Assembly (NCBI RefSeq): GCF_014077505.1
Contig: NZ_JACGWA010000001.1
Span: 992,001-1,056,000, forward strand
Source of the DNA: Colwellia sp. BRX10-3
Lineage (GTDB): Bacteria; Pseudomonadota; Gammaproteobacteria; Enterobacterales; Alteromonadaceae
Length of the DNA stretch: 64,000 bases
Direction of reading: 5' to 3'
The notes under the pieces are model-generated. The model ran no database searches, was not told the origin of the DNA, and was given only the letters and a program-made list of their open reading frames with translations. The stretch's first letter is position 1; each line of letters starts with the position of its first letter. Below, piece by piece: positions 1-64,000 of the stretch. The translations under genes were made by a program, and so were the position numbers.

Positions 1-150
1 TTGTCGACATCGTCAAATATCACGGCGGTCAAAGACGTTACAGGCCTTTTTGTTGGATGGATTTGGGTAGTATTTCTAGGGTTTGGGGCATCAATGTACT
101 CAGCAAAGCGAAAATTTGAGCTCCACCACCAACAAAACCTAAAAAAATAA
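1..150 (+). CDS. C-terminal end of a small membrane protein (5' end outside the window)
   Basis: Frame 1 is open from the first base to a TAA at 148-150, giving the last 49 residues of a protein. The readable part holds one hydrophobic segment (GLFVGWIWVVFLGFGA) followed by a basic, His/Gln/Lys-rich tail, which suggests a C-terminal membrane helix with a cytoplasmic tail. No domain is recognisable. It lies 43 bases upstream of the MscS-like gene in the same direction. Only the frame, the stop and the hydrophobic profile support it. Confidence 0.45.
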   Translation: MSTSSNITAVKDVTGLFVGWIWVVFLGFGASMYSAKRKFELHHQQNLKK

Positions 151-193
151 ATAAAACACCACAACAAAATAATAATTACACTGGAGAGTTAAA

Positions 194-1108
194 ATGAATT
201 TAGATGTTTGGGCGCAGTCATTCAGTAATGCATTGTCTCGTTTTTGGACAGAAATAGCGGGGTTTTTACCAAACCTAATTGCCACAATAATGGTTATATT
301 TATTGGGCTATTCATTTCAAAAGTGATCACCAAGTGGGTGGCTAAAATTTTAGAAAAAATTGGCTTTGACACACTTTGTCAAAAACTGAGTGTAGATAAA
401 GCCCTTCAAACATTGGGATTAAAGTTAGCGCCATCAGAGATGATCGGTAAATTACTGCATATCTTTTTTGTCTTGATCATCCTTGTCGCCGGTGCAGACA
501 CGCTTGGCCTCGACAGATTCTCATCAATTCTAGACGAATTTGTATTGTATCTTCCAAAACTGTTGGGTGCGGTTGTTATTACACTTATGGGCTTATTTAT
601 AGCCAAATTGGTAAAAACGCAAGTTGAAAGTTCGCTGGATAGCTTGGGTGTTGAATATGGTGCCGCTGCAGGTCGTGTGCTTCAGCTACTGGTACTGTTT
701 ATCACTTTTTCACTGGTTACAGGCCAACTCGAGCTAGAAATGGCGTTACTTAACACCATTTTCACCGTACTAGTTGCCAGCCTTGGTATCGCATTGGCTT
801 TAGCTTTAGGTTTAGGCACGAAAACGATAGCGAACAGTATTGTTTCAGGCATTTATGCCAGAGAACAATTAGCGCCGGGTGACGAAGTTGAATTTGATGG
901 CTTTATCGGCAATGTTGTGGCGGTTTCAACCGTTAATACCTTGATAGAAAATAAAGCAGGCCAACGTTTGAGTATTCCTAATCAGGATTTGTTGACACAA
1001 AAGTATCTCACCACGCAAATGAGTCAGCCGGTTAAATCGACGAAGACAGCTAAAACGACTAAAACGACTAAAACGACTAAGCTAAGTAAAACAACTAAAG
1101 AAAAGTGA
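194..1108 (+). CDS. MscS-family mechanosensitive channel, CmpX-like
   Basis: This 304-residue inner-membrane protein has several hydrophobic helices in two similar blocks (about residues 20-50 and 115-140, both of the form LPxLxxxxxxxxxGLFIxKxxxK), as in conserved-TM-helix proteins of the CmpX type. A membrane helix and an MscS-like beta region follow at about 185-275 (GLGTKTIANSIVSGIYAREQ, then PGDEVEFDGFIGNV). The last 30 residues are a low-complexity Lys/Thr tail from a short tandem repeat. A GGAGAG ribosome site precedes the ATG. The next gene, a SigX-like ECF sigma factor, starts 7 bases after the stop, so the two are probably co-transcribed. In Pseudomonas, CmpX is encoded beside SigX and linked to envelope stress; a similar role here is inference. 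Confidence 0.8.
   Translation: MNLDVWAQSFSNALSRFWTEIAGFLPNLIATIMVIFIGLFISKVITKWVAKILEKIGFDTLCQKLSVDKALQTLGLKLAPSEMIGKLLHIFFVLIILVAGADTLGLDRFSSILDEFVLYLPKLLGAVVITLMGLFIAKLVKTQVESSLDSLGVEYGAAAGRVLQLLVLFITFSLVTGQLELEMALLNTIFTVLVASLGIALALALGLGTKTIANSIVSGIYAREQLAPGDEVEFDGFIGNVVAVSTVNTLIENKAGQRLSIPNQDLLTQKYLTTQMSQPVKSTKTAKTTKTTKTTKLSKTTKEK
1049..1101 (+). repeat. Short tandem repeat coding for the Lys/Thr tail of the channel
   Basis: A 9-base unit close to AAAACGACT is repeated about three times without change, then degenerates. It encodes the KTTKTTKTTK-type tail of the MscS-like protein. The unit keeps the reading frame, so slippage would change tail length without a frameshift. Confidence 0.7.
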
Positions 1109-1115
1109 GCACATA

Positions 1116-1706
1116 ATGACAAAATCAGAGGGCGATAACATCCGTGTCTCTGATCGTTTGTCACAAAAAGATGATGCTGAGCTGGTGCGAATTGCTCGCT
1201 TACAACTTCCTTATGTGACAACGGCCTATGAAGTGCTTTTTCATCGATATCATAACAAGCTAATACAAGTATGCTATCGATACTTAGGCTCAACTCAAGA
1301 AGCTGAAGAGGCTGTTAATGACACTATGCTGAATGTGTTTAACAGTCTTGCTAAATTTGAAGACAGAGCCAGCTTTAAAACGTGGATTTATCGAATTGCC
1401 CATAACCAAGCTTTAACTCGGCTTAGGAAAAAACAACTCGATATAGTCGACCTTGACGAAGCTGAGCATATAGCGGTTGATGAATCACAAAATAGTTTAA
1501 CAGAAGGTCGAGAAGGTATTGACCATCTGTTAGCACTATTGAGCATAGAAGAACGTTCAATTGTTGTGTTTCGTATCGCTGGTGATCTTGATTTTAGCGA
1601 TATAGCTTTGGTGGTGGAACAAAAATTAAGCACAGTAAAAATGCGCTATAAACGTGCGTTAGAGAAAATGGCTGTCAGTGCTCGCACTGTGGATCACGAG
1701 AGATAA
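1116..1706 (+). CDS. ECF-type RNA polymerase sigma factor, SigX-like
   Basis: A 196-residue sigma-70 family protein of ECF size. Region 2 covers about residues 38-105 (YEVLFHRYHNKLIQVCYRYLG, then SFKTWIYRIAHNQALTRLRK) and region 4 about 135-185 (LSIEERSIVVFRIAGDLDF, then STVKMRYKRALEKM). Length, the DAELVxxA start and the TxKMRYKRAL end resemble, from memory, Pseudomonas SigX. The gene follows the CmpX-like channel by 7 bases, and no anti-sigma gene follows, which also fits SigX, controlled by membrane state rather than by a classical anti-sigma. It would direct core polymerase to envelope-stress promoters; the actual regulon cannot be read here. ECF membership is firm; the SigX assignment is an inference from similarity and context. 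Confidence 0.82.
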   Translation: MTKSEGDNIRVSDRLSQKDDAELVRIARLQLPYVTTAYEVLFHRYHNKLIQVCYRYLGSTQEAEEAVNDTMLNVFNSLAKFEDRASFKTWIYRIAHNQALTRLRKKQLDIVDLDEAEHIAVDESQNSLTEGREGIDHLLALLSIEERSIVVFRIAGDLDFSDIALVVEQKLSTVKMRYKRALEKMAVSARTVDHER

Positions 1707-1857
1707 AAAATCAAACCTTTTAAACAAATAAAATATCTTGGATCACGAAAATATGTAAATTTTTAATCGTGTAAAATTTGGCGTCGTATTTATAAAAATA
1801 TATAATTGCGGCGCTAATGGCATGATGCATATTTTTAAATAAATCTTAGGATACAAC

Positions 1858-2688
1858 ATGAAGAGTACAACCAAATTGAAAGCACCCATGATGTTTTTAT
1901 ATGCGTTTTTTACCTTGGTACTCATTGACGGTTTTATCTTGGATGATAATTCAGCATTATTACTACCAAAGGCCCAGGCAAAAACACCGGGCAGTCTGAA
2001 AAGACTACCTGACTTTTCCAAAATTATAGACGTAAAAGAAAAAAAAGAAGCTTTCTTTTCTACTTTATATCCGATTATTCAAGCAGAAAACAATCACGTA
2101 TTACAGTTAAGAAAACTCATTAACATGCTTAAAAATGTCCCCGTAGCAAAGCTAAGTAAAAAACAACAAACTTGGTTACTTAACATTTCAAAAAGCTATA
2201 AATTAGAAAGTGATGTTATTGATAACAATACCTTTGATGAACTACTCAAACGAGTCGACTATGTACCGCCTTCTTTAGCCTTAACTCAAGCGGCTATAGA
2301 GTCTGGTTGGGGATCTTCTCGATTTTCAAAACAAGGCAATAATTTATTTGGTCAATGGTGTTTCTCAGCGGGTTGCGGCATGGTGCCATCGTCACGAGAT
2401 TCTGATAAAGGCCATGAAGTTGCAAAGTTCGACACCGTTAACATGTCGGTTCGTAGTTATATTCTAAACCTAAACACCCATGACTCTTATACTGAACTAA
2501 GAGAAAACCGTGCACTTTTACGCGCAAAAGAAGCGTCATTTACCGGCGTTACCTTAGCAAAAACATTGACTGAATATTCTGAAGAAGGTCAGCACTACGT
2601 GGCAAAAGTAACTGAATTTATACACCAAAATAAACTTCAACGCTTTACCACAGAGTTTGAAAGCTCTCTTCAAGTAATTACTGACTAA
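1858..2688 (+). CDS. bax: Bax-type glucosaminidase-domain protein
   Basis: This 276-residue protein has an N-terminal hydrophobic segment (about residues 10-30) that could anchor or export it. A glucosaminidase domain of the Bax/FlgJ-like family covers about 120-265. The signature PSLALTQAAIESGWGSSRF contains the predicted catalytic Glu148, and NNLFGQWCF, RSYILNLNTH and LTEYSEEGQHYV follow in the usual order. The family cleaves the glycan strands of peptidoglycan in the periplasm. It stands alone, about 150 bases after the ECF sigma gene, and could be one of its targets, though no promoter evidence supports that. The family is clear; substrate and physiological role are not. Confidence 0.82.
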   Translation: MKSTTKLKAPMMFLYAFFTLVLIDGFILDDNSALLLPKAQAKTPGSLKRLPDFSKIIDVKEKKEAFFSTLYPIIQAENNHVLQLRKLINMLKNVPVAKLSKKQQTWLLNISKSYKLESDVIDNNTFDELLKRVDYVPPSLALTQAAIESGWGSSRFSKQGNNLFGQWCFSAGCGMVPSSRDSDKGHEVAKFDTVNMSVRSYILNLNTHDSYTELRENRALLRAKEASFTGVTLAKTLTEYSEEGQHYVAKVTEFIHQNKLQRFTTEFESSLQVITD

Positions 2689-2863
2689 TATAGCTAAAAA
2701 TATCAGCAGACTTTACATCAGTTAAATATACTTCATTCCAAGTGTGACTTTTATCTCTATCAAGGCATCTATACTTTTAATAAGTCATGCCTCAGACTCA
2801 TTGATTGAGCCATTTGGTATACCCGTATTAACAAAATTTAACGCCTAATATTAGGAGGAAAAC

Positions 2864-3055
2864 ATGAGTAAGCTAAATAGATATTTGATTTTAGTATTAT
2901 CAATTTTGTGTCTAGTTATTGTGCTTCAAAATATGGCAACCGTCAGCATTTCATTCCTGTTTTGGGAGTTTTCAATGCCTAGAGCTATTCTCATTGGTTT
3001 AATGTTAGTGGTAGGGCTACTGATAGGTCTAATTCTAAAAAGTAATCACAAGTAA
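2864..3055 (+). CDS. LapA-domain (DUF1049-like) small membrane protein
   Basis: This 63-residue protein has two membrane helices (about residues 6-25 and 38-58) joined by the short stretch QNMATVSISFLFWEFSMP, the usual arrangement of LapA/DUF1049 proteins; these often read QNxxxVxxxFLxW between helices. A strong ribosome site (AGGAGG) lies 7 bases before the ATG. Family members associate with lipopolysaccharide assembly or export control at the inner membrane (LapA of Escherichia coli with LapB). Here it is not beside lapB, so its exact function is open. The DUF1439 gene starts 21 bases later and is probably co-transcribed. Confidence 0.72.
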   Translation: MSKLNRYLILVLSILCLVIVLQNMATVSISFLFWEFSMPRAILIGLMLVVGLLIGLILKSNHK

Positions 3056-3076
3056 TATTTAAATAGGTAGGTAGTA

Positions 3077-3586
3077 ATGATTAAAAAAATATGTGTATTG
3101 GTTTTAACCTATGTTTTATTCAGCCAACAAGTACTCGCTATAGGTTTGACCATGTCGGAGCGTCAACTCAATAGTATTTTGAACCTAAGGTTTCCAATAA
3201 CACAAACTTATATGGAATATAATTTAGAGGCATCTGACCCTTATTTAGCGCTTTATGCCGCAACTCAATCTGTTGCCATTACCGCCCGCATTAATGTAAT
3301 AAATAACGGCAGTCGACTCATTGCCGACGCAACGTTTAAAGGTCAAATAATCTTTGATAAAGCAACAAACGCCTTAAAAGTGAGCAATCCTTTAATAACC
3401 AAATTTGAAGTCATCGATAATACTTTTCCAAAATCTGAAGCCTCTATTAACTCCATAAAAAATACAGTGGGACAGCACTTACCTATATCAGTCCTTATTG
3501 ATTTCAATCACATTAGCAATGAATTATTTCAATTTTCACCAAGCAGTTTACGCATAGTGGAGGAGGGTTTGAGAGTGGAGTTTTAG
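3077..3586 (+). CDS. DUF1439 (YceB-like) periplasmic protein
   Basis: This 169-residue protein has a signal peptide ending near residue 22 (VLFSQQVLA) and no lipobox cysteine, unlike E. coli YceB, so it is probably soluble in the periplasm. The mature part starts with the family-like LTMSERQLNSILNLRFP and continues as alternating beta strands (VAITARINVINNGSRLIADATFKGQI). That is typical of DUF1439, which has a tubular lipid-binding type fold. The function of the family is unknown. It ends just before a bidirectional terminator shared with proB. Confidence 0.65.
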   Translation: MIKKICVLVLTYVLFSQQVLAIGLTMSERQLNSILNLRFPITQTYMEYNLEASDPYLALYAATQSVAITARINVINNGSRLIADATFKGQIIFDKATNALKVSNPLITKFEVIDNTFPKSEASINSIKNTVGQHLPISVLIDFNHISNELFQFSPSSLRIVEEGLRVEF

Positions 3587-3668
3587 GACTGGTTTTTTAC
3601 AACCTACCACCATTTATCAACGACATTTACCACTTCTGTTACGCGTTATTGAGACAGGTTATTAGCGT

Positions 3669-3719
3669 AAAATTCAGCAGATATTAGTGTAATGATAAGC
3701 TAATACCTGCTGGATTTTT
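3669..3719. terminator. Bidirectional terminator between the DUF1439 gene and proB
   Basis: Two stacked stems are visible: AATTCAGCAG near 3670-3680 pairs with CTGCTGGATT, and inside it TATTAG pairs with CTAATA. The + strand ends in a T run that overlaps the proB stop codon. On the - strand the hairpin immediately follows that stop, so it can end both converging transcripts. Confidence 0.6.
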
Positions 3720-4824
3720 AGTTATTAATTAACATCACCATATCGTCACGATGAACAACCATCTTACTTGGACAACAACCAAGGAGTTCAGAAATTGCAT
3801 CACTTTTACAGCCTTTAATCCGTTTAAGGTCACGCGTATTATATTGACTGATGCCTTTCGCGATATGTTGACCATTTTTAGCATTGTAAATATCAATACA
3901 ATCGCCGACGTCAAACTCTCCGGTAACGTCAGTCACTCCTGAAGGTAACAAAGATGCACCTTTATTAGTTAAGGCACCAACAGCGCCAGCATCTAATAAC
4001 ACTGTGCCGTTACTTTTCAAGGTGTGTTTTAGCCAATGTTTGCGTGCCCGTGTTGCTCCCTGTTTAGCAACAAAATGCGTGCCGGGATTTTCGCCACGAA
4101 TAATTTGTTCAAATACTTCACCACGGCTACCGTTTAAAATGTACGTTTCAATACCATTCTCTACCGCTTTTTCTGCCGCTTGAATTTTTGTTTTCATGCC
4201 ACCGGTAGCAATATGATTATGGGTTGCCCCAGCCATGGCATAAACTGATTCATCTATTTTGTTTATTACTGAAATTAATTTAGCTTGGGGATTTAATCGA
4301 GGATCTTCTTCAAAAACGCCATCAACGTCGCTTAAAATAAATAAACTATCAGCTTCACTCACTACGGCTACTAGGGCCGCTAAATTATCATTATCACCCA
4401 CTTTTAGCTCGTCGGTTGCTACTGTATCGTTTTCGTTAACAATAGGGATAACGCCATTTTCTAATAGTATTCTTAAGGTGTTTCTAATACTAATGTAACT
4501 TTGGCGATTTTTTAGATCCCCATGGGTAATCAATAATTGGCTGCAAGGCACATCAAAAAAACGCTGCCAATTCGCCATCATTTTCATTTGCCCAACAGCA
4601 GCCATTGCCTGTTTAGTGGGAATTGAAGGATTAGGTGAACCGTGCGCAATTAAACCTCTACCTGCAGCAACGCTGCCAGATGACACCAAAATAACTTCTT
4701 TGCCGGCCTGTTGGCATTGAGTAATAAAACGCGCAATGGCAAGTATGTACTTACCACTACAGCCCTTGGCATCAGGTGAAACCAACGCACTGCCAACCTT
4801 TATCACCACACGATTAAACTTCAT
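3718..4824 (-). CDS. proB: Glutamate 5-kinase
   Basis: ProB phosphorylates glutamate to gamma-glutamyl phosphate, the first step of proline synthesis, in the cytosol. The 368 residues are full length. An amino-acid kinase domain covers about 1-255 (VIKVGSALV at the start, ILVSSGSVAAG, VNENDTVA, GDNDNLAALVA, SDVDGVF, GGMKTKIQAA), and a PUA domain covers about 275-365. The ATG at 4824 gives the standard MKFNRVVIKVGSALV start. proA, often its operon partner, is not in the window, so the two steps are encoded apart here. Feedback inhibition by proline is a property of the family. Confidence 0.95.
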   Translation of the reverse strand: MKFNRVVIKVGSALVSPDAKGCSGKYILAIARFITQCQQAGKEVILVSSGSVAAGRGLIAHGSPNPSIPTKQAMAAVGQMKMMANWQRFFDVPCSQLLITHGDLKNRQSYISIRNTLRILLENGVIPIVNENDTVATDELKVGDNDNLAALVAVVSEADSLFILSDVDGVFEEDPRLNPQAKLISVINKIDESVYAMAGATHNHIATGGMKTKIQAAEKAVENGIETYILNGSRGEVFEQIIRGENPGTHFVAKQGATRARKHWLKHTLKSNGTVLLDAGAVGALTNKGASLLPSGVTDVTGEFDVGDCIDIYNAKNGQHIAKGISQYNTRDLKRIKGCKSDAISELLGCCPSKMVVHRDDMVMLINN

Positions 4825-5269
4825 GACAACTCCCTATTTTATATTTGTTTAGCTTGCCTTGAAAGGAGGGGGATTTGCAAACAACTTTTCTCAATAACAT
4901 TAGACTTATTAGTTATTTTCGAATGTTTTATGGAATTAGTGCGCTTAAGCTTTTATTTTACTATGTTAAAAGTGCAATATACTCGACAAAAGCCCTTAGC
5001 AATAAATTTATGATGCGTTTTCACCCAACTTAATTTTCCTCATCTAACACCAATATTTATTCAGCCTTAACTGAGCATTGCTGAGTAAAACTGAGATTAA
5101 ATGCTGCTTTTTTCACTTTAGGTACAATTTCAAGCTGCACCACAAATAAATACGCTGTTAATTTATCATTCTCTACCCGTCAAATTTTTAACGATTTTTA
5201 CTGAAAATAAGGTCGAAACACATTAAGATTATAACCAGTAATTATAGTCCTAAATTTTTGGTTTTTTAT
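4825..5269. other. Intergenic region between divergent proB and yihG
   Basis: About 445 bases without a gene. It must hold the promoters of proB (leftward) and yihG (rightward). It is very AT-rich, and I found no clear hairpin, riboswitch or long inverted repeat. Short CTGAG-type words recur around 5075-5095, but this does not form a defined element. Confidence 0.5.
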
Positions 5270-6175
5270 ATGCTACATTTTTTACCTGGTCCAATTATTG
5301 GCTGTCTCTCTGTTATTTTATATATCGTCAACACAGTACTTTGGCTAATACCCATACTTATATGCTCACTGCTTAAGGCATTGGTGCCGTTAAATTTATG
5401 GCAAAAATTGTTCAGTTACTTACTTGATCAAATGGCCAGTAACTGGGTGTTGTTCAATACTTTTATTCAAAAACTATTCACCAAAACAAAAATTAACACC
5501 TCAGGTTTAGAGAAGTTGCAAATGAAAGACTGGTATTTAGTGATCAGTAATCATCAAAGCTGGACAGATATCTTAGTACTTCAACGTATTTTTCACGGTA
5601 AAATTCCGTTTTTAAAATTCTTCCTCAAAAGAGAATTAATTTATGTTCCATTACTTGGCTTAGCTTGGTGGGCGCTGGATTTTCCTTTTATGAAACGTTA
5701 TAGCCAACATTTTCTAAAGAAAAACCCTCACTTAAAAGGCAAAGATATTGAAACAACAATAAAAGCCTGCGAAAAATTTAAGCATAAACCTGTCAGTGTG
5801 ATGAACTTTATTGAAGGTACCCGCTTTACCACTGAAAAACACAACCAACAAAATTCGCCATTTCAAAGGTTACTTAAACCCAAAGCTGGCGGTATCGGTT
5901 TTGTACTGCAGGCAATGAAAGGTAATTTGAGTAAAGTAGTTAACGTTACGATTTACTACCCTGATGGCGAGCCAAATTTTTTAGACTTTCTTTGTGGAAG
6001 AATCAAACAGGTAAACATTACCATTGAAACCCAAGACATTGACGAGTCTCTCAAAGGTGATTATGTCAATGACCGTGCTTATAAAATTCAATTTCAAAAG
6101 TGGGTTAACCAACTTTGGCTTGATAAAGATAAAAAAATGCTACAGCTTGAAGAACAAGCAAACAAGGATATTTAA
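5270..6175 (+). CDS. yihG: YihG-family 1-acyl-glycerol-phosphate acyltransferase
   Basis: This 301-residue membrane acyltransferase is close in pattern to E. coli YihG. An N-terminal hydrophobic region (residues 5-45) is followed by the acyltransferase block I SNHQSWTDI (the HxxxxD catalytic pair), FLKRELIYVPLLGLAWWALD, FPFMKRYS, then block III FIEGTRFT and KPKAGG. It would acylate lysophosphatidic acid in phospholipid synthesis at the inner membrane. A TTG at 5258 would add four residues; I prefer the ATG at 5270 because no ribosome site favours either. The stop overlaps the start of the next gene (TAATG), which implies translational coupling to the MscS channel. Confidence 0.88.
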   Translation: MLHFLPGPIIGCLSVILYIVNTVLWLIPILICSLLKALVPLNLWQKLFSYLLDQMASNWVLFNTFIQKLFTKTKINTSGLEKLQMKDWYLVISNHQSWTDILVLQRIFHGKIPFLKFFLKRELIYVPLLGLAWWALDFPFMKRYSQHFLKKNPHLKGKDIETTIKACEKFKHKPVSVMNFIEGTRFTTEKHNQQNSPFQRLLKPKAGGIGFVLQAMKGNLSKVVNVTIYYPDGEPNFLDFLCGRIKQVNITIETQDIDESLKGDYVNDRAYKIQFQKWVNQLWLDKDKKMLQLEEQANKDI

Positions 6176-7440
6176 TGCAGGCAATAATCACCTCATGGTT
6201 AACTGAGCAAGGTGTTCATGCATCATACATAGCGTTGAGTGGCGTTATTATTGCTTGTCTGTTAATTTTTATATTATGCAGTATTAGCTTTTATATCGCT
6301 AAAAACTATGTGCTTGTGCTTATTCACAAATTAACCACCGCATCAAAAAACACTTGGGATGATGTATTATTTGATCATCAAGTTTTTTCCCGATTCTCGC
6401 TCCTTGTTCCATTTATATTATTGTTATTACTGACACCGTATTTCCTAGCAGCAGACTCCTTACTCGCCAATATACTGATAACTTTTGCCAAAATAGGCCT
6501 CTGCTTTCAGATTGCACGCACTATTAGCTCAGTGCTTAATGTGATAAATAATCTATATCGACAAACAGCTACCGAGCGCTACCTGCCGCTAAATTCCACC
6601 TTGCAGGTTATTAAACTTGTGGTGTATTTGGTCGCAACTATATTAGCAATTTCGCAAGTATTAGACCGTTCTCCACTCTACTTACTCAGTGGTTTAGGTG
6701 CTCTAACCGCGGTATTGATTCTAGTCTTCCAAGACACTATTAAAGGTTTGGTTGCCAGCATTCAAATATCGGCAAACAGAATGGTTGCGCCTGGCGATTG
6801 GATTGAATTACCTAAATATGGCGCCGACGGCGATGTTATCGAGATAGGCTTAAATACCGTAAAAGTTAAAAACTTTGATAATACCATCACAACAGTACCC
6901 ACTTATGCCTTAACCAGCGGCTCATTTAAAAACTGGCGGGGCATGTTGAGCTCAGGTGGTAGAAGAGTTAAGCGCGCTATTGTGATTGATGTTAGCAGTA
7001 TTCTATTCTATAACCAAGAACAGCTTGAAGCACTCGCATCAGTACAACTGATTACTGATTATCTTGCTGGCAAAAAAGCTGAAATTCTAAAACAAACGAG
7101 TGAAGTGGTAAGCGATAGTACCATTACAGCATCAACCATCAACACGCGGCAATTGACCAATATTGGCACCTTTAGAGCTTATATAAACGCCTATTTAAAA
7201 CAACACCCCAAGGTTCATCATGAGATGACCTGTATGGTCAGGCAATTACCTGCAACTGAGGTTGGCTTGCCGCTAGAATTATACTTTTTCAGTAGCGACC
7301 AAAATTGGGTTAACTATGAAGCGATACAAGCTGATATATTCGACCACCTATATGCAGCCGCACCACTTTTTGGCTTAAGAGTATTTCAACACCCCAGTGG
7401 CTTCGATTGGAAAAGCGAAAAGGCTAGCGCTGGCGCATAA
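6175..7440 (+). CDS. MscS-family mechanosensitive channel, YbdG-like
   Basis: This 421-residue inner-membrane channel has five or so hydrophobic helices in residues 15-200. The MscS pore/beta signature follows: LLSGLGALTAVLILVFQDTI, then GLVASIQISANRM, VAPGDWIELPKYGADGDVIE and TVPTYAL. A large C-terminal cytoplasmic part continues to the end. Length and the insertion of extra residues between the beta domain and the C terminus match YbdG/MscM better than small MscS. It is translationally coupled to yihG. Its last 17 bases overlap the end of tesB on the other strand. The role is osmotic down-shock protection by family; channel properties cannot be predicted. Confidence 0.85.
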   Translation: MQAIITSWLTEQGVHASYIALSGVIIACLLIFILCSISFYIAKNYVLVLIHKLTTASKNTWDDVLFDHQVFSRFSLLVPFILLLLLTPYFLAADSLLANILITFAKIGLCFQIARTISSVLNVINNLYRQTATERYLPLNSTLQVIKLVVYLVATILAISQVLDRSPLYLLSGLGALTAVLILVFQDTIKGLVASIQISANRMVAPGDWIELPKYGADGDVIEIGLNTVKVKNFDNTITTVPTYALTSGSFKNWRGMLSSGGRRVKRAIVIDVSSILFYNQEQLEALASVQLITDYLAGKKAEILKQTSEVVSDSTITASTINTRQLTNIGTFRAYINAYLKQHPKVHHEMTCMVRQLPATEVGLPLELYFFSSDQNWVNYEAIQADIFDHLYAAAPLFGLRVFQHPSGFDWKSEKASAGA

Positions 7441-8281
7441 CCCCTTCTTGCATAGTAGAGGCTACTAATAAACCTGCTTGGTTAAATATTTGGCCTCTTA
7501 CTAAGCCTCGCCCACCGCTCGCTGATGGGCTATCAATACAATAAAGTAGCCATTCGTCTATACGAAATGGTCGATGAAACCACATAGAGTGATCTATTGT
7601 GGCGAGTTGAAAATTGGGCTGCCAATAACTTACCCCATGAGGAAACAAAGCGGTTGGCAGAAAAGAAAAGTCCGAAGTATACGCTAGTAGATAAGTATGA
7701 ATACGAAGGTCATCAGGTAAGCTACCATTAGATTTTATCCACATTTGACATTTAGCATCAGTTTTTTCAGGTTTCAGCCAATTGTATTGCTCTACTGGTC
7801 TTGTTTCTATCGGTTTTTCAGATAAAAACTTACCGCGAATTTCCTCTGGAATAGACTCTTGGTTGTCAAAAATGAAATCTGTATATGACTTTAATTCGTC
7901 TGGTCCAGGCACCTGTGGCATAACATCTTGATGATCAAAGCCCTGCTCTTGCTGCTGAAATGAGGCGGTCATATAAAAAATAGCCTGACCATTTTGAATA
8001 GCGTTTACACGTCGAGTATTAAAACTACGGCCATCACGTATGTTTTCTACCTGGTAAACCACGGGTTTAGTAGCGTCCCCTGGCCTGAGAAAATATGAAT
8101 GTAATGAATGAACGTTATGGGTTGCTGCCACAGTTTCTTGCGCTGCTGACAATGCCTGTCCCATAACTTGACCACCAAATAAAGCTTTAAAGCCTAAATC
8201 TTGGCTTTCTCCGCGGTAAATTCCTTGCTCTATTACTTCTAATTTTAACAACGCAGAAAGATCGTTTAACACCTGACTCAT
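7424..8281 (-). CDS. tesB: Acyl-CoA thioesterase II
   Basis: TesB hydrolyses medium- and long-chain acyl-CoA to fatty acid and CoA in the cytosol. The 285-residue protein shows the double hot-dog layout with strong TesB landmarks: FGGQVMGQALSAA, LHSYFLRPGD, FYMTASFQ, IDHSMWFHRPF (catalytic Asp) and the end LVASTMQEGVMR. The ATG at 8281 gives the family start MSQVL; an upstream in-frame GTG at 8293 would add four residues. The gene converges on the YbdG-like channel with a 17-base overlap of coding ends. Confidence 0.94.
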   Translation of the reverse strand: MSQVLNDLSALLKLEVIEQGIYRGESQDLGFKALFGGQVMGQALSAAQETVAATHNVHSLHSYFLRPGDATKPVVYQVENIRDGRSFNTRRVNAIQNGQAIFYMTASFQQQEQGFDHQDVMPQVPGPDELKSYTDFIFDNQESIPEEIRGKFLSEKPIETRPVEQYNWLKPEKTDAKCQMWIKSNGSLPDDLRIHTYLLAYTSDFSFLPTALFPHGVSYWQPNFQLATIDHSMWFHRPFRIDEWLLYCIDSPSASGGRGLVRGQIFNQAGLLVASTMQEGVMRQR

Positions 8282-8535
8282 AAAAATATTCACTCTAATT
8301 AACCGTGACTAATTAACCGTATTATAACCTGCTATGGCTTTAAAAATAACGTAATAAATCTTTAAACCTATACTTTTGACAGAACATCAGTAACAAACCA
8401 TCTAAACTTAGCGATAAAGTAGGTGGCAAAAAATAGCATTAACTGTTGATCTTAACAAAGATCTAAGTTATGTTGCTAGCATCAGACGTATTGTATGAAA
8501 TTACTACGCATAATTAACGTTGAAAAGAGGCCATT

Positions 8536-8790
8536 GTGCACGCAGTTCTTGAACGAGAAGTATTACTAGAAAGACGCCAATATATCCCTGAGCAATCTAA
8601 CTTGTGGGATAAACTGTCGCTTGCGCAAAAATTTGCCACAAGCAGTTTAACCCAGTTCGGCTATGACCTTTCTTTTATTCGTGGTAGTAAATCAGGTAAT
8701 ATCGCAATTTTGTTGTGCGATAGCAATGCAGCAACAATCTCTGATGATGGTGAAATTAATACCTCACCAAATATTATCGTTAGACCTTAG
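8536..8790 (+). CDS. Small protein of unknown function
   Basis: This 84-residue ORF starts with GTG, preceded by an AGAGG ribosome site at good spacing, and is followed after 25 bases by a strong terminator. It is therefore probably a real single-gene unit. It is soluble, with no signal or membrane segment. Readable features are WDKLSLAQKFATSSLTQFGYDLSFIRGSKSGNI, possibly a short helical then beta domain, and a C-terminal stretch ending NIIVRP. I do not recognise a named family. Expression signals support it more than homology does. Confidence 0.6.
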   Translation: MHAVLEREVLLERRQYIPEQSNLWDKLSLAQKFATSSLTQFGYDLSFIRGSKSGNIAILLCDSNAATISDDGEINTSPNIIVRP

Positions 8791-8815
8791 ATAAATCGTT
8801 ATTCAAATTCCGAAA

Positions 8816-8842
8816 AGCCGCTAATAATAGCGGCTTTTTTTA
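8816..8842 (+). terminator. Rho-independent terminator of the small unknown gene
   Basis: An 8-bp perfect stem, AGCCGCTA (8816-8823) with TAGCGGCT (8828-8835), a 4-base loop and a following T run: a textbook intrinsic terminator on the + strand. Confidence 0.92.
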
Positions 8843-8925
8843 TTGTTATTGGAAATGGTAAGAAGATACTTTATAACCTTGGTTTAATAAATTAACTCAC
8901 CTAACCATAATAACTCTTCTAGTTA

Positions 8926-10761
8926 CTATATCTTAGTTCCACTGCCCTCACTCAATCGAGAAAGAAAAACGTATGGGTCAATATCTTGGATGCTTGGTGA
9001 ATTAATCGAAAAATTTACCTTAACCGAAAAATCTCCCAGGTTAGCAAAAAACCGAGTTTTTATTGCCTGCTTTATTCGAGTAAATTTAATTAATACCTGC
9101 TCTGGCGTTTGATGTGGACATAAAAACAAGTACTCGCCAGCACTAATAACGCCTGCATAGTCTTCCTCATCAATATTTTCATTAATAATAATAGCTATCA
9201 CTTGACTGACATCGGTTAAAATTTTCCGATTAAAACGGAAACTGAGGTCTTGCCAGTTTTCAACTTTTAAATATGCTACAGAAATATTATATTGATACTT
9301 TCTTGCCATTTTATATTGCTGTTTATACCAACGCTTAGTTTGAACGGGTTGTGCTAACTGGTTTTTAGGTAACTCTATTTCATCGTAGCTACGATGAAGT
9401 TTTTGACGGTGCACTTGAAAACGACAATAAATTATAAAAATTACGCTGCAACTTAATATTGCACTTAGCAATATAATCAACATTCTTTGTTGATTATATT
9501 TTTCACTAAACTCCAAACTCAATTGACTTTGTTCAACCAAATTCAAGGCCAAATTTTTTGCTTTATTACGTGTTGATGTTGCAGTAGAAACGAATGAATT
9601 TTTTACACTAATATTTGGATATAACCCTTGATACAAGGCCAAGTAATGCTTTTGTGCTTCGGTGGCCTGCTCAAATTGCTTTTGCGCACTGTAATATTCT
9701 GTTAGCAATAAAAACAATTCTATTTGTTGTGGTGATAATACTAAATTTTCGGCGACAGATTCAGCTGTCAGCAATATAGAATCAGCTTCTTCATGCTCAC
9801 CTAATGCATACATAACTTTTACTAAGGCAATTTGTGTTGATAATTTAACCCGTACTAAATTATGCTGATTAAACACTGCTTGGGCATGAAGTAAACGCGC
9901 TTTTGCCGGCCTAAATTGCTGTTGTTTATATAGTACTTGCCCTAAACCAAGCTCTGCATAGGCTTCTCGAATATTGAGTTTATATTGCTTGGCGAATTGT
10001 AACGACTGCCAAAAAGCATTATAGGCGTCATCATATTGCTGTAATTGATAATAGGCATTTGCGACTAAATGATAGCTTCGAGCAATACCTTCTGTTCTCG
10101 ACATATCTGTACGTAATTTTAAAACGCGATTAAGCAGTTCAACAGCATTGTCATATTCTGATAAATAAAAATGCGCTTCTGCAATAATTTCTAATAAGGT
10201 GATCTGATCGACATTTTGTTGGTTTTGGCTCAGTAGGCGTTCAACTTTACTCAACTCTTTTACTGCTCGGCCATAATCAGCACTTAGGGCATAGGCCACA
10301 ACAGAATAAGCAAGTGCCTGCAAATGATAATTCATATTATTTGCTTGCTCAGCCAACCTTGCTGCTTTTTGAGAGGTATCTCTTAGCTGAATGTATTCAC
10401 CTTGCGCATAATAGCCGCGCGCAATTTTCAATAATAGATCTAGTTGTATAACCACATCAGTTTTATTTGTTTCACTACCATATTGAGCAAATTGAAATGC
10501 CACGACCAAATTGCCGCGATTAAAGGCAACATCCGACAATAAGGAAAAGGCTCTCGCAATCATATTTTGACTATACTGGCTACGGTTGCTTATAACGGCT
10601 TGAGCAATATCGACAACATCTTGGGTAATCAATAATTCTTTATCTTGAAGATAGTAAGTTTTAAGCAATTGTTGATAGTTTTTATCACCGCTAACCGAAT
10701 CCGCTTTAGCGGTAAGGGTGATAAAAAAACTTATTAAAATACCCAGCAGCACTCGCTTCAT
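8926..10761 (-). CDS. TPR sensor protein with a degenerate GGDEF-like domain
   Basis: This 611-residue protein has a signal peptide (residues 1-20, ending TAKA), a periplasmic array of tetratricopeptide-like repeats (about 30-400; for example ARSYHLVANAYYQLQQYDDAYNAFWQSLQF), one membrane helix at about 425-445, and a cytoplasmic C-terminal domain of about 140 residues. That domain has the spacing of a GGDEF fold, but the active site reads SAGEYLF where GGDEF would stand, and no RxxD inhibitory site is visible. It is probably catalytically dead for c-di-GMP synthesis and may act as a binding or interaction module. The same layout occurs in TPR-containing diguanylate cyclases of Alteromonadales. 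It is transcribed away from a c-di-GMP riboswitch starting about 270 bases upstream, which makes a signalling link plausible but unproven. Confidence 0.75.
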   Translation of the reverse strand: MKRVLLGILISFFITLTAKADSVSGDKNYQQLLKTYYLQDKELLITQDVVDIAQAVISNRSQYSQNMIARAFSLLSDVAFNRGNLVVAFQFAQYGSETNKTDVVIQLDLLLKIARGYYAQGEYIQLRDTSQKAARLAEQANNMNYHLQALAYSVVAYALSADYGRAVKELSKVERLLSQNQQNVDQITLLEIIAEAHFYLSEYDNAVELLNRVLKLRTDMSRTEGIARSYHLVANAYYQLQQYDDAYNAFWQSLQFAKQYKLNIREAYAELGLGQVLYKQQQFRPAKARLLHAQAVFNQHNLVRVKLSTQIALVKVMYALGEHEEADSILLTAESVAENLVLSPQQIELFLLLTEYYSAQKQFEQATEAQKHYLALYQGLYPNISVKNSFVSTATSTRNKAKNLALNLVEQSQLSLEFSEKYNQQRMLIILLSAILSCSVIFIIYCRFQVHRQKLHRSYDEIELPKNQLAQPVQTKRWYKQQYKMARKYQYNISVAYLKVENWQDLSFRFNRKILTDVSQVIAIIINENIDEEDYAGVISAGEYLFLCPHQTPEQVLIKFTRIKQAIKTRFFANLGDFSVKVNFSINSPSIQDIDPYVFLSRLSEGSGTKI

Positions 10762-11033
10762 TGCAGGTTTATTTCCATATTGTAGGTAAAGACAGTTTAT
10801 CTTTTAGGGTTAAAGTTAATTAAATATAAAGTAGTTTAATTGTAAAACAGCTTTTTTGCTTGATTCGCAAAACCTAGAGCGGCCATAAAATAGTCTGTAA
10901 AAACAGGCTTAGCTAACGATTTAAATATCAAAATCCTACTGTAAAAGTCATTTAGTAAAAACAACAACTACGAATAAATCACTTACTATTTAATATGTTA
11001 ACGCAAATTTCATACTGAGCATATTAAAAGTAG

Positions 11034-11061
11034 TTTACAAATGAAATACTTTGCCTATAAT
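11034..11061 (+). promoter_or_regulatory. Sigma-70 promoter of the c-di-GMP riboswitch transcript
   Basis: A -35 box TTTACA (11034-11039), a 16-base spacer and a perfect -10 box TATAAT (11056-11061). Transcription would start near 11067, exactly where the first stem of the riboswitch begins. The fit between start and aptamer argues that both are functional. Confidence 0.75.
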
Positions 11062-11065
11062 CGGT

Positions 11066-11160
11066 GTTGAGCTTCTAAAGCTCGACAAGGGCAAATCCAG
11101 TGAAAACTGGAGACGCAAAGTTACCGATCTAAGGGGAAACCTATGATAGCGGAACTGCCA
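11066..11160 (+). promoter_or_regulatory. Cyclic di-GMP-I (GEMM) riboswitch aptamer
   Basis: The RNA shows the GEMM core: a leading stem (GTTGAGC 11066-11072 with GCTCGAC 11080-11086), AGGGCAAA, a 6-bp stem TCCAGT/ACTGGA closed by a GAAA tetraloop (11102-11105), then GACGCAAAG. Next comes a stem GTT(A)CCG (11120-11126) with CGGAAC (11150-11155), enclosing CTAAGG and CCTATGATAGC, the tetraloop-receptor-like part. These are the conserved elements of the class I c-di-GMP aptamer as I know it. No gene follows on the same strand: the next coding region, the DUF885 lipoprotein, is convergent. See the findings for the competing stem and short ORF. Confidence 0.87.
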
Positions 11161-11228
11161 AATTTAGATATAGTGGGGGCTTATCTTAATTTATCGGTTC
11201 GCCATTATAATCTCTGGTAACTTTGCGT
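11113..11228 (+). promoter_or_regulatory. Competing 13-bp stem: candidate riboswitch expression platform
   Basis: ACGCAAAGTTACC (11113-11125), part of the conserved aptamer core, is perfectly complementary to GGTAACTTTGCGT (11216-11228). Formation of this long-range stem would destroy the ligand-binding fold, so the two structures are mutually exclusive. No T run follows, so it is not an ordinary intrinsic terminator; translational, Rho-linked or processing control is possible. Confidence 0.6.
11143..11220 (+). CDS. Possible 25-residue peptide encoded inside the riboswitch transcript
   Basis: An ATG lying inside the aptamer (in CCTATGATAGC) opens a 25-codon frame ending in TAA at 11218-11220. 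The product begins MIAELPNLDIV and ends RHYNLW. An AAGGGG, usable as a ribosome site, lies about 6 bases before the ATG. The stop codon sits within the 3' strand of the competing stem, so translation would interfere with that stem. With so short a frame, chance is a serious alternative. Confidence 0.25.
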   Translation: MIAELPNLDIVGAYLNLSVRHYNLW

Positions 11229-11285
11229 GCCATCCTTTGTTCCTGCACTAAATCATACCAAACACACTAAAATTCATAGCAAAAA

Positions 11286-13073
11286 TTAATTTGGTGTTAT
11301 TTCTAATAACGCTTTCTGTTCAACCTTTTTATCTGCAACATATTCAATAATCACTGTTTCTAACATGGAAAGGGGCATTGAACCATTTTTCAAAATTTGA
11401 TCGTGAAACTCTCTTAAATCAAATGTTTCACCTAAAGCTTTCTCAGCCATTTTACGTAGCTTTTTAATGGTTAATTCACCCATTTTATAAGACAACGCTT
11501 GGCCAGGCCATGAGATATAACGGTCAATTTCAGTCTTTACGTTATGCAGTGATAATGCCGTATTATCTGCTAAATAATTCATCGCTCGCTCACGACTCCA
11601 ACCTTTTGCATGCATGCCGGTATCAACCACTAGTCGGCAAGCTCGCCACATTTCATAGGTTAACCGACCAAAATCACTATAAGGATTTTGATAAAATCCG
11701 GCCTCTAAACCTAAGTATTCAGAGTAAAGTCCCCAACCTTCGCCAAACGCCGAAATGTAAGTATTATTTCTAAACTTAGGAACATTCTCCATTTCTCGAG
11801 CAATGGAACCTTGTAAATGATGACCTGGCACTGCCTCATGCAAAGTTAACGCCTCTAAAACGTATAATGGACGACGATCTAGGCGATAGGTATTTACCCA
11901 ATAGTTGCCTGCCTGATCATCGCGTGAGGGGCCAGAATATCGTCCTGTGGTGTATTTAGGCGCAATATTGGCTGGTACTTCAATAACGCCATAAGGTGTA
12001 CGAGGTAAGGTTTTAAATAATTTAGGTAATTGAGCGTCCATCTTTTTGGCTATAAAGGATGCTTCTTTTAGTAAACCTTCAGGGCTTGTCGCATAAAACT
12101 GTTTATCGGTACGCAAAAAATGAACAAAATCAGCAAAACTACCTGTAAAGCCTAATTGCTTAATAATAGTGTCCATTTCAAGCCTGATCCTCTGTACTTC
12201 TGCTAAACCTGTGTTATGTACTTCATCAACTGAAATGGGCAAAGTAGTATAATGCTGCAACCTGTTGAAATAATAACTGTCGCCATTAGGTAAAGAGCTG
12301 GCAGCGATATTCGTTCTCGCATTTGGCTGGTAACGATGCAACATATAATCAAAGTATTTTTGATAGCTTGGCATAACAACCTGTAAAATTGTCTTAGTGG
12401 CTTGTGCCTGTAAGTCTGATTTAAGTGCTTGAGAAAAATACTCAGGCATGACTAAAAATGGTTGATAATAAATGCTTGACGCTGCATCAGTTTGTATAAA
12501 AGCTTTAATCGACTCTTCAAAACCTTGTAATACAATTTTAGGTTGTGTTATTTCCTCTTCAATGCCCTTATCCATCCAATACATTTGTTGCGAAAAATAT
12601 GTTGGCAACGCATTTAGTCGAGCGAGATAGTCACGATAATCTTGTTCTGTTTTAAAGCTGACTTGGCTTTTAATGCGACTGATCCAAACATGAAAGCCTG
12701 ACTCTGCTGTTAGCGGCATGTAATGCTCTTTGTTGGTATAACTATCAAGTTGATTCTTCATGGTATACAACAATACAGCGTGATTGATTTTCTCACTCTG
12801 ATTAAGCTTTTGAGCTGAAATCAGTGCTAAACGTTGATAAATAGCAAACAAAGCTTGATGCTGTTGTTTGAGTGTATTGGGGGATAAATCAGGTAATTGG
12901 CTGTTAGTCTCGCCAGCAATATCTTGATTAAACGGACTTTGCTGCTCTTTAAAGTGCTGGTAGTCTTTAATTACCTGCTCAAGATCATGGCTCACTGATG
13001 CCACTTTAAGCGTAGGAGACTGACAAGATATAATAAAAAATAGTACAAAAATCGTGATTGAAAACACTTTCAT
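11286..13073 (-). CDS. DUF885 lipoprotein, putative metallopeptidase-like
   Basis: This 595-residue DUF885 protein has a lipoprotein signal (residues 1-17, lipobox IISC), so it is probably anchored in the envelope. The family signature LHEAVPGHHLQ (about residues 413-423) resembles a zinc-binding HExxxGHH motif, with a downstream conserved GEGWGLYSEYLG providing the likely third ligand. Near the end, DNTALSLHNVKTEIDRYISW and GQALSYKMGELTI are further family blocks. The family is thought to be peptidase-like, but substrates are generally unknown. The 3' end faces the orphan riboswitch transcript, which would run antisense into it if not terminated. Confidence 0.85.
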   Translation of the reverse strand: MKVFSITIFVLFFIISCQSPTLKVASVSHDLEQVIKDYQHFKEQQSPFNQDIAGETNSQLPDLSPNTLKQQHQALFAIYQRLALISAQKLNQSEKINHAVLLYTMKNQLDSYTNKEHYMPLTAESGFHVWISRIKSQVSFKTEQDYRDYLARLNALPTYFSQQMYWMDKGIEEEITQPKIVLQGFEESIKAFIQTDAASSIYYQPFLVMPEYFSQALKSDLQAQATKTILQVVMPSYQKYFDYMLHRYQPNARTNIAASSLPNGDSYYFNRLQHYTTLPISVDEVHNTGLAEVQRIRLEMDTIIKQLGFTGSFADFVHFLRTDKQFYATSPEGLLKEASFIAKKMDAQLPKLFKTLPRTPYGVIEVPANIAPKYTTGRYSGPSRDDQAGNYWVNTYRLDRRPLYVLEALTLHEAVPGHHLQGSIAREMENVPKFRNNTYISAFGEGWGLYSEYLGLEAGFYQNPYSDFGRLTYEMWRACRLVVDTGMHAKGWSRERAMNYLADNTALSLHNVKTEIDRYISWPGQALSYKMGELTIKKLRKMAEKALGETFDLREFHDQILKNGSMPLSMLETVIIEYVADKKVEQKALLEITPN

Positions 13074-13557
13074 GACAAAATCTCAAATATTAATTTAAAT
13101 AGAAAACGCAGTAATTAAATACCATAACAAAAGATAAGTATTTATAAAGATAATATTTATCTCACACAATAATTTTACAGTTACGCACTTTTGTGCCTGC
13201 CATTTCAAGCGACAGAGTTATTCCACTCAAAGATTAGTTACTCAGCCACATGGTTCCAAACTTAAACTTTGTATTAAAATCATTGCAGACAAGTTATGGA
13301 CTCAAGAGACACAATGCTTGGTAAATTTAGAACGAAGTAAAATGTTAGCGCCAAAAGTCGTTATTACATTGCTAAATCAATAACACAGCTGATCTGCATT
13401 TATCGGTGCGAAAACAGAAAGATAGCTTAGAAGTTGCAGTGTTTTGACAGTTTTAGCGCTATTTTTAATACTATTTAATGTAGCACTTTCACTCAAATTA
13501 TTAGAGAATAGCGCAACAGCTATTATTAGCGAATACCGTAGGTGAAAGGTTGGAATA
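13074..13557. other. Intergenic region between the divergent DUF885 and diguanylate cyclase genes
   Basis: About 480 bases with no convincing gene. It contains the probable promoter of the diguanylate cyclase at 13444-13472 and must contain the DUF885 promoter. I saw no riboswitch core, long repeat or terminator in it. Confidence 0.5.
13444..13472 (+). promoter_or_regulatory. Candidate sigma-70 promoter of the diguanylate cyclase
   Basis: A consensus -35 box TTGACA (13444-13449), a 17-base spacer and AATACT (13467-13472, four of six matches to TATAAT). It lies about 85 bases upstream of the GTG start. The -35 is exact; the -10 is only fair. Confidence 0.4.
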
Positions 13558-14571
13558 GTGAAGTACCATGATTCCATAGAACAAGCAGAACAAAAAATGC
13601 ACGCCGCCATAAAACAATTGCAGTTATGGCATATACCTGCGACGCCTATTAATTACGCGGTAAGTTACGGCTATCTTAATAAACACTCAAAACTGCTTAA
13701 TGCCACGATTGAAAAACAGTTAGCCACCGGCAAAAAACTTGATAACTTCTTTTTAGAAGAAGTATATAAACAATATGTTTTAGGGCAAAGCGCCTTTAGA
13801 GGCGAGTTAATTGACGATCTCGATGAAGTATTAATCGACTTGCAAGCCAACAGTAAAAAATCTTCCCTTTGCACAAGGCGTCTAATGACTCAATTAGACA
13901 ATAATATTGCCAGTTTAAAGTCTACTGATAAACACGAAATATTGACCGCAATTAAACAAATACGCCAAACGACTCAGCACTTCAAACTTGAACAAGAAAA
14001 ACTCGCTGAGCAACTTCTCTTGTCACAAAAATCAACAGAAGTATTACGTTCAGAATTAGACGATGTAAAAAAAGAAATTTATTTAGACCCTTTAACCGGA
14101 CTATATAATCGTAAAGCCATGACGAAGCATTTAGAGCTTTGGTTGTCTGATGATCCAAATAAACAGGTCGCGGCAATCGTTATTAATATTGATCAATTTT
14201 CTCAGATGAATGCAAGCTTAGGTCCCTTAATCAGCGATGTATTACTGAAAAAAATAGCCCAAAAAGTCAGTAATTATGTTGATGAAAGTGGCTTGCCAAT
14301 ACGATCTGGCGGTGATGAGTTTTTGATATTACTACCTGATGTTAAGCGTATGATTGCTGGAGAGGTTGCTGAAAAAATTCGACAAAGCGTAGAGAAATTA
14401 AGATTTATCACCAGCAAATCAGGTACTCGTTTACCACAAATAACCCTCAGTATTGGTGTTAGCGATTATAATGTCGCTACAAGTGCTAATAATATTATAA
14501 ACCAAACTCGTGCACTGCTTAGCGATAATACTAATAGCCAAACGAATCATGTTAAAGTTGCTAATAATTAG
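13558..14571 (+). CDS. Diguanylate cyclase (cytosolic GGDEF protein)
   Basis: This 337-residue protein would make c-di-GMP from two GTP. The C-terminal GGDEF domain starts at DPLTGLYNRKAM (about residue 178) and contains the intact active-site loop RSGGDEFLIL (about 243-252) and LSIGVSDY. No RxxD inhibitory site stands five residues before GGDEF, so product inhibition by that route is unlikely. The first 150 residues are a helical regulatory region (WHIPATPINYAVSYGYLNKH) seen ahead of many marine GGDEF domains, followed by a coiled coil. There is no membrane segment. GTG start with a weak AGGT ribosome site. Confidence 0.88.
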   Translation: MKYHDSIEQAEQKMHAAIKQLQLWHIPATPINYAVSYGYLNKHSKLLNATIEKQLATGKKLDNFFLEEVYKQYVLGQSAFRGELIDDLDEVLIDLQANSKKSSLCTRRLMTQLDNNIASLKSTDKHEILTAIKQIRQTTQHFKLEQEKLAEQLLLSQKSTEVLRSELDDVKKEIYLDPLTGLYNRKAMTKHLELWLSDDPNKQVAAIVINIDQFSQMNASLGPLISDVLLKKIAQKVSNYVDESGLPIRSGGDEFLILLPDVKRMIAGEVAEKIRQSVEKLRFITSKSGTRLPQITLSIGVSDYNVATSANNIINQTRALLSDNTNSQTNHVKVANN

Positions 14572-14575
14572 GTCA

Positions 14576-15046
14576 TTAACTTCTTATAAGCTCATTAACT
14601 AATACCTGCAAATTTTTTTCTGAAAATACTTTTATACCGTTTGCTCGCAAAACTGCAGTCGTAACACCTTGCCCTGCTATTTTCTGTTGACTAAACTCAC
14701 CATTATAGATATTTGAACTACCACATGACGGACTAGACTCTTTGAGCAAGGCATAACGAATACTATGTTTTTGGCAAAGTAATAACGCCTGATTTTCCCC
14801 AGCTTGAAAAGCGCCTGTTACATCCTGAGCTGTAATCGTTTTAACCCTTATTTTTTCGCCAATAACTTGAATCTCTGCCGGTGCTCTTGGTGTACTTAAT
14901 CCTCCGGCTAGTTCAGGACAAATAACCACTAAGCGATTTTCCTCTTTCCAGCGCTTAAGCGTAGAATTAACTAATAGATTGTCACCACCGTCATATCTAA
15001 CTTTATTGCCTAAGAAACAACTACTGATTAGAATTTTTTCCATCAC
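14576..15046 (-). CDS. DUF523 family protein
   Basis: This 156-residue protein matches DUF523 (YbbK-like): ILISSCFLGNKVRYDGGDN at the start, VVICPELAGGLSTPRAPAEI in the middle, and LLKESSPSCGSSNIYNGEF with its conserved cysteines. The family is widespread and short, with no established biochemical role; the conserved Cys residues suggest metal or thiol chemistry. The ends of this gene and of the diguanylate cyclase converge with only 4 bases between them. Confidence 0.85.
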   Translation of the reverse strand: MMEKILISSCFLGNKVRYDGGDNLLVNSTLKRWKEENRLVVICPELAGGLSTPRAPAEIQVIGEKIRVKTITAQDVTGAFQAGENQALLLCQKHSIRYALLKESSPSCGSSNIYNGEFSQQKIAGQGVTTAVLRANGIKVFSEKNLQVLVNELIRS

Positions 15047-15082
15047 TTTGCGTCACTTCCTGTCAATTTTCATTAAATAATA

Positions 15083-15112
15083 GGCTATTAATGAGTAAGC
15101 TCATTAATAGCC
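15083..15112. repeat. Perfect 13-bp inverted repeat (hairpin)
   Basis: GGCTATTAATGAG (15083-15095), a 4-base TAAG loop, and CTCATTAATAGCC (15100-15112). It lies between two leftward genes, 60 bases downstream of the 101-residue unknown and 37 bases before the DUF523 start. It lacks a real T run on either strand, so it may be a weak terminator or an mRNA-processing hairpin. Confidence 0.75.
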
Positions 15113-15171
15113 ACGTCGATGTTAAATAATGACTTAACCTAAAATCAATCTAGGACTAAACCGGTTGCACT

Positions 15172-15477
15172 TTATGATAAAAGCAGCTTAATCTCCTGTA
15201 ATCCTTGCATATCCTGATCTGTAAGACACTCAAGCCAACAAGCATGACTATATTCTTCGAAGTTTAATAAAAACTCATATACGCCAAACTTTATTCTTAA
15301 ACCATACAGGTCAGCACCCTGTAACACCTCTAATACTTTTGCAGCTGTACTTAGTAAAAGGTGATCAATAATTGCCGCTTTATCATCCATTGTCCAATCA
15401 AGATTAAAGCTCAATTGTAATGTTGTTGAGTTTATTTCCTCGACGTTAATAATTTCTATATTATTTGTTAATGGCAT
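15172..15477 (-). CDS. Small conserved protein, DUF3630-like
   Basis: This 101-residue soluble protein has no signal or membrane helix. Beta-rich N-terminal and middle sections (IEIINVEEINSTTLQLSFNL, GLRIKFGVYEFLLNFEEYSH) are followed by CWLECLTDQDMQGLQEIKLL. The pattern reminds me of DUF3630, a small family of marine gammaproteobacteria, but I cannot confirm it. Function unknown. It is leftward and upstream of DUF523, separated by the hairpin at 15083-15112, and divergent from the cytochrome gene. Confidence 0.6.
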   Translation of the reverse strand: MPLTNNIEIINVEEINSTTLQLSFNLDWTMDDKAAIIDHLLLSTAAKVLEVLQGADLYGLRIKFGVYEFLLNFEEYSHACWLECLTDQDMQGLQEIKLLLS

Positions 15478-15658
15478 ACGACTTTCTTCTTAGTTTACGT
15501 AAATGAAAATAATTGTTTAAAACGTGTGCTAGGGCAGAAAAATATTGGATAATTTTTCATACCGATACGATCCTAAAAAAAGCAACGACAACAGTATACT
15601 TTTTACATATAATCAAGTGAGGATCCTTTAAAAATTTTACCAAAGAGAGATAATATCT

Positions 15659-15958
15659 ATGAAAAAACTTACTTTAGCCGTTGCTGCTACTCTTATGATG
15701 GCTTCACCTGCATTCGCTGGCGACGCAGCTGCCGGTAAAGCTAAATCTGCTATGTGTGCAGCTTGTCACGGTGCTGCTGGTATTTCCGCTGTTCCTATGT
15801 ATCCAAATCTTGCTGGCCAGAAAGAAGCTTATTTGGCTAAACAATTAAAAGATTTTAAATCGGGCAACCGTAAAGATCCAGTAATGGCGCCAATGGCTAT
15901 GGCATTATCTGAAGAAGATATTGCAAACATCTCAGCATATTACGCAGGCCTTAAATAA
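15659..15958 (+). CDS. Small class I c-type cytochrome (periplasmic)
   Basis: This 99-residue protein has a clear signal peptide (residues 1-20, cleavage after AFA). The haem-binding CAACH sits at residues 33-37, and a methionine near residues 73-78 (PVMAPMAMA) is the probable sixth ligand. Size and the order [60 protein letters not shown] match cytochrome c553/c4-half type electron carriers. It would shuttle electrons in the periplasm, probably to a terminal oxidase. An AGAGAG ribosome site precedes the ATG and a terminator follows closely, so it is a single-gene unit. Confidence 0.93.
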
Positions 15959-15974
15959 CCTTAATCCGTTATTT

Positions 15975-16004
15975 TAAAAAAAAGCGCTATTAGGCGCTTT
16001 TTTT
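15975..16004. terminator. Bidirectional terminator between the cytochrome gene and recQ
   Basis: AAAGCGC, a 6-base TATTAG loop and GCGCTTT, flanked by an A run on the left and a T run on the right. It serves the cytochrome gene on the + strand and recQ on the - strand. Confidence 0.88.
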
Positions 16005-16027
16005 GTCTCTATTTATTATTAAACTTG

Positions 16028-17854
16028 CTAGCTTTGATGCTGTTTAATCAAAGATAGAAACGGTTCACCATAACGTGCGAGTTTGGTGTCACCAATACCA
16101 CTGACATTGAGCATTTGCCTTGAAGTTAAAGGTTTTACTCGTGCTAACTCAGATAATGTTGCATCGTTGAAAACGATAAACGGCGCTATATCTTCAAGCC
16201 GAGCTATTTCTTTACGTAACGATCTCAGCTTAGCAAATAATGCTCTATCATAAACTTTTTCACGTTTATTACGTTGCCAATAGCTGGCTTTTTGTAAGCG
16301 AGGCGCGGCCAACATCAGCGGCTGCTTTCCTTTCAGAACAACACCGGCCGCTTGTGTAAGACATAAGTTAGACTGGGCTGCGATATCTTGTTGTAAATAA
16401 CCTAAATGAATTAATTGCCGCACGATTGAAAACCAATAACCGGGCGTTTTGTCTCTGCCGATGCCAAAAGTCGAGACTTTATCATGACCAAATTGGATGA
16501 TTTTCTCATTGTGTTCAGCACGTAAAACCGCGACGACATGCTCAACATCACCATTTTCCTCGATACGATAAACACAAGACAGTACTTTTTGCGCTGCCTG
16601 AGTCGCATCAAATTGACTCGGTGGGTCTAAGCAAATATCACAGTTACCACAACTTTTTTCAGTAAACTCTGCAAAGTAATTTAATACCACTCTACGTCGA
16701 CAAGTTTGCGCATCAACAAAGCCTCGCATCGCTTGAAAACGCTGTAATTCAACATTAACGCGTTGTTCGTTTTCACCTTCCCCTATACGTTTACTTATGC
16801 GTTCAGCATCTTTTTCATCATAAAGAAAAAGCGCTTCTGCCGGTAAACCATCTCGGCCTGCACGGCCTATTTCTTGGTAGTACGACTCTAGTGTTCTTGG
16901 TGGCTCATAATGAATAACAAAACGCACGTTGGATTTATTAATACCGAGCCCAAAAGCCACAGTTGCCACAACAATTTGCACATCATCTTTAGCAAATTTA
17001 TCTTGAATAATATTACGAATTTCAGACTCTAACCCGGCATGATAAGCCGCACAATTGATACCCGTTTCTGCTAAGCGTTTTGCTAGCTTTTCAACCTGCC
17101 AGCGACTATTGCAATAAATAATGCCGCATTCATCTTTGCGCTTGTTGATATAACCAATAATTTGTTGCTCTCCCTGATATTTCTCAGCCAAGGTAAAGCG
17201 AATATTAGGCCGATCAAAGCTATCAAGGTGAATATAAGGGTCATGCAAGGCTAATTGTTGCAAAATATCTCGTCGAGTTGTCACATCCGCAGTTGCGGTT
17301 AGTGCCATAACAGGTACATGAGGGAAATTATGCTTTAGTAAATGTAATTGCGTGTATGCCGGGCGAAAGTCGTGCCCCCATTGCGATATACAGTGAGCTT
17401 CATCAATAGCAAAAAGACTGATTTGTAGTTGCGATAAACCTTGAATAAAATAATAATTTTTTAAACGTTCAGGGGCGACATAAAGTAGCTTTATTTCACC
17501 TTGGCCTAAGCGTCGAAAAATATCATTTATGGTCTCAGTATCAAGTGACGAATTAACATAAGCGGCTGAAATACCTTGTCTAACTAAACCATCCACTTGA
17601 TCTTTCATTAACGCGATTAATGGCGAAACAACAATAGTAACACCGGGCATTAAGGTTGCTGGCAACTGATAGCACATTGATTTTCCGCCGCCTGTTGGCA
17701 TTAACACTAAGCTATCTCGGCCCTGCAGCGCATGATTAATAATTTCTTCTTGGCCAGAACGAAACGCCTGATAACCAAAATGATGTTTCAGTGCTTCAAT
17801 TAATGTCGTGGGGGAAATGGCTTGCAACAGACAATCTTCATTGGATGAAATCAA
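16028..17854 (-). CDS. recQ: ATP-dependent DNA helicase RecQ
   Basis: RecQ is a 3'-5' helicase of the RecF recombination pathway and replication-fork repair. The 608 residues are full length. The helicase core has Walker [18 protein letters not shown] in [18 protein letters not shown]-like LTATAD, and motif [15 protein letters not shown] zinc-binding region follows with [10 protein letters not shown] and [10 protein letters not shown], then a winged-helix domain and a C-terminal HRDC domain (about 530-605, ending with [20 protein letters not shown]). The ATG at 17854 leaves an eleven-residue extension before [15 protein letters not shown], usual for the family. Confidence 0.96.
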
Positions 17855-18135
17855 CCAACATTTTACCGTAGTAACGCCTTTGTGCGGAGATTTATTTTCA
17901 ATATAGTGGAAATTTCATTGTTATTTCTAGCTTATCAAAACAAAAAAAGCGCGTTTACGAGATTAGGTTAAAAATTTGTACAGATGACTTAAGATGAAAA
18001 GTACCCTAAAACTTGAATATAAAACGCTATATTCAAGTAAAAATCACTTCTACCTTTGCACTTGTCGATAGGTTGTTTAAATGATTAATGCTATTATTAG
18101 CATTCTTTAGCAATCCTAGCCTGCAAGTTTATTCC

Positions 18136-19047
18136 ATGCCAACGACTGAAAAAACGGCCCTACGTGGTGGTATTATTTTCGCTATTAGTGCCTATACAAT
18201 GTGGGGTATTGCCCCATTATATTTTAAACTGATAGATCATATTAATGCGGATGAAATTCTAGTACATCGTATTGTCTGGTCTACTGTTTTATTACTGTTG
18301 ATTGTGTTGCTCACCAAAAGGTGGCGCAATTTTGTTGATACTATTTCACAGCCTAAAATAGTGATGCAGCTAACAATATCTGCAACATTTTTAGCGGTAA
18401 ATTGGTTTATGTTCATTTGGGCGGTCAACAATGATCATTTACTAGATGCCAGCTTAGGCTATTACATTAATCCACTTTTCAGTGTCGCATTAGGGGTTAT
18501 ATTTTTAGGTGAACGCTTAAGGCCTTGGCAGCTATTTGCTGTTGGATTAGCGTTTGTAGGAGTTATGATTCAACTCTTTATGGTTGGATCGCTACCGATG
18601 ATTTCTTTAGCATTAGCCGCCACTTTTGGTACTTATGGCTTATTGCGAAAAAAAATGCCTTTAGACTCATTCGTAGGCTTACTTATAGAATCTCTTATGA
18701 TGCTACCAATAGCCTTAATTTATTGGTTATTGTTTTTAAAAACTAGTACCACCAATATGTTAGACAACGTCATGTCATTAAATATGCTCTTGGTTTGTGC
18801 TGGTATTGTCACAACAGCTCCTTTGCTATGCTTTACCGCAGCCACAAAACGCATGACTTTATCTGCGTTAGGGTTTTTCCAGTACATTGGCCCAAGTATT
18901 ATGTTTATCTTGGCAACATTTTATTATCAAGAGCCATTATATTTTGCCAAATTGATCACATTTGCCTGTCTCTGGACCGCCTTGGCAATATTCAGTTTTG
19001 ATTCAGTAAAGGCTAGAAAACAAGCAAGAAAAATAGTAATACCTTAG
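18136..19047 (+). CDS. rarD: RarD family EamA-type transporter
   Basis: This inner-membrane protein of 303 residues has about ten hydrophobic helices. It carries the RarD landmarks GGIIFAISAYTMWGIAPLYFK at the start, ADEILVHRIVWS, LAVNWFMFIWAVN, ASLGYYINPLFSVALG, LFLGERL-type FLGERLRPWQ, and FFQYIGPSIMF near the end. It belongs to the drug/metabolite transporter superfamily; E. coli RarD was tied to chloramphenicol, but the native substrate is unknown. An in-frame ATG at 18088 would add 16 residues (LLLAFFSNPSL); I prefer 18136 because it gives the family-like start, though no good ribosome site decides. Confidence 0.88.
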   Translation: MPTTEKTALRGGIIFAISAYTMWGIAPLYFKLIDHINADEILVHRIVWSTVLLLLIVLLTKRWRNFVDTISQPKIVMQLTISATFLAVNWFMFIWAVNNDHLLDASLGYYINPLFSVALGVIFLGERLRPWQLFAVGLAFVGVMIQLFMVGSLPMISLALAATFGTYGLLRKKMPLDSFVGLLIESLMMLPIALIYWLLFLKTSTTNMLDNVMSLNMLLVCAGIVTTAPLLCFTAATKRMTLSALGFFQYIGPSIMFILATFYYQEPLYFAKLITFACLWTALAIFSFDSVKARKQARKIVIP

Positions 19048-19167
19048 CGATAGTCGAGTTAAGAAGCCTGTTATGTGCTGGTCTCGCTCAGGCCTCCTGT
19101 CTATTGAGGCATTAGTACATTCTTGCGCGTTAACGAACAATCAGTTTTTTTGTTTCAGACTTAACCT

Positions 19168-19193
19168 ATGTACTTACATCCATGTAAGTACAT
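19168..19193. repeat. Perfect 12-bp palindromic inverted repeat
   Basis: ATGTACTTACAT (19168-19179) and its exact reverse complement ATGTAAGTACAT (19182-19193), separated by CC. It lies between the convergent ends of rarD and uvrD, without a T run, so it is not a standard terminator. It may be an intergenic dispersed repeat or a protein-binding site. Confidence 0.8.
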
Positions 19194-19227
19194 GCCTCTC
19201 GACATTAATATGCCCTTATAAAATTTA

Positions 19228-21402
19228 TTACAGTGTTTCTAAATTTGCATAAGCAACCACTAGCCATTTACAACCAACATCAGCAAAATTCACTTGAATG
19301 CGGCTTTGTGGACCACTACCTTCGTAGTTTAATACCACACCATCACCAAACTTTTTATGGCGAACATTTTGGCCTAATTTAAAACCTGAATTACCAAAGG
19401 TCTCTAAGGTTAGAGCTGATGAAAACTTCCCAGTGGTTACTGGCTTCTTCACTTGATTTTGCATGCGTATTTCTTCCGTACAGGCTTCTGGTAGCTCTCT
19501 TAAAAAGCGACTTGCCTTGTGATTTTTTTCCTGTCCATACAATCGACGACTTTCTGCATGGCATAAATATAACTTCTGCATGGCGCGTGTCATGCCGACA
19601 TAACATAAACGTCGCTCTTCTTCTAAACGACTAATATCTTCAACCGACTGCTGCGAAGGGAACATGCCTTCTTCTAATCCAGCAATAAAAACCAGTGGAA
19701 ACTCTAATCCTTTAGCCGAATGCATGGTCATTAACTGCACAGCAGATTCAAAATCATCGGCTTGCGATTCACCTGATTCTAGAGCTGCATGAGTTAAAAA
19801 TGCTGTCAGTGGGCTTTGCTCTTCTTCAAGTTCTGGATCCACCTCGAAGGTTTGACAAGCCGTTACCAGCTCATTTAAGTTTTCTATACGGGCTTCAGCA
19901 CGTTCACCTTTTTCGGCTTGATACATTGCCTTTAGACCTGAGTGCTGAATCACATAGTTTGCTTGCTGATCAAGATTCAACTGGCTTGAGTCATCTTCTA
20001 ATTGATCAATAACATTAATAAATTGCTGAATAACCTTGGCACTACGACCTTTAAGTTCCTTATTCTGAACCATATGCTGACATGCTTGCCACAAAGTACA
20101 TTCCAAGCTTCTAGCACCATCGCGCACTAAACTCAGTGTTTGATTGCCAATACCACGGGTTGGCGTATTAATAATTCGCTCAAATGCTGCATCGTCATCA
20201 CGGTTGTTTAATAAACGTAAGTAAGCCAGCGCATCTTTAATTTCTTGACGTTCAAAAAATCGTAAACCACCATAAATTTTGTAAGGTAATTTCGCTTGAA
20301 TTAACGCTTCTTCCATTAAGCGTGATTGCGCATTACTACGATATAAAATAGCAACATCATCCAGTGAACCGTCTTTATTTCGCCAGTCAGCAATACGTCC
20401 GGCAATAAATCGCGCTTCGTCAATTTCATTAAATGCGGTATAAATGGAGATTTTTTCGCCAGCATCGTCTTCGGTCCATAAATCTTTACCTAAACGATTG
20501 TTATTGTTTCCAATAAGCTGATTTGCTGCATTAAGAATATTGGCAGATGAGCGATAATTTTGCTCAAGTTTAATCGTTTTTGCGCTATCAAAATCTTGTA
20601 AAAAGCGTTGAATATTTTCAATTTTTGCGCCACGCCAGCCATAAATAGATTGGTCATCGTCACCAACAATCATGACATTGCCGCTTTTCTTGCCTAACAA
20701 GTTTAACCAAGCATATTGAATAGCGTTAGTATCTTGAAATTCATCGACTAACACATGGGCAAAGCGTTGCTGATAATGGGCTAACAACTCAGGATTATTT
20801 AACCAAAGCTCATGAGCTCGCAGTAATAGTTCAGCGAAGTCGACTAAGCCTGCACGATCACAAGTGTCTTGGTAAACCCGATACACTTTAACAAAAGTTT
20901 CTTCGGTAACATCATGTTGGGTATCAATATGCTGTGGGCGTAAGCCCTCATCTTTTTTACCATTGATATACCATAGAAATTGCTTGGGTGGCCAACGTTT
21001 TTCATCAAGTTCTAATGAGCGAACAATACGTTTAACCATACGAAGTTGGTCATCAGAATCAAGCACTTGGAAGGTCTGTGGCAACTTGGCTTCTTGAAAA
21101 TGCATGCGCAATAAACGATGCGCTAAACCGTGGAAAGTGCCAACCCACATCCCGTGCACATTGCCGTCTACAGTTTGCTCAACGCGGGCTCGCATTTCTG
21201 CCGCAGCTTTATTGGTAAAGGTAACGGCTAAGATACTATGGGGTGATGCTTGCTCAACCTTCATTAACCAGGCAATACGCTGCACTAAAACTCGCGTTTT
21301 ACCACTTCCTGCGCCGGCAAGTACCAACATATTTTGTAGTGGTGCGGCGACAACATCTCGTTGTTTATCGTTCAACGATTCAAGTAATTCAGAAACATCC
21401 AT
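19228..21402 (-). CDS. uvrD: DNA helicase II
   Basis: UvrD is the superfamily 1 helicase that removes the excised strand in nucleotide-excision and mismatch repair. The 724 residues are full length. Seen motifs are LNDKQRDVVAAP (Q motif), Walker A AGAGSGKTRVLVQRI, TFTNKAAAEMRAR, Walker B VDEFQDTN, DDDQSIYGWRGA, LEQNYRSS, MTMHSAKGLEFPLVF, and EEERRLCYVGMTRA. A C-terminal Tudor-like part ends LGQNVRHKKFGDGVVLNYEG. The gene follows yigB-DUF484-dapF on the opposite side of an unremarkable 140-base gap, matching the usual yigB-uvrD order. Confidence 0.96.
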   Translation of the reverse strand: MDVSELLESLNDKQRDVVAAPLQNMLVLAGAGSGKTRVLVQRIAWLMKVEQASPHSILAVTFTNKAAAEMRARVEQTVDGNVHGMWVGTFHGLAHRLLRMHFQEAKLPQTFQVLDSDDQLRMVKRIVRSLELDEKRWPPKQFLWYINGKKDEGLRPQHIDTQHDVTEETFVKVYRVYQDTCDRAGLVDFAELLLRAHELWLNNPELLAHYQQRFAHVLVDEFQDTNAIQYAWLNLLGKKSGNVMIVGDDDQSIYGWRGAKIENIQRFLQDFDSAKTIKLEQNYRSSANILNAANQLIGNNNNRLGKDLWTEDDAGEKISIYTAFNEIDEARFIAGRIADWRNKDGSLDDVAILYRSNAQSRLMEEALIQAKLPYKIYGGLRFFERQEIKDALAYLRLLNNRDDDAAFERIINTPTRGIGNQTLSLVRDGARSLECTLWQACQHMVQNKELKGRSAKVIQQFINVIDQLEDDSSQLNLDQQANYVIQHSGLKAMYQAEKGERAEARIENLNELVTACQTFEVDPELEEEQSPLTAFLTHAALESGESQADDFESAVQLMTMHSAKGLEFPLVFIAGLEEGMFPSQQSVEDISRLEEERRLCYVGMTRAMQKLYLCHAESRRLYGQEKNHKASRFLRELPEACTEEIRMQNQVKKPVTTGKFSSALTLETFGNSGFKLGQNVRHKKFGDGVVLNYEGSGPQSRIQVNFADVGCKWLVVAYANLETL

Positions 21403-21542
21403 AGCAAGGTAAAATCAAAAACAAAAATATGCCGCTATCATAACAAGTTCAGCACTATTTTGATAACGCTATCCTTATTCCAAGTAAGCAATTAAATTAT
21501 ATCAAGGATGGGTTTTTCAATTTAAATAAACAAGTATAAAAT

Positions 21543-22268
21543 TTAGGGCAATATTTTTGCGAGTTGCTCAATATTATCAAGCGCAAGGGTGGGTAGTATT
21601 TTCAAAGGTTTACCGACTTTATATGGGTTTAACCAAGCCGTTTGACAGCCAGCATTAATAGCGCCAAACACATCATTTTTACCACAGTCACCAACATGGA
21701 GTAGCTGCGAAGAGCGAAGTTGTAAAGCCATACAAGCTTTATCAAACATATCGCGGTCAGGTTTTAATTTATGCTCAGTAGAGGCATTAAAGTGTGCGCT
21801 AAAATACTTGGCGATCCCGATTTTGTTCGTATCAACATTACCGTTAGTGATCGCCACCAATGGCACTCTGCGCTTCAGATAGCTTAAAAGATCGTGAGTT
21901 TGTTGCGGCAAAGTGAAATTACTGCGCTGCTCAACAAAATAACCTAACGCCAAATCGGCAACTGACTGGGCATCAGTACTCGGTAAACCTAGCGAAAGTG
22001 CCCCTAGGTAATAGCTTTTTTCTCGCAACAGGCCAATGTCATGCTTGAGCATAGGAGTTTGTGCAATAACTTGCTGACGAAAAGGCCACCAAAAACGAAA
22101 ATCAAAAGTGTATAAACTACTATCAAGACCATAATCGCTGAAAATGCGTTTAAAATAAATGATCATCTGCGCATCGGTCGCCAACATGATCGGTTGGTTA
22201 CTATATAAAGTGTCATCTAAATCAAAGCTAATGGCATCAAAAGGCAATAGTCTGCGATAAAATCTCAC
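21543..22268 (-). CDS. yigB: HAD-family phosphatase, YigB-like (FMN phosphatase)
   Basis: This 241-residue cytosolic HAD hydrolase has motif I FDLDDTLYSN, motif II ITNGN, motif III lysine in LKPDRDMF and motif IV HVGDCGKNDVFGAINAG. The context (just before uvrD, after dapF and DUF484) and sequence match YigB, which in E. coli dephosphorylates FMN in riboflavin metabolism. The exact substrate here is inferred. It starts 11 bases after the DUF484 stop, so both are in one operon; the xerC gene that often lies between them is missing. Confidence 0.87.
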   Translation of the reverse strand: MRFYRRLLPFDAISFDLDDTLYSNQPIMLATDAQMIIYFKRIFSDYGLDSSLYTFDFRFWWPFRQQVIAQTPMLKHDIGLLREKSYYLGALSLGLPSTDAQSVADLALGYFVEQRSNFTLPQQTHDLLSYLKRRVPLVAITNGNVDTNKIGIAKYFSAHFNASTEHKLKPDRDMFDKACMALQLRSSQLLHVGDCGKNDVFGAINAGCQTAWLNPYKVGKPLKILPTLALDNIEQLAKILP

Positions 22269-22279
22269 AATGTTTTCAC

Positions 22280-22990
22280 CTAGAAAAGATGTTGATGTAA
22301 AAGTTTTGCTACCAATTTTTTAAATTGGCTTAATAATAAAGTATCCATACGTGGATCAAAATGTTTAGCATCTTGGCTACTAATCGCTAAAAAACCAACA
22401 TCTTCTTGATTATGAGTAAGTCGCACTAAAACTACTGAACCTGTAGAAGGTTCAGCAAATATTAATTCTTGTTCGCTTTGTTGTAAGCGCCCAAAGTAAT
22501 AGTCATCTTTACTTAATCGATTTTCAATGATTTCAGCGCAATCATGACTGATTAAAGAACTATGCTTAATATCTGTTGGCTTTACTAACCATAATTTCAA
22601 AGCGTCTAATGACAATAATTGAGTGGTTGCCTGATGCAAACAATCAAGTAATTCTGCTGCGGTCGTGCAATCAAGTAAGCGAAGATATAGGTCGCTATAT
22701 AAAGTAAACAATTGCTCATTTTGATTTGCTATCACCATTAATTGGGTGATTTCTTCTTCCAAATTGTGAATTTTTTGGCGCTGCTGTGACAATTGGCGCT
22801 CAACTAAAGAGATAGTGCCACGTTGATGATCAGGTAGCCTCAAGCTAGTTACAAACTCAGCTTGACGATTAAAAAACTCAGGATACTCTTGCAGATAGCT
22901 AACGATTAATTCATCAGTTAATTTTATTTTGTCATCTGACATTAGGTTTTGATCACTTGATTGCATAGATTTATTTTTGTCTTGATTCAT
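22280..22990 (-). CDS. DUF484 family protein (YigA-like)
   Basis: This 236-residue soluble protein has a DUF484 start ([17 protein letters not shown]), a coiled-coil segment (about 70-105, [20 protein letters not shown]), and a C-terminal GAF-like domain ending [17 protein letters not shown] chose the ATG at 22990 because it overlaps the dapF stop as ATGA, typical of coupled translation; an in-frame upstream start at 23062 would lie wholly inside dapF. The function of the family is not established, though it is persistently linked to dapF and xerC. Confidence 0.82.
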
Positions 22991-23817
22991 AAGTTTATTT
23001 GCCCATCGAACACATGCACGGCGGGACCTGTCATTTTGACTGAATTTCCAGGGCCTTTCCAAAAAATTTTCAATTGCCCCCCAGGTAAATCGACTAACAC
23101 TTGTCGATTCAATTTCTTCTGCATTTGGCCGACAACAACCGCTGCACAGGCGCCACTACCACAGGCCAGTGTTTCAGCTGCGCCTCGTTCATAAACACGT
23201 AGTTTAATATATTCGGGTGACACTACTTCCATAAAACTAATATTTGCTTGTTGAGGAAAACGTTCATGCAGTGACAAAGCTTCGCCCAACACGGCTACTG
23301 GCGCTGCTTTAACATCATCTACCGTTAAAACACAGTGCGGATTACCCATTGAAACCACGCCACAAAGTACGGTTTCGTCTTCACTACGTAGAATATAAGT
23401 GCCTTCGGCTTTTTGCGCGGTAAACGGAATTTTCGCCGGCTCAAATTGCGGTACCGGCATATTGACCGAAACATTACCGTCGCGCTCAATAAATAAGGTC
23501 ATTTTGCCCGATTGCGTTGAAACCTTAATTTTATGTTTATTAGTTAAGCCTTTTAAGCGCACAAATTTTGCAAAGCAACGCGCACCATTACCACATTGCC
23601 CCACTTCACTGCCATCGGCGTTAAAAATGCGGTAATGAAAGTCTAAATCAGGATCATACGGAGGTTCAACAACCAGCACTTGATCAAAGCCAACACCAAA
23701 ATTTCTATCGGCGAGTAGCTTGATTTGCTCATTCGACAAAAAAACATTTTGTGTCACGTTATCAAGCACGAGGAAGTCGTTACCTAAACCGTGCATTTTA
23801 GAAAAATTTACTAACAT
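22987..23817 (-). CDS. dapF: Diaminopimelate epimerase
   Basis: DapF converts LL- to meso-diaminopimelate for lysine and peptidoglycan synthesis. The 276 residues include the two catalytic cysteines: Cys75 in [11 protein letters not shown] and Cys219 in [12 protein letters not shown]. The start [16 protein letters not shown] and end HVFDGQI are typical. The stop overlaps the DUF484 start (ATGA). The gene lies 17 bases downstream of lysA, so the last two steps of lysine synthesis are encoded together here. Confidence 0.97.
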
Positions 23818-23834
23818 CTACACCTAATCTCACA

Positions 23835-25085
23835 CTATAAAGGTAACAAGCTTTCACCTTGCCACAATTGGCTTAAGGTTTCGCGTTTTCTAACTAAATA
23901 ACTCTCACTGCCGTCAACCATAACTTCAGCGGCACGTGGTCGACTATTGTAATTTGAACTCATGGTAAAGCCATAAGCACCGGCACTGCGAATAGCAAGC
24001 AAATCGCCGGGACTTATCGCCAACGTGCGATCCTTACCTAGAAAATCTCCAGTTTCACATATGGGGCCAACCACATCGTATTGCGCACTGGCCACATCAT
24101 CACGTTGCTCAACAGGAATAATAGCTTGCCAAGCTTGATATAATGCCGGTCTTATCAAATCATTCATTGCCGCATCAACAATGGCAAAATTACGGTCTTC
24201 ACTCACTTTGATGTATTCAACTTCAGTTACTAAAACACCCGCATTAGCCATCACAGCTCGGCCAGGTTCATAAATAAGTGTTAGATCACGACCAATTAAC
24301 TTCTGTGCAATAGCTTCAGCGTATTCTTTAGGATGAGGTGGTTGTTCATCATCGTAACAAACACCCAAACCACCACCAACATCGATATGCGAGAGTACAA
24401 TACCTTGTTCGGCTAGTTCATCCACTAACTTTAACACCCGATCTAGGGCATCTAAAAACGGTAAAATCTCGGTTAACTGTGAACCAATATGACAATCAAC
24501 ACCTTGAATATTGATATGCGATAATGTCATCGCATATTGATAGAGCTTAGGTGCTTGCTCAATGCTGATACCAAATTTATTTTCTTTTAAACCGGTTGAA
24601 ATATAAGGATGTGTGCCGGCATCAACATCAGGATTTACTCGCAATGAAATAGGCGCAATTTTATTTAGTCCTTGCGCAACCGATTGAATACGAGCTAATT
24701 CTGCTGCCGATTCAACATTAAAGCAGTAAATATCAAGGTTTAGTGCGTAAGCAATTTCGTCTGAGGTTTTACCCACGCCTGAAAAAACCACTTTTTTCGG
24801 ATCGCCGCCGGCTTCAATAACCCGCATCAACTCGCCTTTAGAGACAATATCAAAGCCCGAACCTAGGCGGGCCATAACATTTAGCACAGCTAAATTACTA
24901 TTGGCTTTAACGGCATAACAAACAAGATGTGGTCGCTCTCCAGCCGCTTGGTCAAAAGCATGCCAATGGCGCTCAATTGTGGCTCGAGAATATATATAAA
25001 GCGGTGTACCGTATTGCTTTGCTAATTCAGAGACCGGACATTGTTCGGCGTATAATGAATGTTGTTTACGATTAAAAAAGTCCAA
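23835..25085 (-). CDS. lysA: Diaminopimelate decarboxylase
   Basis: LysA makes lysine from meso-diaminopimelate with pyridoxal phosphate. The 416 residues are full length: PLP lysine K60 in CYAVKANSN, the glycine loop DVGGGLGVCYDDE, YEPGRAVMANAG, and the second active-site part GPICETGDFLGKDR with its catalytic Cys. It starts just after lptM (12 bases) and precedes dapF, an order different from E. coli, where lysA is elsewhere. No lysine riboswitch is visible upstream. Confidence 0.97.
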   Translation of the reverse strand: MDFFNRKQHSLYAEQCPVSELAKQYGTPLYIYSRATIERHWHAFDQAAGERPHLVCYAVKANSNLAVLNVMARLGSGFDIVSKGELMRVIEAGGDPKKVVFSGVGKTSDEIAYALNLDIYCFNVESAAELARIQSVAQGLNKIAPISLRVNPDVDAGTHPYISTGLKENKFGISIEQAPKLYQYAMTLSHINIQGVDCHIGSQLTEILPFLDALDRVLKLVDELAEQGIVLSHIDVGGGLGVCYDDEQPPHPKEYAEAIAQKLIGRDLTLIYEPGRAVMANAGVLVTEVEYIKVSEDRNFAIVDAAMNDLIRPALYQAWQAIIPVEQRDDVASAQYDVVGPICETGDFLGKDRTLAISPGDLLAIRSAGAYGFTMSSNYNSRPRAAEVMVDGSESYLVRKRETLSQLWQGESLLPL

Positions 25086-25096
25086 TGCCGTTCTTC

Positions 25097-25267
25097 CTAA
25101 TGTTCTAAACTGGTTTTATCAGTGATTTTATCAGTTTCTTGGCTTGTTTTCGGTAAGTTCTCTTGCTGTTGTTCAGGAGTTTGGTATAAAGGACCTTTAA
25201 TGCCACAGCCTGTTATAATTGCTAAACTAAGCAAACTGAAGAAAATAATTACAATTTGTTTACGCAT
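25097..25267 (-). CDS. lptM: LptM (YifL-like) small lipoprotein
   Basis: This 56-residue lipoprotein has a signal with lipobox ITGC (in SLAIITGCGIKGPLYQTP). GCGIKGPLY is the YifL/LptM hallmark right after the acylated cysteine. LptM helps the LPS transporter LptD mature in the outer membrane. The ATG at 25267 gives a normal short lipoprotein signal; starts at 25294 or 25336 would lengthen it without a better ribosome site. It is divergent from cyaY, as in many gammaproteobacteria. Confidence 0.85.
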   Translation of the reverse strand: MRKQIVIIFFSLLSLAIITGCGIKGPLYQTPEQQQENLPKTSQETDKITDKTSLEH

Positions 25268-25377
25268 AATGGATTTATTCGATTTTTTTCCCATGATAGA
25301 CGTTTTATAATCCCTTGACCAACAATTACCAAGCAAAGATTAAACAATCTTAAAGCGTAGGTATAAAGGAACAGTTA

Positions 25378-25698
25378 ATGAATGATAGTCAATACAATTT
25401 AGCCGCAGAAAACATCTTACTTGCGGTAGAAGAAGCCATCGAAAATTGCGGTTACGATATCGATTATGAAGGTGTTGGTGGAATGTTAACCCTCACATTT
25501 AAAAATGCCAGTAAAATCATCATTAACAAGCAAGCGCCCTTGCATGAAATTTGGGTAGCAACGAAATTTAACGGCCATCACTTTCATTTCGAAAATGACC
25601 AGTGGTTTGATAAACGCGGTGGCAGTGAGCTATGGCAATTTTTATCCGACGCGGTCAGTAAACAAGCAGATGAAACCATTGCCCTTTCTGCGCAATAA
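25378..25698 (+). CDS. cyaY: Iron-sulfur assembly protein CyaY (bacterial frataxin)
   Basis: This 106-residue frataxin is typical in length. An acidic N-terminal helix (ENILLAVEEAIENCG, then YDIDYEGVG) provides the iron-binding surface, followed by the beta sheet with KIIINKQAPLHEIWVA, GHHFHFENDQW and WQFLSDAV. It modulates iron-sulfur cluster assembly on IscS in the cytosol. It is divergent from lptM-lysA-dapF and 21 bases before hemC, probably co-transcribed with it. Confidence 0.95.
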   Translation: MNDSQYNLAAENILLAVEEAIENCGYDIDYEGVGGMLTLTFKNASKIIINKQAPLHEIWVATKFNGHHFHFENDQWFDKRGGSELWQFLSDAVSKQADETIALSAQ

Positions 25699-25719
25699 AT
25701 ATTAATTAAGGTAATTTAA

Positions 25720-26652
25720 ATGACGCATCAAACCGTACGAATTGCAACGCGAAAAAGTGCCCTAGCACTGTGGCAAGCAGAATATGTTAAGGCGCAACTT
25801 GAACATTTTCATCCGAACATCAATGTTGAATTAGTGCCAATGACCACCAAAGGTGACATTATTCTCGATACGCCGCTCGCAAAAGTAGGCGGCAAAGGCT
25901 TGTTTGTTAAAGAACTTGAAGTAGCCATGTTAGAAAATCGTGCTGATATTGCCGTGCATTCCATGAAAGACGTGCCAGTTGAGTTTCCAGAAGGTTTAGG
26001 CTTAGAAATTATCTGCCCGCGCGAAGACCCCCGTGATGCTTTTGTCTCTAATACCATTAATAGTTTGGCCGACTTACCTCAAGGCGCAGTGGTGGGTACT
26101 TCAAGTTTACGTCGTCAATGTCAAATTAAAGCCATGCGCCCCGATTTAACAATTCGCGATCTGCGTGGCAACGTAAACACCCGCCTTAAGAAGCTCGACA
26201 ATGGTGAATATGACGCGATTATTTTAGCCGCAGCTGGCCTTATTCGCTTAGCAATGCCAGAACGCATTCGCGAATATATTGCTCCAGAGGTTATGTTACC
26301 GGCAAATGGGCAAGGTGCTGTTGGCATCGAATGTCGCGATGATGATACCACTATCAAAGCATTATTAGCTCCACTAGGTTGTGAGGAAACGCGTATTCGT
26401 GTTATCGCTGAACGTGCCATGAATCGTGCCCTTGAAGGTGGTTGTCAGGTCCCTATTGGCAGTTATGCCGTACTTGAAAATCAACAAATTTACTTACGTG
26501 GCTTAGTTGGAGCTATTGATGGCAGCGAAATATTAACCAGTGAAGTTCGCGGCAACATCAGTGAAGCAGAACAACTAGGTAACCAACTAGCCGAGCAACT
26601 ATTGGCAAAAGGCGCTGACAAAATTCTACGCCAGGTATATGAGCAAGCATAA
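25720..26652 (+). CDS. hemC: Hydroxymethylbilane synthase (porphobilinogen deaminase)
   Basis: HemC polymerises four porphobilinogens into hydroxymethylbilane. In the 310 residues are [14 protein letters not shown], the [12 protein letters not shown] loop, [10 protein letters not shown], the NVNTRLKKL arginine cluster, [13 protein letters not shown], and Cys242 in [12 protein letters not shown], which carries the dipyrromethane cofactor. hemD overlaps its 3' end by 14 bases. Confidence 0.97.
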
Positions 26653-27382
26653 ACTTAAGTTACTAATCACGCGCCCTGAAAAATCTGGACGCGATCTGCA
26701 AAATTGCCTGCAAGAACAGGGTTACAAGAGCTATTGCCAACCCTGTTTTGATTATCAAGATGGTGCTGATCTTGAGCAATTACAGACACTACAAAGCCAA
26801 CTTACTTGCCCTATCGTGATATTTATTAGCGTTGCTGCAGTAGAGTTTGCCAACAAACTCATGCCCATATCATTATGGCCTACTCAAGAAATAATTGCGG
26901 TTGGTAGTGCGACTCAACAAGTATTGAAAACCTTGGGCGTAAGCGCTTTAGTTCCTATAAAACATGACAGCGAAGGCTTGTTAGCACTAGCGCCACTTCA
27001 AAATGTACAAGCAAAAGAAGTGATGATTGTGCGCGGTGATGGCGGTCGAGAACTTATCGCTGAAGATTTACGAAGCCGTGGTGCATCTGTGCATTATTTT
27101 GAAAGTTATCGACGCGTTTGGCGAAATTACTCACTTGATGTCATCAAAACATGGCATCAACAGCAGATAAATTGTATCTTAATCACTAGTAACGCTTTAT
27201 TAGAATTCATAGTAAACTTAATAAAAGAGTCAGACAGTTACTGGCAAGAACAATGTCTGTGGGTTGTGGCGAGTAATAGAATTGCCATCAAAGCAGAAGA
27301 GATGGGTATTAGCCGAATAATAAATGCTAATGGCGCCAGTACCAAAGCCATTATTAATGCGCTTGCCTGTGACCAAGATTAA
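26639..27382 (+). CDS. hemD: Uroporphyrinogen-III synthase
   Basis: HemD cyclises hydroxymethylbilane to uroporphyrinogen III. It has 247 residues, with the poorly conserved two-domain fold expected: [20 protein letters not shown] at the start, [37 protein letters not shown] and [10 protein letters not shown]. It overlaps hemC by 14 bases, which indicates translational coupling, and hemX follows after 81 bases. Confidence 0.93.
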
Positions 27383-27463
27383 GTAATACCAAGTTATATA
27401 AACAGCATATTAACCTAATAAATTCAGTGTGCGTAGCGCCAACATGTAAGATAGGATCAGTTC

Positions 27464-28969
27464 ATGAGCGATAAAAAAAAACCCGATCAAACAAAACCTG
27501 ATGATACTTCGGCTGACAACAGCCATGTTGAAAAACAAGCAGGCTTGTCTGCTTCAATTAACATTAGCTCACCGCTAGAAACGCCTTCGAATAAATCTGC
27601 CGCAACTGAAAAAACTTCAGAACATACTCAAGACAAAGCTCAAAATAAAGTAAAGGCAGCTGCTTCAGATAACAAAAACGAAACTAAGCCATCATCGAAC
27701 AACAACTCTGATAAGAGCACAGTACCTTTGAAAAATACTACTTCCACCACAGTAAATAAGTCGACTACTGCTGGGACTATAACCCCACCAGACAAAAGTA
27801 CAGCAGCTAATGCCAAAAAAGGTAAAAATAAAATTTCTAAAATAGCTGTTGTTGCATTAATTATTGCCCTATTAGCTATTGCTGCCAGTGCCGGTCATTA
27901 TTATTGGAGTGAACAGCAAAAAGCACAATATAGCTTGCAACTAAATGATATTGTAAAACGTCAATTAGTTGAGAATCAGCAGCAGGTAGCTCAACAAATT
28001 TTACGGAATAAACAGAGCATTGCTCAGCAGTTTTCGCAAAGTAAACAAGCCAGTGCTAATGAAATAAATGCGCTACGTAGAAGCCTAGCACAACGTGATA
28101 ATCTTGAAAAAACTAACAGTGAAACTATTGCACAACTTCAACAGCAAATTGAGAGTTTAGGTAAAAATCAACCCAGTGATTGGTTGTTGCAAGAAGCGGA
28201 ATATCTTATTCGAGTGGCTTCAAGAAGCTTGTGGCTAGAAAAAGAAACAGCCACCGCTATTAGTTTACTGAATGACGCTGACTTACGTATACAGGAATTA
28301 AATGACCCGCAATTTTTAGCATTACGCCAAATAATTCAGCAAGATATCGCCAAGCTACAATCACTACCTAAACTAGCAACTGATAACGTTATTTTAAAGT
28401 TGATGACACTTGATCAACAAGTCAAACAATTACCACTAGCGATCTTTGAAATTCCAGAAATTAGTGAAAATGAATCCACACTTGAGTTAACAGATAACGC
28501 TGGTGATTGGCGCGAAAACTTGGCCAAAACATGGCGTAAGTTTACTACTGAATTTTTCACTATTACCCGCAGAACAGGTAATATTGAACCTTTAATGTCG
28601 CCACAATTTCAACAAAATTTACGCGAAAATCTCAGTCTGAAATTACAAACCGCCATTTGGGCTGCAAGTAAAGCTAACAACAAAATTTATTTGCAATCGC
28701 TGAACGATATTCAGGGTTGGCTAAATGATTATTTTGATATGACAACATTGGAAAATCAAAATTTCATCAAAACTATCGACTCGTTAAAATCAGCTAAGAT
28801 TAACGTTGTTTATCCAAATAAGCTTGCCGCGTTAAAAACAATCCGACAGTTATTATCAGATAATACTCAACCTGTAACATCCAATTTAAAAAACTTAAAT
28901 AGTATTGAAGAAATGCCGAAAACATCTGAAGACGAGCCAACAAGCACTGAGCAAGGTGAGGATTTATAA
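27464..28969 (+). CDS. hemX: HemX, uroporphyrinogen-III C-methyltransferase-like membrane protein
   Basis: This 501-residue protein has a long, disordered Lys/Ser/Thr/Asn-rich cytoplasmic N terminus (1-125), one membrane helix (about 127-147), a periplasmic coiled coil (about 150-235), and the HemX domain (about 240-450; DWLLQEAEYLIRVASRSLWL is the clearest landmark). Despite its name, no methyltransferase motif is visible; its role in haem synthesis is unclear. It overlaps hemY by one base (TAATG). The N-terminal low-complexity part is longer than in E. coli. Confidence 0.9.
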   Translation: MSDKKKPDQTKPDDTSADNSHVEKQAGLSASINISSPLETPSNKSAATEKTSEHTQDKAQNKVKAAASDNKNETKPSSNNNSDKSTVPLKNTTSTTVNKSTTAGTITPPDKSTAANAKKGKNKISKIAVVALIIALLAIAASAGHYYWSEQQKAQYSLQLNDIVKRQLVENQQQVAQQILRNKQSIAQQFSQSKQASANEINALRRSLAQRDNLEKTNSETIAQLQQQIESLGKNQPSDWLLQEAEYLIRVASRSLWLEKETATAISLLNDADLRIQELNDPQFLALRQIIQQDIAKLQSLPKLATDNVILKLMTLDQQVKQLPLAIFEIPEISENESTLELTDNAGDWRENLAKTWRKFTTEFFTITRRTGNIEPLMSPQFQQNLRENLSLKLQTAIWAASKANNKIYLQSLNDIQGWLNDYFDMTTLENQNFIKTIDSLKSAKINVVYPNKLAALKTIRQLLSDNTQPVTSNLKNLNSIEEMPKTSEDEPTSTEQGEDL

Positions 28970-30156
28970 TGAAACGAATCTTATTATTGCTGACTTTATT
29001 TCTTGTTGTAGTCGTTATAACGCCGATGTTAATTGGAGAAAAAGGCTACATTTTGGTCTCAATTGGTGACTTCGCTATTGAATCAACCGTGATTACGGCG
29101 ATCATAACGCTGGCTTTGTGCTTCCTCGCATTAGCACTTACCATTAAGTTTTTCCGTGGCGGAATTAGTTTTAGTTTCGCGGCTTGGAATAAAATTGCTT
29201 TTGCCAGTCGACGACGAGCACTTAAAGACTTTAACAAAGGCATTGCAGCCTATGTGTTGGGTGATTATAAACAAGCAGAACATTTATTAGCTAAATCTGC
29301 CGATGCGTCCACTTTTGAGCATATCGCTTACCTTGTTGCTGCTGATGCTGCGCAAAAACAAGCATTAAAACCAAACACTGATCACTATTTAGGCCTGCTA
29401 GAACAAACCACTAACACCTTTAAAGAAGCTGGTTTAGAAGCCGTGTTAATTAAAATAAAATTACTGATAGGTCAGCAGAATTATCAACAAGCACGCACTG
29501 TAATTGATGAATACCATAAGCATATTGGTCATGATGCACGCCTACTAAGATTAGAAATTGAATTGAGCTTAGTTGAGCAGCGTTTTGACTATGTCATAAA
29601 ACAGCTGAATACGGCGCAAAAACAAAAATCTATTTCCACACAAACTATCACGCTATGGCAGCAACAAGCGTTTTATGGCGCCTTTAATAGTCAAATTAAG
29701 CAACAAGATAAAAATGCTTTGCTAGAATATTGGCAGCAACTCCCGAAGAAAATTAAACAATCAGAAACGGTTGTGCTTGCTTATTGTCAGGTGTTAGCAG
29801 AAAACCAAGTTAACGAACCCTTAGCAAAGTTATTATTACCTGTAATAAAAAAAGGTAATGCGATTAGTCTGTTAAAAGCGGTAAGAACCTTACCTATTAC
29901 TCAAGACGACAGGCTTATGGCAGCAGCACAAAAACATTTGCATAGCGAGCCACATAATGCGCTTTGGCTGTCATTGGTTGCTCATTTTGCTATGGCTTCT
30001 CAACAATGGCCGCTGGCAGAAAAAGCCTTTAATAGTTTAGTTAATCTTGAAGATAAGTCCTACGATAAAGTCGATTTACTGGCTTTTTCACTCGTACTTG
30101 AACAACAAGGTCATTTAGATCGGGCCAATCAAGTACTGAGAAAAATTCACGCGTAG
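28969..30156 (+). CDS. hemY: HemY, TPR inner-membrane protein
   Basis: This 395-residue protein has two N-terminal membrane helices (about 1-22 and 40-62), then a cytoplasmic helical repeat domain of the HemY_N/TPR type (RRALKDFNKGIAAYVLGDYKQAEHLLAKSA is typical). It is coupled to hemX and concludes the cyaY-hemC-hemD-hemX-hemY run. It is linked to late haem synthesis, but has no protoporphyrinogen-oxidase signature; it is not the oxidase that shares the name in Bacillus. Confidence 0.92.
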   Translation: MKRILLLLTLFLVVVVITPMLIGEKGYILVSIGDFAIESTVITAIITLALCFLALALTIKFFRGGISFSFAAWNKIAFASRRRALKDFNKGIAAYVLGDYKQAEHLLAKSADASTFEHIAYLVAADAAQKQALKPNTDHYLGLLEQTTNTFKEAGLEAVLIKIKLLIGQQNYQQARTVIDEYHKHIGHDARLLRLEIELSLVEQRFDYVIKQLNTAQKQKSISTQTITLWQQQAFYGAFNSQIKQQDKNALLEYWQQLPKKIKQSETVVLAYCQVLAENQVNEPLAKLLLPVIKKGNAISLLKAVRTLPITQDDRLMAAAQKHLHSEPHNALWLSLVAHFAMASQQWPLAEKAFNSLVNLEDKSYDKVDLLAFSLVLEQQGHLDRANQVLRKIHA

Positions 30157-30181
30157 AAATTTGACAAATAAAGCTTAAAGC

Positions 30182-30230
30182 CCTATTTAATAATGGTTAC
30201 ACCCTAGGGGTTAAACCGCTATTAAATAGG
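30182..30230 (-). promoter_or_regulatory. Hairpin over the arfA stop codon (non-stop control element)
   Basis: An 11-bp perfect stem, CCTATTTAATA (30182-30192) with TATTAAATAGG (30220-30230), is extended by about five more pairs. In the arfA mRNA the 5' arm is the last five or six codons, and the stop codon (30211-30213) is in the upper part. No T run follows the hairpin, so RNase III-type cleavage fits better than termination. Confidence 0.7.
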
Positions 30231-30414
30231 ACTCTTGTCCTTTATGCTTTTGTGTTCTTTGATAAGCACCCTTACCTTTTTTAGCCGCAATTATTTGTTG
30301 TTTAAACAACTTTGACGTTACCACAGCCGCGAAAAAATTATCTTTAATTACGCCTCGGCCAAATTCACAACCATTTTGATTTTGCAGATGTTTTTTTACT
30401 TTATTCTTAGTCAT
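30211..30414 (-). CDS. arfA: Alternative ribosome-rescue factor A
   Basis: ArfA rescues ribosomes stalled on non-stop mRNA by recruiting release factor 2. The 67-residue product matches its signature: GRGVIKDNFFAAVVTSKLF and KKGKGAYQRTQKHKGQE correspond to the KDNAIEALLHDPLFRQR and KKGKGSYMRKGKH parts of E. coli ArfA as I remember it. The C-terminal tail SYLIAV is hydrophobic. A hairpin spans the last codons and stop (30182-30230). In E. coli, cleavage of such a hairpin makes arfA mRNA itself non-stop, so protein accumulates only when tmRNA fails; the same feedback is inferred here. A good AGGTAGGA ribosome site precedes the ATG. Confidence 0.88.
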   Translation of the reverse strand: MTKNKVKKHLQNQNGCEFGRGVIKDNFFAAVVTSKLFKQQIIAAKKGKGAYQRTQKHKGQESYLIAV

Positions 30415-30577
30415 TTTATCCTACCTTTTACTTTGTTGATGAATACCCATTACTACAAATTTATTGCTTCGTAGCGAAAACGCGCAGAGTATATACTAAT
30501 CAAAAAATTATACACAAATATTAAATAAAATTAATATTCCCTCCATTATGTGGGGCAGTTGTTAAAGCAAAAAAACT

Positions 30578-31258
30578 ATGACAAAAAATAATAAGACAAT
30601 AAAAATAAAGGCTATCGCCCGTCATCATGGCTTATTTATTACTTTAACCGGTGTTATAGCTTTATTCATTGTGGTGTGGCTATGCCGCTATTATTGGCAA
30701 CAAGCGCGCTTTCCCTTAATGTTTATGATACTCGCTTGTTTAGTTGCTATGTTTATCGGATTACTAAAACTGACTGAACCTAGCTATAGCTTAATAGTGG
30801 CACCTGAAACATTAACTTTTCATCATCGTCTTGGTCGTTGGCAGTTTAATTGGCAGCAAATTCGTAACATACATAGCGTAACAAATACGGTTGGTATAAC
30901 CCGTGAAGAGCTAAATTACGTTGGTATCAAACTAACCTCGATAGACACAATAGCAACGAGTATATCTTTGCGATTAGCAAACCGTATGATCCACGAGCAA
31001 AAGCCGCTTATTCACTATTGTATTAAGTTGCAGTTGCTGACAATGGAACAAGGAATAATAAATTTTGAGCCTTATGTTTTGAAAGATGGCAAAGTATTAA
31101 AAGGGCCATTGGCCGCTTTTTTACATCATAGTGAGGTATTGCATCAAGCACTTGGCGCGCACATATTTATTTCCGCGAGTAATTTAAATGGCTCAATTGA
31201 CGACTTTGTATTTTTGGCAAACGGTTACTTAGCTAATGCAGAGTTAGACTATTATTAA
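30578..31258 (+). CDS. DUF2982-like membrane protein
   Basis: This 226-residue protein has two N-terminal membrane helices (about 18-40 and 46-62) followed by a cytoplasmic domain of mixed strands. The best landmarks are YSLIVAPETLTFHHRLGRWQ, FNWQQIRNI, YVGIKLTS, and FISASNLNGSIDDFV near the end. It resembles DUF2982, found in Alteromonadales and Vibrionales, with a PH-like cytoplasmic part; that assignment is from memory. Function unknown. No operon partner. Confidence 0.65.
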   Translation: MTKNNKTIKIKAIARHHGLFITLTGVIALFIVVWLCRYYWQQARFPLMFMILACLVAMFIGLLKLTEPSYSLIVAPETLTFHHRLGRWQFNWQQIRNIHSVTNTVGITREELNYVGIKLTSIDTIATSISLRLANRMIHEQKPLIHYCIKLQLLTMEQGIINFEPYVLKDGKVLKGPLAAFLHHSEVLHQALGAHIFISASNLNGSIDDFVFLANGYLANAELDYY

Positions 31259-31571
31259 CTTTTGGTTTTTCGCCAACTTTATCGAATTAAAAATGCCACT
31301 ACTGGCAAAGATAAAACTTAGGTTTTCTAGCAGTAACGGCAACTTTAGTTACTGCAGAGTAGGTCACTTTGATGGCGCTAATCTAAGAAAACATGGCTTT
31401 AGCTACCAGTAAGGCAATTTTATTTTCTTAATTATTATTCGAGCTATTAGCAGATAAGTAACGATACAAACCTCGATACATAAGTATTTTGCTGCAGTAC
31501 TTAGTTTTGATTAACTAGCTAACCCAAACAGCCATTTATACTCATTGTTATAGACACTAAATTATAAATAC
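31259..31571 (+). other. Gene-free region with a possible structured RNA, ended by a strong terminator
   Basis: About 310 bases without a convincing ORF lie between the DUF2982 gene and a perfect terminator at 31572-31609. A nested structure is visible at 31322-31392: GCAGTAA (31330-31336) pairs with TTACTGC (31349-31355) inside GTTTTCTAG/CTAAGAAAAC. This could be a long 3' UTR or an sRNA locus. No riboswitch core was recognised. Confidence 0.3.
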
Positions 31572-31609
31572 AAAAAAGCACGTACTTTTGCTGAAATACG
31601 TGCTTTTTT
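31572..31609. terminator. Strong bidirectional terminator hairpin
   Basis: A perfect 13-bp stem, AAAAAAGCACGTA (31572-31584) with TACGTGCTTTTTT (31597-31609), around a 12-base loop. It lies over 310 bases after the nearest + strand gene and 180 bases before the next, so what transcript it ends is an open question. Confidence 0.9.
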
Positions 31610-31788
31610 CTTAATATATAGGCATTTGTAAATAAATTTTCCATTATTCTTAACGAATCTTTAATGCTATTTCTACGGAATTAGTCCAATCTTAAAACAT
31701 ATAATCGATAGTATTGGTTTTGTTAGCAAATAAGTTAACGAGTACAGATAATCAAGACTAAAAATATACTTACGAGCAGAGCATAAAT

Positions 31789-32736
31789 TTGACAAAGAAA
31801 TGGCAAGATCTGATTAAAAAAGCATGGAATGATCGAAAAACACTCCATGAATCTAAAGAATTTGATTGTTGGCGGATTTTTCATGGTTATACCGAAGGAG
31901 CAAAAGGTGTTGTCATTGAAAAGTTTGGCGCTATGGCTTTGATTGAGTATAAGGATGATATTCGTGAAGAGCTTGATGCGATTAAAGATGCACTATTAAA
32001 GTGCTTCCCCTTTACGCTAATTTTGGCTAAAGGAGACCAATCGGTAGGTTTGAGGTTAAAGCAAAGAATGTTTACGCTGCACGGCGACCTTTCCGACGCA
32101 CCAGAATTTACTAAAGAATACGGGGTATATTACAGCTTACTGCCAGATGCTATGCATAATTGTGGCTTGTATCTAGACGCTCGCCCAGTACGACAATGGT
32201 TAGCTAAAAATAGTGATGGCCGTCGTGTTCTGAACTTATTTTCATTCACAGGAAGCCTGGGTATTGCAGCCTTAAAAGGCGGTGCAAAAGCAGCAATTCA
32301 CCTGGATAAATCAAAAGATTTGTTGCCACGTATCCAAAAAAGCTACGAAAAGAATGGCCTTGATTTTGGCACTCGTAGTTTCATACAAGGTGATATCTAT
32401 AAACATTTACCTAAAGCAATAAAGAATGGCCAGAAGTTCGATGGTATTATTTTAGATCCTCCCCCAAAAGTGTATAAATCTCCTTATTCAGATCATCAGC
32501 CTAAAGGGCAAGACTTTGCGCGGTTGGTCAGTCTATGCTCAAAGCTTTTAAGCCCAGGAGGTTGGTTGATATGCTTGTTTCATCGCTATGACGCTTCATG
32601 GGACCAATCAGATGCTGAGATTGTTGAATCATCTTCTAATACCTTGAAAATGATAGAAAGGTTTACGAGTGAGTGTGACTTTCCTGATGAAAATGAAGAT
32701 CGAAAGTTGAGAGTGACTGTATTCGAAAAAATTTGA
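31789..32736 (+). CDS. RlmI-like SAM-dependent methyltransferase
   Basis: This 315-residue protein is a class I methyltransferase of the RlmI/RlmK-type Methyltrans_SAM family. Visible are the SAM motif VLNLFSFTGSLGIAALKGGAK, the acidic motif HLDKSK, GDIYKHLPKA, and the catalytic-type LDPPPKVYKS. The N-terminal 130 residues (FDCWRIFHGYTEGAKGVVIEKFG, GLRLKQRM, GLYLDARPVR) are the central domain of the family; the PUA domain of E. coli RlmI is absent. It probably methylates rRNA or a related RNA, but the target is unknown. Start is TTG with a weak GAGCAGAG ribosome site. It is a lone gene between two gene-free stretches. Confidence 0.8.
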   Translation: MTKKWQDLIKKAWNDRKTLHESKEFDCWRIFHGYTEGAKGVVIEKFGAMALIEYKDDIREELDAIKDALLKCFPFTLILAKGDQSVGLRLKQRMFTLHGDLSDAPEFTKEYGVYYSLLPDAMHNCGLYLDARPVRQWLAKNSDGRRVLNLFSFTGSLGIAALKGGAKAAIHLDKSKDLLPRIQKSYEKNGLDFGTRSFIQGDIYKHLPKAIKNGQKFDGIILDPPPKVYKSPYSDHQPKGQDFARLVSLCSKLLSPGGWLICLFHRYDASWDQSDAEIVESSSNTLKMIERFTSECDFPDENEDRKLRVTVFEKI

Positions 32737-33159
32737 TATATAAGCTTAACGAGTCGATAAACCTAATAAGTGGGGACGCATAATACAGGCTGTATTTTTC
32801 GCTGTACCACCGACATAAATCAGAATATGGGTTTACAAACTAGTGTGTATAACGAAAATCAGTTTTACAAATTTTCTGCTCATTGTAACCTTAAAGCTTA
32901 CACTTCTAGTGTCACACTAGGTAAAATTCAGTCAAGGGTTAAAGTTTTCATTAGTAACGATAAGTGATTGCAAAATAAATAGGTAATGGCCGTTATAATA
33001 GAAAGCGGCCATTAGTGTTTATAAACATCACAATCAAATATTATGACGATAAAACGTTTGCTCGTAACAGTAAATTTAAACAGCTCTTAAAAATGTTAGC
33101 CAACAAGATCAATATTAACCAATATCAGTAATCTCACCTAAAAACTTGGCTGTTATCGC
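32737..33159. other. Gene-free region between the methyltransferase and fre
   Basis: About 420 bases. The only feature I can support is a 9-bp hairpin at 32984-33014. A 65-codon ORF at 32770-32967 has no ribosome site, recognisable motif or protein-like composition, and I do not treat it as a gene. Confidence 0.45.
32984..33014. repeat. Inverted repeat, possible weak terminator
   Basis: TAATGGCCG (32984-32992) and CGGCCATTA (33006-33014), perfect complements with a 13-base loop. The following bases are not a T run. It could end the methyltransferase transcript or, on the - strand, the fre transcript. Confidence 0.5.
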
Positions 33160-33855
33160 TTAGATAAACGCAAAAGCATCAGCATACATATGTTCAATTA
33201 GTGCACCCTGCTTAACAAAGTCGCCACGCACGGCAGCGACCATTTCAAAACGACCGGCTAGGTAAATGTCGTAATCAACTAAGTTTTTAACGTCTGCCAT
33301 TACTACTTTATGCACCATGCCTGAGCAACCTTGCCAGTCATCATTTGGCGCTTCAATGACTGGAATAAATTTACCATTAGGTAATTTATTAATCATCGAG
33401 GCGGTTTGATCTAGCTCATAGCATGCACTCGGCTCACGCAAGCCCCAGTAAACTAATACTTCTCGCTGAGAATGCTGCAAAGCTAAATATTCAAACATAG
33501 ATTTAATGTATGAAAAGCCAGTACCACCAGCAATAAGCAGTAGCGGGCGTTTACTTTCTTCGCGTAACTGTGCATTGCCAAAGGGCATTTCTATAGTTAC
33601 TTGAGTATTGGCTTTTATGTGCTCAATTACTTGCATCGGATAACTATCCGAGCCAAAAGCACCAATTTGTAATTCAATAAACTCAGCGCCAGGGGCACTA
33701 GCTATTGAAAAAGGACGTTTGTCTTCGTCACTCATAACAAAATTTAAATATTGTCCGGCAGAAAAATCAACAGGCATATTCGGCTTTAAAAGCGCCTTAT
33801 AAACATGCTCCGTTAATGGCGTTAACGACGCTACCTGACATGTGATCACTTTCAT
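33160..33855 (-). CDS. fre: NAD(P)H-flavin reductase
   Basis: Fre reduces free flavins with NAD(P)H, supplying reduced flavin to other enzymes in the cytosol. The 231 residues have the ferredoxin-reductase layout: flavin-binding RPFSIASAP (about residue 52), the nucleotide-binding start LLIAGGTGFSYIKSM, YWGLREPSACYE, and the end YADAFAFI. It follows ubiD by 54 bases, the standard ubiD-fre pairing of gammaproteobacteria. There UbiX/UbiD chemistry depends on reduced FMN, though direct coupling is inference. Confidence 0.93.
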   Translation of the reverse strand: MKVITCQVASLTPLTEHVYKALLKPNMPVDFSAGQYLNFVMSDEDKRPFSIASAPGAEFIELQIGAFGSDSYPMQVIEHIKANTQVTIEMPFGNAQLREESKRPLLLIAGGTGFSYIKSMFEYLALQHSQREVLVYWGLREPSACYELDQTASMINKLPNGKFIPVIEAPNDDWQGCSGMVHKVVMADVKNLVDYDIYLAGRFEMVAAVRGDFVKQGALIEHMYADAFAFI

Positions 33856-33909
33856 TTATTTTGTACCTTATGACTGCATGCTCGCTATTTGGGGCTGCAG
33901 TATTATAAT

Positions 33910-35409
33910 TTATGAGTTACTTGTGTCGTTAGAGATATTGAGTTCGTCCCATATATCATCGACTTGATCTTTAATCGCTTGTGTCATTTCAATGGGTTCA
34001 CCCCATTCACGATTAGTTTCACCCGGCCATTTATTCGTTGCGTCTAAGCCCATTTTTGAACCTAGACCTGACACAGGAGACGCGAAATCTAAATAATCTA
34101 TCGGTGTGTTTTCAATTAACACCGTATCACGGCTTGGATCCATACGCGTGGTCATTGCCCAAATAACGTCTTGCCAATCACGGGCATTAATATCATCGTC
34201 ACAAACAATCACAAATTTGGTATACATAAATTGACGTAAGAATGACCAAACTCCCATCATGACGCGCTTGGCATGACCCGCATATTGCTTTTTAATGGTC
34301 ACTACGGCTAAACGATACGAGCAACCTTCTGGCGGCAAGTAAAAGTCTTGAATTTCAGGAAACTGTTTTTGCAAAATAGGCACAAACACTTCGTTAAGCG
34401 CCACGCCGAGTATTGCTGGTTCATCTGGCGGACGTCCGGTATAAGTACTGTGATAGATAGGATTTTTTCTATGAGTAATATGCGTTACCGTCATTACTGG
34501 GAAGTCATCAACTTCATTGTAATAACCAGTATGGTCGCCATAAGGTCCTTCTGGCGCTACCTCATCAGGGTCGATATAACCTTCGAGTACAATTTCAGCG
34601 CTGGCTGGTACTTCTAAATCATTACTAATACATTTAGCCACTTCGGTTTTACTCCCGCGTAATAAGCCAGCGAAAGCATATTCTGAAAGTGTATCTGGCA
34701 CGGGTGTAACCGCACCTAAAATAGTGGCAGGATCGGCGCCTAAGGCAACAGATACGGGATACTTTTCACCAGGAAAGGCTTTTTTAAACTCTTGAAAGTC
34801 TAACGCGCCGCCACGGTGAGATAACCAACGCATAATAACCTTGTTACGACCTAATAATTGATTGCGATAAATACCAAGATTTTGACGTTCTTTATGCGGA
34901 CCTTTAGTTACCGTTAATCCCCAAGTAATCAAAGGGGCAACATCACCTGGCCAACATTTTTGGATAGGAAGTTGAGTCAAATCAACCGCATCACCTTCAA
35001 GTACAACCTGCTGACATAATGGTTTTTTAATGACTTTAACCGGCATGTTCAGCACTTGCTTATACAGTGGAATTTTACTTATGGCATCGCGAAAACCTTT
35101 TGGAGGTTCAGGCTCTTTCAATGCGGCTAGTAATTTACCAACATCGCGCAATGCTTTAACATTATCTTGCCCCATCGCCAAAGCAACACGCTCAGGTGTC
35201 CCAAATAAGTTGGTTAGCACAGGCATACCATGTGGCTTGCCATTTTCATCGGTTGGGTTTTCAAATAATAATGCTGGACCCGCTTGACGCAAAGTACGAT
35301 CGCTGATTTCTGTCATGGTTAAATTAGTAGAAATGGGTTGGTTAATACGCTTCAATTGCCCCAATTTCTCTAATTGATCGATAAAGTCTCTTAAATCACT
35401 ATATTTCAT
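33910..35409 (-). CDS. ubiD: 4-hydroxy-3-polyprenylbenzoate decarboxylase
   Basis: UbiD is the prenyl-FMN-dependent decarboxylase of ubiquinone synthesis. The 499 residues are full length and match the family throughout: [71 protein letters not shown] (with the conserved Glu), [11 protein letters not shown], and [18 protein letters not shown] chose the ATG at 35409 as the family start (MKYSDLRDF); an upstream ATG at 35436 would add nine residues with no better ribosome site. Confidence 0.95.
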
Positions 35410-35594
35410 ATTAGAATTCGACCAAAAATTTGTCATGTATTATAACGGTAGAAAGATGAAAATCCCTAATTGATAGCAATATCATGACAATTCTTTTGTT
35501 TTCGTATGATATAAATTGGAATAATTAATCTGCTTTGTATAACTGGGTAGATCACATTCTATAACAGCTATGAAAAAGTACTTATATTGTCGGC

Positions 35595-35625
35595 ATAAAA
35601 AAGCCAGCAGTTGCTGGCACTTTTA
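35595..35625 (-). terminator. Terminator of rho
   Basis: GCCAGC (35603-35608) and GCTGGC (35613-35618) with a 4-base loop. On the - strand a run of T follows (A run at 35597-35602). It lies 20 bases beyond the rho stop. Confidence 0.85.
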
Positions 35626-35644
35626 ATCAATGTTTGTCTAAATA

Positions 35645-36904
35645 TTACTGACGTTTCATTGAATCAAAAAACTCGTCATTGGTTTTGGTCATTGACAGTT
35701 TATCAATCATGAATTCCATCGCGTCAATCTCACCCATTTCATGGACAATCTTACGTAATATCCACATTTTTTGTAATTCATCAGGCTTAGTTAACAACTC
35801 TTCACGGCGAGTACCACTGCGGTTAAAGTGAATTGCAGGGAACACACGTTTTTCAGCTATTTTGCGAGAAAGGTGTAATTCCATATTACCTGTACCTTTA
35901 AACTCTTCGTAGATAACTTCATCCATTTTAGATCCGGTATCAACAAGGGCTGTTGCTATGATTGTTAAGCTACCACCTTCTTCAATATTACGCGCTGCAC
36001 CAAAAAAACGTTTTGGACGATGCAAAGCATTAGCATCAACACCACCAGTTAATATTTTACCTGATGATGGAATAACCGTATTGTAAGCACGTGCTAAGCG
36101 GGTAATTGAATCTAGTAAAATAACTACATCTTTTTTATGCTCAACTAAACGTTTTGCTTTTTCAATTACCATTTCAGCTACTTGAACATGACGATTCGCT
36201 GGCTCATCGAAAGTTGAAGCTATTACTTCACCTTTAACCAAGCGTTGCATTTCTGTTACTTCTTCTGGACGCTCATCAATAAGTAATACCATCAATTCAG
36301 CATCTGGATGATTATGGGCAATACTTTGGGCAATATTTTGTAGCAACAAGGTTTTACCGGCTTTTGGCGGGGCAACGATCAAACCACGCTGACCTTTACC
36401 AATCGGTGAAGCTAAATCTAATACACGCGCTGTAATATCTTCAGTCGAACCATTACCGCGTTCCATCGTCATACGGTCGGTTGGGTGAATAGGCGTCAGA
36501 TTTTCAAAAAGAATTTTATTGCGAGAGTTTTCTGGACGGTCAAAGTTAACTTCATTAACTTTCAATAAGGCAAAGTATCGTTCGCCGTCTTTTGGTGGAC
36601 GAATTTTACCTGTGATGGTGTCGCCTGTACGCATACTAAATCGGCGTATTTGGCTTGGCGATACATAAATATCATCAGGGCCTGCTAAATAGGAAGAATC
36701 CGCAGAGCGTAAAAATCCAAAGCCGTCTTGTAGAATTTCTAAAACACCGCTACCAAAAATATCTTCGCCACTTTTAGCGTGGGCTTTTAATATAGCAAAA
36801 ATAATGTCTTGTTTACGGTTACGAGCCAAATGCTCTAATTTCATCGATTCTGCAAGCTGAACCAGTTCGCTGATCGACTTTTCTTTAAGTTCGTTAAGAT
36901 TCAT
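35645..36904 (-). CDS. rho: Transcription termination factor Rho
   Basis: Rho is the hexameric RNA-dependent ATPase that ends transcription. The 419 residues are standard. The N-terminal helical domain (1-47) is followed by the RNA-binding cold-shock-like domain (about 50-125, [24 protein letters not shown]). The ATPase core has Walker [13 protein letters not shown], the [14 protein letters not shown] block, Walker [17 protein letters not shown], and the Q/R loop-type segments [13 protein letters not shown]. It follows trxA by 190 bases, a conserved order. Confidence 0.98.
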
Positions 36905-37063
36905 AGTGGGGGTTTCTTAGACTATTTAGGTTGTTATGCTGTGCCGTTTGGCTATTTAGGATGTTTGAGTATGGTTTTTTTGAAATGTTTTTTCTTTGAG
37001 CGTTAAACTTAGCATTAAAAAGCAAACCAGTAAAGGATCACTTAATTGATCAAAGGCTAAATA

Positions 37064-37092
37064 ACAAAAAGGTCCGATAAATCGGACCTTTC
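37064..37092 (-). terminator. Terminator of trxA
   Basis: An 8-bp stem, GGTCCGAT (37071-37078) with ATCGGACC (37081-37088). On the - strand it is followed by a T run (A run at 37066-37070). It directly follows the trxA stop and separates trxA from rho. Confidence 0.9.
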
Positions 37093-37093
37093 T

Positions 37094-37420
37094 TTATAAA
37101 TTGTTATCAATAAACTCTTTTAATTGAGTTTTTGATAGAGCGCCAACTTTCGTATCAGCGACAACACCATCTTTAAATAGCAACAAGGTAGGAATACCAC
37201 GAATACCATATTTAGGTGGGGTGTTAGAATTTTGATCGATGTTTAATTTACCGATAGTTACTTTACCAGCATATTCTTCTGCAACGTCGTTTAGCAACGG
37301 CGCGATCATTTTACATGGTCCACACCATTCAGCCCAGAAATCAACTAGAACAAGACCAGATGCATTAATTACATCGGTGTCAAAACTATCATCAGTTAAC
37401 TGAACAATTTTATCGCTCAT
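37094..37420 (-). CDS. trxA: Thioredoxin 1
   Basis: This general cytosolic disulfide reductase has 108 residues. The redox pair is Cys33-Gly-Pro-Cys36 in [14 protein letters not shown], and the cis-proline loop is [11 protein letters not shown]. It is transcribed leftward toward rho and divergent from rhlB, as in E. coli. Confidence 0.97.
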
Positions 37421-37607
37421 TTATATCTCCATTAAAGGTGGCCTATCGCCAATTGGTTAAGATTATACCTTCATCACAATTAATTACCAACAATCATATA
37501 TAACAGTTATGGTCATTTTATTTAAAAATCAACTAAAGCCATCATTTTATTGTCGCTTTTATGTGAATCTAATTTTTATTAATAGCGTAACCTGTTAAGC
37601 TAGCGGT

Positions 37608-38876
37608 ATGAAAAAAACACACTTAACAGAAATAAAGTTCTCGGAACTTAAACTCGAGCCTACCGTAGTTAGCGGCCTCGACAAAATGGGCTTTGAATAT
37701 TGTACTGAAATTCAAGCAAAGTCTCTTCCTATACTCATGACAGGCAAAGATATAGCCGGTCAAGCACAAACTGGCGAAGGTAAAACAATTGCCTTTTTAG
37801 CTGCAACATTCCATCATTTATTACAGAAAAAAGATGTCAGCCACAATCAACCGCGTGCCTTAATCATGGCGCCAACCCGTGAGCTTGCTATCCAAATTCA
37901 TCGCGATGCCATTGAAATGTCAAAAAGTACCGGCTTGCGCCTTGGATGTGTTTATGGTGGCGAAGGTTACGAAAGCCAACGTTTAGAACTTGAACAAGGT
38001 GTTGATATTTTAATCGGCACATGTGGTCGCTTACTAGATTACTTGAAACAAGGTATTTATAACCTGAGTAATATTGAAGTTGTGGTACTTGATGAAGCTG
38101 ATCGCATGTTCGATTTAGGCTTTATTAAAGACATTCGTTATATGTTTGACAAAATGCCTGCAGCAACTGAACGTTTAAGTATGCTATTTTCTGCCACGTT
38201 ATCATTTCGTGTTAAAGAATTAGCCTTTGAACACATGAACGACCCTGACAGTGTTGAAGTAGAACCAGATCAGAAAACCAATATTCGAATTTCTGAAGAG
38301 CTATTCTATCCTTCTAACGAAGATAAAATGTCTTTATTACAAACACTGATTGAAGAAGATTGGCCTGATAAAGCGATTATTTTTGCCAATACTAAGCATG
38401 TTTGTGAAAAAATATATGCACACCTTGAAGCCGATAATATTCGTGTTGGCATGCTGACCGGTGATGTTATTCAAAAGAAACGTTTGAAAATATTAGAGCA
38501 ATTTACCGCTGGCCAGTTAGATGTTTTAGTGGCGACTGATGTTGCGGCACGTGGTTTACACATCCAAGCCGTTACGCATGTATTTAACTACGATTTACCT
38601 GATGATTGTGAAGATTATGTTCATCGTATTGGCCGTACAGGCCGAGCCGGCGCTACTGGACATGCGATTAGCTTAGCTTGTGAGCAATATGTCTTTAATT
38701 TACCGGCCATTGAAAGCTATATTGAACATGCCTTACCTGTAAGTAAGTATGATCATGAAGCGCTATTGACCGATTTACCAAGACCTAAGCCGCGCCCGCG
38801 TCGTCATAAGCCTCATAATGGTGGCCAAAACCGCAGCCGTAGTGCAGGCAATAGCAGGCCTCAAAGGAACAGTTAG
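37608..38876 (+). CDS. rhlB: DEAD-box RNA helicase RhlB
   Basis: RhlB unwinds structured RNA in the degradosome and assists RNase E. The 422 residues contain the Q motif region [16 protein letters not shown], Walker [22 protein letters not shown] in [27 protein letters not shown] and [10 protein letters not shown]. The C terminus is a short basic tail rich in Arg, Pro and His. The position next to trxA-rho and before gppA is the conserved one. Ends four bases before the gppA start. Confidence 0.96.
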
Positions 38877-38879
38877 TTC

Positions 38880-40391
38880 ATGACGACCACTTCAATGGAG
38901 ACTTTATCACCTCTGTATGCCGTGGTCGATTTAGGCTCTAATAGTTTCCATATGTTAATCACTCGACAACTTGCCGATAGTGTGCAAGTTGTTGACAAAA
39001 TCAAGCGTAAAGTACGCCTTGCTGCTGGCTTGAGTGAAGCAAACATATTGTCTGAGCAAGCCATGGCAAAAGGCTTAGAATGTTTAAGTTTTTTTGCCGA
39101 GCGCCTGCAAGATATCCCTGAAAAAAATATTCGAATTGTCGCCACCGCTACTTTAAGATTAGCGCAAAATCGCGCAGATTTTATCGCTAAAGCTGAGCTC
39201 ATATTAGGCCATAAAGTTACCCTATTAAGCGGTATTGCTGAAGCTGAACATATTTACCTTGGCGTTGCCCACACCAGTTTTAGTGCCAATAAACGCTTAG
39301 TTTTAGATATTGGTGGTGCCAGCACAGAAGTTATTGTTGGCAGAGGCTTTACTGTTAAAAAAGCCCATAGCCTTAACATGGGTTGTGTTACTTATAATCA
39401 ACAATATTTTCCCAATGGCACACTCACGGCTGAAAACTTTAACCGTGCAATATCCGCTGCTGAACTAGCTATTGCCTTAATAAAAAAAGATTTTTGTGAT
39501 ATTGGTTGGCAATGTGTTCTTGGTGGCTCAGGTACCATGCAAGCATTAGCCGAAATGTTAAATTATCAGCATAAGCCCAGTGTGCTTTCGTTAGACTTTC
39601 TCTATCAAGTTAGAGCACAATTACTCACTTTTGATGATATTAACAATGTTAATTTACCGGGTTTATCAACAGAAAGAAGCCCGGTTATTGCCAGTGGGTT
39701 AGCTATTTTAATTGCCTTATTTCAGCAATTTTCTATCCAAGAGTTAACTCTTTCTAGTGGTGCATTACGTGAAGGCTTACTGTACGAGATGTTACCCGAT
39801 AGCCATACCACTAATATCCGCCAACGCACTATTCGCGCTTTAAGCCAACGTTTTCATATTGATCAACAACATGCAGATAGTGTAAAGCGGCAAATTAATA
39901 CTATATTTACCCAACTAAAATCAACTTGGAATTTATCTGACGATAACGCATTTGCGCTACTACTAGCCAGCGGTGACTTACATGAAATAGGCCTGTTACT
40001 TGAATACAAATATCATCAACAGCATAGTGCCTATATTCTTACTCATGCAGATTTGGCGGGTTTTAGTCAATCAGATAGGCAGCTACTGGTCAGTTTTGTC
40101 TCGCTTTATAAGGGAGACATCAACTTGGCACTTATTGAGCAACAATCAGCTATAGACGATGAGACTGCCAAGAAGTTATTAATTATTCTACGCTTAGCAA
40201 TAAAATTGTGCCGTCGCCGCAAAGACGATGAATTACCAGACTATCGAATCTCACTAAATGATAAAACTATATACCTGGGTTTACCGAAAGCTTGGCTAAT
40301 GCAGCACGCCCTTATTCATGATGAATTAAAGCAAGAAAATGCTCATATTGCCCGACTAGGGTATCGCTTGAACATAGAATGTGAAAAGTAA
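38880..40391 (+). CDS. gppA: Exopolyphosphatase / guanosine pentaphosphate phosphatase
   Basis: This 503-residue Ppx/GppA enzyme hydrolyses pppGpp to ppGpp and/or polyphosphate. Motifs seen are VDLGSNSFHMLI (phosphate 1), LDIGGASTEVIVG (phosphate 2) and LGGSGTMQALAE, with a C-terminal helical HD-like domain (about 310-500). Placement immediately after rhlB, as in E. coli, favours GppA over Ppx. The substrate cannot be told from sequence alone. Confidence 0.9.
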   Translation: MTTTSMETLSPLYAVVDLGSNSFHMLITRQLADSVQVVDKIKRKVRLAAGLSEANILSEQAMAKGLECLSFFAERLQDIPEKNIRIVATATLRLAQNRADFIAKAELILGHKVTLLSGIAEAEHIYLGVAHTSFSANKRLVLDIGGASTEVIVGRGFTVKKAHSLNMGCVTYNQQYFPNGTLTAENFNRAISAAELAIALIKKDFCDIGWQCVLGGSGTMQALAEMLNYQHKPSVLSLDFLYQVRAQLLTFDDINNVNLPGLSTERSPVIASGLAILIALFQQFSIQELTLSSGALREGLLYEMLPDSHTTNIRQRTIRALSQRFHIDQQHADSVKRQINTIFTQLKSTWNLSDDNAFALLLASGDLHEIGLLLEYKYHQQHSAYILTHADLAGFSQSDRQLLVSFVSLYKGDINLALIEQQSAIDDETAKKLLIILRLAIKLCRRRKDDELPDYRISLNDKTIYLGLPKAWLMQHALIHDELKQENAHIARLGYRLNIECEK

Positions 40392-40500
40392 TTAATTAGC
40401 GTAGCAACACAGTGTCAAAAATAATAAAATTCAGATTTCCAACGATTAAATAGTTTCTCGCCTAGTAGCAAGTCGACAATAAAGTTTAAAACGCTGACAT

Positions 40501-40526
40501 AAAAAAGCCGTGCTTTGCAGCGCGGC
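40501..40526 (-). terminator. Terminator of the tat-hemB operon
   Basis: An 8-bp stem with one G-T pair, GCCGTGCT (40507-40514) and AGCGCGGC (40519-40526). On the - strand a run of six T follows. It lies 45 bases past the hemB stop and probably ends the whole operon. Confidence 0.85.
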
Positions 40527-40570
40527 AATATGTTGTTAATTCACTACATCTACAAATATTTAAGCACTAT

Positions 40571-41596
<1,026 letters not shown>

Positions 41597-43030
41597 CTAT
41601 AATAATTTAAATTTACTTACTTGTACTTGATCTCGACCAGCTTGTTTCGCTTTATATAGTGCTTTATCTACATTCTCGAAAATAATTTCAGGCGTCACTT
41701 CTTTCTCTTGCTGATACGTTGTTACACCGCAACTTACAGTTAATTCTATTACGCTTTCATTATTGGAAATCTTTTGCTGACGCACACTTTGACAAATTTC
41801 TTGCGCCAAAGCTAATGCGCCGTTTTCATCGGTTTCAGGCAGGATCAAGCAGAACTCCTCGCCACCGTAGCGGCAACCCACATCAGTACTCCGGCGCAAT
41901 AAGGATTTCAGTAAACTCGCCACTTCAACAATGCATTTATCACCTGTTAAATGGCCATAGTTATCATTCACTCTTTTAAAATGGTCAATATCAACCAAAA
42001 TTAGGCTTAGTGGTGTCAAATTACGGCGACTACGTCTAAATTCTGCCAATATTTTTTGATCATAGTAACGACGATTATAAAGCCCTGATAATTCATCAAG
42101 CGTATTCTTCTCTTTTAATTCTTGATTGACTGTTTCTAATTCTTGTAAGGCAATCTTCAACTCTAAGGTTCTTTCTTGCACTCTGCTCTCTAGTTGCTCT
42201 TGGCTTTCATCCTGCAAGGCAGATAACTTTTGCTGTGCTCTATTAGAGCTTATTGCGCTATCCAAAGCCTGTTGTTGAGCTAGCTTTTCATCACGTAAAT
42301 GGCAATAGTATGTATGTCCCATCAAATAGGTCGCCATAATGGTCATAAACCAAAAAGCCAGCATGTCCAAGTAATTAATGATCTGAGCAGAAAAACTCCC
42401 GAAATACAGTAAATAAGCGATAACATTAAAGCTCAATTGCACCAATAAAATATATGAGTATATTTTTGGTAATCGGCCGTCGCTTTTTTTAACCGTTCTG
42501 CTGACATAAAGTAGCGCCAACAAACTAATACTGATCGGTATTTGCGTTAATAACCAAGTATGACTGTGACTAAGTACAAAGCTTAAAGGCACGGAAATCG
42601 TCATGATAATTGCTAAACGCAGTAATAATTGATAGCTTTTTGATTCATGATTTTTTAGAGAAAACAACTTAATCGTAAAGATAAAAAACAGCATGTTTGA
42701 CAAGTTCGCCAGTAGCACGCCCTCAGTATTAAGTAGATGAATATTGTTAGTAAATAATGCAAAAAGTGAAATGTCGCCAGCCACTAAAATACCCAGTGAC
42801 TTTATAGCAAAAAACAACGCTAAAATTCCCATATTGTAGCTGCGTGAAGCTCTTGCCCAAGTAAAGCACATCAAAGACAAAATTAGGCTACTACCGATAA
42901 ATATATGTTGTATGTGCAACTGTAATAGTAAGCTTGGCTTTGCCATCACAGGAATACCTTGGGCATTTACCACTGTAGACATTAAAAATGTCATCAACAA
43001 GCCCATAATGGCGATAAGTAAATTACGCAT
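41597..43030 (-). CDS. Membrane-bound diguanylate cyclase (7TM-GGDEF)
   Basis: This 477-residue protein has a signal-like N terminus (1-25) and seven further hydrophobic helices spread over residues 30-245, resembling a 7TM sensor module. A coiled coil (about 250-310) and a C-terminal GGDEF domain follow (from TLDELSGLYNRRYYDQ; LDELSGLYNRR is typical). The active site is intact (YGGEEFCLIL), and an RxxD inhibitory site (RSTD) stands exactly five residues before it, so product inhibition is predicted. It overlaps the end of tatD by 8 bases and precedes hemB by 9. That makes it part of the tat operon by position. The signal sensed is unknown. Confidence 0.87.
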   Translation of the reverse strand: MRNLLIAIMGLLMTFLMSTVVNAQGIPVMAKPSLLLQLHIQHIFIGSSLILSLMCFTWARASRSYNMGILALFFAIKSLGILVAGDISLFALFTNNIHLLNTEGVLLANLSNMLFFIFTIKLFSLKNHESKSYQLLLRLAIIMTISVPLSFVLSHSHTWLLTQIPISISLLALLYVSRTVKKSDGRLPKIYSYILLVQLSFNVIAYLLYFGSFSAQIINYLDMLAFWFMTIMATYLMGHTYYCHLRDEKLAQQQALDSAISSNRAQQKLSALQDESQEQLESRVQERTLELKIALQELETVNQELKEKNTLDELSGLYNRRYYDQKILAEFRRSRRNLTPLSLILVDIDHFKRVNDNYGHLTGDKCIVEVASLLKSLLRRSTDVGCRYGGEEFCLILPETDENGALALAQEICQSVRQQKISNNESVIELTVSCGVTTYQQEKEVTPEIIFENVDKALYKAKQAGRDQVQVSKFKLL

Positions 43031-43817
43031 TGTTAGCTCTTAAATCAAAAACGATTTCACTATTGAGCGTAGTTTGCTTAATGATTTCCTGCTCGCTATA
43101 ACCCATTAATTCGGCTAATACGGTGACAATATAAGGTAAATAGCTGGGTTCATTTCGGCTACTTTTAGGTTTAGGGCGAATGTTTCGTGGTGTTAAATAA
43201 GGCGCATCTGTTTCGACCATCAGTCGCTCAAGTGGAATAAGCGGTACGATATCACGCAGCTGTTGACCCCTACGTTCATCACATAGCCAACCAGTAATAC
43301 CGATATACATGTCAGCATCTAAACATTGCTGTAATTCTCGCTGGTTGCCAGTAAAACAATGAGAAACCATGGCTGGAATACGGGCAAAATATGGTTTTAG
43401 AATTTCAAACCAAGGCTCAAAGGCATCTCGTTGATGTAAAAATAACGGCAATTGAAGTTGCTCTGCTAATGCTACTTGCTGACTAAAAACATCTTTCTGA
43501 TTTACTTCACTAGAGAAATTTCGATTAAAGTCTAAACCGCACTCCCCAATAGCTTTAACGCAGTTATTTGTTGCTAAATCAGCTAATTGTTCTTGAAAAT
43601 TTTTCGCAGCATTATCGGCATCATGTGGGTGAATGCCCACAGTACTATATAAATAATGAGGATAATGCTGACATAAAGCAATTGCTTGTTTACTTTCTTC
43701 TATATTGGTACCTGTAACTAACAATGCACTAATGTTTGCTTGCTTAGATCGCGCTAAAACCTCCGCACGGTCTTTATCAAAGCGTGCGTTGGTTAAGTTA
43801 ACACCTATATCAATCAA
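43023..43817 (-). CDS. tatD: TatD-family metal-dependent hydrolase
   Basis: This 264-residue protein is a TatD DNase-type amidohydrolase: DIGVNLTNARFDKD at the start, GIHPHDAD, GECGLDFNRN, FLHQRDAFEPW, HCFTGNQREL, and VETDAPYLTPRNIR. The metal-binding His, Glu and Asp residues are all present. TatD is a cytosolic nuclease with a proposed role in DNA repair and protein quality control; it is not required for Tat export despite the operon. Confidence 0.93.
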   Translation of the reverse strand: MIDIGVNLTNARFDKDRAEVLARSKQANISALLVTGTNIEESKQAIALCQHYPHYLYSTVGIHPHDADNAAKNFQEQLADLATNNCVKAIGECGLDFNRNFSSEVNQKDVFSQQVALAEQLQLPLFLHQRDAFEPWFEILKPYFARIPAMVSHCFTGNQRELQQCLDADMYIGITGWLCDERRGQQLRDIVPLIPLERLMVETDAPYLTPRNIRPKPKSSRNEPSYLPYIVTVLAELMGYSEQEIIKQTTLNSEIVFDLRANNA

Positions 43818-43832
43818 GAAATTATAAACTTA

Positions 43833-44354
43833 TTATTTCAGACGCTTAACGCGAATTTTTTTATTTGAATCGGGCTCATTTTTCTTCAAATAAACCGCAT
43901 TCAAAAAACCTTTAGTCAGCATTACGCTATCGCCAACCTTAAGTTTAAGATACTCACTGTCAGCCTGTTTCCATTGTTGACCATTGGTGAAAGTGAAAAG
44001 CCATTTACCGTAATGAACTTTACTGAGCTGCTCAATAGTAAACACAATCTGTAGATCTTCTTCAGCGACCTCAGCTGCTTTTAAATGTTCTGCACCAAAA
44101 TTTTCTGCTTTTTTCGTCGTTGGTGCTGTAATGGTTTTTACTTTAGCTGTTGCGACTTTATGACTAGACTTTGTAACTATATTTACGGGTGCTGAAACTT
44201 CAACTTGCTGAGCTAAGTCGTCAAAACAAGCTAGGCGTACTAAATTATCTTCAATTTTTGCACATTTTTCCAAACTGTTATGGCTAGTGCCTGCTTGTGA
44301 CGTCAATGATAACAATGCCAAAATAGCGAGGGTTAAGAGAGAATTATATTTCAT
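43833..44354 (-). CDS. Uncharacterised exported protein in the tat operon
   Basis: This 173-residue protein has a signal peptide (1-21, ending SQA). The early cysteine motif SLEKCAKIEDNLVRLACFDD is seen at the start of several periplasmic proteins. A Thr/Lys-rich linker is followed by a small beta domain (IVFTIEQLSKVHYGKWLFTF, then LKVGDSVMLTKGFLNAVYL) that looks like an SH3- or OB-type fold, and the end is very basic. Family name not recognised. It overlaps tatC by 4 bases (ATGA), so it is translated with it, and tatD follows by 15 bases. A link to envelope export or quality control is inferred only from position. Confidence 0.72.
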   Translation of the reverse strand: MKYNSLLTLAILALLSLTSQAGTSHNSLEKCAKIEDNLVRLACFDDLAQQVEVSAPVNIVTKSSHKVATAKVKTITAPTTKKAENFGAEHLKAAEVAEEDLQIVFTIEQLSKVHYGKWLFTFTNGQQWKQADSEYLKLKVGDSVMLTKGFLNAVYLKKNEPDSNKKIRVKRLK

Positions 44355-45118
44355 GATTGTTCATCCTTTGATTCTGATTCTTTGTCTTCGTCATCTTCTT
44401 TGTAATAAAAAGAGGCGATAATAATACCTAACTCAAATAACAACAGCATAGGTACTGCCAACATAGTTTGAGAAATAATATCTGGTGGGGTTAACAACAT
44501 ACCAACAATAAATGCGCCAACCACAATATATGGGCGCTTAGTACGTAAGCTAGCCGGGCTGGTAACTCCTGTCCAGCATAGCAATATAATAACAATTGGA
44601 ATTTCAAATGCCGCGCCAAAGGCAAAAAACAGTTTTAAAACAAAATCTAAATAACTACTTATATCAGTTGCTATGGTAACGCCGTCAGGTGCGACCGATG
44701 AAAAGAATGCAAAAGCAACCGGAAATACTATGTAGTACGCAAACGCAATACCACCATAAAACAATAAGGTACTGCCAAACATTAAGGGTGCAATTAAACG
44801 CTTTTCATTTTTATACAAACCAGGGGCAATAAAAGACCATACTTGATACAGAATGAACGGCATTGCGATAAATATAGATAATACTATGGTCAGTTTAAAT
44901 GGCGTAAAGAACGGAGATGCTACGTCAGTAGCGATCATTTGCGTCCCCTCAGGCATAACGGCCAAAAGCGGTTGCGCAACATATTGGTAGATATCTTGCG
45001 CAAAGTAAATCAGTGAACAAAAAACAACTAACACACCTAACACAGCATGCAATAATCGTGTTCTCAGTTCTAACAAATGATCAAATAATGTGTAATTTTG
45101 CTTAACGGCTGAACTCAT
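44351..45118 (-). CDS. tatC: Sec-independent translocase subunit TatC
   Basis: TatC, with TatB, binds twin-arginine signal peptides in the inner membrane. The 255 residues hold the usual six helices. Landmarks are FDHLLELRTRLLH at the cytoplasmic N terminus, SPFFTPFKLTI, MPFILYQVWSFIAPGLYKNEKR, and FELGIIIASFYY before an acidic tail (EDDEDKESES). Overlaps tatB by 4 bases. Confidence 0.96.
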   Translation of the reverse strand: MSSAVKQNYTLFDHLLELRTRLLHAVLGVLVVFCSLIYFAQDIYQYVAQPLLAVMPEGTQMIATDVASPFFTPFKLTIVLSIFIAMPFILYQVWSFIAPGLYKNEKRLIAPLMFGSTLLFYGGIAFAYYIVFPVAFAFFSSVAPDGVTIATDISSYLDFVLKLFFAFGAAFEIPIVIILLCWTGVTSPASLRTKRPYIVVGAFIVGMLLTPPDIISQTMLAVPMLLLFELGIIIASFYYKEDDEDKESESKDEQS

Positions 45119-45483
45119 TTGCTCTGCTTTTCATTTTTATTATCAGCTGGTTGTTCAATTTTTTCAGAAGAATCAATTGATTTTTCAGCTATTTTATAAG
45201 GATTATTTACCATTTCTGCCGCTTCTTTTAACGATTTCACTGAAGCTTCAATTTCTGGCGACAGACCTTTCATGCCGGATTGTTCCGCTTTTTTTAAATT
45301 CGTATGCAATTCTTGGATACGCAGTTCTTCAGTAAGCTCGTTTTTAACGCCCTCACTAAAGGTGCGAACGCTAGATATCCAGGTACGCACAGTACGAATT
45401 GCAACAGGCAATCGTTCGGGGCCTAGTACGACTAAGCCAATAATAGCGATTAATAATAGTTCCCAAAAACCTATGTCAAACAT
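45115..45483 (-). CDS. tatB: Sec-independent translocase subunit TatB
   Basis: The 122-residue TatB has the N-terminal membrane helix with family motif DIGFWELLLIAIIGLVVLGP, ERLPVAIRTVRTW after it, an amphipathic helix, and an acidic/lysine-rich tail. It pairs with TatC to form the signal-peptide receptor. Its ATG overlaps the tatA stop by one base (TAATG). Confidence 0.95.
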   Translation of the reverse strand: MFDIGFWELLLIAIIGLVVLGPERLPVAIRTVRTWISSVRTFSEGVKNELTEELRIQELHTNLKKAEQSGMKGLSPEIEASVKSLKEAAEMVNNPYKIAEKSIDSSEKIEQPADNKNEKQSK

Positions 45484-45731
45484 TAGACTTGGTCTTTCTC
45501 TTTTTCAGACACCTTGCTATTTTGTGCTGTTTTATCGCCTAAGCTATCGCCATTAACTGAATCTTCTTCTGTAGCCGCTTCTTTTTTTTCTGGTTCATCA
45601 GTTACAGCGCCTTTAAAACCTTTGATTGCTGAACCTAAATCAGTGCCCAAATTACGTAATTTTTTGGTGCCAAATAACAACACAACAATCACTGCAATAA
45701 TTAATAATTGCCAAATACTTATACCGCCCAT
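45483..45731 (-). CDS. tatA: Sec-independent translocase subunit TatA
   Basis: The 82-residue TatA forms the pore-like assembly. It has the N-terminal helix [20 protein letters not shown], the hinge [10 protein letters not shown], the amphipathic helix SAIKGFKGA, and a charged tail. It is the first gene of the operon tatA-tatB-tatC-unknown-tatD-diguanylate cyclase-hemB, all on the - strand with overlaps or gaps under 20 bases. Confidence 0.95.
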
Positions 45732-45822
45732 AAAAAACCCCTATAATTTAATTGATTTCATTATAAAGTTTATAGAAAAAAAATCACCAACTGATATGCT
45801 AAATGATGAGGTAAAGTAAAAT

Positions 45823-46803
45823 TTGATGAAAATGTATTGTAAAAACAAGTGTTATTGGCTTTTTTGCCTAGTGTTATTTTACTTTGCATTTGCAAATTCA
45901 GCACAAGCTTATACTTCGCAAGAAGTAAAAGCCCCTGCTGAAGAAAAAGATGATCACTGGATGCAAGGATTGCATGAAACGGTTTCAGACTCTGTTTATC
46001 AATCTGCGCAATGGTTCGATAGTTTTTTTATCGCAAATGATAGTGAACAACAAAGCCCACAAACAACCGCAAAAATTAGTTTTGCTTGGTTGCCAAAAAG
46101 TCGTGACTGGAGTGAAATCAAGCCACGTTTTCGAGTGCGTGTTAAATTACCGCATTTTCAAGATAGAGTTAGTTTAGTCTTGTCTGACGAAACGGATGAC
46201 GAACTCAACAATTTACCGTTAGAATCCGCAAATACAAAGTCGAACAATGAAGAAGAGAAGTTTTCTTTAGCACTAAACTATACCCAAGAGAAAAGAGATG
46301 ACAGGCTAATGAATTATCGTTTGGGTTTTTCAGGCGGTGATATATTTGCTCGAGCGAAACATAAACGACGTTTCAATATTAGCGCAAAACAGGGGTTCTT
46401 ATTTGAGCCGTCATTATATTACTATCTCGATGATGGCCTTGGCGCTAAATTATTACTAGAATACGATTACCAATTAAGCAAAAAGTCACAATTTCGCATT
46501 AATTATAGTATTCGAGGTTCAGCAGCGTTTAGTGGTATTCGTTGGAAGCATGGCTTTTATAAGCTAAATCAAATAAATGAAACGACGGCATCAGTACTGA
46601 GCTTACAAGCGGAAGGTGAACGCAACGGGGCCCGAGGCTTTGTCGTTGATAAGTACACTTTAGGTTATCGATACCGCTTTAATGCCTTAAGGGATTGGTT
46701 ATTTTTTGAAATAGAGCCTTTTTTAGAGTTTCCTGAACAAGAGAACTACAGCACAACACCGGGTATTGTCTTACGTGTTGAAGGATTTTTTCACAAAGGT
46801 TAG
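45823..46803 (+). CDS. Uncharacterised outer-membrane-like protein
   Basis: This 326-residue protein has a signal peptide (to about residue 30, ending SAQA), an acidic start, then a long run of alternating polar/aromatic strands from about 80 onward (for example FRVRVKLPHFQDRVSLVLSD, SLALNYTQEKR, YRLGFSGGDIFARAKHKR, KLLLEYDYQLSKKSQFRINY). The pattern is that of an outer-membrane beta barrel, although the last residues (VEGFFHKG) lack the usual terminal aromatic. Family not recognised. It is divergent from tatA, 90 bases away. Twin-arginine dependence is not indicated, as no RR motif is seen. Confidence 0.65.
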   Translation: MMKMYCKNKCYWLFCLVLFYFAFANSAQAYTSQEVKAPAEEKDDHWMQGLHETVSDSVYQSAQWFDSFFIANDSEQQSPQTTAKISFAWLPKSRDWSEIKPRFRVRVKLPHFQDRVSLVLSDETDDELNNLPLESANTKSNNEEEKFSLALNYTQEKRDDRLMNYRLGFSGGDIFARAKHKRRFNISAKQGFLFEPSLYYYLDDGLGAKLLLEYDYQLSKKSQFRINYSIRGSAAFSGIRWKHGFYKLNQINETTASVLSLQAEGERNGARGFVVDKYTLGYRYRFNALRDWLFFEIEPFLEFPEQENYSTTPGIVLRVEGFFHKG

Positions 46804-46825
46804 CGTTAATCAATTCAAACGCTAA

Positions 46826-49444
46826 CTATGCCCGATACATTGCGACAACATTACTTTCAGTCTTAGTTTTCACTATTTTTTCTGGCCGGCTAATATGATA
46901 ACCCTGACCGAATTCACAACCTACATTTTGGAGTTTTTGAAGCATAGCTTCAGATTCAATTCCTTCGGCCACTAATCGGTAACCGAATTTTGTCCCAAGC
47001 TCATGCAAAGCTTTAACTAAAGATAAATTTTTATCGTTGTGATTCAGCATGCGAATAAAACTACGATCGAGTTTAATAAATTCGAACGGGTAGCTATGTA
47101 AGAAATTAAAAGACGATAAACCGGCACCATAGTCATCTAAAGCTAACTTGACGCCAAACTCCTTCAATTTTCGTAAGCCTTTAAGGGCTAAATCAGTATG
47201 GCGAGCAAAAGCTGACTCATTAAACTCTAAAATCAGTCGTTCAGGTTCAATTGTATTAACACTAATTAACGCCATTAATTTTGCTAATTGATTAGCTTGA
47301 ATTAAATGACGGCCCGATAAGTTCACACCAATATAAGCGTGTTCATATTCTTTTGATTGCTTCCATAGTTTTAATTGCAGACAAACTTCTTCAATCACCC
47401 AAGTTTCTATGTCTAAAATCATACCGGTTTCTTCTGCCATAAACAGAAACTCACTCGGTGTTAATAACCCTTTAGTGGGGTGCTGCCAACGTAAAAGCAC
47501 TTCAAAACCTAGAGTTTTAGTTGAAGTTAAATCTGAAATTTGCTGATAGTGTAATTCAAACTGCTTACTTTTAATGGCTTGCCTTAATTCTTGCTCAAGT
47601 GTCATGCTAGCAATTATTTTTTCACGCATACTGTCATCAAAGAAAACATATCGACCGCGGCCCAAACTTTTGGCTTGATACATAGCTGCATCAGCATCTC
47701 GTAATATTTCGTTGGCATCTTTATAAGTAACACGACTTTGGGCAATACCAATACTGGCATTTGAATACAAGGTATGTCCATTAAGCTCAAAGGGCTGGGC
47801 AATCGATGTAATAATACGAGATGCTATTTCTTCTATATCATCAAGCGACTGCAATGAGTCTAATAACACGACAAACTCATCTCCACCTAGTCGGGCTAAT
47901 ATATCATTATCGCGCACACAATCGCGTAATCGGTGCGAAATTTCGATTAAGAATTGATCGCCCGCATGATGCCCTAAGGTGTCATTAATCATTTTAAAAC
48001 GATCTAAATCAATAAATAAAACCGCGAATCTATGGTTAGTATGGCGCTTTAAGTGCCGAATAGCATAGGTTAAACGGTCTGAAAACATTGCTCTATTAGG
48101 TAGTTGGGTTAAACCATCATGATGAGCTTCATGATATAAGCGCGCTTCTGCTTTTCGACGTTCTTCAATTTGCATACGCAAGTTAAGGTTGGTTGCTTGC
48201 AGTTCTTGTGTGCGTTTATTTATAATTTTTTCAAGTGCTTCATTGCTTTGCAATACTTGCTGCTGCACTTTTTGTCGTAAAATCTCAATCGCGATATGAT
48301 GACTCACAAAGCGCATAAGCTCGAGATCTTTACTGTGATAAGCCTTTTCGTCTTGATAATGCTGAATGGCAATAACACCAAAAACTTCACCGTGGTCAGT
48401 TAACGGTGCTGCCAGCCATGCGCGTGGCAATTCGTGATCAGGATAATGTTTGGTAAATGCACATTGCGTTACTTCACCTTGCGCCGCTAACGTGTAAACC
48501 ATTCTATCACTGAGTAATATAGGTTTAGCTGTGCTTATGGTCATTTCAGACAAGCCGTCGCTGAGTATCCGCGTTTCTGGTTGCGGCATTTTTTCGTCAC
48601 AATAATATGGAAACTCTAATAGGCTTTTATCCTCAGATAATAAAGCAATATAAAAGTTTTTTGCTGGCAGTAATTTATTTACTTCTTGGTGCAGTGCTTG
48701 ATAAAATTTTTCAATTGCTTGAGATTTTGCCGTTAACTCAGAAATATTCAATAATACTTGATGGGTTTTAACAGCTAACTGTCTTTCAGCAATTTCACGC
48801 TGTAATTGTTGATTTGTTTGGGTTAGTTTAAGTGTGCGCTGGCAAATACTAGATTCTAATAACGCTCTACTTTGCACGCGATCGACTGCCTTGACTAAAT
48901 GCTCTGCAATCAAGGCTAAAATTTGGCTGTCACTTTTGGAAAAATTCAGTTTGGCATCGAAACTTTGTATAGCAATAACACCAATCACCTGTTGACCTAG
49001 CCTTAACGGCACACCTAGCCAATCTACACATGCTGTGCCAGATAAGAGAATTTTATCCTCGTTAGCAAGTTTCATTATTTTCTTATTAGAAAAATTCATC
49101 GTCTGTTGGCTTAGCAAAACTAAGCCAGTTAAGCTTTTTCGCCAGTTAGCTAAATCAACATGCTCATTAATCCCTACATCTGCCAGATTATGGCAATAGG
49201 CTAATTGTAATTCATCAGAAGAATTTAACAGGGCTATATGAAAGCTGTCAGTAACCAATAAGGTTTTAATTACTGATTCAAGAGCACGATAAAATTCAGC
49301 CATATCGGTTACTGAACCGGCTAATTCAGACAGTTGCAATAAACCCGATTGCATGGTTTTAAGTTGTCGATACTTTTTAAGTAACGTCTTTAACCTAGGA
49401 AGTTGACGTACCGCATGAGTAGTTTCCGTCGCCCGCGATTCCAT
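46826..49444 (-). CDS. GAF-GAF-GGDEF-EAL c-di-GMP signalling protein
   Basis: This 872-residue soluble protein has four domains. Two GAF sensor domains lie at about 35-195 and 225-395 (DWLGVPLRLGQQVIGVIAIQ and WLAAPLTDHGEVFGVIAIQH are their equivalent cores). After a coiled coil, a GGDEF domain (about 437-600) has active site RLGGDEFVVLL and an RxxD site (RDND) five residues before it. A C-terminal EAL domain (about 615-865) has EVLLRW in the EAL position, NLSGRHL, EFNESAF, LDDYGAGLSSF, KLDRSFI and GIESEAM, all intact. It could both make and degrade c-di-GMP; which activity prevails is unknown. It is a lone gene. Confidence 0.93.
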   Translation of the reverse strand: MESRATETTHAVRQLPRLKTLLKKYRQLKTMQSGLLQLSELAGSVTDMAEFYRALESVIKTLLVTDSFHIALLNSSDELQLAYCHNLADVGINEHVDLANWRKSLTGLVLLSQQTMNFSNKKIMKLANEDKILLSGTACVDWLGVPLRLGQQVIGVIAIQSFDAKLNFSKSDSQILALIAEHLVKAVDRVQSRALLESSICQRTLKLTQTNQQLQREIAERQLAVKTHQVLLNISELTAKSQAIEKFYQALHQEVNKLLPAKNFYIALLSEDKSLLEFPYYCDEKMPQPETRILSDGLSEMTISTAKPILLSDRMVYTLAAQGEVTQCAFTKHYPDHELPRAWLAAPLTDHGEVFGVIAIQHYQDEKAYHSKDLELMRFVSHHIAIEILRQKVQQQVLQSNEALEKIINKRTQELQATNLNLRMQIEERRKAEARLYHEAHHDGLTQLPNRAMFSDRLTYAIRHLKRHTNHRFAVLFIDLDRFKMINDTLGHHAGDQFLIEISHRLRDCVRDNDILARLGGDEFVVLLDSLQSLDDIEEIASRIITSIAQPFELNGHTLYSNASIGIAQSRVTYKDANEILRDADAAMYQAKSLGRGRYVFFDDSMREKIIASMTLEQELRQAIKSKQFELHYQQISDLTSTKTLGFEVLLRWQHPTKGLLTPSEFLFMAEETGMILDIETWVIEEVCLQLKLWKQSKEYEHAYIGVNLSGRHLIQANQLAKLMALISVNTIEPERLILEFNESAFARHTDLALKGLRKLKEFGVKLALDDYGAGLSSFNFLHSYPFEFIKLDRSFIRMLNHNDKNLSLVKALHELGTKFGYRLVAEGIESEAMLQKLQNVGCEFGQGYHISRPEKIVKTKTESNVVAMYRA

Positions 49445-49581
49445 TGTGGGTATTCCATTTTATTATTAGTATTATTTTTGTACGGCTAGTCTAACAAAAT
49501 ATATATGTTTAGCTAGACCTTAGCGCAACTTATTCAGTGTCATTCATCGCATAATTTCAGTTTTAGCAAAAAATTTTTACA

Positions 49582-49612
49582 TAAAAAAGCGATGACATTG
49601 CCATCGCTTTTA
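49582..49612. terminator. Terminator after the TonB-receptor fragment
   Basis: A 9-bp stem, AAAGCGATG (49586-49594) with CATCGCTTT (49602-49610). A-run and T-run flanks make it usable in both directions. Its - strand use would end the remnant TonB-receptor transcript. Confidence 0.85.
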
Positions 49613-49650
49613 TAAACTCTCCCATGTGATTAAACTCAGGTTTGAGTTAT

Positions 49651-50028
49651 TTAAAAGTTATATGATGCACTAATAAACATGTTTCGCCCTACCACATCAT
49701 AGATACTGGGCACTGTTCCCATGTCATTACCACCTAAAACTTCTTCAGGTTCAGCATCAAACACGTTTTTCACACCACCATTAACAGCCCATTGGTCATT
49801 TATATGGTATGAGGCAGAAACGTTATGATAAATAACATTGTCAGTGGAGAATTTTTCACCGTAATATTCACCGTCCATGCCACGAATAAACTGAGCACTA
49901 TAAAGCACGGTTAAATCTTCAGTTACATCACCGTAAACTGATAAATTATACTTAACGTCAGAATAACCACCGATATTGCCAAATAGTGCCGGTGTAGTTG
50001 GTATAGTTGGTGTAAATTTCACTATCAA
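49651..50028 (-). pseudogene. C-terminal remnant of a TonB-dependent receptor
   Basis: The 125 readable residues correspond to only the last few beta strands of a TonB-dependent outer-membrane receptor: YNLSVYGDVTEDLTVLYSA, YHNVSASYHINDQWAVNGGV, KNVFDAEPEEVLGG, and the end FISASYNF with the terminal Phe of a barrel. Full receptors have 700 or more residues including plug and TonB box; all that is missing. The rpoH gene lies only 200 bases upstream, with no trace of the rest in between. It is thus a truncated, probably non-functional gene that still has its terminator. Confidence 0.82.
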
Positions 50029-50181
50029 CTTGTTATTTAAGGTTAAATCGTTACATTTAACTTATATTCATGTGAACATTATCTATTTGATTTTTACTCA
50101 TAATGAATTTGGCATACGTTAAAACAGTCGATTTACCATCATCAATTTTTCACACCTATCCAATAGGGTTTATTCTGGACA

Positions 50182-50206
50182 TAAAAAAACCGGCAGAAGC
50201 CGGTTT
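50182..50206 (-). terminator. Terminator of rpoH
   Basis: An 8-bp stem, AAACCGGC with GCCGGTTT (50187-50194 and 50199-50206), with a T run on the - strand. It sits 22 bases after the rpoH stop. Confidence 0.88.
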
Positions 50207-50227
50207 AAATTAAATTTTTTGTGAGCG

Positions 50228-51091
50228 CTATGTTGCCATTGCACCTTTTAACTTTGCCAGTGCATTTTTCTCTAATTGACGAACGCGTTCGGCTGATATT
50301 TCATATTTATTCGCTAACTCTTGTAAGGTTGTCTTGTCGTCATGTAACCAACGCGTACGAATAATATCTTGGCTACGCTCATCAAGACCGACTAAAGCAT
50401 TGCTCAGTCTTTTGTTAGCGTGCTGTTCCCAATTCGAATCTTCTACTTCAGTAGCAAGATCGGATTGCTTATCTTCTAAATATTGCGCTGGAGAGTAAGT
50501 ACTGGCGCTAGCATTATCATCATCATCTGTTGATAATTCGAATGCTTGGTCTTGGTTACTCATGCGAGATTCCATTTCCAAAACATCTTTGGTGGTAACA
50601 CCTAACGTTTCAGCAACATTTTTCACTTCATCATGACTAAACCAACCTAAACGTTTTTTATTTTTACGTAGGTTAAAAAATAATTTTCGTTGTGCTTTAG
50701 TTGTGGCAACTTTAACGATGCGCCAATTTTTTAGCACAAACTCATGTATTTCAGCTTTGATCCAATGCACAGCAAATGATACTAAGCGAACACCCACTTC
50801 TGGGTTAAAGCGCTTAACCGCTTTCATTAAACCAATATTACCTTCCTGAATTAAATCAGCTTGTGGTAAACCGTAGCCTGCATAGCCTTTAGCAACATGA
50901 ATAACAAAACGAAGATGCGACATAATTAACTCTTGCGCAGCTTTTAGATCATTTTCTGAATATAAACGAGTTGCTAACTCACGTTCCTTTTCAGCTGTTA
51001 GCATAGGAATGCTATATGCTGATTGCACGTATGCTTCAATGCTGCCACTTTTGGGAACAGTTAACGCCATTGATTGCATTGCTTCACTCAT
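50228..51091 (-). CDS. rpoH: Heat-shock sigma factor RpoH (sigma-32)
   Basis: RpoH directs polymerase to heat-shock promoters. The 287 residues are full length: region 2 ([35 protein letters not shown]), the RpoH-specific box QRKLFFNLR, and region 4 ([34 protein letters not shown]). It normally lies directly after ftsX; here an EAL-HDOD gene in the opposite direction separates them. Confidence 0.97.
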
Positions 51092-51475
51092 TTAATAACT
51101 CCTCTATCTAATCTAGCTCGTGATAATAACATATATACCCGAACCACCTCAAGATACTCGTTTCAGTGGTAAATAAAAATAATGTAAAAAGGAGGGTATG
51201 ACAGATCATCACGACTTTAATAAAACAACATTAGCGTAGAAGACAGGGGGAAACAACACCCTCTTTCAATTTTTTCATGAATAATTTGTTAAAGTTTGTC
51301 ACCAGCTTTAAATTTTACTTAAATTACATCATGATGAAAATTAAAACAGCGAGGGCTCAATACTCATATTTCGGCTATTTTATATCAAAGCCGTTGTATA
51401 AATTATCCTTGGCATATATAACTATATTAAGCTTTGTTTAAAAAATTGCGCTAAACAGCATTCACTAGAGGTGTT
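51092..51475. other. Intergenic region between divergent rpoH and the EAL-HDOD gene
   Basis: About 385 bases that must carry promoters in both directions. A weak hairpin (GGGGG with ACCCTC near 51246-51265) and a 13-codon ORF after AAGGAGGG (ATG at 51198) are visible, but neither is convincing. Nothing else stands out. Confidence 0.45.
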
Positions 51476-52702
51476 ATGTATTCATTTATTGCCAGACAAC
51501 CTATATTAGACCTAAATAAAACCGTTGTTGCCTATGAATTACTTTTTAGAAATGGAGAGAGTAACTGTTTTCCGAATATAGATCCTGACCAAGCCACATC
51601 CAATATATTAAGCAATAATCACTTAACCTTAGGTGTGGAAAATATTACTAATGATTTACCGGCGTATATCAACTTTCACTCCAATGCCTTAATAAACAAT
51701 TTTCCAAGCTTTTTAGATCCAAGCAAAGTCGTTATAGAAATATTAGAAGATGTCGCCCCAACAGATGAATTATTATCTACCTGTAAGCACTTATTCAATC
51801 AAGGTTACAAACTGGCCTTAGATGACATTGATTTTAACAAAAAATGGCAACGATTTTTGCCATATATTTCCATATTGAAGATAGATATATCGGAGTACTC
51901 CTTATTAGAAATCGGTAAATTCATTCGTGAAATCAATAATGAAAGATTGATATTATTGGCTGAAAGAATAGAAACGCTAGAGCAATTTGAGCAGTTTAAA
52001 CTTCTCGGCTTTACTTTATTTCAGGGCTACTTTTTTGCCAAACCAGAAATGCTGAAACAAAAGAATATTACGTCGGCAAAACAAAATATTTTAGAGTTAA
52101 TCGGTCATGCAAGTTGTGAAACATTAAACTTCGAAATCATGAGTAATATATTTAGCTCAGATCCTGGCCTTAGTTATAAATTACTGCGATTTATCAACAA
52201 CCCTTTCTACGGTAGAAGCCAAGAAATCACCTCCTTAAAGCATGCTTTAATATATATCGGTGATACAGAGTTGAAAAAATTTATCGCCTTGTTAGCACTA
52301 ACTAATCTCAGCGAAGATAAGCCGGCAGAAATTATGCGTTTATCGCTAATAAGAGCCAAATTTTGTGAACAAATATCACTGCTAAAAAAAGTTCAAGTAA
52401 ACCCACCTAAGGCTTTTTTAACCGGTATATTGTCATTGATTGATGGTATTTTAGACCATTCTATAGAAGGGATATTAGAAATATTGCCAATCCACCAAGA
52501 TATTAAACAGGCATTAATTAGTAATAAAAATCACTTGGCTGATTACCTTGATTTAGCTAAATGTATTGAAGTAGGAAACTGGCAAAGAATTGATCAGCTA
52601 ATTAAGCACTTGGCGTTAACTCATGACGATTGTTTAAAAGCACAAGAAACAGCCATAACTTGGGCTGATGAAATGTTAGGTACTGAACGACAAATAAATT
52701 AA
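51476..52702 (+). CDS. EAL-HDOD signalling protein (YuxH type)
   Basis: This 408-residue cytosolic protein begins with the EAL-like FIARQPILDLNKTVVAYELLFR, where ELL stands in the EAL place. The rest of the domain (about 1-195) keeps LALDDIDF and ends GYFFAKPE, but lacks much of the catalytic set, so phosphodiesterase activity is doubtful. An HDOD domain follows (about 200-390; SNIFSSDPGLSYKLLRFINN, then SLKHALIYIGDTELKKFIAL). Such proteins act in c-di-GMP-linked regulation. It lies between ftsX and rpoH, and its last 4 bases overlap the ftsX end on the other strand. Confidence 0.88.
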   Translation: MYSFIARQPILDLNKTVVAYELLFRNGESNCFPNIDPDQATSNILSNNHLTLGVENITNDLPAYINFHSNALINNFPSFLDPSKVVIEILEDVAPTDELLSTCKHLFNQGYKLALDDIDFNKKWQRFLPYISILKIDISEYSLLEIGKFIREINNERLILLAERIETLEQFEQFKLLGFTLFQGYFFAKPEMLKQKNITSAKQNILELIGHASCETLNFEIMSNIFSSDPGLSYKLLRFINNPFYGRSQEITSLKHALIYIGDTELKKFIALLALTNLSEDKPAEIMRLSLIRAKFCEQISLLKKVQVNPPKAFLTGILSLIDGILDHSIEGILEILPIHQDIKQALISNKNHLADYLDLAKCIEVGNWQRIDQLIKHLALTHDDCLKAQETAITWADEMLGTERQIN

Positions 52703-53682
52703 TCTGCTGTTGGCTCAATAGCGCGAATATGTTGCCTTACAGAAATAAAGCTACCTAATAAACCTAAACCTATTGCTGTTAATTGTAGTATCACTAATTC
52801 ATTAAATGATAAGCCCGATAACACAAACTGGCTTTGATAAAGATCGGTTAATTCAAATAATGCGCCTGAAAGATAATGCGCTAAAATAGCCACACATATA
52901 CTCGCCACAAAACCACCAAGCACCCCGTACCAAACACCAGCATATAAAAATGGTCGTTGAATAAAACTATCGGTAGCACCCACTAATTTCATCACAGCAA
53001 TCGCATCTTTCTGGTTCAGTATTGCTAACCTAATAGTGTTGCCAATAATTAACACCACAGATAAACATAATAATATTGCGATGCCGATAACAACATCCTC
53101 TATCAAGGCTGCCATGGCTTCTAAACGCGTTAACCATTCCAAATCAAGTTTGCCTTGGTCAACACCACGTTCTTGTTCTAATTTAAGTAATAACTCACGC
53201 GCTGCTTGGGCTTGGCTAAATCGCTGTGTTGGTGTTACCAATAAAGTTGCCGGTAAGGGGTTTTCTTCTAAATATTCCAAAGCTTGGCCAAAACCAGAAC
53301 TGACTTTAAACTCAGTTAAGGCTTGTTCTGCAGAAATATAAACAACATTCGCTACTTCAGGATAAAGCTGAATACGTTGTACAAGATTTTGTGCCGCTTT
53401 GTTTGAAGTTGATAACTTTAAAAATAAAGTGATTTCTGAGGCGGAGTCCCACTGGTCGGTAACCGTTTGAGTGTTTTTGACAAACAAATGTAAAGTAGCA
53501 GGTAAAGTTAAGCTAATACCTAAAACAAGTACCGTCATCACAGACGTAAACGGTGTGCGCCACAAATCTCCCAAGCTACCTATTGCTTGTTGCAAGTGCC
53601 TAAGAACTCTAGCAGTGAAGCGCCCGGTCCAGTTTAAATGCTGACTATTGTGACGAATATCATTAGCTGCCATTACGTTCAC
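52699..53682 (-). CDS. ftsX: Cell-division protein FtsX
   Basis: FtsX is the membrane partner of FtsE; it transmits ATPase activity to periplasmic cell-wall hydrolase regulators at the division site. The 327 residues have a cytoplasmic N terminus (1-45), the first helix (about 47-68), a periplasmic loop (70-185), and three more helices at 195-320. Landmarks are LGDLWRTPFTSVMTVLVLGI, KDAIAVMKLVGATDSFIQRPF and SVRQHIRAIEPTAD. It overlaps the end of ftsE by 20 bases. Confidence 0.95.
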   Translation of the reverse strand: MNVMAANDIRHNSQHLNWTGRFTARVLRHLQQAIGSLGDLWRTPFTSVMTVLVLGISLTLPATLHLFVKNTQTVTDQWDSASEITLFLKLSTSNKAAQNLVQRIQLYPEVANVVYISAEQALTEFKVSSGFGQALEYLEENPLPATLLVTPTQRFSQAQAARELLLKLEQERGVDQGKLDLEWLTRLEAMAALIEDVVIGIAILLCLSVVLIIGNTIRLAILNQKDAIAVMKLVGATDSFIQRPFLYAGVWYGVLGGFVASICVAILAHYLSGALFELTDLYQSQFVLSGLSFNELVILQLTAIGLGLLGSFISVRQHIRAIEPTAD

Positions 53683-54364
53683 TCATTGCTTGTAACCCAT
53701 CAACAATACCGTCGGTGATCATATGACCTTGCTTTAAGGTCAGTGTACGATATTTCATGCGGGCAATAAGCCCTAAATCATGGGTCGCAATTAACACACT
53801 GATGCCCATATCATTAAATTCTTCAAATAGCCTGATAATATCCAATGACAACTTTGGATCTAAATTACCGGTAGGCTCATCTGCTAATAATATTGGCGGT
53901 TTATTAACAATAGCTCGTGCAATGCCAACACGTTGCTGCTCTCCGCCGGAAAGCATATTCGGAAAACACTTTAATTTGCTAGTTAAATGCACTTTATCAA
54001 GCGCAGCTTCAACACGTTTACGGGTTTCTTTTTGGCTATAACCTTCAATAATAAGTGGTAAGGCGACATTTTCAAATACGGTTCGGTCCGCTAATAAATT
54101 ATGGTTCTGGAATATCATACCAATACCACGACGCACATAAGGGATTTGTGAATACTTAATGGTTGATAATTCAGTGCCGTTAATTTCAATACTGCCAACA
54201 CTGGGTTTTTCCATCATACTCATTAGTTTCAATAAGGTACTTTTACCCGCGCCAGAGTGACCCGTTAAAAACGCCATTTCGCCAGGGGCAATGGTAAAAC
54301 TCACTTGTTTAAGTGCTAAAAAGCCTCCTGGGTAAGTTTTGCTAACGTTATTAAATCGGATCAT
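53663..54364 (-). CDS. ftsE: Cell-division ATP-binding protein FtsE
   Basis: FtsE is the ATPase of the FtsEX complex. The 233 residues have Walker [14 protein letters not shown], the Q-loop [12 protein letters not shown] signature [14 protein letters not shown], Walker [13 protein letters not shown] and the H-loop ATHD. The start [14 protein letters not shown] is typical. Transcribed with ftsY upstream (12 bases) and ftsX downstream. Confidence 0.97.
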
Positions 54365-54375
54365 ATCAAATCTTA

Positions 54376-55578
54376 TTATTCATGTGCTTCGTGGTTGAAC
54401 AATGCATCAATAAAATCATTGCTATTAAAGGGTCTTAAATCATCAATACCTTCACCAACACCCAAGTAGCGAATGGGAATGGCATGTTTATCGGCAACGG
54501 CAAAAACAACACCACCTTTTGCGGTACCATCGAGTTTAGTCAGGGTTAATCCTGTTAAACCAACAGCTTCATCAAAAAGTTTTGTTTGGCTTAAAGCGTT
54601 TTGTCCGGTGCCAGCATCAAGTGTTAACATAACCTCATGAGGGGCATTAACATCAAGCTTTTTCATAACCCGAACCACTTTCTTAAGTTCTTCCATCAAA
54701 TGATTTTTATTTTGTAAGCGCCCTGCAGTATCCGCTATTAATATATCAACGCCACGTGCTTTAGCAGCACTTATGGCATCAAAAATAACTGAAGCACTAT
54801 CTGCACCGGTATGTTGAGCAACAACAGGGATGTCATTTCGATCACCCCATACTTGTAATTGTTCAACGGCCGCAGCACGGAAGGTATCACCCGCGGCTAA
54901 CATAACCGACTTACCTTGTGCCTGAAATTGCTTGGCTAATTTACCAATGGTGGTGGTTTTACCCACACCATTAACACCAACCATTAAAATCACAAAAGGA
55001 CCGTCGCCTGACGGGATCTCAAGTGGCTTATTAACAGGTTCGATAATTTTTTTCAGCTCAGCTTTTAATAAATCATATAAAGCTTCAGCATCTTTTAATT
55101 GCCGACGCGATGCTGATTCCGTTAAAGAATCAATGATTTTCGTGGTGGTTTCAACACCTACGTCCGCTAATAATAAATGAGTTTCGAGTTCTTCAAATAA
55201 CTCTTCATCAATTTTTTTACCACTAAATAAACTGAAAACCCCACCACCAAGATTTTGGCGAGTTTTTGTTAAGCCTTGCTTTAAACGCGAAAAAAAGCCA
55301 ACTTCTGGCTCTGGCTCTGGCTCTGGCTCTGCAGGTAATTGTTCAATAACAGCGCCATCAATTGCAACCATTTCTGCCAGTGGTGGTGAACTATTTTCCG
55401 CTATAACTTCTTCGTGACAAACTGCGTCTGTTGTTGGTTGCGATTCAGTAGTCTTTGGCTGCTCAATCTCTTCAATAACACTATTATCAACAACAACTTT
55501 CTCAGTAACTGGCGCCGCGTCTTCTTGCTCTTTCTTACCCAGACCTAACCAGGCAAACATACCTTTTTTCTTTGACAT
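54376..55578 (-). CDS. ftsY: Signal recognition particle receptor FtsY
   Basis: FtsY is the SRP receptor GTPase that brings ribosomes making membrane proteins to the translocon. The 400 residues have an acidic, variable N terminus (1-100) including an EPEPEPEPE run from a hexamer repeat. The NG domain has GVNGVGKTTTIGKLAKQ, AAGDTFRAAAVEQL, DTAGRLQNKNHLMEEL, TKLDGTAKGGVVF and GVGEGIDDLRPF. The first gene of the ftsY-ftsE-ftsX operon. Confidence 0.97.
   Translation of the reverse strand: MSKKKGMFAWLGLGKKEQEDAAPVTEKVVVDNSVIEEIEQPKTTESQPTTDAVCHEEVIAENSSPPLAEMVAIDGAVIEQLPAEPEPEPEPEVGFFSRLKQGLTKTRQNLGGGVFSLFSGKKIDEELFEELETHLLLADVGVETTTKIIDSLTESASRRQLKDAEALYDLLKAELKKIIEPVNKPLEIPSGDGPFVILMVGVNGVGKTTTIGKLAKQFQAQGKSVMLAAGDTFRAAAVEQLQVWGDRNDIPVVAQHTGADSASVIFDAISAAKARGVDILIADTAGRLQNKNHLMEELKKVVRVMKKLDVNAPHEVMLTLDAGTGQNALSQTKLFDEAVGLTGLTLTKLDGTAKGGVVFAVADKHAIPIRYLGVGEGIDDLRPFNSNDFIDALFNHEAHE
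55304..55333. repeat. Hexamer tandem repeat in ftsY
   Basis: TCTGGC is repeated four times with a partial fifth copy. It encodes the EPEPEPEPE stretch in the acidic, disordered N-terminal region of FtsY. The frame is kept on expansion, so length can vary without loss of the protein. Confidence 0.85.
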
Positions 55579-55753
55579 AAATGTATTTATAATATTAATT
55601 TGATGTATAGGTTTACTACTAAAATCATCTGACTAAAGCGCGTTCTAACTTGAACAAATCTTTAGATCAATTGGTATTCATGAGTAAACAAGGATAAAAT
55701 TATCGATATAGTATCACCTAACCTGCTGACAAAAAACAAAAGCTGTTTAAGTT

Positions 55754-56344
55754 ATGAGCAAAGTCAAAAAACATTCTGATAAAAGTGCCCCTAAAGGCCA
55801 AATACGTATTATCTCAGGTCAATATCGTGGTCGAAAATTACCGGTATTAATGGCCGATGGTCTGCGCCCAACCACAGATCGTGTCAAAGAAACGGTATTT
55901 AATTGGCTGATGCCTTATATTCAAGACACAAATTGTTTAGATTGCTTTGCCGGCTCTGGCGGGTTAGGTTTTGAAGCCATGTCGCGTGGTGCAAGTTACG
56001 TAACCTTGGTCGAGTTAAACAAACCAGCAGCGCAGCAGCTAAAAGACAATAAAGCTTTGCTACAAGCAGATAGCATCCAAGTTGTGCAGCAAAATGCTTT
56101 AGACTTTCTAAAAAATAACCAACAAAATTATTCGTTAGTGTTTATCGATCCGCCTTTTAGAAAGGGCTTAGCTCAACAAACCGCCGAGTTGTTAAGCGAA
56201 AAAGGCTTAACTGACGATGCCTTGATATATGTGGAAATGGAAGCAGACCATAACGAACAAACTATGCCAAGCCATTGGCAACTTTTAAAAGAAAAAGTAG
56301 CAGGACAAGTTATCTATCGACTCTATCAAAATAGTGTGGTGTAG
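55754..56344 (+). CDS. rsmD: 16S rRNA m2G966 methyltransferase RsmD
   Basis: RsmD methylates guanine 966 of 16S rRNA. The 196 residues match: IRIISGQYRGRKLPV, LRPTTDRVKETVFNWL, the SAM motif CLDCFAGSGGLGFEAMSRGA, and the catalytic LVFIDPPFRKG. It is divergent from ftsY, the arrangement seen in most gammaproteobacteria. Confidence 0.95.
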   Translation: MSKVKKHSDKSAPKGQIRIISGQYRGRKLPVLMADGLRPTTDRVKETVFNWLMPYIQDTNCLDCFAGSGGLGFEAMSRGASYVTLVELNKPAAQQLKDNKALLQADSIQVVQQNALDFLKNNQQNYSLVFIDPPFRKGLAQQTAELLSEKGLTDDALIYVEMEADHNEQTMPSHWQLLKEKVAGQVIYRLYQNSVV

Positions 56345-56414
56345 CGCCCTTAAATTCAGTTTTCTTTAATCACTTAAGTTGATTTTAACTTAATTGTAAA
56401 TTTGTTATTTATAC

Positions 56415-56443
56415 CAAAAAAAGAGGCCTTAGCCTCTTTTTTG
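56415..56443. terminator. Bidirectional terminator between rsmD and the serine hydrolase gene
   Basis: GAGGC (56423-56427) and GCCTC (56432-56436) with a 4-base loop, flanked by A and T runs that extend the stem. It serves both converging genes. Confidence 0.9.
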
Positions 56444-56464
56444 TTTAAAACAATACTGATGAGC

Positions 56465-58048
56465 TTACTTTTTGGGTTGTAGCTTCAAATCATGGAAATC
56501 AAAACTAAAATCTGTCGCCTTAGACACCGCCTTCATAGTAGCGTAATTAATACTGCCATCGGTGTTTAAATTAAAGTTCACATATGCATCGGCTTCCAAG
56601 GTTCTATCGTCCCAACGGACAATAAAGGTATTGTGTTGATAATGCTCCAATGTGCCATGCAGTGCAGGAGTGTGAGCAAACCGCATAACCAAATTTTCAC
56701 TCACTAAACTAATAGCAATTTCACCGTACCAATTATCAACATAGCTTTGTGCATAATTTGCCAAAGGCAAAGAAGGTGTTGAATTTTTATCGACAACTGA
56801 AGCCTCTTTGACTAAATGTGCTTTTTTCTGAGCGTTATTTTTTTGCTGTAATGCGGCGTAATGCTCAACCCAATCTTTTGCTGGGAGCTCAAGATATTCA
56901 TGCAAAATTTGTTGAGATAAAGCATTAAAGGCGAAGCCTGATTGCTGGTTGGTTAAAATCACCATAGCTAAATTTTTTTCTGGCACCATCACCACTTTTG
57001 ATACCATACCTAATATACCACCAGTATGTCGTACCACTTTTACGCCGTGGTAGTCTTTAACAAACCAGCCTAGAGCGTAAGCGTTAAAATGGGTTTTATC
57101 TTGCTCTGTTATAGCTTGTGACACTTTTAACAATGTTCGTGCTTGCCACATTTCACGACTTTGCTGTGCACTAAAAAGTCTTAAAGCTTTGTCGCCACCA
57201 ACACCATATTCACCGTGATTAAGCTGAGCTTTAAGCCATAGCGACATATCATTAACACTTGATGCTACCGAACCTGCAGATGAAAACTTCTCTAAAAAGT
57301 TACCACCAACAACATGCAACTCGCCTTCTAAAGGCACATGTGCACGAGCAACATTTTTATTAGTTACGGGAATTAAAGAAAATTTTGCTCGGGTATTTTT
57401 CATCCCTAATGGATCAAATATGCGGGTTTGAATAACTTCTTGCCAAGGCTTACCGGTTAGCTTTGCAATGACTTCGCCGGCTATAACGTACATCAAATTG
57501 TCGTAGGCAAATTCACTACGAAAACTCGACACTTGGGGTAAGTACTTTAAGCCTTTAATAATATCTTGATTGGTGTGTGTGGTTTCAGGCCAAATCATTA
57601 AGTCGCCAGCACCTAAACCTAAGCCACTGTTATGGGACAGCAAATCGATAATGGTAAATTCTCGAGTAACATAGGCATCGGGCAACTGGAATTCAGGGAT
57701 AATATCGATAACTTTAGTTTTCCAAGTTAGCTTTCCTTCATCTACTAAACTCGCTAATAATGCTGAGGTCATAGCTTTAGTATTTGAAGCGATACCGAAC
57801 AAAGTATCAGCATTTACCCTTTCTTCACTGCCCTGTTTAAGCACACCAAAACCTTTGCTTAGCACTACCTCGTCATCTTTAATAATTGCTACTGCGATGC
57901 CAGGTACTTGAAATGCCGCCATGGTTTTATGAACAGACAGCTCAATGCGTTTAATTTTATTACTTAAATTTAAGTCTTGTGCGCTTACTGAATGCAGCAT
58001 AGAAATGGCTAATACACCAACAGTAAAAATGGTATATCTAATTTTCAT
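56465..58048 (-). CDS. Serine hydrolase of the beta-lactamase class C family
   Basis: This 527-residue secreted protein has a signal peptide (1-23, ending SVSA). A class C/esterase-type domain follows with S88-N-T-K91 (GIASNTKAM), the YDN motif in EFAYDNLMYVIAGEV and HTGG in VVRHTGGILGM, then a C-terminal DUF3471-like beta domain (about 430-525). Such enzymes include D-aminopeptidases, esterases and peptidoglycan-processing hydrolases; beta-lactam resistance is not implied. I chose the ATG at 58048 because an AGGAAG ribosome site lies 7 bases before it and it begins the signal peptide; an in-frame start at 58084 is less likely. It is 50 bases after the AdoMet decarboxylase-like gene in the same direction. 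Confidence 0.85.
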   Translation of the reverse strand: MKIRYTIFTVGVLAISMLHSVSAQDLNLSNKIKRIELSVHKTMAAFQVPGIAVAIIKDDEVVLSKGFGVLKQGSEERVNADTLFGIASNTKAMTSALLASLVDEGKLTWKTKVIDIIPEFQLPDAYVTREFTIIDLLSHNSGLGLGAGDLMIWPETTHTNQDIIKGLKYLPQVSSFRSEFAYDNLMYVIAGEVIAKLTGKPWQEVIQTRIFDPLGMKNTRAKFSLIPVTNKNVARAHVPLEGELHVVGGNFLEKFSSAGSVASSVNDMSLWLKAQLNHGEYGVGGDKALRLFSAQQSREMWQARTLLKVSQAITEQDKTHFNAYALGWFVKDYHGVKVVRHTGGILGMVSKVVMVPEKNLAMVILTNQQSGFAFNALSQQILHEYLELPAKDWVEHYAALQQKNNAQKKAHLVKEASVVDKNSTPSLPLANYAQSYVDNWYGEIAISLVSENLVMRFAHTPALHGTLEHYQHNTFIVRWDDRTLEADAYVNFNLNTDGSINYATMKAVSKATDFSFDFHDLKLQPKK

Positions 58049-58098
58049 ATAACTTCCTTTATCCATCGATTTTATTATTTTCATTCATACCAATTACA

Positions 58099-59061
58099 TT
58101 AAAGTGCGTGCCGCTGCCCTTGAATATCTAGCAATTCAGCTTGACTAAAAATTGTTTGCGGCTGTATATAGTTCGCGAAACACACTAAATCATTATTGCT
58201 TAAATGTTGCTGAAAAAGTGACTTGCTAATGTATTCTTGCGGAATGTACTGTTGGGTTAACTCACTAAATTCAAACTCATTAAAGCTTAATATATCAATC
58301 GACTTAGGCGCTAATATAGTTAAAAATTCTGGTGCAAGTGCAATCAAGTTAATATTGGCTTGGATACTGACATAACTGCTATTCGCTTGCGGAGTAATGT
58401 GAATAGTTAAATATTGCATGCCCTTAATAGCATTAATTGAATAACCAAAGGGTTCGAAGACGAAATCATCCAATATAAAGCCTGCTAAAAGTCGATCTAA
58501 TTGTAAAAATTTTCGAATTTCATGTGATTTTAATCCCACCGTGGTGAGTTTTTTAGACGCTTTTTGACAAATTTGGTAAGCGATTAGCTCGTATGACTTA
58601 TCTTCACCGCTAACCTGAAAACTATTGTCTTGATGAAATATATAATTATGATGACCGTCTAATTCGCCAAAACGAAAAGCTTTACCATCGACATGTTGCC
58701 GTAAAAGAGCAATGTCATCGCCAAAGCTACTCAACTGGGCATGAGCAAAATATTCATTTTTTCTTTGATAAGTTATCTGTAAAATTTTATTCATACCCAT
58801 ATGTTGAATAAAATATTCAACCGAATGCACTAAACGGGTATTGCCACAGGTTAGAATTAATAAACGATCGTGCCAAACAAATAAACTCGATTCTGACAGT
58901 AAAAATGCTTTACAGTCATCATTTTCTATCGTCGATAATATTTTTGCATTACAACATTGCACAAGTGCCAGCCAAAAATCATCTGCAATATCATCTAACA
59001 ATGAAAGCTGCTTTACATCGATAATAATGTTAGCTTTTTTCTCTGAACCTTCAAAAAACAA
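58099..59061 (-). CDS. Eukaryotic-type S-adenosylmethionine decarboxylase
   Basis: This 320-residue protein matches the eukaryotic (class 2) AdoMet decarboxylase proenzyme, not bacterial SpeD. Seen are FFEGSEK at residues 2-8, the self-cleavage site LSESSLFV (Glu57/Ser58, giving a pyruvoyl group), TCG with Cys72, FEPFGYSIN (Phe202, Ser208) and TIHITPQ (His221), then SYVSIQANIN. These correspond to human FFEGTEK, LSESSMFV, Cys82, Phe223/Ser229, His243 and SYVSFETN as I remember them. Human Glu247 is replaced by Gln225. It would supply the aminopropyl donor for spermidine synthesis; no polyamine gene is nearby. The start is TTG with GAGGA 8 bases upstream and the in-frame stop just beyond it, which fixes the start. 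Confidence 0.85.
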   Translation of the reverse strand: MFFEGSEKKANIIIDVKQLSLLDDIADDFWLALVQCCNAKILSTIENDDCKAFLLSESSLFVWHDRLLILTCGNTRLVHSVEYFIQHMGMNKILQITYQRKNEYFAHAQLSSFGDDIALLRQHVDGKAFRFGELDGHHNYIFHQDNSFQVSGEDKSYELIAYQICQKASKKLTTVGLKSHEIRKFLQLDRLLAGFILDDFVFEPFGYSINAIKGMQYLTIHITPQANSSYVSIQANINLIALAPEFLTILAPKSIDILSFNEFEFSELTQQYIPQEYISKSLFQQHLSNNDLVCFANYIQPQTIFSQAELLDIQGQRHAL

Positions 59062-59268
59062 TAAATATGTCCTCGTTTAAATACACTTTAAGGCTGATGT
59101 TCTAGATGATGATTTAACAAATAAATACTCGTGATTAAATAAAGCATAATCAGCAATAATATCGCCGATATAAAACAGACTTAATCGATAACTAAGCTGG
59201 AAAATAAGATTTATACGTTAAAAAACGTTAACCAAACAAACAGTCAAAAAATACTGAATTTAATAATA

Positions 59269-59916
59269 TTAAGCGTTAATTTCTATGCCTAAGTTTGATA
59301 AACCTTCCTCTAACACCATAGCTTTTGCCTGTACACAACTGGCTTTGTTTTCACTGGCGGTAGTTAAAAATTCGAAGAGTTCATTTTGCGTGGCAATTTC
59401 CCATTGCATTAAGGGATGCTCTGCAATTTGTTGAGGAGAGATCACTATTTCATCTTCTTCAGGTGTTATTTCATCTTCTTCAGGTGTTATTTCATCAATT
59501 TGCTGAGCTAAGCTCAACTCAACATAGTAGCTAACACTATTTTCAGATAATTTACTGACGTTAACAAAACCATCACTTTCTGGATCTTGCATCGCTTGAA
59601 ACAATGACATCAATGCCATAGCACTATCAAGCGCCGGAAACACACCTAAAAAGTCAAAAGCATCAGGATCAGGTACTTGCTCTTCAAGTTTAGCAATTTG
59701 GGCGTCGTAATTAATCTTGCAACGATTAGCTTTATCTAACCATTGCCAAATAAGGTCTAGTTGATTTCTCAAGACCTTAAAATCACCAAACTCCACATGT
59801 TCAGCAAACATATGATAATTAGGCAACATGCGCTCAAGTAACGCTGCACTAAAGGCCACCTGTTGCCACTGACTTAATTTGTTAAAAGGGTGGTGAATTG
59901 CCACGGAGAGTCTCAT
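59269..59916 (-). CDS. DUF416 (YjaG-like) family protein
   Basis: This 215-residue cytosolic protein matches YjaG: FNKLSQWQQVAFSAALLERM, PNYHMFAEHVEFGDF, LRNQLDLIWQWLD, KINYDAQIAKLEEQVPD and FDFLGVFPALDSAMALM, in order. A 7-residue acidic insertion, DEITPEE, is duplicated near the C terminus. I prefer the ATG at 59916 (MRLSVAIHH, family-like) over a TTG at 59964. The function of the family is unknown. It is upstream of the AdoMet decarboxylase-like gene in the same direction, separated by about 205 bases. Confidence 0.85.
   Translation of the reverse strand: MRLSVAIHHPFNKLSQWQQVAFSAALLERMLPNYHMFAEHVEFGDFKVLRNQLDLIWQWLDKANRCKINYDAQIAKLEEQVPDPDAFDFLGVFPALDSAMALMSLFQAMQDPESDGFVNVSKLSENSVSYYVELSLAQQIDEITPEEDEITPEEDEIVISPQQIAEHPLMQWEIATQNELFEFLTTASENKASCVQAKAMVLEEGLSNLGIEINA
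59450..59496. repeat. 21-bp in-frame duplication in the DUF416 gene
   Basis: A 21-base unit (59450-59470 and 59471-59491) is repeated exactly, with a partial third copy. It encodes DEITPEE twice followed by DEI. It sits in an acidic linker and is probably a recent slippage or duplication. Confidence 0.9.
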
Positions 59917-60198
59917 TATCAAGGATAAAAAATAGAGAAGTATTATATACCCAAGTGACTTCAAAATGCGAGTTTCAATACACCTGAAAACGTTATGCTA
60001 TAAGCACAAATTTTTATTAATGGTTATTGCCTTACAAACAGAAAAAGCCCTGAGCATATTATTTACAAACCTCAAAAAAGGCTTTGTCATAAAGGTTTTA
60101 TACTGCGTTATTGATTGGTAGAGCTCTATCTCATTATATTTTTACTTCCAGCTAAGGCCACCATTTTTTAGGCGCTTAAGTATAACCAAATTAGCCGT

Positions 60199-62085
60199 TT
60201 ATTTAGTTAGTTTCGTTAACTGCTTTTGTGCATAGTCGAAGCGTAAACGATATTCGGTTAATTTATCTTCAAGTGCATTAATTTGTTGCTCAAGTTTTCG
60301 ATTTAACTCAGTATTTTCATCTCGAAGATACTTTATTGTTTCACGTGCTTTGTTATATTCAACTTCTTGTTTTTCTTTAGTATCTTGATGTAAAAGCCTA
60401 TATTTTTCCGTTGCTGCTCTATCGGCGGCTAACTCGGCCTCTATAACAGTTAATTGCTGTTGTTTTTCGCTCAATTCTTGGGTGATTTTATCTTTGCTTT
60501 CTTCTAACTGATAATGGGACTGCTGTAACTCAACAAATTTAGCTGACTCCGCCGATAATAGCTCTGCTTGAGTATTTAGCAGTTGAGTGAGCTCAGTCGA
60601 TGTTTTATCCGCTTGTCGCTGCAATTCAGTCAACGCAGCATTTTTATCTGCTAATTCTTGCTGATGCCCGGTCACTATTTGTTGATGATTTTCATCTTTT
60701 TTATCAATCGTTTGTTTAAATTTCAGTTGTTCACTATCAACTTGTTCTGTAAGTGAGGTAATTTGTTTTACTTGCGCTTGGTTTTTCTGCTCTAGATTAG
60801 CCAGGCTTTGTTGAGCATTTTTACCCTCAATAACGATTGCGGCTAACTCTTTGGTTAATGCAGCAATCTTCTGCGCTTGCTGCTCATTGTTATTATTGTT
60901 TTCATGCTCAGCTTGAACAAGTGATGCTTCTAACTGAATTTTTTCTTCACTTAGTAATGTTGTTACGGCTTGCTCTTTTTGAACTTGTACTTCTAATGAC
61001 TTAACCGTATCAAGTACCTGCAACTGCTGTTTGGTAACCGATGTTAGTTCGCCTTTAACATTGGCAAGCTCATTTTCAAGCGCTTGTTTGTTGCGCTCAG
61101 CATCGTGCATTTGTTTAATTATTTGCTCATTATCATCTGAGGTGCGCTGTAATATTTCGGCATTTTTTTCTTGTTCGTTAAGCCACTTGGCGTTAATTTG
61201 CTGTTTTTGAGTTTCATATTGCTGTTGAACAACTTGTTCATTTTGTTCTAATTGCTCAATAGTTTGCTCTAAAGTATTAATTTTTATTGTTAGATCATTA
61301 TTTTCGTGTGTTTTGCTTGTTATCGATTCTTGTTGTTGAACGAAAGCTGCTTGTTTCTTTTCAAGTTCTTTTTGTAAGGCGACAATTTGTTTTGTTAATT
61401 GCCCCGCTTGTTGTTGCTCATGCGTTAACTGCTCATTACTCGATAATAACTTATGCTCTTGCTCAGCTTTTAAATACTCAAGCTCACTCGACACTTGATC
61501 AAATTTAAGCTGTAAATCTGAATATTGTTGATTTTGAACCGCTAAGGTTGCGGCTTTTGCCTTGTCGTTTTTTGCTAAAGCCTCTTTTTCTGTTACTAAT
61601 GCTTTCAGCTGTTTACTTGTATTTTCTGTTTCAAAACCAAGTTCTTTTAATCGCTGTTGTTGTTCAGTATTTTCTTGGCTAAGAGTTGCCACTTGTTTAG
61701 CTAACTGTGAATTTTCAGCAAGCTTATCTTTTAAAACTTGTTCTGAATCGGTGAGTTTTGCACTATTGAGATTTTCTGCGTTGGTTAAATTTTCTTGAAG
61801 TTGTGCTAATTGGCTTTGCTGACTTGCTTGCTCTGCCTTTAATGTGGAAAGTTCAGCATTGTTATCTTCGAGGCTTTGCTTAGCCTGCTGCTGCTGAGCT
61901 TGATGTTGCTCTTCAAGTGCCGTAAAAAGTGGATGTGTGGTAATTGCTTCAGGGCTAATTTCAATATTGTCGCTGTAACTACTCAAAAGCGCGGTGATTT
62001 TATCTTCAATCTGCAAATAAATATCACCCGCTAAATTTTGGATGTTTTCTTCAATATCACTTGGTAATTTTTTCTGGACAGTCAT
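60199..62085 (-). CDS. Long coiled-coil protein of unknown function
   Basis: This 628-residue protein is soluble, with no signal peptide or membrane segment. A short N-terminal head (1-55: DIEENIQNLAGDIYLQIEDK, then ISPEAITTHPLFTALEE) is followed by an almost continuous Gln/Glu/Lys/Leu-rich coiled coil (55-625) with heptad-like spacing. It resembles filamentous or scaffold-type proteins rather than an enzyme. No family recognised. The head motif ISPEAITTHPLF resembles ISPQQIAEHPLM in the DUF416 protein encoded next to it, which may be coincidence. Same direction as DUF416, about 285 bases upstream of its start. Confidence 0.72.
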   Translation of the reverse strand: MTVQKKLPSDIEENIQNLAGDIYLQIEDKITALLSSYSDNIEISPEAITTHPLFTALEEQHQAQQQQAKQSLEDNNAELSTLKAEQASQQSQLAQLQENLTNAENLNSAKLTDSEQVLKDKLAENSQLAKQVATLSQENTEQQQRLKELGFETENTSKQLKALVTEKEALAKNDKAKAATLAVQNQQYSDLQLKFDQVSSELEYLKAEQEHKLLSSNEQLTHEQQQAGQLTKQIVALQKELEKKQAAFVQQQESITSKTHENNDLTIKINTLEQTIEQLEQNEQVVQQQYETQKQQINAKWLNEQEKNAEILQRTSDDNEQIIKQMHDAERNKQALENELANVKGELTSVTKQQLQVLDTVKSLEVQVQKEQAVTTLLSEEKIQLEASLVQAEHENNNNNEQQAQKIAALTKELAAIVIEGKNAQQSLANLEQKNQAQVKQITSLTEQVDSEQLKFKQTIDKKDENHQQIVTGHQQELADKNAALTELQRQADKTSTELTQLLNTQAELLSAESAKFVELQQSHYQLEESKDKITQELSEKQQQLTVIEAELAADRAATEKYRLLHQDTKEKQEVEYNKARETIKYLRDENTELNRKLEQQINALEDKLTEYRLRFDYAQKQLTKLTK

Positions 62086-62225
62086 ACGGTATAAATCCCT
62101 AACCCTACATCAATTAAACAACGTCAGCTAAAAATCATCCTAGCAGACGTTTAATTTATAATCATCAATTAATCCCCATCAGGCTAAATATTAACCACAA
62201 AGATTCAAAAAACTAATTACAAATC

Positions 62226-62254
62226 GAAAAAAAAGGACCTAACGGTCCTTTTTT
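62226..62254. terminator. Bidirectional terminator downstream of the SapC gene
   Basis: A 7-bp stem, AAGGACC (62233-62239) with GGTCCTT (62244-62250), flanked by an A run and a T run. It ends the SapC transcript on the - strand, so the coiled-coil gene downstream has its own promoter or depends on read-through. Confidence 0.9.
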
Positions 62255-62274
62255 ATCGGTAAATTACATAGCCA

Positions 62275-63039
62275 CTATTTTTCGGCTTCAGCCGTTACTG
62301 GTGTAAAGCGAATAGCGTTAACTTTTGCTGGTGATTCACTTTGATTACGCAATTGTGCTAGACGATTAACTTGACCTACAGAGCCTAACATCGCGTGAAT
62401 TGGAATGAATAAACCACGCTTATGGAAATCTAATACTTGCTCGTCACTTAGTGCTTGAATTTTCTTCTCGTCAATATTGTAAAGACCAACAAGCTTCTTA
62501 CTTTCACCTGAAGCAAAGTTGACATTAAGTTCAAGCTCTAACAATAAATCGTTATCAACTAACTCTTTAAGGAATTTTTCATTCATCACTTCATTATCGT
62601 ATAAGCGACCTAGTGAATCTTGCACACCTTTAAAGAATTCAGTGTCATTGCCTTCGGCGTCAAACAATTCATGTTCTTTATCTTCTCCGACAAACTTGCT
62701 ATCTAAATCAACACAAGCAGTCAGGGTTTTTTCTTTTTCAGGATCTAAACCCAGAGAAAATGGTGACATTGAAATACTTTGTGGAACATAAACCGCATTC
62801 CAAGAATCTTCTTTGTGATATAAATTTTCACCCGCTTCTAAACCTAGCATTACAACACTGCGGTAGCGCTCTGTGCCTTGATCTTTAACAATGACAATAG
62901 GGTAACTTGTTGCTGCTTGAGAATACTCAGGCGCACTGATCGGTGCAATATGTTGAGTAGATACATTTGATAAATCACGTTTCGCGGCGATTTTAATATT
63001 CTGATGAGTTTCTTTTTTAATTGGGGTAATGTTAGCCAT
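62275..63039 (-). CDS. SapC-family protein
   Basis: This 254-residue protein matches the SapC family: YPIVIVKDQGTERYRSVVML, LGLEAGENLYHKEDSWNAVY, VPQSISMSPFSLG, and LVGLYNIDEKKIQALSDEQ with LDFHKRGLFIPIHAML near the end. Members occur beside TonB receptors and S-layer-type genes; the Campylobacter name refers to S-layer export, but the role in gammaproteobacteria is unclear. No signal peptide. The gene stands alone with a good terminator. Confidence 0.8.
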   Translation of the reverse strand: MANITPIKKETHQNIKIAAKRDLSNVSTQHIAPISAPEYSQAATSYPIVIVKDQGTERYRSVVMLGLEAGENLYHKEDSWNAVYVPQSISMSPFSLGLDPEKEKTLTACVDLDSKFVGEDKEHELFDAEGNDTEFFKGVQDSLGRLYDNEVMNEKFLKELVDNDLLLELELNVNFASGESKKLVGLYNIDEKKIQALSDEQVLDFHKRGLFIPIHAMLGSVGQVNRLAQLRNQSESPAKVNAIRFTPVTAEAEK

Positions 63040-63234
63040 GAATAGGGTCTCTTTTTACTGCGTCTTTTAATCGTTATCGTTTTCGACACATGTTTTGTTG
63101 TGATAATAGTAATGGAGACACGTATTGATGCTTTCAATGGTATAATTGAAATTATCTTAAGAAAACTTTAATTAAACTTAAGCTGTTTATTAATAATAAT
63201 GAATTAAATACATTTAAAAACAGAAAGTTAACAT

Positions 63235-63546
63235 ATGAAAATTACAAAATATTTTTGTGCAGCGGTGATTATTATTAGTCCAGTTATTTGGGCTTCGCCG
63301 AAAATAACCCTAACCTTTGGTGAATCATCTAATGGTTTTGCTCGGGTAAAAATTAAAAACGAAACATTTGAGCCTTTAGCCTGTTATGTCGCCATTGACG
63401 GACATAAAGTAAAATTTCAGCTACAAGTTAAGTCGACATCACGTTGGATCACCGCTACAGACCAACGTTTTAACTACCAAAACTTTAGTACTTGGTGTGA
63501 TTATCTAGAAGTTCATCCTAAATATAGAGTCTATCAAGTTTACTAG
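63235..63546 (+). CDS. Small exported protein of unknown function
   Basis: This 103-residue protein has a signal peptide (1-20, ending VIWA). The mature part is a small beta domain of about 80 residues with two cysteines (ACYVAIDGHKVKFQL, STWCDYLEVHPK) that could form one disulfide in the periplasm. No family recognised. It is divergent from the SapC gene and isolated. Confidence 0.65.
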   Translation: MKITKYFCAAVIIISPVIWASPKITLTFGESSNGFARVKIKNETFEPLACYVAIDGHKVKFQLQVKSTSRWITATDQRFNYQNFSTWCDYLEVHPKYRVYQVY

Positions 63547-63675
63547 ACTTTATTACTGATTTTAACAATCAAAAACGCTTGAAAAATAAGAACTCACTTT
63601 GGTAAAACGGCTAGCATTTCCGGCTTACTTGTAACGACTTCATCTCAGACTAACTTTCCGCTTAATTTAAACATA

Positions 63676-63710
63676 AAAAAAAGCTCCTGAAATTATTCAG
63701 AAGCTTTTAT
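63676..63710 (-). terminator. Terminator of the GNA1162-like gene
   Basis: A near-perfect stem AGCTCCTGAA with TTCAGAAGCT (about 63682-63704; one mismatch) and a 4-base loop, with a run of eight T on the - strand. It follows the partial lipoprotein gene at the right edge by about 75 bases. Confidence 0.82.
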
Positions 63711-63784
63711 ATAGTCGAAAATACTGCTTTATTTGAGCACGTGAATAAAATAAGCCACGGTAAATTGTTTCATTTAAAATAGAT

Positions 63785-64000
63785 TTAGTTTTTCTTCTTT
63801 TCTATTTTATAAGGACCATTAAGTAAACCACGCTTAGGTGAATTAAATGCAGCAGCATTGGCCATTCGAGCAACTAGCGGTGAATTATCAGAAATTTCAC
63901 CTACGATCTGTGACACAACAGCACCGACTAATGCACCCACTAAACCGCCACCACTATTGTTGTTCGGATTATATTGCGCGCTAATCACTGAATCCCATAA
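63785..64000 (-). CDS. C-terminal part of a GNA1162/DUF799-like lipoprotein (5' end outside the window)
   Basis: The frame stays open to the right edge, so the GTG at 63988 is internal and the gene begins outside. The readable 71 residues include a Gly-rich membrane-like stretch (GGGLVGALVGAVVSQIVG) and ISDNSPLVARMANAAAF followed by RGLLNGPY. That matches, from memory, the end of GNA1162/DUF799 lipoproteins (...SDxxxxxAxxAN...LLYGPY). These occur with CsgG-like and DUF4810 genes in an outer-membrane secretion-like set; their presence outside this window could test the assignment. Confidence 0.55.
   Translation of the reverse strand, partial: LWDSVISAQYNPNNNSGGGLVGALVGAVVSQIVGEISDNSPLVARMANAAAFNSPKRGLLNGPYKIEKKKN

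Follow-up and report, generated by a model that had tools for sequence, protein, structure and literature searches.

The c-di-GMP-I riboswitch usually forms the leader of a same-strand gene. The window analysed here, i.e. the whole stretch of 64,000 nucleotides from Colwellia sp. BRX10-3, contains such an aptamer behind a promoter-like sequence of its own and upstream of a gene that runs towards it, which raises the question of what this RNA controls and why it is kept.

Aptamer, promoter and adjacent genes

The plus strand of the window matches Rfam family RF01051 (c-di-GMP-I, GEMM-I) at 11080-11162 with 82.1 bits against a gathering threshold of 35 (E 1.2e-14). The match covers the full model (1-87), includes the GAAA tetraloop and the GACGCAAAG core, and is the sole gathering-level Rfam match across the 64 kb; it confirms the intact c-di-GMP-I aptamer that an earlier note had read from the sequence. 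The curated RF01051 cut-off exceeded here takes in both sequence and structure. A permissive Rfam scan of 10700-11600 returns, beyond the aptamer, just mir-21, far under its cut-off. The putative ligand-contacting positions G26, A52-A54 and C93 (L001 numbering), defined as the G before CAAA, the A in GCAAAG and the C of the closing GCC and taken by us to be the Vc2 equivalents, are invariant in 37 copies.

The promoter consists of TTTACA (11034-11039), 16 nucleotides and TATAAT (11056-11061), with 11 of 12 consensus matches, the top site within 9000-14000. Promoter-like sites in this region number 19, compared to 18.8 in shuffles, so the scan alone proves nothing; the promoter is accepted because it is conserved. 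The two hexamers, proposed earlier to start transcription at the first aptamer stem, each occur in 37 of the 42 copies examined in the family, with a spacing of 16 in 38, and mean pairwise identity of the promoter within the genus is 84%, against 50% directly upstream.

Two minus-strand genes border the RNA, both outside it: a divergent gene for a TPR protein (8926-10761) and a convergent DUF885 gene (11286-13073; PF05960, 561 bits), the stop codon of which lies ~45 nt from the RNA end, within the 500 nt applied to antisense-acting riboswitches. Pfam returns TPR-type families only for the TPR protein; by eye, this protein has a transmembrane-like stretch, and its C-terminal part looks like a GGDEF domain in degenerate form. 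Also outside the RNA, the first downstream gene on the plus strand that has a family match encodes a GGDEF protein (13558-14571; PF00990, 103.6 bits). It is 2.3 kb off, beyond DUF885, and is not a constant neighbour in relatives, so that no adjacent same-strand gene under control of the aptamer is found here, as the earlier note had maintained. The missing adjacent gene limits the term riboswitch in its strict cis sense and leaves the aptamer assignment unaffected.

The conserved RNA comprises 11066-11241 in model coordinates and extends both 5' and 3' of the Rfam aptamer. The feature originally placed at 11034-11230 is real; its extent was given too short, as the RNA continues to about 11241, and the G-loop hairpin and the anti-aptamer strand were missed. 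A 5' hairpin (UGAGCU-loop-AGCUCG, 11067-11085, plus strand as all parts named here) stands at the predicted start site. The aptamer is followed by the G-loop hairpin (11160-11192), with the helix AAATT-t-AGATA / TATCT-t-AATTT and an 11-nt loop, TAGTGGGGGCT, at 11171-11181. Next come a strand termed anti-P3 (11193-11215), which pairs with the aptamer P3 region in the rod fold described below, and the 13-nt anti-core GGTAACTTTGCGT (11216-11228), the exact reverse complement of aptamer positions 11113-11125. A pyrimidine-rich 3' tail (11229-11242) completes the rod by pairing with the 5' strand GACAAGGGC.

Distribution of the unit and its neighbours

A search with a covariance model built on all 176 positions of the unit gives one copy of at least 99.8 bits in each of 100 of the 395 sampled family genomes, in 18 genera; the next best score under this group is 80.6. 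Forty-two of these 100 strong copies were examined, 13 in the genus of the window and 29 from 17 other genera, for spread. All 42 possess GACGCAAAG and GGGGGC, and 40 possess GTGGGGGCT; 3' of the loop, TTTGC is present in 42 and CTTTGC in 41. The copies were chosen by model score, so part of their likeness is selected, the contrast with the flanks not. Within the genus, the aptamer and the G hairpin have mean pairwise identities of 94% and 93%, the anti-core and the 5' hairpin of 83% and 78%, and anti-P3 and the tail of 68% each; the flanks have 50% directly upstream and 34% directly downstream.

RF01051 has 42 matches in the genus, at least one in each of its 17 genomes and two in the genome of the window. 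A single copy that retains promoter, aptamer, loop and anti-core is found in the interval from the TPR gene to DUF885 in 13 of these 17 genomes. The genus has 29 further RF01051 matches, of which 17 were examined and 16 scored, and neither the G-loop nor TTTGCG is found in any of the 16; the core of L018 was not found. The second c-di-GMP-I aptamer in the genome of the window (L002, G000:C23:1968-2066, minus strand) resembles by eye the genus loci L021 and L023, where the aptamer is followed by a small gene whose product begins like a signal peptide, and would by its position be a conventional leader. Two further c-di-GMP-I aptamers lie ~600 nt apart and diverge (G013:C35:414126-414201, minus strand, and 414816-414891, plus strand).

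In an order sample of 394 genomes, 61 match at E 1e-10, and 49 of these lie outside the family (best 83.3 bits). None of 15 loci fetched from outside the family contains a five-G run after the aptamer core; TTTGC is present in three, and the core string was not found in one. Since they lack the G run, these loci appear to be aptamers that continue differently. A collection of 84,980 species' genomes has 49 stretches with an exact 20-mer of the hairpin, their record titles naming Colwellia, Cognaticolwellia, Thalassotalea, Litorilituus and Alteromonadaceae, and one exception, Endozoicomonas sp. G2_1. The record with this label (L144, NZ_JAGHQT010000005.1) carries the RNA, and the label is probably a naming error. 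Weaker relatives with 72 to 81 bits, L119 and L120 (g18) and L121 (g22), possess the GGGGGC loop and a different 3' part, are also convergent with DUF885 and may represent an earlier form of this RNA; the loop is absent from three other g18 matches.

The TPR gene is located upstream in 36 of the 42 copies, and DUF885 downstream in 28, including all 13 of the genus. In the 14 copies without DUF885, the aptamer core, the loop and the anti-core are kept. Both DUF885 states occur within each of the genera g25, g38 and g39. By parsimony on a TPR protein tree with 36 rows, the state has changed at least seven times, and starred branches force four of these changes. The comparison with relatives that the earlier note had proposed comes out in two ways: promoter and aptamer are kept, and 12 of the 14 DUF885-less loci continue with a GGDEF gene on the same strand, 122-335 nt downstream, an arrangement that the note had listed among the findings that would speak against it. 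The distance is 122 to 231 nt in nine loci with a start codon found by pattern, and 156 nt (L116), 234 nt (L107) and 335 nt (L106) by tblastn.

By eye, the GGDEF gene is preceded by a motif, GCACTTT ... TAGAGAAT, both with DUF885 (in the 13470-13520 region of the window, L091 and L104) and without it (L094, L097, L100 and L114). The same upstream motif is thus present in either arrangement, and the GGDEF gene seems to be under its own control there; the motif is perhaps its own promoter or operator. It was not seen by eye before the GGDEF gene in L098, L105, L108 and L115. The GGDEF gene accordingly does not look like a lost target of the riboswitch, and it is in L105 and L108 that a leader function may stand. 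No GGDEF gene was found within ~3 kb downstream in L096, L113 and five g52 loci. L096 has none of the TPR, DUF885 and GGDEF neighbours, and its RNA sits between genes that we take to be serA-like and rep-like. The next gene of L113 is convergent and presumably encodes an oligoribonuclease (orn), an enzyme that removes pGpG, the breakdown product of c-di-GMP. In L110 (g52), the upstream gene resembles by eye the product of window positions 7424-8293, and the other four g52 copies have an upstream reading frame of equal length (285 aa). The RNA is conserved as a unit independently of its neighbouring genes.

The reverse situation is found in four of the 17 genus genomes, which lack a strong copy and keep both the TPR and the DUF885 gene. 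Their DUF885 is 77-86% identical and free of stops, and the gap between the aligned TPR and DUF885 ends spans ~230 to 425 nt. The aptamer core and the G-loop are lost in all four gaps, Rfam gives no match there, and the anti-core TTTGCG is lost in three and remains in G004. The unit model still gives faint matches in the gaps of G004 (39.0 bits) and G012 (29.5 bits). In these species the RNA decays next to neighbours that persist, which indicates that neither DUF885 nor the TPR gene needs the RNA; loop and aptamer vanish together, which ties the loop to aptamer function.

Predicted competing folds of the RNA

Folding of 11067-11300 yields a long rod that dissolves the aptamer (MFE z -5.1; 0 of 200 shuffles as low). 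In every one of the 13 genus copies, the rod is 12.9 to 21.9 kcal/mol more stable than a fold constrained to the aptamer, in energies that leave out ligand and tertiary contacts. On the 13-copy genus alignment, 98.0% of the rod cells are paired and seven pairs are changed on both sides, each of them resting on one or two copies; this alignment had also served to derive the structure. On four of five measures, no shuffle out of 500 attains the value of the rod, and on the fifth 11 do; sliding the partner by 1-3 columns lowers the rod pairing to 31-41%. Three of the seven double-changed pairs are those of anti-P3, in the rod-only helices 6 and 7, and the others belong to the 5' hairpin, P2 and the G hairpin. 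Both the 5' hairpin, with two pairs changed on both sides, and the helix of the G-loop hairpin are paired in 100% of cells in the 13 copies. The aptamer alone has one pair changed on both sides, with 254 of 500 shuffles as high; it varies too little for this test.

The strands that would form the rod were also considered one by one. The exact anti-core complement of 13 nt is longer than any obtained by dinucleotide shuffling of the 83 nt downstream (2000 shuffles, maximum 12). When tail and 5' strand are swapped between copies (one per genus, 18 genera), own pairs are better by a mean of 1.2 kcal/mol, and six of 5000 swaps equal the own pairing. For anti-P3, swapped among all 42 copies, seven of 5000 are as good, in a run in which four tails were mis-set. 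Against the rod, RNAalifold on 37 copies prefers aptamer P3 and gives the tail a 5-bp GCAAA/TTTGC pairing, and anti-P3, the middle of the rod, has 35% identity over the 42 copies, which speaks against the rod outside the genus. The safe statement is that the anti-core and the closing strand are general, and that the full rod is clear in the genus of the window.

The G-loop hairpin is common to both predicted folds. The best partner of its loop outside the own hairpin lies at relative position 0.7-0.9 in 29 of the 42 copies and elsewhere in 13; a loop-tail pseudoknot finds no support in the g52 copy shown.

A probable standalone RNA and alternative readings

The loop complement AGCCCCCACT (a 10-mer) has 61 sites in the 17 genus genomes, 13 being the element itself and 48 lying outside it, compared to 16 sites of its reversed control, which has other dinucleotides. 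Thirty of the sites were inspected: six are the element, and 22 of the 24 others fall within open frames of at least 100 aa, counted stop to stop. None of the inspected sites recurs beside a start codon, and no trans target of the loop was found among the complementary sites of the 17 genomes. A conserved peptide from the loop, tried as the short peptide that the earlier note had offered, is rejected: GTG is present in 40 of 42 copies, but the frames starting from it run from 6 to 50 aa and are not conserved.

No general intrinsic terminator follows the RNA over the loci; by script, most loci do have some hairpin ahead of a T-rich stretch, as a rule a piece of the unit or a distant one. L118 has a clear intrinsic terminator within ~30 nt, and L120, with its different 3' part, a strong terminator-like hairpin. 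The best candidate of the window is weak (-6.0 kcal/mol, ~11293-11313) and lies within the terminal part of DUF885. Downstream of the unit, the first 60 nt consist of 43% T, 27% A, 21% C and 9% G (upstream control: 33% T, 38% A, 16% C and 12% G), a modest bias that, as a guess, would suit Rho.

The RNA is kept whole while its neighbours change, which suggests the RNA itself as the product. Judged from sequence comparison, the locus is probably a lineage-specific standalone gene for a c-di-GMP-responsive RNA of ~175-180 nt, the output of which would be the RNA and not a downstream gene. A regulatory RNA was among the options named earlier, and conservation of the unit independently of its neighbours supports it. 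With two competing folds, the putative RNA most likely acts in trans, like merRNA or Rli55 and unlike an mRNA leader, where a competition of folds would govern a terminator or a start site. The presence of the G-loop hairpin in both folds, the lack of a trans target among the sites inspected and the scarcity of clear intrinsic terminators count against this explanation.

In the proposed course of events, the aptamer would fold first as RNA polymerase leaves the promoter, and c-di-GMP binding would stabilise it during transcription. Without ligand, the anti-core strand, transcribed later, would displace the aptamer and lead to the long rod, in which the binding site is destroyed. The ligand would thereby set whether the 3' strand CUUUGCGUGCCAUCCUUU, in part similar to an anti-Shine-Dalgarno sequence, is exposed or hidden, and would probably influence the lifetime of the RNA as well, the rod being a likely RNase III substrate. 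Output in trans would come from the G-loop hairpin, the freed 3' strand or both, binding a partner RNA or protein, in analogy to the layout of Listeria Rli55 (a riboswitch plus a partner-binding hairpin) with c-di-GMP as the ligand. A narrower version is put forward tentatively and at less than even confidence, namely a ligand-gated trans sRNA in which c-di-GMP frees the 3' strand for ribosome-binding sites or for the aptamer cores of other c-di-GMP riboswitches, and the AGUGGGGGCU loop captures a partner.

Four other readings have to be weighed against the standalone RNA. As an antisense-acting riboswitch, the aptamer would let its ligand gate read-through into the 3' part of DUF885, with repression by collision or by duplex formation. 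The ~45 nt between the RNA end and the convergent stop codon suit this reading, as does the adjacency of DUF885 in 28 of 42 copies, in 13 of 13 of the genus and also in L119-L121. A survey (PMC9943018) moreover finds c-di-GMP riboswitches over-represented in antisense position, with 152 antisense and 2,554 sense cases, and cites a Colwellia gene as an example. The 14 copies that keep loop, anti-core and aptamer core without DUF885, and the four species that retain DUF885 with the RNA lost, run the other way: the convergent gene is not the conserved partner, the reading gives the G-loop no role, and antisense control of DUF885, considered in the earlier note, does not hold as the main cause of conservation. 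We regard the antisense reading as unlikely. A sink or reservoir for c-di-GMP, formed by a very abundant RNA as proposed for Bdellovibrio merRNA, would fit the near-consensus, conserved promoter, the standalone gene and the intact aptamer, and has its precedent in the portion of the merRNA report concerned (PMC3627812); yet a pure sink could do without an invariant G-loop and without an anti-aptamer strand by which the binding site is destroyed, and is rather unlikely.

A leader riboswitch of the GGDEF gene, separated from it by DUF885 in this genus, would account for the 12 DUF885-less loci in which this gene comes next, at 122-335 nt, and for L105 and L108, where the gene shows no separate upstream motif; feedback on a cyclase gene is plausible as well. 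It is at odds with the own upstream motif that the GGDEF gene shows by eye in seven regions, DUF885 intervening in some and missing in others, with the persistence of the RNA where no GGDEF gene lies within ~3 kb downstream (L096, L113 and five g52 loci), and with DUF885 intervening in the weaker g18 and g22 relatives too, and we consider it quite unlikely. That the RNA is a remnant of a riboswitch which lost its gene is very improbable: a target gene is indeed missing closely downstream here, but the full length is kept in 100 of 395 sampled family genomes, and true decay, visible in the four sister species, looks different, so that the original argument against decay holds.

The standalone RNA is compared below, by description, with RNAs reported from other bacteria. 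RF01051 riboswitches share its aptamer, and here a conserved G-loop hairpin and an anti-aptamer strand follow. According to a part of PMC3627812, merRNA of Bdellovibrio bacteriovorus is a standalone, very abundant c-di-GMP riboswitch RNA of 445 nt without a conserved downstream reading frame, for which its authors report no conservation outside the Bdellovibrio lineage and propose a c-di-GMP reservoir. An own promoter and the lack of a served reading frame, which mark the merRNA type, are likewise found at the present locus by sequence conservation. In contrast to the 445 nt and the single lineage of merRNA, the present RNA has ~176 nt with conserved extra parts and occurs in 18 genera of another family. 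Sections of PMC8079631 describe Listeria Rli55 as a B12 riboswitch joined to a protein-binding RNA, and SreA as a SAM riboswitch that also pairs in trans. Both resemble the proposed RNA in joining a riboswitch to a trans-acting RNA, via a protein-binding hairpin (Rli55) or base pairing (SreA), and differ from it in that, as described there, they have other ligands and use ligand-controlled termination. The G-loop hairpin would be the candidate partner-binding motif beside the aptamer, corresponding to that of Rli55.

Antisense-acting riboswitches, as treated in parts of PMC9943018 and, for AspocR, PMC8079631, share the orientation, with transcription heading for the 3' end of a gene that converges with them; the difference is that the riboswitch studied here is also kept where the convergent gene is missing. 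The survey names gene A3Q33_07785 of Colwellia sp. PAMC 21821 in a passage that gives no riboswitch class (PMC9943018), and this locus may equal the one described here, as a putative antisense-acting riboswitch. If so, the position was already noted, and neither the unit nor its independence from DUF885. In the open-access literature, which was the scope of the search as opposed to subscription journals, no title or abstract describes the RNA, and merRNA is the sole case found of a standalone c-di-GMP riboswitch RNA.

Riboswitches are regarded as acting in cis, and cases in which the riboswitch RNA forms the product are rare. For c-di-GMP, the case found in print, merRNA, comes from a single lineage, and storage has been proposed as its role (PMC3627812). 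The locus also carries a warning that convergent riboswitches should not be called antisense regulators by position alone. A conserved and compact example in free-living marine bacteria would make the action of a second messenger via a trans RNA testable. If the ligand-gated version is true, these bacteria would possess a lineage-wide second-messenger sRNA that relays c-di-GMP to distant genes without a protein receptor.
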